Shown piece by piece: positions 1 to 32,541 of a stretch of DNA of 32,541 nt. Numbering within the stretch: position 1 is the first letter of the stretch; the number at the start of each line of letters is the position of its first letter. A program made the translations under genes and the position numbers. Location of the stretch: the NCBI GenBank assembly GCA_028532905.1, contig JAQQAM010000269.1, positions 1 through 32,541 of the forward strand. The letters run 5' to 3'. This DNA comes from Spirochaetales bacterium (lineage in GTDB: Bacteria > Spirochaetota > Spirochaetia > DSM-2461). Below the pieces are notes generated by a model, which searched no databases, was not told the DNA's origin, and was given only the letters and a program-made list of their open reading frames with translations.

Positions 1-1057
1 ACTTCTGATGAAGAAAAACAGAGTAACTGTGCTACAGGGAGAGGCGGTTTTCACATCGTCCCGTACCATTCTGGTTGATGACCGTGAGTATTCTGCTGTC
101 AGTTTCATTATTGCCACCGGCGCCGAGCCTCTTGTTCCTTCTATCTCCGGTGTGGAGCTGCCTCATGTTCTGACCAGCCGTGAATTTCTAGAACTGGAGA
201 CCCTTCCAGAAACCATAACTGTTATGGGAGGAGGAGTTATCGGTATGGAGATAGCCTCGCTCTGCCATTCTCTTGGTGTAAAAGTTACGGTTGTAGAGAT
301 GGCTGATAGTCTTTTTGGCGGAGCTCTACCTGAGTTTGCAGAGGCTCTGAAAGATGAAATGACCAATTGTGATTTTCATTTGAATACAGCAGTCGAAGAG
401 ATCCTGGAAGACAGAGTTCTCTGCCGTTGTGAGGGAAACACAATTGAGATTCCTTGTGATGTACTGCTTCTTTCTGTTGGACGTAAACCCCATACCGAAT
501 CTCTAAATCTTAAAGCAGCCGGAGTTGTAACAACAAAACAGGGAATTGCTGTGAATGAAAGAATGCAGACCAGTGCACCAGGTGTTTATGCCATCGGAGA
601 CGTGACAGGATTAAGCCAGTATGCGCATGCTGCATCAAGAATGGCAGAAGTTGCTGTTTCCAACATCTGTGGCAAATCCTCCTGGTTTGAAGAGGATAAG
701 CTACCCTGGGTGGTTTATACCTATCCAGAGGCTGCCGGTTGCGGGCTTGATGTTCAACAGGCAGAAAGAGAGGGATTTACCCCTGTATCAGCCCGTTATT
801 TTTTTAAGAATACTGCCAGATTTTTTGCTGAGCAGGGAGATACACCCGGGTGGGTAAATTTAATTGCTGATAGAGAGAGTCGCCAGATTCTGGGTGTGCA
901 CATGCTGGGAAACGGTTGTTCTGAACTGATCTTCGGAGGAGCATTGCTGGTGGCCAATGAGCTGACAATTGATGATCTGATCCATACAGTTTTTCCTCAT
1001 CCCACAGTCTCTGAAGCTTTGAGAGAGTGCGGCATTCTACTGAAAAACAAGATGTAA
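1..1057 (+). CDS. lpdA: Dihydrolipoamide dehydrogenase (E3), 5'-truncated by window edge
   Basis: This is the C-terminal three quarters of an E3 flavoprotein, which reoxidises the dihydrolipoyl arm of a 2-oxoacid dehydrogenase complex with NAD+. The open frame runs back through base 2 (Leu-Leu before the first Met), so the ATG at 8 is internal. The family is about 450-470 residues; about 351 are visible, so the N-terminal FAD GxGxxG motif and the redox CxxxxC disulfide lie outside the window. Visible are the second dinucleotide-binding motif (MGGGVIGMEIA, then an acidic residue at VTVVE), the second FAD contact (GVYAIGDVTG) and the dimer-interface catalytic His-Glu motif FPHPTVSEAL near the end. 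It ends 11 bases before the SDR start and leads the operon that encodes E1 and E2, so it most likely serves that complex. Confidence 0.93.
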   Translation, partial: LLMKKNRVTVLQGEAVFTSSRTILVDDREYSAVSFIIATGAEPLVPSISGVELPHVLTSREFLELETLPETITVMGGGVIGMEIASLCHSLGVKVTVVEMADSLFGGALPEFAEALKDEMTNCDFHLNTAVEEILEDRVLCRCEGNTIEIPCDVLLLSVGRKPHTESLNLKAAGVVTTKQGIAVNERMQTSAPGVYAIGDVTGLSQYAHAASRMAEVAVSNICGKSSWFEEDKLPWVVYTYPEAAGCGLDVQQAEREGFTPVSARYFFKNTARFFAEQGDTPGWVNLIADRESRQILGVHMLGNGCSELIFGGALLVANELTIDDLIHTVFPHPTVSEALRECGILLKNKM

Positions 1058-1068
1058 AGAGGGGATAT

Positions 1069-1797
1069 ATGATCTACACGAATAAAATAGTTGTCATTAC
1101 AGGTGGAGGCCGGGGACTGGGTGCCAGATTTGCATCAGATCTTGCTGCACAGGGTGCGTCTGTACATATTCTGGCCCGCAATGAAGAACGATTACAAACA
1201 GTACGGGACCGTATCCGCAGGGCAGGGGGTGTATGTGAAGCCCATCCCTGTGATATCAGTGATGAAAGTGCAGTAAAAAGAGTTTTTAAGAATATCACCA
1301 ACATGGATGGGACAGTCGATATCCTCATAAATAATGCTGCCTATCATAAGTCCATTTCTATTGAAGAGATGCCTCTGTCGGAATGGCAGGCAATGATAGA
1401 TATCAATCTTACCGGGGCTTTTTTATGCTGTCGGGAGGTCATCCCGGGAATGAAGAATAAGAAATACGGTAAAATTCTTAATATATCATCCAGTGCGGCT
1501 AAGCATTATTTTCCGGGATTTTCAGCTTATGCGGCATCAAAGGCCGGACTAATCAGTTTAACAAACAGTCTTTCAGAAGAGTTGAAAATGGATGGTATCA
1601 ATGTGAATGCCATCTATCTGGGAATGACTAATACGGAATATACAAGAGAGAGACTGGATAGCGATAAAGCAGTCACTATTCATACTGATGACATGCTACA
1701 GGAGGATGAAGTCTCCAGGGTCGTTCAGTTTCTAGTGTCCGATGACTCAGCCCCTATGATGGGGGCGTCAGTGGATGTGTTTGGTAAAAAATCATGA
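1069..1797 (+). CDS. SDR-family NAD(P)-dependent oxidoreductase
   Basis: A 242-residue classical short-chain dehydrogenase/reductase of the FabG/gluconate-5-dehydrogenase type; substrate unknown. The Rossmann motif TGGGRGLG is at residues 11-18, the structural motif LINNAA lies near residue 88, and the catalytic Ser, Tyr and Lys lie in SSSAAK and YAASK (about S141, Y154, K158). Length is normal. I chose ATG 1069 over the in-frame ATG 1027 because 1027 lies inside the end of the E3 gene and 1069 has an AAGAGGGG ribosome site just upstream. It sits between E3 and E1 alpha in the same operon, so it may oxidise a hydroxy compound to the keto substrate of the dehydrogenase complex. That role is inference; the family call is secure. 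Confidence 0.92.
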   Translation: MIYTNKIVVITGGGRGLGARFASDLAAQGASVHILARNEERLQTVRDRIRRAGGVCEAHPCDISDESAVKRVFKNITNMDGTVDILINNAAYHKSISIEEMPLSEWQAMIDINLTGAFLCCREVIPGMKNKKYGKILNISSSAAKHYFPGFSAYAASKAGLISLTNSLSEELKMDGINVNAIYLGMTNTEYTRERLDSDKAVTIHTDDMLQEDEVSRVVQFLVSDDSAPMMGASVDVFGKKS

Positions 1798-1829
1798 ATG
1801 TTACCCGGTAAACGGGAAGGGAGAAAGAA

Positions 1830-2822
1830 ATGGGATTATCAGTAAAAAGACTGACTGAATTGTATTACGATATGTACTCTATTCGTCGGTTTGAGGAAGT
1901 CATAGAAAAGTATTCTGCCGCAGGGGAAATTCCCGGATTTGTTCACTTGAGTATTGGACAGGAAGCTGCTCAGGCCGGTGTGGTAGGAGCATTGAAAAAA
2001 AGTGATTATAAATTCCCCGATCACCGTGGGCATGGGGCTATATGTCTATGCGGAACGGAGAAAAAACTGGTTATGGCCGAGATTTTCGGTAAAGCTACAG
2101 GGATCAATAAAGGCAGAGGGGGCTCAATGCATGTCAATGATCTTACCTGCAGAAATATGGGCTTCAATGGTATACAAGGCTCAACAGTTGTAACCTGTCT
2201 GGGAACCGCCTTCGCATCACTGTACAACAAAACTGATGATGTTACCGCCGTTTTTATGGGGGACGGTACATTGGGAGAGGGAACCTGTCATGAAAGCCTG
2301 AATATGGCGGCAACCTGGAAACTGCCGGTTATCTATTGCCTTTTGAATAATCAATATGCAATCTCTACTCATTACAGGGAATCCCACCCCCAGCAGCAGC
2401 TTGCTACCTGGGCCAAAGGATACGAAGTTCCATCAGAAGTGGTTGACGGGAATGATATTGAAGCCGTTGTGGAAGCTGTAGAAAAAGCTGCTGTCAGAGC
2501 CAGAAAGGGAGAGGGTCCTACAGTTATTGAGTTTATGACTTACCGTTGGCAGGGGCATTTTGCTGGAGATCCTGCAGCATACCGTCCTGACGGGGAACTT
2601 GAAATGTGGCAGGATAAATGCCCCTTGAAAAAAACCCGGTCCGATCTTCTTAGTAGAAAGGTTTCTGAAAAAGAATTAAAAGAGCTGGAAGATAAAGCAG
2701 AACAGGAAATTCAGGACGCATTGGATTTTTCATTGAACAGTCCTGAGCCTGCTCCTGAGGATGCCCTAAAACATATTTATGCAGACTTTGAAGTGGAGGA
2801 TTGGTCATGCCGAGAAAACTGA
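1830..2822 (+). CDS. Thiamine-diphosphate 2-oxoacid/acetoin dehydrogenase E1 alpha subunit
   Basis: A 330-residue E1 alpha, similar in length and layout to AcoA/PdhA, which with E1 beta decarboxylates a 2-oxoacid (or cleaves acetoin) on thiamine diphosphate and acylates a lipoyl arm. The ThDP/Mg motif GDGTLGEG...NN is at residues 144-174, followed by the conserved HES-NMAATWKLPVIY segment; FGKATG-GRGGSMH is at about 86-101. Two usually conserved stretches deviate: HRGHGA where HRGHGH is common, and GFNGIQGSTVV where the family has a glycine-rich GGG loop. The start has GGGAG eight to ten bases upstream. The gene overlaps E1 beta by 16 bases, implying coupled translation. Whether the substrate is pyruvate, acetoin or another oxoacid cannot be told. 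Confidence 0.9.
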   Translation: MGLSVKRLTELYYDMYSIRRFEEVIEKYSAAGEIPGFVHLSIGQEAAQAGVVGALKKSDYKFPDHRGHGAICLCGTEKKLVMAEIFGKATGINKGRGGSMHVNDLTCRNMGFNGIQGSTVVTCLGTAFASLYNKTDDVTAVFMGDGTLGEGTCHESLNMAATWKLPVIYCLLNNQYAISTHYRESHPQQQLATWAKGYEVPSEVVDGNDIEAVVEAVEKAAVRARKGEGPTVIEFMTYRWQGHFAGDPAAYRPDGELEMWQDKCPLKKTRSDLLSRKVSEKELKELEDKAEQEIQDALDFSLNSPEPAPEDALKHIYADFEVEDWSCREN

Positions 2823-3784
2823 CATTCAGTAAAGCTATAAATGAATCTTTGATTGGAGAAATGGAACAGGATGAAAAAGTATTCATTCTAGGTGAAGATG
2901 TCGCCAAAATGGGTGGTGACTTTGGTATTACAAAGGGAATCTGGCACCGTTGGCCTGATAGAGCCTGGGATACTCCTCTTTCTGAAGCCGGATTCATAGG
3001 TTTGTCTGCGGGAGCTGCTGTCTGCGGTTTGCGTCCTGTTGCAGAGTTGATGTTTGCCGACTTTGTTACTGTCTGTTACGACCAGCTTGTCAATAATGCT
3101 GCAAAACTTCATTTCATGTATAACTGAGATGCCAGCTGCGGGATGACTGTGAGAGCAGTAACAGGAAGCGGCATCCGCTGTGCCTATCACCATTCCCAGT
3201 GCATTGAGCCCTGGCTGATGAACGTTCCCGGCCTTGTCATTGTTGCTCCTGCCACTCCCTATGAAGCAAAGGGATTGCTTACTGCTTCTATACGAAATAA
3301 TAATCCGGTAGTCTTTTTAGAGCATAAACTGCTCTACAATATGAAGGGTGATGTTCCTGAAGAGCATTATGAGATAGAGCTGTTCAAATCTCATATTGAA
3401 AAAGAAGGTACAGATATCACTATTGTTGCCACAATGGCAATGGTGGCTCTGGCTAAAAAAGCAGTAAAGAAGCTGGAAAGCCTGGGGATCTCTGCAGAGA
3501 TTATTAATCCTAGAACCCTATTTCCTCTTGATAAGGAAACCATCAAAGTGTCGGTTGCCAAAACCGGACGTCTGGTCATTCTTCAGGAAGGTCCTAAAGT
3601 GATGGGGGCTGGTGCCGAGATGGGAGCCATGATAGCAGAAGAGCTCTTTGAATACTTGAAGGCACCTGTGAAAAGAGTTACGTCTCTTGATGTTCCGGTC
3701 GCTTTTGCCCCTGTTCTTGAAGACTATATCAATCCCAGCGAAGAGCATCTGATCAAAGCCTGTCAGAGTGCTATGAACTTCTAG
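2807..3784 (+). pseudogene. E1 beta subunit of 2-oxoacid/acetoin dehydrogenase, interrupted by one in-frame TGA
   Basis: Reading from ATG 2807 (MPRKLTF, with GTGGAGGA just upstream) to 3784 in one frame gives a normal full-length E1 beta of about 325 codons, but codon 107 (3125-3127) is TGA. Both sides are well conserved: FVTVCYDQLVNNAAKLHFMYN before the stop, and TGSG...HHSQCIEPWLMNVPGLVIVAPATPYEAKGLL plus NNPVVFLEHKLLY after it. There is no frameshift. Family members generally have glycine at this position (typically YNGG or FGGK), so a single GGA-to-TGA change explains the lesion. Neighbouring genes end in TGA, so it is not a globally reassigned codon. Options are a recent nonsense mutation, a sequencing error, or readthrough. 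A separate start at ATG 3143 has no clear ribosome site. Confidence 0.85.
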
Positions 3785-3793
3785 GAGAATCAA

Positions 3794-4894
3794 ATGAGTT
3801 ATTATGTGGAAATGCCCCGTTACGGGGCGAATATGGAAGAAGGAACAGTTGGTGAATGGCTGGTTCAGGATGGTTCCCCTGTTCAGAAAGGGGATCCAAT
3901 CTGTACTATTGAGATTGAAAAATTAACCAACGAATTGCTTGCTGAGGAAGAGGGTGTTCTGAAGCATATACTTCAAGAAGGAGATACTGCTGCCTGTGGT
4001 GATGTTATTGCTTCAGTTTCAACAGAAGGTGAAGAATTACCAGCTTTAACCGGCTCTCATGAGCCTGAGGTCGCTGTCACCCCTTCCCCTGCCATGCCGG
4101 CTGAAGATAAAAAGCCTGCTGCAGGATCGGAGGCTGATGTTATGAATCTGACTCCTAAAGCACTAAAACTCTGGGAGGAAATCGGAAAACCAGATCTGAC
4201 CGGAATCAGCGGAACAGGGTACGGTGGTAAAGTCACTCGAGATGATCTGCGGAGTTGCTGCACCAATTCAGTACCTTCAGAGAGTGAAATCATTTCTTCC
4301 CGGATACAGGAGACAAATCTCCCCCGGCCTTCTGTGTCTGCTGAATATAGACCGACGGGTACAGAAATGGTATTTATCAAATCTATTCCTATGGCTCAAT
4401 TTCGAATAGAAGACATTGCAGCAGCTGTATTGTCCGGTCTGGAGAAAGTTCCGTCCATGAGGGTATTTCAGAATACAGATGTCAGGGATATGTCCAAAGA
4501 CAGTATTCTCTGGACTGTTGTGGATTCTGCTGATGGTGAACGTGCATTTCCCATGACGTATTCAGAAGTCGGTCTGGAGGATTATTCCCTTCGTTGGAAA
4601 GAAAAAATGGACAGGGCTTCTGCCGGACTGGAAAGCTCTGTTTCTCTCACCCCCCCGGGGGCTATGGTTTTCTATGATGCCTCACAATACGGATTGGATA
4701 TATTCAAACCGGGATTGAGCGGATTTAATGGTCCCTCTGTAACAGTTGGATCTCCTGGGAACAGAATTAATATTCAGGATGGATCTTTCTCTTCTGTTCG
4801 TGAAGTAAGTATTTGTCTGACTGTAGATTCAAGTCTGGTCAGTCGTTCAGCGGCATTGCAGTTTTTAAACTATCTGGAATCCAGTTTCCAGTGA
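3794..4894 (+). CDS. E2-like lipoyl protein with degenerate acyltransferase domain (E3BP/protein X-like)
   Basis: A 366-residue protein with E2 architecture. An N-terminal lipoyl domain (about 1-75) has the modifiable lysine K43 in IEKLTNE. A Pro/Glu/Ala-rich linker follows, then an E3/E1-binding domain at about 117-153 (NLTPKALKLWEE...GTGYGGKVTRDDL), then a shortened C-terminal region resembling the CoA-dependent acyltransferase fold. The catalytic DHRxxDG motif aligns with D345-S-S-L-V-S-R351, so both catalytic His and Asp are serine and the Gly is Arg; the ISNLG segment and the start of the domain (R..IA..M) are also lost. It starts at an ATG with AGGAG nine bases after E1 beta. The lipoyl carrier and docking roles look intact; acyl transfer to CoA does not. 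The architecture resembles eukaryotic E3-binding protein (protein X). Confidence 0.85.
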   Translation: MSYYVEMPRYGANMEEGTVGEWLVQDGSPVQKGDPICTIEIEKLTNELLAEEEGVLKHILQEGDTAACGDVIASVSTEGEELPALTGSHEPEVAVTPSPAMPAEDKKPAAGSEADVMNLTPKALKLWEEIGKPDLTGISGTGYGGKVTRDDLRSCCTNSVPSESEIISSRIQETNLPRPSVSAEYRPTGTEMVFIKSIPMAQFRIEDIAAAVLSGLEKVPSMRVFQNTDVRDMSKDSILWTVVDSADGERAFPMTYSEVGLEDYSLRWKEKMDRASAGLESSVSLTPPGAMVFYDASQYGLDIFKPGLSGFNGPSVTVGSPGNRINIQDGSFSSVREVSICLTVDSSLVSRSAALQFLNYLESSFQ

Positions 4895-4934
4895 GCCCTG
4901 TTATCCATCAGTTAATATATGCAAGGTGTAAAGG

Positions 4935-6197
4935 ATGAATGGAAAAAAGAAGCTTAAAATGGCATTGGATCACCAGCCGGGAGTTGTTCCTGTAGATTTT
5001 GGTGCAACAAGTGTTTCTGGAATGCATTGTTCTGTTGTTGAAGGTTTACGGCAGTACTATGGACTTGAGGACCGACCTGTAAAGGTTCATGAGCCTTATC
5101 AGATGCTGGGTATGATTGAGGAGGATCTTCAGGAGGTTCTGGGAATTGATACTGTTGGAGTGTTTCCTCGAAATACGATGTTCGGTTTTCCTCTCTCAGA
5201 CTGGAAGGAGTGGAGAACTCCCTGGGGACAGGATGTCCTTGTTTCTAAAAACTTTAACACAACTGAAGAGGGAAACGACATTCTGATTTATCCGGAAGGA
5301 GATGTTTCCGTTCCTCCCAGTGCCAGGATGCCGGAAGGAAGCTATTTTTTTGATACTATAATCCGTCAGCCTGATTTTGATGAAACTGATCTTAATCCTG
5401 AAGACAATCTGGAAGAATTCAAGGCAGTCAGCGAAGAAGACCTTGCATATTATCAGATTTCCTGTACTGAGGCTGAGAAGTCCGGTAAAGCTGTTGTCGC
5501 CAGTTTCGGGGGAACAGGATTCGGTGATATTGCCCTTGTTCCTGCCCCATTTCTGAAACACCCCAAAGGAATAAGGGATATCACTGAATGGTATATGTCG
5601 ACTGGTCTTAGACCGGACTATATTCATGCCATTTTTGAGAAGCAGTGTGAAACAGCTCTTTTCAATTTGAATAAGATCCACCAGGTTGTTGGGAATATAC
5701 CGGATGCAGTTTTTATCTGTGGAACCGATTTCGGAACTCAGACGTCTCAGTTTTGTTCTCTGGATGCATTCAGAGAGTTATATGCTCCTTATTACAAAAA
5801 AATCAATGATTGGATTCATCATCACACTACCTGGAAAACATTCAAACACTCCTGCGGAGCTGTAGAACCGTTCATTACGGAACTTATAAATTGCGGATTT
5901 GATATTCTCAATCCGGTACAGTGTTCTGCAACGGGAATGTCTCCTGCAGATCTTAAAACACGTTACGGTAGTAAGCTGACATTCTGGGGAGGAGGAGTGG
6001 ATACGCAGAAAACTCTTCCCTTCGGATCAGCCGATGATGTGAGAAAAGAGGTCCGGGAGAGGTTGGAAGTATTCAGCAATGAGGGGGGATTTGTTTTTGA
6101 CGCCATTCATAATGTTCAGGCAGGTACCCCGGTAGCAAATGTCGTTGCCATGATTGAGACGGTCAAATCATTCAATCAGGAGCATGGCCGGGGTTAA
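4935..6197 (+). CDS. Uroporphyrinogen decarboxylase-family (UroD/MtaA-like) protein, copy 1
   Basis: A 420-residue UroD-superfamily TIM-barrel protein. True UroD features such as the N-terminal RPPxWxMRQAG are absent and no haem genes are nearby, so porphyrin decarboxylation is unlikely. The superfamily also includes corrinoid-dependent methyltransferases (MtaA, MtbA, CmuA), which bind zinc through His-x-Cys plus a later Cys. Here H305-S-C307 is present in TFKHSCG, but the later position reads AIHNVQAGTP (H392), so His might replace Cys; that is inference. It starts at ATG 4935 with AAGGTG upstream, 40 bases after the E2-like gene, and ends the operon. It closely resembles the gene at 29284-30543 over its full length. 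Substrate unknown. Confidence 0.88.
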   Translation: MNGKKKLKMALDHQPGVVPVDFGATSVSGMHCSVVEGLRQYYGLEDRPVKVHEPYQMLGMIEEDLQEVLGIDTVGVFPRNTMFGFPLSDWKEWRTPWGQDVLVSKNFNTTEEGNDILIYPEGDVSVPPSARMPEGSYFFDTIIRQPDFDETDLNPEDNLEEFKAVSEEDLAYYQISCTEAEKSGKAVVASFGGTGFGDIALVPAPFLKHPKGIRDITEWYMSTGLRPDYIHAIFEKQCETALFNLNKIHQVVGNIPDAVFICGTDFGTQTSQFCSLDAFRELYAPYYKKINDWIHHHTTWKTFKHSCGAVEPFITELINCGFDILNPVQCSATGMSPADLKTRYGSKLTFWGGGVDTQKTLPFGSADDVRKEVRERLEVFSNEGGFVFDAIHNVQAGTPVANVVAMIETVKSFNQEHGRG

Positions 6198-6208
6198 AAC
6201 TATTAACC
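6192..6208 (+). terminator. Short stem-loop at the end of the dehydrogenase/UroD operon (weak)
   Basis: GGTTAA and TTAACC form a six-pair stem with a five-base loop overlapping the TAA stop of UroD-like copy 1. No clear T-run follows, so termination here is only possible. No better candidate was seen before the next gene. Confidence 0.25.
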
Positions 6209-6276
6209 GTTAAATGAATTAATGTATGGAACAAATTTGTCACAGGGATAGGTACCACAGGTTGCTTATAGCCTTC

Positions 6277-6304
6277 TTGTCAACCATAAGCATAATGGTA
6301 ATAA
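6277..6304 (+). promoter_or_regulatory. Candidate promoter of the YcxB-like gene, possible leaderless transcript
   Basis: TTGTCA (6277-6282), a 16-base spacer and TAATAA (6299-6304), preceded by TGG as an extended -10. The ATG at 6312 follows seven bases later, where transcription would normally begin, and there is no Shine-Dalgarno sequence. The same TGG-TA.A arrangement occurs before 8396 and 22421. Confidence 0.45.
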
Positions 6305-6311
6305 TACTCCC

Positions 6312-6812
6312 ATGTCTGAACACAAAAAGTCCGTCACAAAAAGAATCGAATACAGCTACAACAGCATCATGACCGCCAAGTTCCGGAATTTCCGTAAAAA
6401 GAGCTTCCGGAACTATACCCTTTCCTGCGTTCTGTATGCTTTGGGTATCACTGTAATCAGAGGAGGGGAACTCCTCTCCCTCAATACGCTGATGATCTTT
6501 GTCAATTTCTTTCTTATCGTTATGAGTCTGGTGATGATTATGATCTTCGGTTCCAGCTGGCTTCTGGCCAGGAAACTGAAGGGAAACAGTAATGTTTATA
6601 CCTTCTCTGCCGATGGTATTCATATTCTGAATGAAGCGAACAAAGAAGAAGATACCCTGGGCTGGGACTGGATCAGATCCTATGAAATAACCAGGCAGGC
6701 CCTCTGTCTGCAGATCAATACGAAAAAACCTCTGGAAATTATTCTGGAGAAGGAAAAAATCAGCCAGGAGGAAATTGAACTCATTACCTCCTGGATAGAC
6801 CAATCCCGCTGA
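6312..6812 (+). CDS. YcxB-like small membrane protein
   Basis: A 166-residue protein with a basic N-terminus, two adjacent hydrophobic segments (about 34-50 and 59-82, the second LMIFVNFFLIVMSLVMIMIFG) and a C-terminal cytoplasmic domain ending in ITSWIDQSR. The part YTFSADGIHILNEANKEE...WDWIRSYEITRQALCLQINTKK fits the YcxB-like domain (a PH-like fold), whose function is unknown. An opposite-strand frame over the same bases is a shadow without recognisable domains. There is no ribosome site; a -10 element sits seven bases before the ATG. It stands alone, convergent with creD, whose stop is immediately adjacent. Confidence 0.72.
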   Translation: MSEHKKSVTKRIEYSYNSIMTAKFRNFRKKSFRNYTLSCVLYALGITVIRGGELLSLNTLMIFVNFFLIVMSLVMIMIFGSSWLLARKLKGNSNVYTFSADGIHILNEANKEEDTLGWDWIRSYEITRQALCLQINTKKPLEIILEKEKISQEEIELITSWIDQSR

Positions 6813-8252
6813 TCAGATTTCCCTGTCCTCCACAGATCCTGTTTTATCCTCTGCTTCAGAAGGGGAGGAATCCCCGCTGCCGTACCAGTTGATTCCCCTT
6901 GTGAGAAACATGGTCAGAGAGAGGGCACCGAAGAGCCCCGCCGTTCCCATGATCAGGGCATAATCTTCGGACTTCAGAACAAAGTAGAGATAGCCGTAGC
7001 CTGCGGACATTACCGGCAGCAGGTACAGAGCCTTGTATCCCACTCCTTTAATGGACAGGGTATAGAGGGTTAAGAGCCCTGTGACCGCAGCCGAGGCAAT
7101 CAGGTAGGAGGGAGGAAAGTCCATATGTTCCGACAGGGAGAGGAGAAGCAGGTAGAACAGAACATTGCCGAATCCCGCCAGCAGGTACTGAACCGGATGA
7201 ATCCGCACCTTTCGGATCAGTTCGAACAGAAAGAAGGTCAGAAAGGGAATCATCAGAAACAGAATGCCGTATTCAACGGTGCGCCTTGTTTTCTGATAGG
7301 AGTCAAACTCAGGGAAAAAATTGAGGCCGAAGGCCGATTCTCTGAGGTCTGCAAAGAACTGATCCTGAGACTCGCTCCAGCAGTCGGGAACAGACCGGCT
7401 TAAAGCATTCACCTCCCAACGGGCCGTAAATCCCTCTTCGGTGATATTCTGTGATGTGGGGAGGTAGTATCCCTGGAATGAGGGCGCAGGCCAGTCCGAC
7501 TCCAGGTTGATGACCGAGTTTCCCGCCAGAGGCAGAAATTCCAGAGACCGGCCGCCTCTAATCTCCTGCTTGAAGTGAAAGGGAATTACCCGGCTGATGT
7601 CCCGGGCATCTCCCCTGCCGGCATCCACTTTTGCCTTTAAGGCCGCTCCGTACAGTGCGGCACTGCTGTCGCCTGCTTCAAAGTCGTATTCCTTTCCCTC
7701 CCAGAGGAGGGGCGTCGTTTTATTCATACCCTTGAGACTGGGGTAGGAAAACTGGACATAGGCTTCCTCCCATAAAATCATATGAGGCTCATAAGTCTTG
7801 TAGAGGGCTTCCAGGGCAAAGGTTCCCGATCCTTCAACGCTGATGGTGAACACAGGCACTTCAAAGATCCCTCTGAACTTGCTTTCGCTGCTGCTGCGGG
7901 CATTTATCTCCATTTCATCGGGGAGGAGGTAGATGTTTTCAATGTATTCGCCGGTTCTCAGGTATTTACCGTTTTCATCGGTTATGTCGTAGTTGACCCT
8001 GCGGGGAATCACAAGAAGGGGACCACCCACGGCGGTATCCGAACCCCAGGAGCTGAAAACGCTCTCTTCGGCTTCCCATTTCCGGTTCTCCCTCTCCCAT
8101 ACCAGGTCTTTAATCATTTGCAGGGGAATGAGGAACAGAAGAATCATGGTCACTATGATCACGGCTTTCATACCGAATCCCCCCCTGCCGGGTCTGATCC
8201 ATTCGGGTTTTCTGATTCTCATGGTTCCGGGTTCGCTTGGATTGGCTTTCAC
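6813..8252 (-). CDS. creD: CreD-family inner membrane protein
   Basis: A 479-residue CreD homologue. One transmembrane helix lies near the N-terminus (about 29-47), then a large extracytoplasmic beta-rich domain (about 50-325, including GGPLLVIPRR and IPFHFKQEIRGGRSLEFLPLAGNS), then about five C-terminal helices starting at YGILFLMIPFLTFFLFE. Length is close to the E. coli protein, which is a cell-envelope protein of the CreBC regulon; its biochemical role is unknown. The start is GTG 8252: AAGGAG lies seven bases upstream and no ATG is better placed. The gene is divergent from a response regulator/sensor kinase pair, which suggests that pair controls it. I did not find a clear enteric cre tag (TTCAC-N6-TTCAC) in the 143-base gap. 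Confidence 0.9.
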   Translation of the reverse strand: MKANPSEPGTMRIRKPEWIRPGRGGFGMKAVIIVTMILLFLIPLQMIKDLVWERENRKWEAEESVFSSWGSDTAVGGPLLVIPRRVNYDITDENGKYLRTGEYIENIYLLPDEMEINARSSSESKFRGIFEVPVFTISVEGSGTFALEALYKTYEPHMILWEEAYVQFSYPSLKGMNKTTPLLWEGKEYDFEAGDSSAALYGAALKAKVDAGRGDARDISRVIPFHFKQEIRGGRSLEFLPLAGNSVINLESDWPAPSFQGYYLPTSQNITEEGFTARWEVNALSRSVPDCWSESQDQFFADLRESAFGLNFFPEFDSYQKTRRTVEYGILFLMIPFLTFFLFELIRKVRIHPVQYLLAGFGNVLFYLLLLSLSEHMDFPPSYLIASAAVTGLLTLYTLSIKGVGYKALYLLPVMSAGYGYLYFVLKSEDYALIMGTAGLFGALSLTMFLTRGINWYGSGDSSPSEAEDKTGSVEDREI

Positions 8253-8379
8253 TTGTTTACTCCTTTGTTCATTGTACAGTATAGCCGGAAGTATGACCCT
8301 TTAATCCGGCAGAATAAGGGCTGAAATATGGCAATATTGTGTCAAACTCACTGAAGTGCAGATCAGGATGTGAAAGCTG

Positions 8380-8388
8380 TGGTACACT
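8380..8388 (+). promoter_or_regulatory. Extended -10 element just before the response regulator
   Basis: TGG followed by TACACT (8383-8388), with seven bases to the ATG at 8396. There is no convincing -35 and no Shine-Dalgarno sequence; the spacing suggests a leaderless mRNA. It matches the sites before 6312 and 22421. Confidence 0.4.
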
Positions 8389-8395
8389 CCTTTGT

Positions 8396-9097
8396 ATGGC
8401 ACTGATTGCAGTCGTGGATGATGAAAAATCTATAAGGGAAACCCTGTCCTATGCCCTGGAGAAAGAAGGGCACAGGGTCCGCTGTTTCACAAACGGAGAG
8501 GAAGCCTGGCGCTCTTTTCAGAAGGAAAGACCCGAGCTGTTGATACTGGATATAATGATGCCCCGGATGGACGGCCTGGAGCTGTGCAGGAGGATCAGAT
8601 CGGCAGACCAGCTTGTTCCCCTGATGTTTCTATCCTCAAAGGATGAGGAGTTTGACCGTATTCTGGGGCTGGAAATCGGAGCCGATGATTATCTGTGCAA
8701 GCCCTTTTCCCTGAGAGAGCTGTGTACCCGGGTGAAAGTTCTGCTGCGGCGATCCGGCTCCTCCGATGAATACGGGAACAGCCGGAGGGGGGCTGAGACC
8801 GGGACATCCGGGCTGCAGCTGAATGAGGAGAGTTTCCGGGCCTGGTGGAAGGGGGAGGCTCTCTCTCTGTCCATTTCAGAGTTCAGAATTCTGAAAGATC
8901 TGAGCAGTGCCCCTGATTCGGTACGCTCCAGAGAGCAGCTGATTCAGGCCGCTTTTCCCCATGATCATTATGTGTCCGATCGTTCCATAGACAGTCATAT
9001 TAAGAGGCTGAGGAAAAAACTGGCTGCCGCGGATGAGGATTTCAACCGGATTGAAGCGGTATACGGTGTGGGCTACCGTTTCAGGACAGAATCGTGA
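8396..9097 (+). CDS. OmpR-family response regulator (CreB/ChvI type)
   Basis: A 233-residue response regulator: receiver domain at about 1-120 and a winged-helix DNA-binding domain at about 135-230. The acidic pocket is D8-D9, the phosphoacceptor is D52 (LLILDIMMPRMDG), and the conserved lysine is K102 (CKPF). The FLSSKDEEFD segment resembles ChvI. I chose ATG 8396 (MALIAVVDDE) over an upstream in-frame ATG at 8339 because the receiver begins right there and the extra 19 residues are cysteine-rich and unlike the family. It overlaps the kinase gene by four bases (GTGA). Divergence from creD and pairing with a kinase point to envelope-stress or nutrient control of creD, as in CreBC. Confidence 0.9.
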   Translation: MALIAVVDDEKSIRETLSYALEKEGHRVRCFTNGEEAWRSFQKERPELLILDIMMPRMDGLELCRRIRSADQLVPLMFLSSKDEEFDRILGLEIGADDYLCKPFSLRELCTRVKVLLRRSGSSDEYGNSRRGAETGTSGLQLNEESFRAWWKGEALSLSISEFRILKDLSSAPDSVRSREQLIQAAFPHDHYVSDRSIDSHIKRLRKKLAAADEDFNRIEAVYGVGYRFRTES

Positions 9098-10695
9098 TCT
9101 CCAAACTGACCACCCGGCTTCTTGTGTTCAATATATTACTGGTTTTCTTCCCCATTGGAGCCCTTTTGTATCTGGATACCTATGAGAAGCAGCTTCTGGA
9201 ATCTATGGAGAGCGCCATGGTTCAGCAGGGGCGGCTGGTTTCTGCCGCTCTCCGGGACCGGGAAGATCTGAAGGACGAAGCCCTCCGCCTGCTGAAGAAT
9301 ATGGAAGGGCATCAGAATGCCAGAATCAGGATTGTGGATTCACAGGGATATCTCCTGGCCGATTCCAGCTCTCCTTCTCTTCAGCCGGCACCCCACCCCG
9401 AAAAGGAGGTGCGTGTCAAATACAGCCGGATGGATTCCCTTCCTGACAGTCTGAGTGAAAATATGAGAGAACACTGGCTTTACAGGGCCGCGGTGTATCC
9501 TCTGAATCTCTTTAAAAGCCTTTTCTTTCCCCCTTCCGCCCCTCTGGGATCTGCCGAGTATTACAGCGGCAGCAGCAGGCTTATGGGCCCTGAGCTGGAA
9601 AGGGCTCTGTCCGGGCAATACGGAGCCTACACCCGTTACTCCAGCGGCGGTCAGAGGTCGGTGAACCTCTATTCGGCTCTTCCTGTCTTCAGGGAAGGAG
9701 AGGTCAACGGAGCCGTTCTGATTTCCCGGTCCACCTACAGAATCCTGAGTGATCTGTACAGCCTGAGACTGGATATGGTGCGGGTTTTTATCTATTCTGT
9801 ACTGGCTGCGGTACTGCTTTCTGCCCTGCTGGCCAGAACCATTACGATTCCGGTGAAAAAGCTGAGAGATCAGGCCGAGAGTTTTCTTGATCACCGCGGC
9901 AGGGTGAAAGGGGAATTCCGGTCTTTAAAGAACAGGGATGAAATCGGTGATCTCTCCCGGGTTCTGGACGGTCTTTCCGCAAGCCTTTCCGATTATATCC
10001 GCTTTATGGACGGTTTTTCTGCCGATCTGTCCCATGAACTCAAGAATCCTGTGGCAGGAATTCTGAACGCTGCGGAACTGAGCCTGGAGGCGGAAGGGGA
10101 GGACCGGGAACGGTTCCTCGGTATGATCAGAGACGAAGGACTGAGAATCCAGAGGCTTATCAGTGACCTGAGAGAGATCAGTCAGGTGGATCTCAAACTC
10201 TCTGATGAGCCTGCGGGGGTTGTTGATCTGAACGCTCTGATCAGGAATCTGATCCGGCAGAGGAATCTCACTCTTTCCATCCCTGTTTTCGAATGGGAAG
10301 ATACCCACGGTATGCCCCTGTATGTGAGGGGGGATAAAGACCGTCTTGTCCAGTGTTTCAGTAATATCTTTGATAATGCCTTAAGCTTTTCACCTGCAGG
10401 CGAGCCGGTTCTTGTAAAAACTGTGCAGACCAAAGACCGCGTTGTTCTGTCTGTTCTGGACAGGGGACCGGGTATTCCGGAAGGGAATCTGGATAAACTG
10501 TTCAACCGCTTTTTTTCAGACAGACCCCTGGAGGACCGGAACAGTCATTCGGGACTGGGATTGTCCATAGCCCATGCTGTTGTCAAAGCCTACAGAGGGG
10601 AACTCACTGCCGCCAACAGAGACGGCGGCGGCGCTGAGTTCAAAATTACTCTTCCAGTAGTTCCGGTTTCTCCTGAGCACGATTACCGGTCTTGA
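9094..10695 (+). CDS. Membrane sensor histidine kinase (CreC/ChvG type)
   Basis: A 533-residue sensor kinase starting at GTG 9094, which overlaps the regulator's TGA. Transmembrane helix 1 is at about 8-26, an extracytoplasmic sensor domain at 30-228, transmembrane helix 2 at 230-248, HAMP at about 250-304, the dimerisation and phosphoacceptor domain with H314 in DLSHELKNP, and the ATPase with N box [12 protein letters not shown]1 box DRGPGIP and G2 box [12 protein letters not shown]. It would phosphorylate the regulator at 8396. The long periplasmic domain is larger than that of enteric CreC and more like ChvG; the ligand is unknown. Its last 50 bases overlap, antisense, the 3' end of the MCP gene. 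Confidence 0.92.
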
Positions 10696-12499
10696 AGCGG
10701 GCCACCTGGTCACTGAGAATCAGGGCCTGGGAACTGAATTCCTCTGCCATGGAGGCCAGTTCTTCTGAGGATGCCGCATTCTGCTGAATAACAGTATCCA
10801 GCTGTCTGAGGGCTGTATTGATCTGTTCCGCTTCACTGCGCTGTTCCTGAGTTGCCGCCTTTACTTCACTCACAAGCTCGGCGGTGTTTTTGATTTCCGG
10901 TATCACATGATCCAGAAGAATCTGTCCCGCCGTTGAGGCAACTTTCAGGGATTCGGTGGTCTCGGCGATAATTTCGAATGCCGCATTCTGACTGTTCACA
11001 GCCAGTTTTCTGACCTCTCCTGCCACAACGGCAAATCCGCTGCCAGCCGTTCCGGCACGGGCGGCTTCTATGGCTGCATTCAGGGCCAGCATATTCGTTT
11101 GCCGGGCAATTTCACTGATGATCTGGATTTTATCGGAGATGTTTTTGGAATAGGTAATGGTGTCATCAACAGCCTTTCCTCCATCTCCGGCACTGACAGC
11201 CACTTTGTTGGCTATAGATTCGGTCATATCCGTATTGTCCGAGTTGGCGTTGATGGAGTCGGTCATTTTATCCATGGAGGCTGAAACTTCCTGGGATGTG
11301 GCCGCCTGTTCGGTGGCTCCTTCAGACAGAAGCTGACTGGTGGAGCTGATGCTTTCGCTTCCGTCACTGATCTGATTGGCAATACTCTGAATTTCGATAA
11401 AACTGTTTCTCAGCTCAGTGGTCATCAGGTTCAGGGCTCTGGCCAGATCGCCGACCTCATCGTTCTTTTTGAGAAGGGCAGGATCAATGGCGGCGGTCAA
11501 ATCTCCACCGGCAATCTGAACTGCCACTGCCGAGGCCGCCTCAATGGTGTTGCTGAAACGTCTGGCAAACTGAAAGACCGCAACCACCAGAATCAGGATG
11601 GCTCCTGCTGTCATCAGAATGATCAGTCTGATGGTCTTTGTTATGGACTCAAGGTATTCACTCCGGCTTATTGTGATACCCAGAATCCAGCCGGGAGTCA
11701 TCTTAACTGTATGGAGAAAGCTCACCATTCTGTTTCCGTTCCTGTCTGTAAACTCCCCCTGTATCCCTTTTTCATCTTCACCCATCAGGGATACCAGATC
11801 TTCAATTCCCATCAGACTGGTCTGATAGAGTTCCGAGTCGGGAGTACTCATTATCAGATCCTGTTCGGGATGGGCCAGAACAGTCCGGGTACCGTCCAGG
11901 ATAAATCCGTAACCGGTTCTGCCTATTTTGACAGATCCGGCAATCTGGGACAGAGTTTCCAGCTTGACCGTGGCGGCGATGATTCCCTTGAACTTGCCAT
12001 TACTGTCTTCCACTTTCCGGGCAATCACAAAAATCGGTATACCCATGGATTTCGAAATAACAGGGTTGCTGACAACTGCTTCTGCTGCTCCGCTTTTGAT
12101 GTCTTTAAAGTAGTCTCTGCCTGATATGTCTCCCGCTGCTCCCAGACTGGAACGGTATTTTCCCTGGTCATCGGAAACAAAGATCATGGCGATTTCTCTG
12201 CTGAATGAGGAATGCCGTCCTGCCAGGTAGTTTCCCGCCTCCTCCAGTGTGCCGGTTCTGATTATATTCAGATCGGCCACTCCTTTCACATAGTTCTGCT
12301 GCCCTTCCAGCCAGCGGGCAATTTCATCTCCCCTGGATGCCGCAATCTGTAGATTCATGTCCCTGTTGAGGGATGTGAAGGATCTGTTTGTGATCGACAG
12401 CAGTGCCCCTCCGAAAACAAGAAAGAGAATCAGTGACAGTCCCCCGAAGGTGAGGAGCAGTTTCTTTAAAATCGATCCGTTTTTCTTTTCGTCTTTCAT
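10646..12499 (-). CDS. Methyl-accepting chemotaxis protein with Cache sensor domain
   Basis: A 617-residue transducer. Transmembrane helix 1 is at about 10-36, a periplasmic Cache-type sensor at about 37-288 ([26 protein letters not shown] and [18 protein letters not shown] are typical), transmembrane helix 2 at about 291-311, then HAMP. The signalling hairpin tip is [20 protein letters not shown]...[13 protein letters not shown] at about 464-500. Cache domains of this kind bind small organic ligands such as amino or organic acids; the ligand here is not predictable. The upstream TTG at 12535 is less likely than ATG 12499; neither has a good ribosome site. No C-terminal CheR-tethering pentapeptide is visible (it ends ELLEE). 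The 3' end overlaps the sensor kinase gene by 50 bases. Confidence 0.92.
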
Positions 12500-12556
12500 G
12501 TTTTTAAATTTGGTATGAAAGTTGTGAAAAATCAAATGGAGATTTGGAGGAGAAGA

Positions 12557-12596
12557 AGGTCTTCTGACAGCATAGAGACCTCTTAAAATGAGACCT
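12557..12596. repeat. Short repeats between the MCP and methyltransferase genes
   Basis: AGGTCT at 12557-12562 is complementary to AGACCT at 12576-12581, and GAGACCT occurs at 12575-12581 and again at 12590-12596. They lie in a divergent promoter region and could be a regulator site. No promoter assignment is made. Confidence 0.3.
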
Positions 12597-12645
12597 GACA
12601 GGCAGGTTCACAAAGAATAGATTATGATAGTAAGCAGAGGTTGTT

Positions 12646-13212
12646 ATGAGCTTTTTTGAAACAGAAGAAAATGTCAATAAATATATTGAAATGGCCGCAG
12701 GTTATGACGGACGTGAACTGATCGATATACTCAAAGAATATCTGCCTTCAGACTCCTCAGTTCTCGAGATCGGAATGGGGCCGGGTGTGGATCTGGATAT
12801 TCTGAGAAAGAGCTACAAGGTCTGGGGCTCCGATTACTCGAGGATCTTTCTGGATAAGTATAAAAAGCGAGTTCCCCATGCCGATCTTCTGCAGCTGGAT
12901 GCGGTGACCCTGGAGACAGACCGGATCTTTGATGCTCTGTATTCCAACAAGGTTCTCCATCATCTGAACCGGGACGATTTGAAGAGATCTCTGCTCCAAC
13001 AGAAAGACTTACTCCGGGACGGGGGCCTGATCTGCCACTCTTTCTGGCGGGGGGAAAAGCAGGAAGAGTTTGACGGTCTCTTTTTTCAGTATTACCTGGA
13101 ACAGGAGATCCGGGAGCTGCTCTCCTCCTCCTGGAAGATTCTGAAGACCCATATCTACAGGGAATTCGAGGATGATGATTCCTTCCTGATTATTGCTGAA
13201 AAGAAAGGCTGA
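12646..13212 (+). CDS. Class I SAM-dependent methyltransferase
   Basis: A 188-residue methyltransferase with motif I VLEIGMGPGVDLDIL at about 40-54, an acidic residue after strand 2 (VWGSDYS), and a motif-IV-like region FDALYSNKVLHHL followed by LLRDGGLICHSFW. This is the small Methyltransf_11/25 type, whose substrates range from quinones to small metabolites; nothing points to a specific one. GAGG lies five bases before the ATG. It is divergent from the MCP and has no obvious partner gene. The intervening 146 bases hold two copies of GAGACCT 15 bases apart and an AGGTCT facing them. Confidence 0.85.
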   Translation: MSFFETEENVNKYIEMAAGYDGRELIDILKEYLPSDSSVLEIGMGPGVDLDILRKSYKVWGSDYSRIFLDKYKKRVPHADLLQLDAVTLETDRIFDALYSNKVLHHLNRDDLKRSLLQQKDLLRDGGLICHSFWRGEKQEEFDGLFFQYYLEQEIRELLSSSWKILKTHIYREFEDDDSFLIIAEKKG

Positions 13213-13313
13213 TTTTCACTGGCTTTCTATCTCACTGGCGCCGTTCCTTGTGCTCTATCGATTCATTTCCCTCTCTCTTTTTTACAAAAATGAATAAAAA
13301 AGCTCCCTTTTAT

Positions 13314-13391
13314 ACCTGTCTGTAGCTCCTGACAGGTTGAACAAGCGTTTCAGACAGTTGGCACAGTACTTGTATTGTGTTTCTATATAAT
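13314..13391 (+). promoter_or_regulatory. Regulatory region upstream of modA
   Basis: ACCTGTC (13314-13320) and GACAGGT (13331-13337) form perfect seven-base arms. CTGTCTG (13316-13322) can alternatively pair with CAGACAG (13351-13357). TATAAT at 13386-13391 is a good -10 but has no -35 at normal spacing. TGGCACAGTACTTGT at 13359-13373 resembles a sigma-54 -24/-12 element with GT in place of GC. No ModE palindrome or molybdenum-cofactor riboswitch was recognised. Confidence 0.35.
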
Positions 13392-13421
13392 GTGGTGTGT
13401 AAGTCCGTCAGGAGTTTTATA

Positions 13422-14207
13422 ATGAACAGATTGTTCGTCTTAGTGTCAACTTTTCTTTTTTGTTCAATTCCTTTGTTCCCCATGGGAAATCAGGAGGGAT
13501 CAGATAATCCAACCGATCCCCTGATTGTTTTTGCCGCAGCCAGTACGATTGATGTGATGCAGAGCCTGGCTGATCAGTTTGAAGAAGAAACAGGCCGGCC
13601 GGTCCTTTTGAATCCGGCATCCAGCGGCACTCTGGCCAAACAGCTGGCTCAGGGAGCCCAGGCCGATATTTTTATTTCCGCTTCGAAAAAGTGGATGGAC
13701 TATGCCGATGAACAGGGTCTGGTTGCTGCTTCCATTCCTTTTGCAGGGAACAGAATGGTTCTGATTGCCCCTGCTGACAGTTCCGATGAGCCGGTTTCCA
13801 TAGACTCAGGGTTTGACCTGCCCGGCAGTTTCGAAGGCCGCTTCTCCATGGGAGATCCCGCCCATGTTCCCGCCGGAGCCTATGGTAAGGAAGCTCTGGA
13901 GTTTTTTGGCTGGTATACAGTACTGGAGCCCAGAATACTGCCGGCTGCCAATGTCCGTGCGGCTCTCTCAGTCGTTGAACTGGGAGAGAGTGAGAGAGGG
14001 ATCGTGTACAGAACGGATGCTTTGAAATCAGACAAGGTCAGGATACTGGGAGAATTCCCGGCGGAATCCCACAGTCCTGTCTCCTACTTTGCGGCTCTTT
14101 TAAAAGACACCGGAAGCCCGGGAGAAGAGTTTTACGATTTTATTGTGAAGGGCAGCGGAACCGGAGCCATACTGGAAGAGTACGGTTTTGAGATGAAAAT
14201 CCCTTAA
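13422..14207 (+). CDS. modA: Molybdate ABC transporter substrate-binding protein ModA
   Basis: A 261-residue periplasmic molybdate/tungstate-binding protein. It has a signal peptide (MNRLFVLVSTFLFCSIPLFPMG) with no clear lipobox cysteine, then the ModA start PLIVFAAASTIDVMQSLADQFEEETG, the oxyanion-site segment NPASSGTLAKQLAQGAQADIFISAS, and the later ...AHVPAGAYGKEAL segment typical of ModA. ATG 13422 is preceded by AGGAG, and the in-frame GTG at 13377 would put 15 extra residues before the signal peptide. It is followed 14 bases later by the permease. Gene order modA-modB-modC is standard. Molybdate uptake implies molybdoenzymes elsewhere in the genome. Confidence 0.95.
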   Translation: MNRLFVLVSTFLFCSIPLFPMGNQEGSDNPTDPLIVFAAASTIDVMQSLADQFEEETGRPVLLNPASSGTLAKQLAQGAQADIFISASKKWMDYADEQGLVAASIPFAGNRMVLIAPADSSDEPVSIDSGFDLPGSFEGRFSMGDPAHVPAGAYGKEALEFFGWYTVLEPRILPAANVRAALSVVELGESERGIVYRTDALKSDKVRILGEFPAESHSPVSYFAALLKDTGSPGEEFYDFIVKGSGTGAILEEYGFEMKIP

Positions 14208-14221
14208 AAACCGGAGGGTTA

Positions 14222-14917
14222 ATGAATTATGCGGATGTTCTGACAACACTTCTTCTCTCTGTACGAATTGCCCTGCTGGCAACAGCTTTGAATATGCCTG
14301 CGGCCCTGATGCTGGTCTATATGACCCGGCATGAGTTTAAGGGGAAAAACCTGATTGACGGACTTGTCAATCTGCCTCTGGTCATGCCCCCTGTGACAAC
14401 AGGGTATGTTCTGCTGTTTATTCTGGGACGGCGGGGGTGGATCGGTTCCTTTTTTGACAGCTTTTTCGGTATCAGAATCGCCTTTACCACGGCGGCAGCT
14501 GTGATGGCCGCCATGGTGGTGTCCTTTCCCCTTATTGTCAGAAGCATTCGAATTTCCATGGATATGGTGGACCCCCGTTTTGAGAGGGCGGCTCTGACTC
14601 TGGGAGCAGACAGAAAGGCTGTTTTTTTCAGAATCACCCTCCCTCTGATTCTACCGGGAGTGATCAATGGTGTGGTGCTGGGGTTTGCCCGGAGCCTGGG
14701 AGAGTTCGGAGCCACCGTCACCTTTGCCGGTAATATAGAGGGCGTCAGCCGCACCATTCCCCTGTCCGTTTATTCCCTGCTGCAGGTTCCGGGAAAAGAG
14801 AAGGAAGCGGGGTTTCTGGTCCTTCTGTCCATTTTTATCTCATTTGCGGCCATGTTCGCCTCATCCTGGCTGAACCAGCGACTGCAGAAAAGGAGGAAGC
14901 TCCGGGATGAGTCTTGA
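14222..14917 (+). CDS. modB: Molybdate ABC transporter permease ModB
   Basis: A 231-residue inner membrane permease of the CysTW/ModB type with about five to six transmembrane helices. The helices include the LLSVRIALLATALNMPAALMLV region, LPLVMPPVTTGYVLLFILG, and the last near FLVLLSIFISFAAMFA. The ATPase-coupling EAA-like loop reads ERAALTLGADRKAVFFRITLPLILPGVINGV, and SLGEFGATVTFAGN is characteristic of ModB. GGAGG lies just upstream of the ATG. The gene overlaps modC by 11 bases. Confidence 0.95.
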   Translation: MNYADVLTTLLLSVRIALLATALNMPAALMLVYMTRHEFKGKNLIDGLVNLPLVMPPVTTGYVLLFILGRRGWIGSFFDSFFGIRIAFTTAAAVMAAMVVSFPLIVRSIRISMDMVDPRFERAALTLGADRKAVFFRITLPLILPGVINGVVLGFARSLGEFGATVTFAGNIEGVSRTIPLSVYSLLQVPGKEKEAGFLVLLSIFISFAAMFASSWLNQRLQKRRKLRDES

Positions 14918-15953
14918 ATTTGATCTTCAGTTTCCCAGACGCGATTTTCTGCTGGATATACAAGGTGAGTTTGATGATCAGACCATCGGTATCTTCGGAC
15001 CCTCAGGTGCGGGGAAAACCTCCTTTTTCAGTCTGCTCACCGGGCTGGAGACTCCTGAAAAGGGGAGGATCGTTCTGGGAGGCCGGGTTTTGACAGATAC
15101 CTCAAAGGGTCTCTTTGTACCGGTACATAAAAGACGGATCGGTGTTGTGTTCCAGGAAAAACTGCTTTTTCCCCATTTGACTATCCGGGAGAATATACTG
15201 TTCGGCGAGCGTTATGCCCTGAAGAAGAATATCGGACTGGATGAGGTCGCAGAGCTGCTGGGGCTTGGTTCTCTCCTGGATTCCATGCCCTATGAAGCTT
15301 CCGGTGGTGAGCAGCAGCGTACAACCATTGCCAGAGCCCTGCTGACGTCTCCGGATATGCTCCTGCTGGATGAGCCCTTCAATGCCATGGACAACTCTCT
15401 GAGGGCGACGATTCTTCCTTATCTCAGGAACTTGAGAGACCGCCTGAATATTCCTTTTCTGGTGATCAGCCACGATCTGCCTGATATTCAGCGCCTGACC
15501 AACAGGATTTACTTTATGGAGCAGGGACGCTGTGCCGGGTTCGGGAACTCTCTGGATTTTTACGGTGACCGGGTCACCAGGGATTCAGGTTTTGTGAACA
15601 GTTTCCGCCTCAGCGATCCTCAGCAGACTGCTCCGGGACTGTTTTCCTGCGCTGTGGAAGGGAATCCGGAACTCCGGCTGACTGTCCCGAAAGCACCGGC
15701 GGATACCTTCTCTCTGGTGGTGTCTCCCAGGGCTGTGGCTCTGTCCAGAAAAAGGGTGGAAGGTCTGTCGGTCAGAAATCAGATCAGAGGGACAATCAGC
15801 CGTATTATACAGACCGAGACTCACATACTCTGCATCATTGATGCAGGGGTCAGAATTGCTTCACAGGTGACCGTGCCCGCAGCCCGGGAACTGGAACTGA
15901 AGGAAGGGTCTGAGGTGTACTGTCTGATCAAGGCACTGTCTTTCCGGTCCTGA
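14907..15953 (+). CDS. modC: Molybdate ABC transporter ATP-binding protein ModC
   Basis: A 348-residue ATPase that powers ModAB. Walker A is GPSGAGKTS at about 31-39, the signature is ASGGEQQRTTIARALL (one change from LSGGQ), Walker B is MLLLDEPF, and the switch histidine is in VISHDLPDI. The C-terminal 100 or so residues form a TOBE-like domain (VRNQIRGTISRIIQTETHILCIIDAGVRIASQVT), which binds molybdate in ModC. The ATG inside the end of modB has AAGGAGG upstream. It converges with the exporter operon, leaving three bases between stop codons and no room for a dedicated terminator. Confidence 0.95.
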   Translation: MSLEFDLQFPRRDFLLDIQGEFDDQTIGIFGPSGAGKTSFFSLLTGLETPEKGRIVLGGRVLTDTSKGLFVPVHKRRIGVVFQEKLLFPHLTIRENILFGERYALKKNIGLDEVAELLGLGSLLDSMPYEASGGEQQRTTIARALLTSPDMLLLDEPFNAMDNSLRATILPYLRNLRDRLNIPFLVISHDLPDIQRLTNRIYFMEQGRCAGFGNSLDFYGDRVTRDSGFVNSFRLSDPQQTAPGLFSCAVEGNPELRLTVPKAPADTFSLVVSPRAVALSRKRVEGLSVRNQIRGTISRIIQTETHILCIIDAGVRIASQVTVPAARELELKEGSEVYCLIKALSFRS

Positions 15954-15956
15954 GAA

Positions 15957-16673
15957 TCAGTCAATCCGCTTTTCATAGCGCTCCAGAAGCAGCCCTATGG
16001 CTCCTGCAGTCAACAGCAGGGCAGGCAGCAGATAGAGGAAGGCTCCGCCGAGGCCCTCTCTGTGGAATCCTGAAAGGGAAATCCAGAACCCCGGCAGCAT
16101 ACCGCCGGCAAACTTCCATCCCCCCGGAGCAAACCAGGCGATGAAGGGAGCCATAAACAGAATTCCCGTCATCTTACCCACCGCCATGGCTTCAATTTTG
16201 TTATGGGCTGTTACGGCAATGATCAGAGCTTCCAGGGGAGCCGTCAGGGAGACCGTCAGTACCAGAAAAAAGTGTCTGAACAGACTCAGATCTCCTGCCA
16301 GAGCTGACAACCAGGGAACCGGGAGCAGAACAAGGACCGTCCACAGAAAGGGCACTCCCAGACGGTGTTTCAGAAAACCCTTTCGTCCCGGAGGCGTCAC
16401 CGCCAGTGCCGGAAGAATATTGTCATCACATTCATCAACCAGAAGCAGTCCGGCGCACATCCCTATCAGGAGAGGTCCCATATTCAGGATAAACATCAGA
16501 ATCAGGGGCGCATAGGTTTCGAGGTCAATCCATATTCTGAGAACTGAGGCAAGAGCGGTAAACCCGAAGCGGAGGAGCAGGGCCAGAAACAGAGGAACCG
16601 GCAGAAGGATCAGCAGCATCAGGTCTCTGCTGATATTTTTCAGATCAGCAAGGAAAAAAGCTTTTTCACTCAT
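15957..16673 (-). CDS. ABC-2 type transporter permease (second subunit)
   Basis: A 238-residue hydrophobic protein with about six helices, including LMLLILLPVPLFLALLLRFG, LILMFILNMGPLLIGMCAGLLL and a final LYLLPALLLTAGAIGLLLERYEK. It is the last gene of a four-gene operon and starts within the stop of the preceding permease (ATGA overlap). The motif LLLVDECDDNILPALAVTPPGRKGFLKHRL resembles the ABC-2 'LE...R.E.T...TPI' loop that precedes the core helices. With the upstream permease it probably forms a heterodimeric channel; the cargo is unknown. Confidence 0.82.
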   Translation of the reverse strand: MSEKAFFLADLKNISRDLMLLILLPVPLFLALLLRFGFTALASVLRIWIDLETYAPLILMFILNMGPLLIGMCAGLLLVDECDDNILPALAVTPPGRKGFLKHRLGVPFLWTVLVLLPVPWLSALAGDLSLFRHFFLVLTVSLTAPLEALIIAVTAHNKIEAMAVGKMTGILFMAPFIAWFAPGGWKFAGGMLPGFWISLSGFHREGLGGAFLYLLPALLLTAGAIGLLLERYEKRID

Positions 16674-17398
16674 GCTATGGCTCCTGTATGGATCAGATTT
16701 TTTCTGAACTGCTTTTCAGCCGCCGGTATAATCAGAACTATCCACAGGCAGATACTGGCGAGAGAAAGGATCATTGTCAGTCCGTCAGTCTCTCCGGTTC
16801 CCGCTGCCGCCTGCATCAGTTCCAGGCTGCCTTTACTGGGCAGCAGGTAATGGTGTACTCCGGGAAAGACGCCAAAGTAATCAAGAATGGACAGGGCAAA
16901 AGGGCTGCCATAGAGACCGATGCGTCCCAGAAGACCCATTATATCCCGGGAGGCGGAAGCCGGAATAAAGGTATAAAGCCCGAAAACAAGAGTCGTAAGG
17001 ATGACCGCCGGAGGGATGATCAGAAGGGACAGGGATGGCCCTCTCAGCACCAGGGTAATGACGGTTGTACTGACGGCGGCGGGAAGACTCAACGCCAGAG
17101 CCTTGCTGACCATATAGGCCCGAATGCTCATGGGGGTAATAAACAGGTTTTCCAGCAGTCTCTCATCCCGTTCCAGAAGAAGAATGGCCCCCGTGAAAAT
17201 CATGGCAAAGGTGGAGGGTTCAGACAGAAGGACAAGGGGAATAATCACGGTCTTGATGTTCCCGGGAATAAAAGAGAGGCCCAGGATATAGAATAGGGAA
17301 ATCACAGCCCAGGCAGCAGTAAAACCCTGCCGGTGCTGCAGTTTCAGGTTACAGATGAGAAGACTCTTAAAAGAGCCGGGAGGGTGTACTGAGTTCAT
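16670..17398 (-). CDS. ABC-2 type transporter permease (first subunit)
   Basis: A 242-residue integral membrane protein with about six helices. It carries the ABC-2 hallmark loop ILLLERDERLLENLFITPMSIRAYMVSKAL at about 71-99, where exporters have LEREEGTLE..L.TP. The ATG at 17398 has AGGA/GAGG upstream and overlaps the ATPase stop by four bases. Its position between an ATPase and a sister permease defines a complete ABC-2 exporter. The substrate could be a drug, lipid or peptide; nothing in the sequence decides this. Confidence 0.85.
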   Translation of the reverse strand: MNSVHPPGSFKSLLICNLKLQHRQGFTAAWAVISLFYILGLSFIPGNIKTVIIPLVLLSEPSTFAMIFTGAILLLERDERLLENLFITPMSIRAYMVSKALALSLPAAVSTTVITLVLRGPSLSLLIIPPAVILTTLVFGLYTFIPASASRDIMGLLGRIGLYGSPFALSILDYFGVFPGVHHYLLPSKGSLELMQAAAGTGETDGLTMILSLASICLWIVLIIPAAEKQFRKNLIHTGAIA

Positions 17399-18249
17399 AA
17401 GAGACCTCTTCCTGTGGTGCGGATAAAGATATCCTCCAGACTGGCTTCCTTGCTGTGAATGGTTTCGATCTCTTTTTCCTTCAGAAGCTTCAGGAAGTCC
17501 GTATTCTCACCCAGCCCCTGCAGAAGAAAATCCCTGGCTCCGGTGCGGCCGTCTTCCCTGTATTCCAGGCGGAGGCTTTTTTCTCCCTTTTCTATTTTCA
17601 GGGCTCTGGGCGAATCGATCAGTGCCAGTTCTCCTTCGTTTATAAAAGCCACCCGGTCGCAGAGTTCATCGGCCACATTCATATTATGGGTTGTCAGAAT
17701 AATGGTTTTACCCCGGGCCTTCAGTTCCAGGATAATATCCTTCACCCTTTTGGCATTGACCGGGTCCAGTCCCGATGTGGGTTCATCCAGAAACACAATA
17801 CGGGGGTCATGGACCAGAGCCCGGCAGAAATTGAGACGCATCTTCATACCCTTGGAGTAGTCATTCACCTTTGTATCGGCAGCATCTTCCAGGTTCAGCC
17901 GGGTCAGAAGGGACAGGGGGTTCTGTGTGTTCCCCTTGTAGAGAGAGGCGAAGAACTCCAGGTTCTCCCTTCCCGTCAAGCGGCTGTAGAGATTGGGAAG
18001 TTCGAAGGACACTCCTATGTCGTTATAGAAACTCCCGTCCACAGCACTGATGTCCTGTCCGGCTACCTGTACGGTCCCCTTGTAGTCCTTCAGAATGCCG
18101 ATCAGTGTTTTCTGGGTTGTGCTTTTACCGGCACCCGAAGGTCCCAGGAAACCGAAAATTTCTCCTTCGTCAATGCGGAAGGATATCCCTTTCAGAACTT
18201 CTTCCGTCTTTCCGGGGTAGGTGTATCGCAGATTTTCTACATGGATCAC
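17395..18249 (-). CDS. ABC-2 exporter ATP-binding protein
   Basis: A 284-residue ABC ATPase of the CcmA/drug-export type. Walker A is GPSGAGKST at about 37-45, the signature is YSKGMKMRLNFCRAL (the SKGM variant seen in this class), Walker B is IVFLDEPTSGLDP, and the H-loop is ILTTHNM. The C-terminal part has the usual regulatory-type tail. It starts at GTG 18249 with AAGGAGG five bases upstream, overlapping the TetR stop as GTGA. The four genes tetR-ATPase-permease-permease all overlap by four bases, so they are almost certainly co-translated. Confidence 0.92.
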   Translation of the reverse strand: MIHVENLRYTYPGKTEEVLKGISFRIDEGEIFGFLGPSGAGKSTTQKTLIGILKDYKGTVQVAGQDISAVDGSFYNDIGVSFELPNLYSRLTGRENLEFFASLYKGNTQNPLSLLTRLNLEDAADTKVNDYSKGMKMRLNFCRALVHDPRIVFLDEPTSGLDPVNAKRVKDIILELKARGKTIILTTHNMNVADELCDRVAFINEGELALIDSPRALKIEKGEKSLRLEYREDGRTGARDFLLQGLGENTDFLKLLKEKEIETIHSKEASLEDIFIRTTGRGLL

Positions 18250-18860
18250 GGCAGCCTCCTTGTGGCTATGATCTGATGAGCCATTGCGTCAAAGATAAAT
18301 CCCAGAGCTCCCTGAAACTGCTCTTCTCCAATGACTTTTTTTTGGGTAAACAGAATGAAAATACTCCGCATTAGAGCGGCAAAAACATCCGGCTCCATCT
18401 CTGCGAGGTATCCCGATGCCTGCCAGCTGCGGATAAGGGAATCAGACCACTCTTCATCCCTGTTCATATGCTCCTGCACCTTCTCTTCAGGCAGCTTTAT
18501 CAGCAGCTGCTCCAGAGCGTTTTCACTGAACATCTTCAGAAACAGGGGTTCTGTTTCCAAAAAGTCGATAAAGCTTAGAAAGAAGGTTCTGATTGTCTCT
18601 TTGTTCAGGTTTCCCCCGTCCAGAAGGTCCAGAGACAGTCCCTCCCGCAAGGTTCTCTCTTCGGACTCGATAATCTCCATATAGAGCATCTCTTTGGAGG
18701 GATAGAATTTGTAGAAGGACCCCTTGGCGATGCCGGCTGCTTTAACCAGATCGTCCACTGTTGTTTTTTTAAGCCCTGAGGAGGAGAAAAGCTGTTTTCC
18801 CTCCCGCATCAGGATCGCTCTGATTCTGCCGGATTCTTCCGGGCTGAATGATCTGGGCAC
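18246..18860 (-). CDS. TetR/AcrR-family repressor of the exporter operon
   Basis: A 204-residue TetR regulator. The N-terminal helix-turn-helix domain is clear: GRIRAILMREGKQLFSSSGLKKTTVDDLVKAAGIAKGSFYKFYPSKEMLYMEI at about 11-63, and the rest is an alpha-helical ligand domain without a recognised signature. The GTG start at 18860 has TAAGGAGG eight bases upstream. As first gene of the operon it probably represses itself and the exporter and is relieved by an exporter substrate. A candidate operator overlaps its promoter. Confidence 0.93.
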   Translation of the reverse strand: MPRSFSPEESGRIRAILMREGKQLFSSSGLKKTTVDDLVKAAGIAKGSFYKFYPSKEMLYMEIIESEERTLREGLSLDLLDGGNLNKETIRTFFLSFIDFLETEPLFLKMFSENALEQLLIKLPEEKVQEHMNRDEEWSDSLIRSWQASGYLAEMEPDVFAALMRSIFILFTQKKVIGEEQFQGALGFIFDAMAHQIIATRRLP

Positions 18861-18881
18861 TATGGGTTCCTCCTTAATGGC

Positions 18882-18944
18882 ATGACTGTATGACTGAAAA
18901 CGATGATATAGTCATATAATGCTCCTGAATGGAGAATCTGTCAA
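18882..18944 (-). promoter_or_regulatory. Promoter and candidate operator of the tetR-exporter operon
   Basis: On the minus strand TTGACA (18939-18944 on the plus strand as TGTCAA), a 17-base spacer and CATTAT (18916-18921) form a plausible promoter. Next to the -10 lie TATGACT (18889-18895) and AGTCATA (18910-18916), seven-base inverted arms 14 bases apart. A further ATGACT at 18882-18887 is in direct repeat with the first arm. Placement fits autorepression. Confidence 0.5.
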
Positions 18945-19004
18945 TCTGAATTTGCCGCTGTTCAAAGAAAAAGCTTCTCTTTCAATCCATGGGACTCTCT
19001 ATTG

Positions 19005-19010
19005 TACAAT
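19005..19010 (+). promoter_or_regulatory. -10 element upstream of the PTS IIC gene
   Basis: TACAAT at 19005-19010, preceded by TTG, overlaps the alternative TTG start at 19002. This favours ATG 19038 as the start. A -35 was not convincing (TTCAAT at 18981-18986). Confidence 0.3.
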
Positions 19011-19037
19011 TTTATCCCGGCGACTATTCTAAAGACC

Positions 19038-20390
19038 ATGGACGTCTTATCATCAGTTATTGACAGTTTTTTTGAATTCAAAGCTTATATTATGCTGCCG
19101 GTTTTTATCATTGTCATCGGTCTGATCATCCGGATGAAGCCGGGAGCTGTTTTAAAATCCGCCCTGCAGCTGGGAACCGGTTTTGCGGGAGTCTTTATTG
19201 TCTTCGGATTCTTTGTGGATAATATCCGTCCTGCGGTGGAGAGGATTATCGCCGTCCGGGGACTGGATTTTCCTGTACTGGATGTGGGCTGGCCTCTTCT
19301 GGCGGCTATCACCTGGAGCTCTCCCCTGGCTCCTGTGACCATTCCCTTTGTAATCATCATCAATATTGTGCTGATTGCCCTGAACTGGACCAGAACTATC
19401 TATATTGACCTGTGGAACTACTGGCACCTGGCATTGATCGGAGCCCTTATTTTCGGTGTGAGCAGCAATTCTCTGATTGCCTTTGCCGCTATTGCCATGC
19501 TGACCCTTTATACAATCAAAACGGCAGACTGGGCGGCCCCCTATGTCAGAAGGGAATCCGGTCTGGAAGGGGTAACCATCTCCCCTGTTTCGGTTATAGG
19601 GCTTCTCCCCTTCGCCGAACTGATGGACTGGATATTTGACCATATTCCTGTTGTCAAAAAATGGAGCTTCAATCCCCACAGCGGTACATCCAGGTGGACG
19701 GCACTGGCCGACCCCATTCTGATCGGTTTTCTTATGGGCATCATTCTGGGAACAGCCGCCGGCTATCCGGTCAAAAACCTGCTGGAACTGGGAATCCATA
19801 TTGCGGCGGTGATGTTTCTGCTGCCCAAATGCGGTGAGCTGATAGGGGAAGGGATCGGACCTGTCTCAGAAGGGATGAAAGAGAGAATCCAGACCTGGTT
19901 TCCCGGCCGTTCGGGGCTGAATGTGGCCGTGGATACGGGAATTCTGATGAATAACAAATCTGTAATTGTGACCGGCCTCATTCTGATGCCCGTCTCCCTG
20001 GCAATAGCACTTGTTCTTCCGGGCAACAGAACCCTTCCTCTGGGAGATCTGCCCAACCTGATATCCGTCATGTCCGTAACAGTTCTGATTTTCAGAGGGA
20101 ATGTCATCCGGGCTGTACTGACGGGGATTCCTGTTGTGGCCACGTTTCTGCTGATTTCCAGCTCCATGGCAGAGCTTTATACACAACTGTCCGGAGGCAC
20201 TGGTATGGATGCCGGAACCGGTCAGCTGATAACAGCCTTTACAGACGGAGGGCACCATATGCGTTTTTATCTGTATCAGATCTTTACAGGAAATATTGTT
20301 GCTCTGCTGTCCATTCCCCTGTTCGCTCTGCTTATGCTCTTCTCCCGGAGGCGGTACAAAAAGAATCTGGCAGCCGAACAGAATCAGTAA
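19038..20390 (+). CDS. gatC: PTS system galactitol-type IIC component (orphan)
   Basis: A 450-residue polytopic membrane protein of the EIIC-GAT family, similar in length to E. coli GatC. About 11-12 hydrophobic segments are visible, and the stretch MLPVFIIVIGLIIRMKPGAVLKSALQLGTGFAGVFIVFGFFVDNIRPAVE at the N-terminus, WPLLAAITWSSPLAPVTIP and the IDLWNYWHLALIGA segment are typical. IIC forms the sugar channel; phosphorylation needs IIA and IIB, and neither is adjacent. The start is uncertain: no strong ribosome site precedes ATG 19038, and the upstream TTG lies in a likely -10. Its 3' end overlaps the convergent tetR gene by seven bases. The substrate may be a polyol or another sugar; GatC-like proteins without IIA/IIB may act by another mode. 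Confidence 0.85.
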   Translation: MDVLSSVIDSFFEFKAYIMLPVFIIVIGLIIRMKPGAVLKSALQLGTGFAGVFIVFGFFVDNIRPAVERIIAVRGLDFPVLDVGWPLLAAITWSSPLAPVTIPFVIIINIVLIALNWTRTIYIDLWNYWHLALIGALIFGVSSNSLIAFAAIAMLTLYTIKTADWAAPYVRRESGLEGVTISPVSVIGLLPFAELMDWIFDHIPVVKKWSFNPHSGTSRWTALADPILIGFLMGIILGTAAGYPVKNLLELGIHIAAVMFLLPKCGELIGEGIGPVSEGMKERIQTWFPGRSGLNVAVDTGILMNNKSVIVTGLILMPVSLAIALVLPGNRTLPLGDLPNLISVMSVTVLIFRGNVIRAVLTGIPVVATFLLISSSMAELYTQLSGGTGMDAGTGQLITAFTDGGHHMRFYLYQIFTGNIVALLSIPLFALLMLFSRRRYKKNLAAEQNQ

Positions 20391-21007
20391 TATCCCTTAC
20401 TCAGTACATCCTCTACAAGCTGATCCAGAGCCTCCGGGCTCTTGACGGGAAGGGCTTTTTTGACAATAAGAACTGTCAGCCCGTGAATCAGACACCAGGG
20501 CTGTAATGCCGCTCCGGGGATGGTCTGCATCTCATCCGGGGATGTGGGATTCTCCGGGATCGTAAGCCCTCCGCCTTTGGCCTCTGCCAGAGGAAGCACG
20601 GCGCTGAGATAGGTCATAAGGGAGGAGTCTGCTTTTTTATGATTATGCTTTTCCGGTGCCATTTCATAGATTTCGGGAGTCAGAAACAGAAGATCCAGAT
20701 AGTCGGGATGGGCAGCGAAAAAATGGACATAGGCTTTCCCCATGGCCTTCATTTTCTCTTTCGGGCTTCCTTCCACCGAAGCCAGTCCCTCCTTCAGGGC
20801 TGTATTGAATCTGCTCTGAATTTCCTGGGCAACCGCCAGAATCAGTTCTTCTTTGCTTGCAAAATGTCTGTAGGGGGAGGTGTGGGAGACGCCGCAGCGT
20901 TTGGCCAGTTTCCGCAGAGAAAACTTTTCAATTCCCTCTTCTCCCAGGAGTTTGAGTCCTTCGTCCAGAAGCTGCTGTTTCAGGTTTCCATGGTGATATT
21001 CGCTCAT
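20384..21007 (-). CDS. TetR/AcrR-family regulator of the flavoprotein operon
   Basis: A 207-residue TetR regulator beginning MSEYHHGNLKQQLLDEGLKLL, a start typical of this subfamily, which is why I chose ATG 21007 over the upstream 21067. The helix-turn-helix is EKFSLRKLAKRCGVSHTSPYRHFASKEELILAV at about 26-58. The C-terminal domain includes MKAMGKAYVHFFAAHPDYLDLLF, characteristic of the WHG/TetR_C_33-like group. It is divergent from the two flavoprotein genes, and two copies of a near-palindromic operator lie between them. It probably represses both itself and the flavoprotein operon; the inducer is unknown. Confidence 0.92.
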   Translation of the reverse strand: MSEYHHGNLKQQLLDEGLKLLGEEGIEKFSLRKLAKRCGVSHTSPYRHFASKEELILAVAQEIQSRFNTALKEGLASVEGSPKEKMKAMGKAYVHFFAAHPDYLDLLFLTPEIYEMAPEKHNHKKADSSLMTYLSAVLPLAEAKGGGLTIPENPTSPDEMQTIPGAALQPWCLIHGLTVLIVKKALPVKSPEALDQLVEDVLSKGYY

Positions 21008-21018
21008 AATTAAATGAA

Positions 21019-21048
21019 AATATAACAGAATTATGTTGACACTGTAAA
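21019..21048 (-). promoter_or_regulatory. Promoter of tetR (divergent)
   Basis: On the minus strand TTTACA (21043-21048), an 18-base spacer and TATATT (21019-21024). The -35 lies in the left operator, implying autorepression. The ATG follows the -10 by 11 bases, so the leader would be only a few bases. Confidence 0.6.
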
Positions 21049-21089
21049 CATGAAAGTGTATGTTCATCTTATGTTTACAGTGTCAACAT
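21033..21089. promoter_or_regulatory. Double TetR operator: perfect 19-base inverted repeat
   Basis: Left arm atgttgacactgtaaacat at 21033-21051 is exactly complementary to the right arm at 21071-21089, 38 bases centre to centre. Each arm is itself a near-palindrome of 17 bases (TGTTxACAxTGTxAACA), as expected of a TetR site. Two operators in opposite orientation therefore flank the flavoprotein -10. Confidence 0.85.
21036..21064 (+). promoter_or_regulatory. Promoter of the flavoprotein operon
   Basis: TTGACA at 21036-21041, a 17-base spacer and TATGTT at 21059-21064. The -35 is inside the left operator and transcription would start at the edge of the right operator, so TetR binding should block it. 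Confidence 0.7.
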
Positions 21090-21142
21090 TGGCGGACGCA
21101 GCCTTGAAACCCGTACAAGGGGCCGCCGAAGGAGTTATAGAA

Positions 21143-21703
21143 ATGAAATATACAATCATACATGACTGTCCTGATCCGATGGGGCAGGACATCCTCAGGT
21201 ATATGCAGGACAGTTTCAAAGGCATAGAGGGATTACAGTTTATCGATCTGCAGAGCCACCCGATGGAGCCCTGCACCGGCTGTTTCAACTGCTGGCTGAA
21301 GACTCCCGGTCTCTGTATCTTTCATGATGCCGCTGCTGATATTGTGAAGGAAATAGTCAATTCAGACCGGGTGCTCTTTCTCAATCCCCTTACCTGGGGT
21401 GCCTACAGTCCGCAGTTGAAGATCCTTCTGGACCGTTCCCTCTGCCGGGTTCTTCCTTTTTTTGAAACTCATAAAGGGGAGACCCACCATCCCTCCCGGT
21501 ATGAAAAAAGCCCCATCCCTTTCCTGGCCGGTTACGGGGCAGATCTGGATCAGGATGAAATGGAATTATTCAAATCTACCGGACAGAATCTCAATGATAA
21601 TTTACATAAGACCGGAATGGAAACGGTTATTATCAGGAACCGTGATGATTTTCATCTTCTGGACAGTTTTGCAGGAACAAAAAGCATGGGAGGTGCCGCA
21701 TGA
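21143..21703 (+). CDS. Flavodoxin-fold NAD(P)H oxidoreductase with iron-sulfur flavoprotein-like cysteine motif
   Basis: A 186-residue protein of the NADPH-dependent FMN reductase/flavodoxin family. Near residue 43 it has C44-x2-C47-x2-C50-x7-C58, the spacing of the compact 4Fe-4S motif of archaeal iron-sulfur flavoproteins. A later segment (DRVLFLNPLTWGAYSPQLKILLDRSL) is the usual flavin-contact region. The N-terminal phosphate loop is unusual: HDCPDPMG rather than GSPRxxGNT, so FMN binding may be altered. ATG 21143 has AAGGAG upstream; the longer frame from 21050 would run through the operators. It overlaps the next flavoprotein gene by four bases. Electron partner and substrate are unknown. 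Confidence 0.85.
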   Translation: MKYTIIHDCPDPMGQDILRYMQDSFKGIEGLQFIDLQSHPMEPCTGCFNCWLKTPGLCIFHDAAADIVKEIVNSDRVLFLNPLTWGAYSPQLKILLDRSLCRVLPFFETHKGETHHPSRYEKSPIPFLAGYGADLDQDEMELFKSTGQNLNDNLHKTGMETVIIRNRDDFHLLDSFAGTKSMGGAA

Positions 21704-22380
21704 ACAGGTTTCTCTATATAAATGGAAGTCCCCGGGGGGAGAAGGGCAGTTCCTCGGCTCTTATTTTGGAGGATATAAGAGAGATCCTGAAGCAGGAAGG
21801 GGGGACGGAAGAACAGGTTCAGAGTCTGACTCTGCCCCGGAAGACAGGTTCATCAGACAGCGCCATTCTTAAAAAAATGGAAGAGAGTGATGTGTGGATT
21901 CTGGCATTGCCCCTGTATATTGATGTTCTTCCCGGGCATCTGACCTGGTGGCTCAGGGAGTATCAGACATTCAGAGAGGCTTTACCGGATAAAAAGAATA
22001 TCCGGGTTTACGGAGTTGTGAATTGCGGATTTCCCGAGGCTGTTCAGAATGCTGATGCCTTGAGAGTTCTGAAGCTGTTCTGCAGAAAAAGCGGCCTTGA
22101 GTGGCGCTTCGGTATCGGTCTGGGAATGGGGGAGCCCTACAAACAGATGCATGGTATTCCTCTGCAGTCGGGTATGAAAAAGGAGATTCTCAACTCCTAT
22201 AAAGCCATTGCTGCAGATCTTCAGAAGAAAGATACCTCAGATTTTGGTGATTTCTATGTCAGGATACGGTACCCGAAGTTTCTTTATAAAATTCAGGGCG
22301 CTTTCGGATGGGTTTTCAGAGCCCGGCAAAACGGATTGAAAAAACGGGATCTCTATGCCCGGCCTCTGCTGGAGGCTTAA
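21700..22380 (+). CDS. NAD(P)H-dependent flavoprotein oxidoreductase (flavodoxin-like fold)
   Basis: A 226-residue flavodoxin-like protein starting MNRFLYINGSPRGEKGSSSALILEDI, a typical FMN phosphate-binding loop with NGSPRG at about 8-13. A second flavin-contact region DVWILALPLYIDVLPGHLTWWLREYQ lies at about 65-90. It overlaps the preceding flavoprotein by ATGA, so the two are probably translated together and may form one electron-transfer unit under TetR control. The C-terminal 60 residues, rich in Lys and Arg (VRIRYPKFLYKIQGAFGWVFRARQNGLKKRDLYARP), extend past a minimal flavodoxin. Confidence 0.85.
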   Translation: MNRFLYINGSPRGEKGSSSALILEDIREILKQEGGTEEQVQSLTLPRKTGSSDSAILKKMEESDVWILALPLYIDVLPGHLTWWLREYQTFREALPDKKNIRVYGVVNCGFPEAVQNADALRVLKLFCRKSGLEWRFGIGLGMGEPYKQMHGIPLQSGMKKEILNSYKAIAADLQKKDTSDFGDFYVRIRYPKFLYKIQGAFGWVFRARQNGLKKRDLYARPLLEA

Positions 22381-22383
22381 GCG

Positions 22384-22412
22384 TTACATCTAATCGGTTT
22401 TAGTGGTACAGT
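22384..22412 (+). promoter_or_regulatory. Candidate promoter of the yesN-like gene, possible leaderless transcript
   Basis: TTACAT (22384-22389), a 17-base spacer and TACAGT (22407-22412) with TGG immediately before it. ATG 22421 comes eight bases later with no Shine-Dalgarno sequence. Confidence 0.45.
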
Positions 22413-22420
22413 AGCCTTGT

Positions 22421-23947
22421 ATGGACAAGAAAATTCAGGTTTTAATTGCCGATGATGAAGAGCTGGCCTGCAGAGCCATCGCCACTATGCTGAACAGGCA
22501 TTTTCCGGATCTGGAAATTGTTGCACAGGCCGCCAACGGCAGAGAAGCCGTCGAGGAGTATATCAGGTATAAGCCGGAGCTTGTCTTTATGGATATTAAA
22601 ATGCCCGGACTCAACGGTTCCGAGGCGGCCTCTCTGATTCTGAAAGATCATCCTGATGCCAATATCATCATGCTCACCGCCTATGACAGTTTCGGTTATG
22701 CCCAGGAGGCTATCAATGCGGGAGCCCGGGCGTATCTGCTCAAACCAATCAACAGCAACAGCCTGGTTCAGGTTGTTCAGAAAATCCAGCGAAAGATTCA
22801 ACCGGCTGCGGCCGGTCTGTTTTCCGGAGATTTCAACAGGTTTCTGGACAGGGAACTGGTTCAGGCCTTCTGTTCCCACGAAGTGGACTGGGATAAAATT
22901 GATGTACTCAGTTCTATTGCCGGCAAAACCCTTTCAGGAGGGTTTTCGATTCTCCTTACCGGTGATTTTCCTTTTTCCGATGCAATGGAGTTCCTGCAGG
23001 AAGCCCTGTCCAGGCAATCTTATATTTTTGCTCCGGTTTACGGATTTATCTCAGTCCTTGTGTTCACTCCTGAAGAAGCTCATCTTCCCGGAGAGGAACT
23101 TCGAATTGCCAACCGACTTTACAATACTCTGCAGAACAACTTCCCCGGTAACTACAGGATCGCCGTCGGCTGCCGGGGTAAACAGCGGGAAGGGATCAGA
23201 GTGTCCTATGAACAGAGCCTCCGCATCCTTATGGCCTACTCTCAGAAAGGTGTTTATGATCAGCTGCCCGAGCAGATGGACAGTCATGACGATTCAGCCG
23301 ATACGGAGCTGACTGAACTATGCAGTTCCATCCTGGAGAATTTGGAAACCGGAAGAATCAGCAGCTGCCGGTCGGAGCTGGAAAAGCTGATTCAGTATAT
23401 CAGGAACATTCCGGGAGATTTTAATCTTATGCTGGAACTGGTCAACAGCATTCTGGTCTTTCTGAAGCGCTATGCCGTCAAACGGAAACTGGTTCCCGGT
23501 ACAGACAGTTTCTCCATCCTCTCTGATCTCAGCAGAATCCCCGGACAACGGGAACTGGCCCGGTTTCTGGAGGAATCTGTGGTTCTCCTGCTGGGAGAAG
23601 AAGATCCCCTGTCCGGGAATGAAACCAAAACCGTTATGGAGGCATTCCTGTTTCTCCAGGAACATATTTTTGACGATATCTCTCTGGAGCAGATTGCCGA
23701 TTATGCCGGTGTATCCTCCCAGTATCTGAGCCGTAAAATCAAGGAAAAATTCGGAATGAATTTTCTGGAATATCTGACGGGTAAACGCCTTGAGTATGCA
23801 CAGTACCTGTTGTTGAGTACCAATGAATCGGTGAAAGATATTGCCCGTAAATCCGGATACGGGGATGCCAATTATTTCAGCAGGCTCTTTAAAAAGAATC
23901 TGGGACAGACTCCACTTCAGTTCCGTCAGATTGCAAAGGAAACGTGA
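22421..23947 (+). CDS. YesN-type response regulator with AraC DNA-binding domain
   Basis: A 508-residue regulator. The receiver is at about 1-125 with acidic pocket D11-D12, phosphoacceptor D58 (LVFMDIKMPG) and a conserved lysine in LLKPI. The middle region of about 250 residues is the variable linker of YesN proteins. The C-terminal AraC pair of helix-turn-helix motifs is clear: ISLEQIADYAGVSSQYLSRKIKEKFGMNFLEYLTGKRLEYAQYLL and SVKDIARKSGYGDANYFSRLFKKNLGQTPLQFR. Such regulators control sugar ABC transporters in response to a YesM-type kinase, here the convergent neighbour, whose 3' end it overlaps by 59 bases. The ABC operon at 25554 is the likely target. Confidence 0.93.
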   Translation: MDKKIQVLIADDEELACRAIATMLNRHFPDLEIVAQAANGREAVEEYIRYKPELVFMDIKMPGLNGSEAASLILKDHPDANIIMLTAYDSFGYAQEAINAGARAYLLKPINSNSLVQVVQKIQRKIQPAAAGLFSGDFNRFLDRELVQAFCSHEVDWDKIDVLSSIAGKTLSGGFSILLTGDFPFSDAMEFLQEALSRQSYIFAPVYGFISVLVFTPEEAHLPGEELRIANRLYNTLQNNFPGNYRIAVGCRGKQREGIRVSYEQSLRILMAYSQKGVYDQLPEQMDSHDDSADTELTELCSSILENLETGRISSCRSELEKLIQYIRNIPGDFNLMLELVNSILVFLKRYAVKRKLVPGTDSFSILSDLSRIPGQRELARFLEESVVLLLGEEDPLSGNETKTVMEAFLFLQEHIFDDISLEQIADYAGVSSQYLSRKIKEKFGMNFLEYLTGKRLEYAQYLLLSTNESVKDIARKSGYGDANYFSRLFKKNLGQTPLQFRQIAKET

Positions 23948-25364
23948 AGGTAAACACAGTATTCCCCGGTTCTGACTTCAGCAGAAAGCTGCCCGTACCG
24001 TAAAACATTTCCATGCGCCGTTTTACATTTCTGACGCCGATATGCTCCTTATCCACAGGAGAGTCCTTTTGGAGCTCCTCTTGCATGTCAGGAGTAATTC
24101 CCACACCATCGTCTCTGATTTGAATGACCAGCTTTTCCGATTCCACAACCGCTGAAATCCTGAGTGACCCTGACCCCTCCTTGGGCTCCAGACCGTGCTT
24201 TACTGCATTTTCTACAATAGGCTGCAGCAGCATGGGCGGTATTCTGAACTGTTCAATATCCCCTGATACAGACAGCTCTGTCTGAAGGCGCTTGCCGAAT
24301 CTGGTTTTCTGTATTTTCAGATATTGCCGGATCAGATGCAGTTCTTCCTTCAGACTGATTTCCTTCTGTCCGGCCTGAAGGTAATACCGGAGAATTTCAG
24401 ACAGAGATTCTATCATCTGACCAGTCTGTTCCGCTTCCTCGATCATGGCAAGTGAGTTGATCGCATTGAGGGTATTAAACAGAAAATGGGGATTGATCTG
24501 GGCTGTGAGGGCTTCCAGCTCCGCCTTGTTCAGGAGTCTTTCCAGTTCTGCCTTCTCTTCCAGCTCCTTAATCAGAGCCGCTGTATTGTCCATCATGTTG
24601 TTGAAGGCATCTATGAGTATCTGTATTTCTGTATCCGCCTGCAGATCTGCTTTCTGGGGACTGAAGTCGCCGGAAGCGGCATTTTCGGCAGATAATACCA
24701 GATTATGCAGGGGAGATGTTATTTTTTCAGACATTCTGATGGCCAGAAAAATCATAAAGGAAGCCGCCATCAGGGTGCCGAAGACAACGGATACAGTAAT
24801 GAATGTCAGTCTGCGTCCTATACCCTCTACGGTTGTTCTGATCAGGGAAGTCTGCCGGAACAGGAGGTTGGAGTTCTTCTCGTTGATCAGAGTTCTGTAG
24901 TCTTTCAGTTCGTAAAGATTATCATAGAGTAAGGCCCTTTTTGTTCCTCCCCTTGCCCGGGCCAGAAGAACCTTGCTTTTATCAATATAAGAGAGAATCA
25001 TCTTCTGTATTTCCAGAAAATCGTAGTAGTAGTTTATTTCATTGAACCGCCGGGCCGTCTGCCGGATCTGAGGGTCAATCTCCGTAAGAAATACTGTAAT
25101 ATCGTCCAGACTTCGGAGAAATCGTTCCTCATACTGGGGTTCCTGATAATTGTTGAAAAAATCGCTCAGATGCTGGTGGGCTTCGCCCAGCTGAAAGGAG
25201 ATGGACACTGTGTTGTTCAATCTATCAAAAAGCTGAAAAACATTCCTGTTGTAAATCTGAAGAGCAAAGAGAACACTTAAGTTGATTATGATGAACAGGA
25301 TAATGAAATAGGTGAACTGCAGAATAAGTCTTGTCTTCACTGATCTGTAGGATGATGTATTCAC
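23889..25364 (-). CDS. YesM-type membrane sensor histidine kinase
   Basis: A 491-residue sensor kinase. Transmembrane helix 1 is at about 12-35, the extracellular sensor at 36-186, transmembrane helix 2 at about 187-210, HAMP at about 211-265, the His_kinase domain with H293 in INPHFLFNTLNAINSLA, and the ATPase with N box QPIVENAVKHGLEP and G box DDGVGI...GVRNVKRR. The GTG start at 25364 has GGGAG six bases upstream. The last 59 bases overlap the response regulator antisense, adding a 15-residue tail beyond the usual TVFTFTFPL end. It is divergent from the ABC transporter, as expected for a sugar-sensing system. Confidence 0.93.
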   Translation of the reverse strand: MNTSSYRSVKTRLILQFTYFIILFIIINLSVLFALQIYNRNVFQLFDRLNNTVSISFQLGEAHQHLSDFFNNYQEPQYEERFLRSLDDITVFLTEIDPQIRQTARRFNEINYYYDFLEIQKMILSYIDKSKVLLARARGGTKRALLYDNLYELKDYRTLINEKNSNLLFRQTSLIRTTVEGIGRRLTFITVSVVFGTLMAASFMIFLAIRMSEKITSPLHNLVLSAENAASGDFSPQKADLQADTEIQILIDAFNNMMDNTAALIKELEEKAELERLLNKAELEALTAQINPHFLFNTLNAINSLAMIEEAEQTGQMIESLSEILRYYLQAGQKEISLKEELHLIRQYLKIQKTRFGKRLQTELSVSGDIEQFRIPPMLLQPIVENAVKHGLEPKEGSGSLRISAVVESEKLVIQIRDDGVGITPDMQEELQKDSPVDKEHIGVRNVKRRMEMFYGTGSFLLKSEPGNTVFTFTFPLQSDGTEVESVPDSF

Positions 25365-25415
25365 TTAGGGCTCCCTATAGCATTATTTTAACTGAATAGC
25401 ATAAAACCATTATCT

Positions 25416-25437
25416 TTCAGGGATTTTAATGCCTGAA
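25416..25437. promoter_or_regulatory. Imperfect 22-base palindrome between the kinase and ABC operon
   Basis: TTCAGG (25416-25421) and CCTGAA (25432-25437) flank an AT-rich centre. A direct repeat of ATAGCAT (25377-25383 and 25396-25402, 19 bases apart) lies nearer the kinase start. Either could bind the YesN-type regulator. TATAAC at 25514-25519 is a possible -10 for the ABC operon. Confidence 0.35.
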
Positions 25438-25553
25438 TCCTCTTAAAAACAATAAAAATTTACAACAAAAGCTCAAAAATTGAATAATGCAGAACTTCTG
25501 AACTCGGGATTACTATAACCTATCGCATTACAAAAGTTAATTCAGGAGGCCAT

Positions 25554-26564
25554 ATGGCTGATGCAGTCAGTGTATCAAAAGGACAAAAAGAGAAAGCTTC
25601 TCTTCTATCAAAAATAATGAAACAGAGAGAAACCGGAGTATTCCTGGTTCTCGTTCTGCTTTGTGTTGTCATGGGATTCGCATCCCCCTATTTCTGGAAG
25701 CCCCAGAACATTTTCAACATCCTGAGAAATATGTCTACCATAGGAATCATTTCCATCGGTATGACCATGATTATTATCACCGCAGGAATTGATCTTTCCG
25801 TGGGTTCCATGGTGGGGGCTACAGGTATGGTCACAGCCAGACTCATGTACATGGGCATGAATCCTCTGCTGGCCGTGGTTCTGGGGTTTGCCTTCGGGTT
25901 TTTCCTGGGAGCCGTCAACGGTCTGATGATCACCAGAGTCAAAATTCCCCCCTTTATCGCCACGTTGGGAATGATGAGTGTTGCCCGCGGTTTGACCTAC
26001 TTTTTTGCAACAGGAATAAAAGGCGCTGTCGCCAGCAACATCCCTCTGGCCAATTCTGCTGTCGGTTTTATGGGGGGCGGTTACATCGGTCCCATACCCT
26101 TTCCCGTTATTGAAATGGTGGTGCTGGTTCTTGTCTTTCAGTGGTTTTTGAGCAACACAGTGACGGGTCGGCAGATCTATGCCGTGGGCAGCAATGCGGA
26201 AGCCGCAAGACTTTCGGGTGTTAACTCCGACAGAATCCAGATCTTTGTCTATACCCTGACCGGAGGATTCTGTGCCATGAGCGGTATCATCAGTGCCGGA
26301 CTGCTTTCGACAGCCGCCACCAATGCGGGAACCGGTACGGAAATGGATGTTATTGCGGCTGTTGTTATCGGCGGAGCCAGTCTTTCGGGAGGCGAGGGAA
26401 GTATCCGCGGAGCTGTTGTGGGTGCTGCCATTATGGCTGTTATTAAAAATGCCTTTGTCCTGCTCCATCTGCCGGCTTTTGTTCAGACCATAACACTGGG
26501 AGTGGTGGTTGTTCTGGCAGTGGCTTCAGACGGGCTGAGAAAAAAGGGACAGCCTGGAAAATAA
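25554..26564 (+). CDS. Sugar ABC transporter permease (RbsC family)
   Basis: A 336-residue polytopic permease of the ribose/galactose/xylose class with about eight to ten helices. Family marks are MIIITAGIDLSVGSMVGATG, GFFLGAVNGLMITRVKIPPFIATLGMMSVARG, GRQIYAVGSNAEAARLSGVNSDRI (the ATPase-coupling loop) and VIGGASLSGGEGSIRGAVVGA. The ATG has CAGGAGG seven bases upstream. It is the first transporter gene, which is unusual: in most operons of this class the binding protein or ATPase is first. The transported sugar is not predictable from sequence alone. Confidence 0.93.
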   Translation: MADAVSVSKGQKEKASLLSKIMKQRETGVFLVLVLLCVVMGFASPYFWKPQNIFNILRNMSTIGIISIGMTMIIITAGIDLSVGSMVGATGMVTARLMYMGMNPLLAVVLGFAFGFFLGAVNGLMITRVKIPPFIATLGMMSVARGLTYFFATGIKGAVASNIPLANSAVGFMGGGYIGPIPFPVIEMVVLVLVFQWFLSNTVTGRQIYAVGSNAEAARLSGVNSDRIQIFVYTLTGGFCAMSGIISAGLLSTAATNAGTGTEMDVIAAVVIGGASLSGGEGSIRGAVVGAAIMAVIKNAFVLLHLPAFVQTITLGVVVVLAVASDGLRKKGQPGK

Positions 26565-26572
26565 GGTGTAAA

Positions 26573-26620
26573 ATTCGGTTGTTAACCGAATGTAATAAAA
26601 AGCAAAATCAAGGATTTTGC
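26573..26620 (+). promoter_or_regulatory. Tandem perfect stem-loops between permease and binding-protein genes
   Basis: First hairpin: ATTCGGTT (26573-26580), loop GTT, AACCGAAT (26584-26591). Second: GCAAAATC (26602-26609), loop AAG, GATTTTGC (26613-26620). Both have eight pairs and a three-base loop, and neither is followed by a T-run. They probably act on RNA processing or stability, giving the binding-protein message a protected 5' end. Confidence 0.65.
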
Positions 26621-26641
26621 ACAAAAAGGAGCTTTTGAATT

Positions 26642-27682
26642 ATGAAAGCGAAATCGTTACTTAGTGTCTTATTATTGGTTCTGATCAGTACCATGGCTTT
26701 TGCCAATGGTCAGCAGGAAGCAGCAGAAAGAGAACTGCCCGCTCCTCCTCCTTTCAGCAGTGCTGCCAGCGCAGATGATGAAGGTGCCGTCAAGCCTATC
26801 AAGGCTTCTGAAGAGCCTCTTAAAATAGCCGTTCTCGGTCTGGAAAATAATCCCTTCTGGATTCCTGTGAAAGAGGGTGCTTTTAAAGCCGCGGAAGAAC
26901 TGAAATCTTTCAACTGTACCGTAGAATGGATTGTTCCCTCCGGAACCAGTCACGGAGCCAGTGTGTTCGGAACGGCCATTGAGTCTGCCATGATTCAGGA
27001 ATATGATGCCATTGCCACCATTGCCGGAGACAGCGGTATTGTTCCCTATATCAACAAGGCTGTAGATGCAGGAATCCCTGTGGCCACCTTCAACTCCGAA
27101 ACTGATACAGAAAACAAGAGAGTCTTCTTTGTAGGTGCCGACCTGTACCAGCAGGGACAGAGAGCCGGTCAGTATATGGCGGAAGCCCTGGGCGGACAAG
27201 GTAAAGTCGGTGTCATCACAGGTTTCTTTTCCGTAGAAGCTCATGAGCTGCGCCGTCTGGGTTTTGAAGATTATCTTGAAGAGAATGCACCCGGAATTGA
27301 AATCGTAGACAGAGTCGAGAATCAGGATCAGGCTGATATTGCCTATTCCCTGAGCCAGGATATGATGACAGCCAATACCGATCTGTCTGCCATCTATGTT
27401 ACTGCCGGCGGTCCCTTTGGTGTAGCCGCTGCTGTTGAAGATGCCAAAAAAGTGGGCGCTGTAAAGATCATCTGCTACGACTTTGTTGATGAAACAATGG
27501 AATACGTTCAGAAAGGTGTTATTACCGGAACCATCGGTCAGGGCCCCTTTGCTCAGGGACATGATCCTGCAGTAAGACTGTTCAACTACATTGTGGCAGG
27601 GGAAGTTCCCGAAGCCGGCCGTCTGCTGACGGAAGCAGCTTTTGTAACAAAAGATAATATTTCAAAGTACTGGTCAAAATAA
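26642..27682 (+). CDS. Sugar ABC transporter substrate-binding protein
   Basis: A 346-residue periplasmic-binding protein of the RbsB type (Peripla_BP_4). The signal peptide is MKAKSLLSVLLLVLISTMAFA, with cleavage probably before NGQQE, a start common in spirochaete exported proteins. A Pro/Ser/Ala-rich stretch of about 35 residues precedes the fold (LKIAVLGLENNPFWIPVKEGAFKAAEEL). Later family marks are DAIATIAGDSGIVPYINKAVDAGIPVATFNSE, VGADLYQQGQRAGQYMAE and the hinge region GAVKIICYDFVDETMEYVQKGVITGTIGQGPFAQGHD. AAGGAG lies ahead of the ATG. The ligand is probably a monosaccharide or a derivative; D-ribose and others are equally possible. Confidence 0.93.
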   Translation: MKAKSLLSVLLLVLISTMAFANGQQEAAERELPAPPPFSSAASADDEGAVKPIKASEEPLKIAVLGLENNPFWIPVKEGAFKAAEELKSFNCTVEWIVPSGTSHGASVFGTAIESAMIQEYDAIATIAGDSGIVPYINKAVDAGIPVATFNSETDTENKRVFFVGADLYQQGQRAGQYMAEALGGQGKVGVITGFFSVEAHELRRLGFEDYLEENAPGIEIVDRVENQDQADIAYSLSQDMMTANTDLSAIYVTAGGPFGVAAAVEDAKKVGAVKIICYDFVDETMEYVQKGVITGTIGQGPFAQGHDPAVRLFNYIVAGEVPEAGRLLTEAAFVTKDNISKYWSK

Positions 27683-27690
27683 TTTGACTG

Positions 27691-27721
27691 CCGGCAGGTC
27701 GGCTGATCTGCCGGTTTTATT
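27691..27721 (+). terminator. Strong terminator-like hairpin after the binding-protein gene
   Basis: CCGGCAGGTC (27691-27700) and GATCTGCCGG (27705-27714) pair over ten positions (one G-U) around GGCT, followed by TTTTATT. It should stop part of the transcription before the ATPase gene, keeping binding protein in excess. Confidence 0.75.
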
Positions 27722-27723
27722 GA

Positions 27724-27741
27724 GGGGAAGTGCTCTTCCCC
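27724..27741 (+). terminator. Second hairpin between binding-protein and ATPase genes
   Basis: GGGGAAG (27724-27730) and CTTCCCC (27735-27741) form a perfect seven-pair stem with loop TGCT. The following T-run is short (GATTT). It may reinforce the preceding terminator or stabilise the RNA. Confidence 0.45.
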
Positions 27742-27769
27742 GATTTCATAATAACTAAGGTAAGGATCA

Positions 27770-29269
27770 ATGATGAGTTCCCAAAAAACAATACTGAAGC
27801 TTCAGGGCATTTCCAAACGATACGGAGGGCTGCAGGCGCTGGATAATGTCTCTCTGGATATCCGCTCCCATGAAGTTCACGCACTTGTCGGAGAAAATGG
27901 TGCCGGTAAATCAACTCTGATCAATATTCTGGGAGGAATCGTACCCCGGGACAGCGGAACAGTTGTTTTCCATGATAAGGAAGTTGTATTCAATAAAGCC
28001 CAGGAGGCCATAGATGCCGGTATAGCCATTATTCATCAGGAACTGTCCATGCTTCCCACCCTCAATATTATTGAGAATATCTACATGGGCCGGATGGTCA
28101 GCTCATTCGGTAAAATCAACTGGAAAATCATGGAGGAAATGGCAAGAGAACAGATGGCCAGAATAGGCCTGGAGATTGATCCCTATTCTCTGGTTCAGGA
28201 TCTGACGGCCAGTCAGAGACAGATGGTGGAAATAGCCAAAGCCCTGTCCATTGATGCCTCCCTGATTGTAATGGATGAACCCAACTCATCCTTAAGTGAA
28301 GTGGATTCAGAAAAGCTGTTCAAGGTGATCGAGTCTCTGAAGAAAGACGGAATGTCCATTTTGTATGTTTCCCATAAAATGGAAGAAGTTCTCAGAATAT
28401 CCGACAGAATCACCGCTTTCAGAGACGGGACCTATGTGGATACGGTCAATACAGAAGAGAGTTCTGTGAATGATGTTATTCAGATGATGGTGGGACGGGA
28501 TCTGGAAAGGGAGCATATTCACAGAACCGTTTCAGAGGAAACTATTCTTGAGGTCAGTGAACTCTGTTCTTCCCGTTTCCAAGACATCTCCTTTAAACTG
28601 AAAAAAGGGGAAATTCTGGGTTTTTCCGGCCTTGTCGGCTCCGGCAGAAGCGAAGTGGCCAGAGCCATCTTCGGGGCTGATTCTTTTGATTCGGGATCGG
28701 TTCTTCTTGAGAATGAAGATGTGAGATTTCAAAGTCCCCAGCAGGCCATCCGTTCGGGTGTGGCCATGGTGGCGGAAGACCGGAAGGTACAGTCTCTTTT
28801 TCTGAAGCAGCCCATCCATTTTAATATGTCCATGGCTCAGCTGCCGGGACTGGCACGGAAGCAGGTCGTCAAGAATGACAGGGTGAATGCCCTTGTTCAG
28901 AAATATAAAGAGAAGCTGAATATTAAAATGGATGATTCCGATGATCCTGTTAATTCCTTAAGCGGAGGAAATCAGCAGAAAACCATTCTGGGGCGCTGGC
29001 TGGCAACATCTCCAAAGGTTCTGATTCTTGATGAACCTACCCATGGTGTGGACATTATGGCCAAAGCCGAAATCTATAAACTGATTCATGAACTGGCAAA
29101 TGAAGGGGTCAGTATTATTCTCATATCCTCGGAAATGCCTGAAATCATTGCCATGTCCGACAGAGTCATCGTTATGCATGAAGGCAGGATAACCGGCGAT
29201 CTGAAAGAAGATGAAATCACAGAAGAGAAAATAATGACCTGCGCAGCAGGAATGCTCTCTTACGTTTGA
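27770..29269 (+). CDS. Sugar ABC transporter ATP-binding protein (RbsA/MglA family, two nucleotide-binding domains)
   Basis: A 499-residue fused double ATPase. Domain 1 has Walker A GENGAGKST at 41-49, signature DLTASQRQMVEIAKAL and Walker B LIVMDEPNSSLSEVD, where the usual Thr of DEPTS is Asn. Domain 2 has a degenerate Walker A (GLVGSGRSE), as in the family, but an intact LSGGNQQKTILGRWL and VLILDEPTHGVDIMAKAEIY. It pairs with the RbsC-type permease at 25554. The ATG at 27770 (with another at 27773) has AAGGA upstream. Hairpins separate it from the binding-protein gene, and the UroD-like gene follows 14 bases later in the same transcript. Confidence 0.94.
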   Translation: MMSSQKTILKLQGISKRYGGLQALDNVSLDIRSHEVHALVGENGAGKSTLINILGGIVPRDSGTVVFHDKEVVFNKAQEAIDAGIAIIHQELSMLPTLNIIENIYMGRMVSSFGKINWKIMEEMAREQMARIGLEIDPYSLVQDLTASQRQMVEIAKALSIDASLIVMDEPNSSLSEVDSEKLFKVIESLKKDGMSILYVSHKMEEVLRISDRITAFRDGTYVDTVNTEESSVNDVIQMMVGRDLEREHIHRTVSEETILEVSELCSSRFQDISFKLKKGEILGFSGLVGSGRSEVARAIFGADSFDSGSVLLENEDVRFQSPQQAIRSGVAMVAEDRKVQSLFLKQPIHFNMSMAQLPGLARKQVVKNDRVNALVQKYKEKLNIKMDDSDDPVNSLSGGNQQKTILGRWLATSPKVLILDEPTHGVDIMAKAEIYKLIHELANEGVSIILISSEMPEIIAMSDRVIVMHEGRITGDLKEDEITEEKIMTCAAGMLSYV

Positions 29270-29283
29270 AGAATGAAGGATAA

Positions 29284-30543
29284 ATGATGAATTCAAGAGA
29301 AAGAGTAGAGACAAGTATTGCTCATAAACAGCCTGACAGAATTCCCGTCGATTTTGACGGGACCGCGGTATCGGGCATTCATATAAGCTGTGTGGAACAG
29401 CTGCGGGAATATTACGGCCTGGATAAACACCTGGTGAAAATGACCGAACCCTATCAGTGTCTCGGTGAGATTGAACCGGATCTGGCAGAGATTATCGGGA
29501 TTGATGTTCAGGCTGCCAACGGTCCTTCCACGTTTTTCGGATTTGAGAATGAGGGCTGGAAAGAATGGAAGGCGCCCTGGGGACAGCCTGTTCTGGTTCC
29601 GGGTGAGTTTAATACGACAACTGATGACAAGGGTGATGTTTATATCTATCCGGAAGGGGATCTTTCGGCTCCTGCCAGCGGCCATATGCCGGAGAGCGGG
29701 TATTTCTTTGATGCCATTATCAGACAGGACCCTCTTCCCCTGGATGATGAGGATCTGAATGTAGAGGATAATCTTGAAGAATTCGGTCCCATCAGCGAAA
29801 AAGTTTTGAATGATGTGAAAGCAAAGGTGGATGCCGCCTGGGACAAGGGCAAGTTTGTCGTAACCAATGTAGGCGGAACAGGTCTGGGAGATATTGCTCT
29901 GGTTCCGGCTCTCTGGATGAAACATCCCAAAGGGATCAGGGATATTACGGAGTGGTATATTTCAACCGCTATCCGTCAGGATTATGTTACTGAGATCTTT
30001 GAGCGTCAGTATGAGATTGCCTTGAAGAATCTGGAAGCTCTGTATGAGAAATGCGGCAATAAAATCGGTATGCTCTTTGTCTGCGGGACGGATTTTGGAA
30101 CCCAGGACAGCACATTCTGCTCAACAGACACGTATATGTCCCTTTATCACAAACATTACAGGAAGCTGAATGACTGGGTCCATGACAATACTGAATGGAA
30201 AACCTTCAAACACTGCTGTGGTTCCATACCGGACTTTATGCCCCTTTTTATTGAATCAGGCTTTGATGTGATCAATCCGGTGCAGACTTCGGCCAAGGGG
30301 ATGGATCCCGTCTTTCTGAAACGGGAGTTCGGAAAGGATATTACCTTCTGGGGAGGCGGAGTGGATACACAGAGAATCCTGCCCTTTGGAACTCCAGAGG
30401 AAGTTAAGGAAGAAGTCAGCCGGAAACTGGATATTTTCGGTAAGGATGGGGGATATGTCTTCAACGCCATCCATAATGTACAGGCGGGAACTCCCGTTGA
30501 AAACCTGGCGGCTCTGTTTGAAACACTCAACAGTAGGCGCTGA
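29284..30543 (+). CDS. Uroporphyrinogen decarboxylase-family (UroD/MtaA-like) protein, copy 2
   Basis: A 419-residue paralogue of the protein at 4935-6197. Shared stretches include IPVDF-GT-VSG, EPYQ-LG-IE-DL-E--GID, WKEW--PWGQ-VLV, IYPEGD, DNLEEF, HPKGIRDITEWY, CGTDFGTQ, WKTFKH-CG and TFWGGGVDTQ. The putative metal motif is H310-x-C312 (HCCG), with the later AIHNVQAGTP again carrying His rather than Cys. It follows the sugar ATPase by 14 bases with GAAGGA upstream, so it belongs to the transport operon and probably acts on the imported compound or a product. Porphyrin chemistry is unlikely; methyl or other one-carbon transfer is the best superfamily guess. Confidence 0.9.
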   Translation: MMNSRERVETSIAHKQPDRIPVDFDGTAVSGIHISCVEQLREYYGLDKHLVKMTEPYQCLGEIEPDLAEIIGIDVQAANGPSTFFGFENEGWKEWKAPWGQPVLVPGEFNTTTDDKGDVYIYPEGDLSAPASGHMPESGYFFDAIIRQDPLPLDDEDLNVEDNLEEFGPISEKVLNDVKAKVDAAWDKGKFVVTNVGGTGLGDIALVPALWMKHPKGIRDITEWYISTAIRQDYVTEIFERQYEIALKNLEALYEKCGNKIGMLFVCGTDFGTQDSTFCSTDTYMSLYHKHYRKLNDWVHDNTEWKTFKHCCGSIPDFMPLFIESGFDVINPVQTSAKGMDPVFLKREFGKDITFWGGGVDTQRILPFGTPEEVKEEVSRKLDIFGKDGGYVFNAIHNVQAGTPVENLAALFETLNSRR

Positions 30544-30556
30544 ATAGAAATCGGGA

Positions 30557-30587
30557 CAACAGGAATCAGCTCAGTTGATTCCTGTTG
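30557..30587. terminator. Twelve-pair hairpin between convergent genes
   Basis: CAACAGGAATCA (30557-30568) and TGATTCCTGTTG (30576-30587) pair perfectly around a seven-base loop. It lies just after UroD-like copy 2 and includes the stop codon of the convergent small gene. T-runs are weak on both sides, so a shared bidirectional terminator is likely but not certain. Confidence 0.55.
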
Positions 30588-30787
30588 ATCAGGTTCCGGC
30601 CCAGATTCAGACACTCTTTAGCTGCTTCTTCCTCCAGAATATAGCTGATGCCGTCTTCCGCAAAAAAGGTGGACGGCTTTGTATTTTCACCAGTTCTCCG
30701 GATCTCTACTGCCACCGACCAGCGTCCCTGCCGGGTTTTACGGGGACATGCGGTCAGAGTGTACTCCCGGTACTTATCGCTGATCAT
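30566..30787 (-). CDS. Small uncharacterised protein coupled to a racemase gene
   Basis: A 73-residue protein I do not recognise. It has no signal peptide or membrane segment. GRWSVAVEIRRTG at about 21-33 looks like a beta hairpin, and FFAEDGISYILEEEAAKECLNLGRNLIN at about 41-68 looks like a strand followed by a helix. Its ATG overlaps the racemase stop as ATGA, and it ends in the hairpin of the UroD-like operon terminator; both support a real gene. It may be a small cytoplasmic regulator or binding module; no function is claimed. Confidence 0.65.
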   Translation of the reverse strand: MISDKYREYTLTACPRKTRQGRWSVAVEIRRTGENTKPSTFFAEDGISYILEEEAAKECLNLGRNLINRNQLS

Positions 30788-31476
30788 GACAGGGCGAATG
30801 CCACGGCTTTCCGGGCGTGGATCTCTGTGGTGTCATAGAGTTTTATATCGGTTTTCTCCTGCTTCACAAGGGTTCCGATTTCCGTACATCCCAGGATGAC
30901 GGCCTGGGCTCCTCTGTCTGTCAGGTTTTCCATTATACCGTAATAGGACGCCGCCGAGTTCTCTCTTATATCACCCAGGCAGAGTTCCTGATAGATCACA
31001 TCGTGTACAAACTGCCTCTCTTCAGTCTCCGGTACAAGCACATCCAGACCGAACTTGTCTGTGAGTCTCCCCTTGTAAAAATCCTGTTCCATGGTAAAGG
31101 CTGTTCCCAGTAGACCGACGGTCTCGATACCGTCCCGCTTCAGGGCTTCGGCTGTGGCATCGGCAATATGCAGAAGGGGGATGTTCAATGCTTTTTCAAT
31201 TCCCGGGGCTACCTTGTGCATGGTATTGGTACAGATCAGCAGTCCTTCTGCACCGGCTTTTTCCAGGCTGAGGGATGCGGCAGTCAGAATCTTTTCCGTA
31301 CCCTCCCAGTCTCCTGCGTGCTGCAGCTTTTCTATGGGATCAAAGTCAACACTGTAGAGAAGCAGCTCCGCCGAGTGGAGACCGCCCAACTCTTCTCTGA
31401 CTCCTTCATTGATCAGTCTGTAGTAGTGCTGGGTGCTTTCCCAGCTCATTCCACCCAGAAGTCCGATTTTCTTCAT
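30784..31476 (-). CDS. Aspartate/glutamate racemase-family protein
   Basis: A 230-residue cofactor-independent racemase of the RacD/YgeA type. The two cysteines that act as acid and base are present: C82 in LLICTNTMHKVA and C197 in AVILGCTEIG. The N-terminal MKKIGLLGGMSWEST is characteristic. The usual substrates are aspartate or glutamate, giving D-amino acids, but related proteins use other substrates. The start has GGAGAG upstream. The downstream 73-residue gene overlaps by four bases. The family call is secure, the substrate is not. Confidence 0.9.
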   Translation of the reverse strand: MKKIGLLGGMSWESTQHYYRLINEGVREELGGLHSAELLLYSVDFDPIEKLQHAGDWEGTEKILTAASLSLEKAGAEGLLICTNTMHKVAPGIEKALNIPLLHIADATAEALKRDGIETVGLLGTAFTMEQDFYKGRLTDKFGLDVLVPETEERQFVHDVIYQELCLGDIRENSAASYYGIMENLTDRGAQAVILGCTEIGTLVKQEKTDIKLYDTTEIHARKAVAFALS

Positions 31477-31561
31477 TATAAGTCTCTCCTTTTATTAAAG
31501 CCGGCAGGCCGTTTTTCCCTCTGTCTCCCTATGACTGATGCAGTTCAAGCCAAGCTGATTA

Positions 31562-32446
31562 TCAGGGACCCAGATAATTTCTGACCTCTTTCCAGAGAAG
31601 CCCCCGGGCGCATTGTTCGGGGGGAATCAGCTGTACTCCGGACATCCTCCGTTCAAGATCATCCAGGTCGAAGCCCTCCTTGAGAACAAAAGAGCTTTTA
31701 GACTGTATTGCATGTTCCGGACAGTTATAGACACAGCGCATACAGAGCATGCAGGAATTTTGAAAGACAACTCTGTTGCCGCTTATTTCAATATTCCCCC
31801 TGGGACAGAGGGCTGCACATAGACCGCAGAAGCTGCAGTTTTCTCCCGCTGTGAACTGACGGCCTGCCCGGCGGGCACCGGCTTTCTCCGCGGCAGCCAC
31901 TGCTCTCTGAAAAAGGCCCAACCGGTCTTTTTTCCGGATATACTTCTCTTCCTTCAGATCTTTTACAAGGGCTCTGATTTTGTCCGGAAGAATCTGGAGA
32001 AGAGCCATGTTCAGATGATCCCCGCCGGGGATCAGAAAGTTTACCGGCATGATCAGCATGGCTTCGTGAATGACCGAACCACCCTGCTGTTCAATCGCAG
32101 TTATCAGCCGGGCCCGGCAGCCTGTATTAGGCCACATCTCACCGCCTCCGGAGACAGAAACAACAGTAAAACAGACCCCGGATAAGCTGCGGGAGCTGAT
32201 CCAGTCATACAGGAGGGGAGGCGCATCAAAGGCATAGACCGGAAACATGAGAATGATCTGTTTCCCCATGGCCCCATGGCTTTGACCGGTGTCAGGCCTT
32301 CGGGCCCCCAGCTCGGTCACTACAGGTCTGCCGCCGTAGGTTTCCATCTGCTTTCTGAGTTCTTCTGCCGCCCGGCGGGTTCCCCCTGTTCCGCTGAAAA
32401 AAACAATGTCCCAGGACTGATCCGGACCTTCTGCTCTCATGGGCAA
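31562..32446 (-). CDS. EFR1-type flavodoxin-ferredoxin fusion protein
   Basis: A 294-residue protein with an N-terminal flavodoxin-like domain (DIVFFSGTGGTRRAAEELRKQM at about 13-34, QIILMFPVYAFDAPPLLYDWI at about 63-83) and a C-terminal pair of 4Fe-4S motifs: C204, C207, C210 and C214-P, then C232, C235, C238 and C242-P. This is the EFR1 (ferredoxin-flavodoxin) arrangement, probably an electron-transfer protein of anaerobic metabolism. I chose the TTG at 32446, where AGGAGG is eight bases upstream; the ATG at 32440 would be 14 bases from it. The ribosome site follows directly after the stop of the preceding gene, so the two are probably in one operon. Confidence 0.87.
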   Translation of the reverse strand: MPMRAEGPDQSWDIVFFSGTGGTRRAAEELRKQMETYGGRPVVTELGARRPDTGQSHGAMGKQIILMFPVYAFDAPPLLYDWISSRSLSGVCFTVVSVSGGGEMWPNTGCRARLITAIEQQGGSVIHEAMLIMPVNFLIPGGDHLNMALLQILPDKIRALVKDLKEEKYIRKKDRLGLFQRAVAAAEKAGARRAGRQFTAGENCSFCGLCAALCPRGNIEISGNRVVFQNSCMLCMRCVYNCPEHAIQSKSSFVLKEGFDLDDLERRMSGVQLIPPEQCARGLLWKEVRNYLGP

Positions 32447-32461
32447 TCCCTTTGCCTCCTG

Positions 32462-32541
32462 TTAATCCTTTTTGGTAAAAAGCTCCTGCTCCAGAACTGT
32501 TATACTTTCAATGCACCGGCTGATCCTGTCACTGTCCCATT
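32462..32541 (-). CDS. C-terminal fragment of an unidentified protein (cut by window edge)
   Basis: An open frame runs from the window end to a TAA at 32462-32464, giving 25 residues that begin WDSDRISRCIES and end ELFTKKD. It ends 15 bases before the EFR1-type start, leaving room only for the AGGAGG site, as in an operon. The amphipathic helical look and position would fit a MarR- or TetR-type regulator, but too little is visible to name it. Confidence 0.5.
   Translation of the reverse strand, partial: WDSDRISRCIESITVLEQELFTKKD

Follow-up and report, generated by a model that had tools for sequence, protein, structure and literature searches.

The E2 of an operon in a Spirochaetales bacterium appears to be split over two genes, with one product providing the lipoyl arm and the anchor for E3 and the other providing catalysis. 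We put the probability of this reading at about 0.58. The putative arm-and-anchor protein (366 amino acids; positions 3794–4894) is encoded in the window, the whole stretch of DNA that we analysed (32,541 nt; forward strand of contig JAQQAM010000269.1, assembly GCA_028532905.1), and the candidate catalytic protein is encoded upstream on another of the 296 contigs of the host genome, C277. All of the coordinates given below without a contig or locus name refer to the window and to its plus strand.

The window begins with the 3′ part of lpd, the gene for dihydrolipoamide dehydrogenase (E3; 1–1057; TIGR01350, 294 bits), the first ~103 codons of which are on C277. Genes follow for an SDR oxidoreductase (1069–1797; adh_short, 195.6 bits), which is found in most loci of this operon family, for the E1α subunit (1830–2822; E1_dh, 257 bits; 78% identity to the proteins of two related loci, L061 and L062), for the E1β subunit (2807–3784), which is interrupted by an in-frame TGA, and for the E2-like protein. 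On its 3′ side lies a gene for a URO-D/MtaA-CmuA-type protein (4935–6197; URO-D, 50.5 bits); a second, similar gene is found in the window at 29284–30543, placed after a sugar-type ABC transporter.

Lipoyl and docking domains with a degenerate CAT domain

By its position, the E2-like protein is the syntenic counterpart of the E2s in related operons. Its lipoyl domain is well preserved (Pfam Biotin_lipoyl PF00364, residues 5–74; 60.6 bits, E = 1.3 × 10−16, above the cut-off), and K43 (codon AAA, 3920–3922), in the motif IEIEKLTNE, aligns with the lipoyl lysine of the family E2s, for example that of L061 (EIEKLTNE). The peripheral-subunit (E3) binding domain spans residues ~119–155 (4148–4258), and its match to E3_binding PF02817 (residues 120–152; E = 7 × 10−4) scores 20.1 bits, slightly below the curated value of 23.7. 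Both features had been described as retained in the first-pass annotation, which these matches bear out. NCBIfam E2 models are mostly restricted to the N-terminal ~165 residues of the protein, and none extends beyond residue 234.

The remainder of the protein (residues ~201–366; 4394–4891) is a degenerate and shortened catalytic (CAT) domain, as delineated by profile, MAFFT alignment and predicted structure. Pfam finds no match to the PF00198 acyltransferase in the E2-like protein even at E ≤ 10. A profile built from related CAT domains scores 10.2 bits against the C terminus, compared with 5.6 bits for the best of 2,000 shuffled sequences, and its alignment sets ‘LTVDSSLVSRSAALQFLNYL’ on ‘LthDHrvidGApAArflnel’. 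At the positions of the HxxxDG motif, S346 (4829–4831) is thus aligned to the His, and S350 and R351 (4841–4846) to the Asp and Gly; MAFFT gives the same register, and its alignments show that ~45 N-terminal CAT residues are absent. The loss of the catalytic residues and the shortening of the first part of the domain, both proposed earlier from the sequence, are therefore upheld.

The predicted C-terminal domain superimposes on the solved E2 core 1scz (VIA-align Z = 18.1, 2.9 Å, 168 residues) and on the human E3BP model 6h60 (Z = 17.6), and when folded alone it is matched to E2 cores by Foldseek with a probability of 1.00; because E2 sequences, and only these, made up the input alignment of the structure models, which are of moderate quality (pLDDT 63–67), these matches indicate compatibility with the fold and are no independent proof of it. 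A diverged CAT domain is recovered by both approaches that the first-pass annotation had recommended, profile alignment and structure prediction. The C terminus is a genuine, strongly diverged CAT fold.

The segment also retains the properties of a coding sequence. It has no stops in 182 codons, whereas shuffled versions contain 10.5 on average and none of 2,000 is stop-free, and its synonymous codon bias resembles that of the E1α gene. It has therefore been kept as coding sequence, at least until very recently. A search for the segment across 393 genomes of the phylum returned no clear homologue, with two weak, partial matches (E = 0.002–0.01), and a scan of genome contigs with the full-length E2-like sequence turned up no relative. 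The dN/dS values against relatives are saturated.

A free-standing CAT domain across the contig joint

The first base of the window falls inside lpd. C277 ends in ‘...ACTTCTGATGAAGAAAAACAG’ followed by ‘AGATCGGAAGAGCGTCGT’, which we take to be the start of an Illumina adapter; the 18 terminal adapter bases (L057:17095–17112) account for the contig break at the start of the window. The 23-mer at the joint occurs only twice in the genome, at the end of C277 and at base 1 of the window, and joining the two contigs yields an unbroken Lpd of 456 amino acids with the redox motif CLNEGC.

Searching the genome with PF00198 revealed an isolated CAT domain on C277, encoded ~2.86 kb upstream of the first base of the window. 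The protein has 224 amino acids, carries the motif DHRAVDG and matches nearly the whole profile (193.8 bits); CAT is its sole domain, with no lipoyl or E3-binding domain found. A GGAG stretch precedes the start codon. The gene is not a truncated full-length E2, as its stop-to-stop frame has only 230 amino acids and just 29 bp lie between its start and the end of the preceding gene. Across the joint, the order of genes is CAT-only, SRPBCC, amidohydrolase, lpd, SDR, E1α, E1β and E2-like, and throughout this string neighbouring genes are separated by no more than ~32 bp or overlap.

The first-pass annotation had described the window protein as the only E2 of the operon. This is correct within the window, but overall it only reflects where the contig breaks off, given the intact CAT-only protein upstream in the same string of genes. 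It had also reasoned that an intact E2 upstream would reduce the window protein to a plain accessory subunit. The CAT domain upstream is indeed complete, with DHRAVDG, but it comes without lipoyl and E3-binding domains, and the window protein is therefore not a plain accessory; it would contribute the domains missing from the catalytic subunit. A conclusion drawn from one contig can thus hinge on an assembly broken by adapter sequence.

We propose that the acyl group from E1α and E1β would be loaded onto the lipoyl domain of the window protein, at a presumably lipoylated K43, and that the CAT-only protein would transfer it in trans from this arm to CoA, the expected acceptor. The docking domain of the window protein would hold Lpd, which would reoxidize the arm, and, as in E3BP, the dead CAT domain would most likely attach this arm to the CAT core. 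Two small, expressible proteins with fully divided roles would make core attachment and the supply of lipoyl groups in trans directly testable. Proximity is no proof of interaction, and the CAT-only gene could instead serve a neighbouring step of the pathway.

To place the CAT-only protein, we analysed 78 CAT domains by maximum likelihood. In the resulting tree the 23 family E2s group in a single clade (support 95/90), and the CAT-only protein falls outside it, elsewhere among spirochaete E2s, on a branch of length 1.4 that makes its exact placement unsure. The tree gives no support to descent from the operon’s own E2. Judged from these sequences, the CAT-only protein was probably recruited from outside the E2 lineage of the operon, after which the native CAT decayed; an origin from the operon’s own E2 by very fast change is less likely. 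The fuller scenario, in which a free-standing CAT of another E2 lineage took over catalysis while the native E2 became arm and anchor, with its CAT now a core-binding domain, is one that we advance tentatively and hold at a little below even odds.

The search of the genome for a further E2, suggested in the first-pass annotation, returned two intact full-length E2s (on C138 and C258), each adjoined by its own E1 and E3 genes, besides the CAT-only protein of C277. The genome also encodes a further free-standing CAT-like protein of a very distant type (C178; L004:967–1794; 275 amino acids, HNVLDG) and a fusion of 1,124 amino acids that combines E1α, E1β, a lipoyl domain and a β-ketoacyl-ACP synthase III (C209; L208:5263–8634). 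The condensing enzyme in the place of CAT suggests that this fusion may use the acyl-lipoyl group directly in fatty-acid initiation.

Related operons and alternative explanations

A search with E1α defined a family of 34 loci (L061–L094) with 56–78% identity, and the next matches reach only 43%. Most of these loci encode an ordinary E2 after E1β, with HxxxDG or HxxxNG; HxxxNG alone is no sign of loss, because PDB titles show that Asn614 of the Azotobacter E2 has been studied as part of the active site. Several other loci depart from this pattern. In L086, from a Lachnospiraceae metagenome-assembled genome, the ‘E2’ (11968–12486; 172 amino acids) consists of a lipoyl and a docking domain only, the next gene begins 3 bp after it, and no CAT gene is found in the 21-kb locus; a CAT-like protein of the same genome (L194) was rejected as the missing domain, as it is of another type and has no active-site His. 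The E2 of L082 is without a lipoyl domain and has HRIIKD at the motif, that of L075 has HGVLTG, the CAT of L062 carries frameshifts, and three loci of Atribacterota (L089–L091) have E1α and E1β without an E2. Flavoprotein-like genes lie near the E1 pair in L090. From these sequences, CAT is lost or damaged several times in the operon family; most family loci are metagenome assemblies, in which single cases may be errors.

In the sets searched, no other genome was found to have its E2 split in this way. Two apparently free-standing CATs in relatives (L197 and L198) were rejected, being E2s cut by contig ends. Part of the wider gene order recurs in L061, in which an amidohydrolase adjoins lpd and an SRPBCC gene is in the same locus. 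In relatives, the E1 pair is accompanied by a homologue of methenyl-H4MPT cyclohydrolase (MCH; L061:10421–11380 and its counterparts), XDH-family proteins, RibD_C and amidohydrolase; MCH has no match in the window’s own genome. The XDH-family, RibD_C and amidohydrolase neighbours, together with MCH in relatives, hint at the catabolism of a purine- or pterin-type ring, for which we claim no substrate; the literature searched describes no matching gene set.

Relatives with the same E1 and either no CAT (L086), no E2 (L089–L091) or a damaged HxxxDG (L075 and L082) raise the possibility that no transfer to CoA takes place, and that E1, lipoyl arm and E3 only oxidize or cleave the substrate or pass the acyl group to another acceptor. 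The host’s own fusion of E1, lipoyl domain and KASIII, with its condensing enzyme in the place of CAT, points the same way. For the window’s operon we consider this improbable, as its upstream part encodes a complete CAT domain. The suggestions in the first-pass annotation that the complex only oxidizes, or uses an acceptor other than CoA, thus lose their need here, even though they keep a parallel in the relatives that have no CAT or no E2 at all. We regard as similarly improbable that the window protein is a true accessory that inserts, in the manner of E3BP, into the core of the C138 or C258 E2 rather than acting with the CAT-only protein. Its E3BP-like layout, the fit to 6h60 and the presence of two intact full-length E2s would all suit such a role, but those E2s have E1 and E3 genes of their own beside them, and a nearer candidate for the partner is the CAT-only protein encoded in the operon itself.

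A somewhat stronger contender, although still unlikely, is that the operon is decaying and that the window protein, its catalytic domain eroding, has no present function. The in-frame TGA of E1β (3125–3127) replaces a Gly that is conserved in the seven relatives matched, every catalytic residue and ~45 residues of the CAT domain are gone, and the CAT of the related L062 is frameshifted. The two halves of E1β lie in the same frame and give gapless alignments with relatives, interrupted by the single TGA, so a frameshift can be rejected; the codon would be a nonsense mutation or a sequence error. Because E1α and both halves of E1β (81% and 77%) are still 77–81% identical to their L061 counterparts, the stop would be either recent or an error, and this conservation itself speaks against decay, as do the intact lpd across the joint and the retained lipoyl and docking domains. 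Decay also sits poorly with 182 stop-free codons of native bias in the most diverged part of the protein. With this stop codon present in the deposited sequence, the strain could have a non-functional complex.

Comparison with known systems

The first-pass annotation had likened the window protein to the eukaryotic E3BP (protein X) of pyruvate dehydrogenase complexes, and the likeness stands: a lipoyl domain, a docking domain and an inactive CAT homologue, which in E3BP binds the core, are all present. The core-binding domain of fungal E3BP is described as having inherited its fold from the catalytic domain of an ancestral E2, and the reason why an E2 copy without catalytic activity evolved in animals and fungi has been discussed as an open question (PMC10156792). 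The two systems differ in their partners. The E2 that accompanies E3BP has lipoyl and docking domains of its own, whereas the candidate catalytic partner here has neither, and our tree, in which this CAT-only protein sits on a long branch, does not point to it as the paralogue that gave rise to the dead domain. A split E2, if confirmed, would mean that an E3BP-like subunit was invented independently in bacteria. We found no case of an E2 split into lipoyl and CAT proteins in bacteria in the literature searched, of which coverage was incomplete.

By domain content, the CAT-only protein resembles actinobacterial OdhA/KGD, in which CAT depends on lipoyl groups given in trans (PMC10415282); it likewise has no lipoyl domain of its own and would receive its arm in trans. 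However, the CAT of OdhA is fused to E1o, whereas here it is free-standing (224 amino acids) and E1α and E1β are separate genes, and OdhA borrows the arm of a fully active E2p, whereas the arm protein here carries a dead CAT. The closest comparisons are within the family. The full-length E2s of L061, L063, L064 and others share the order E1α–E1β–E2, accompanied in many loci by SDR and Lpd, but combine lipoyl, docking and CAT (HxxxDG or HxxxNG) in one protein, whereas the window protein has no working CAT. L086 resembles the window in that the same E1 pair is followed by a protein with lipoyl and docking domains but no functional CAT; there the CAT is wholly absent, whereas the window protein keeps a degenerate one and a CAT gene lies upstream in its operon.
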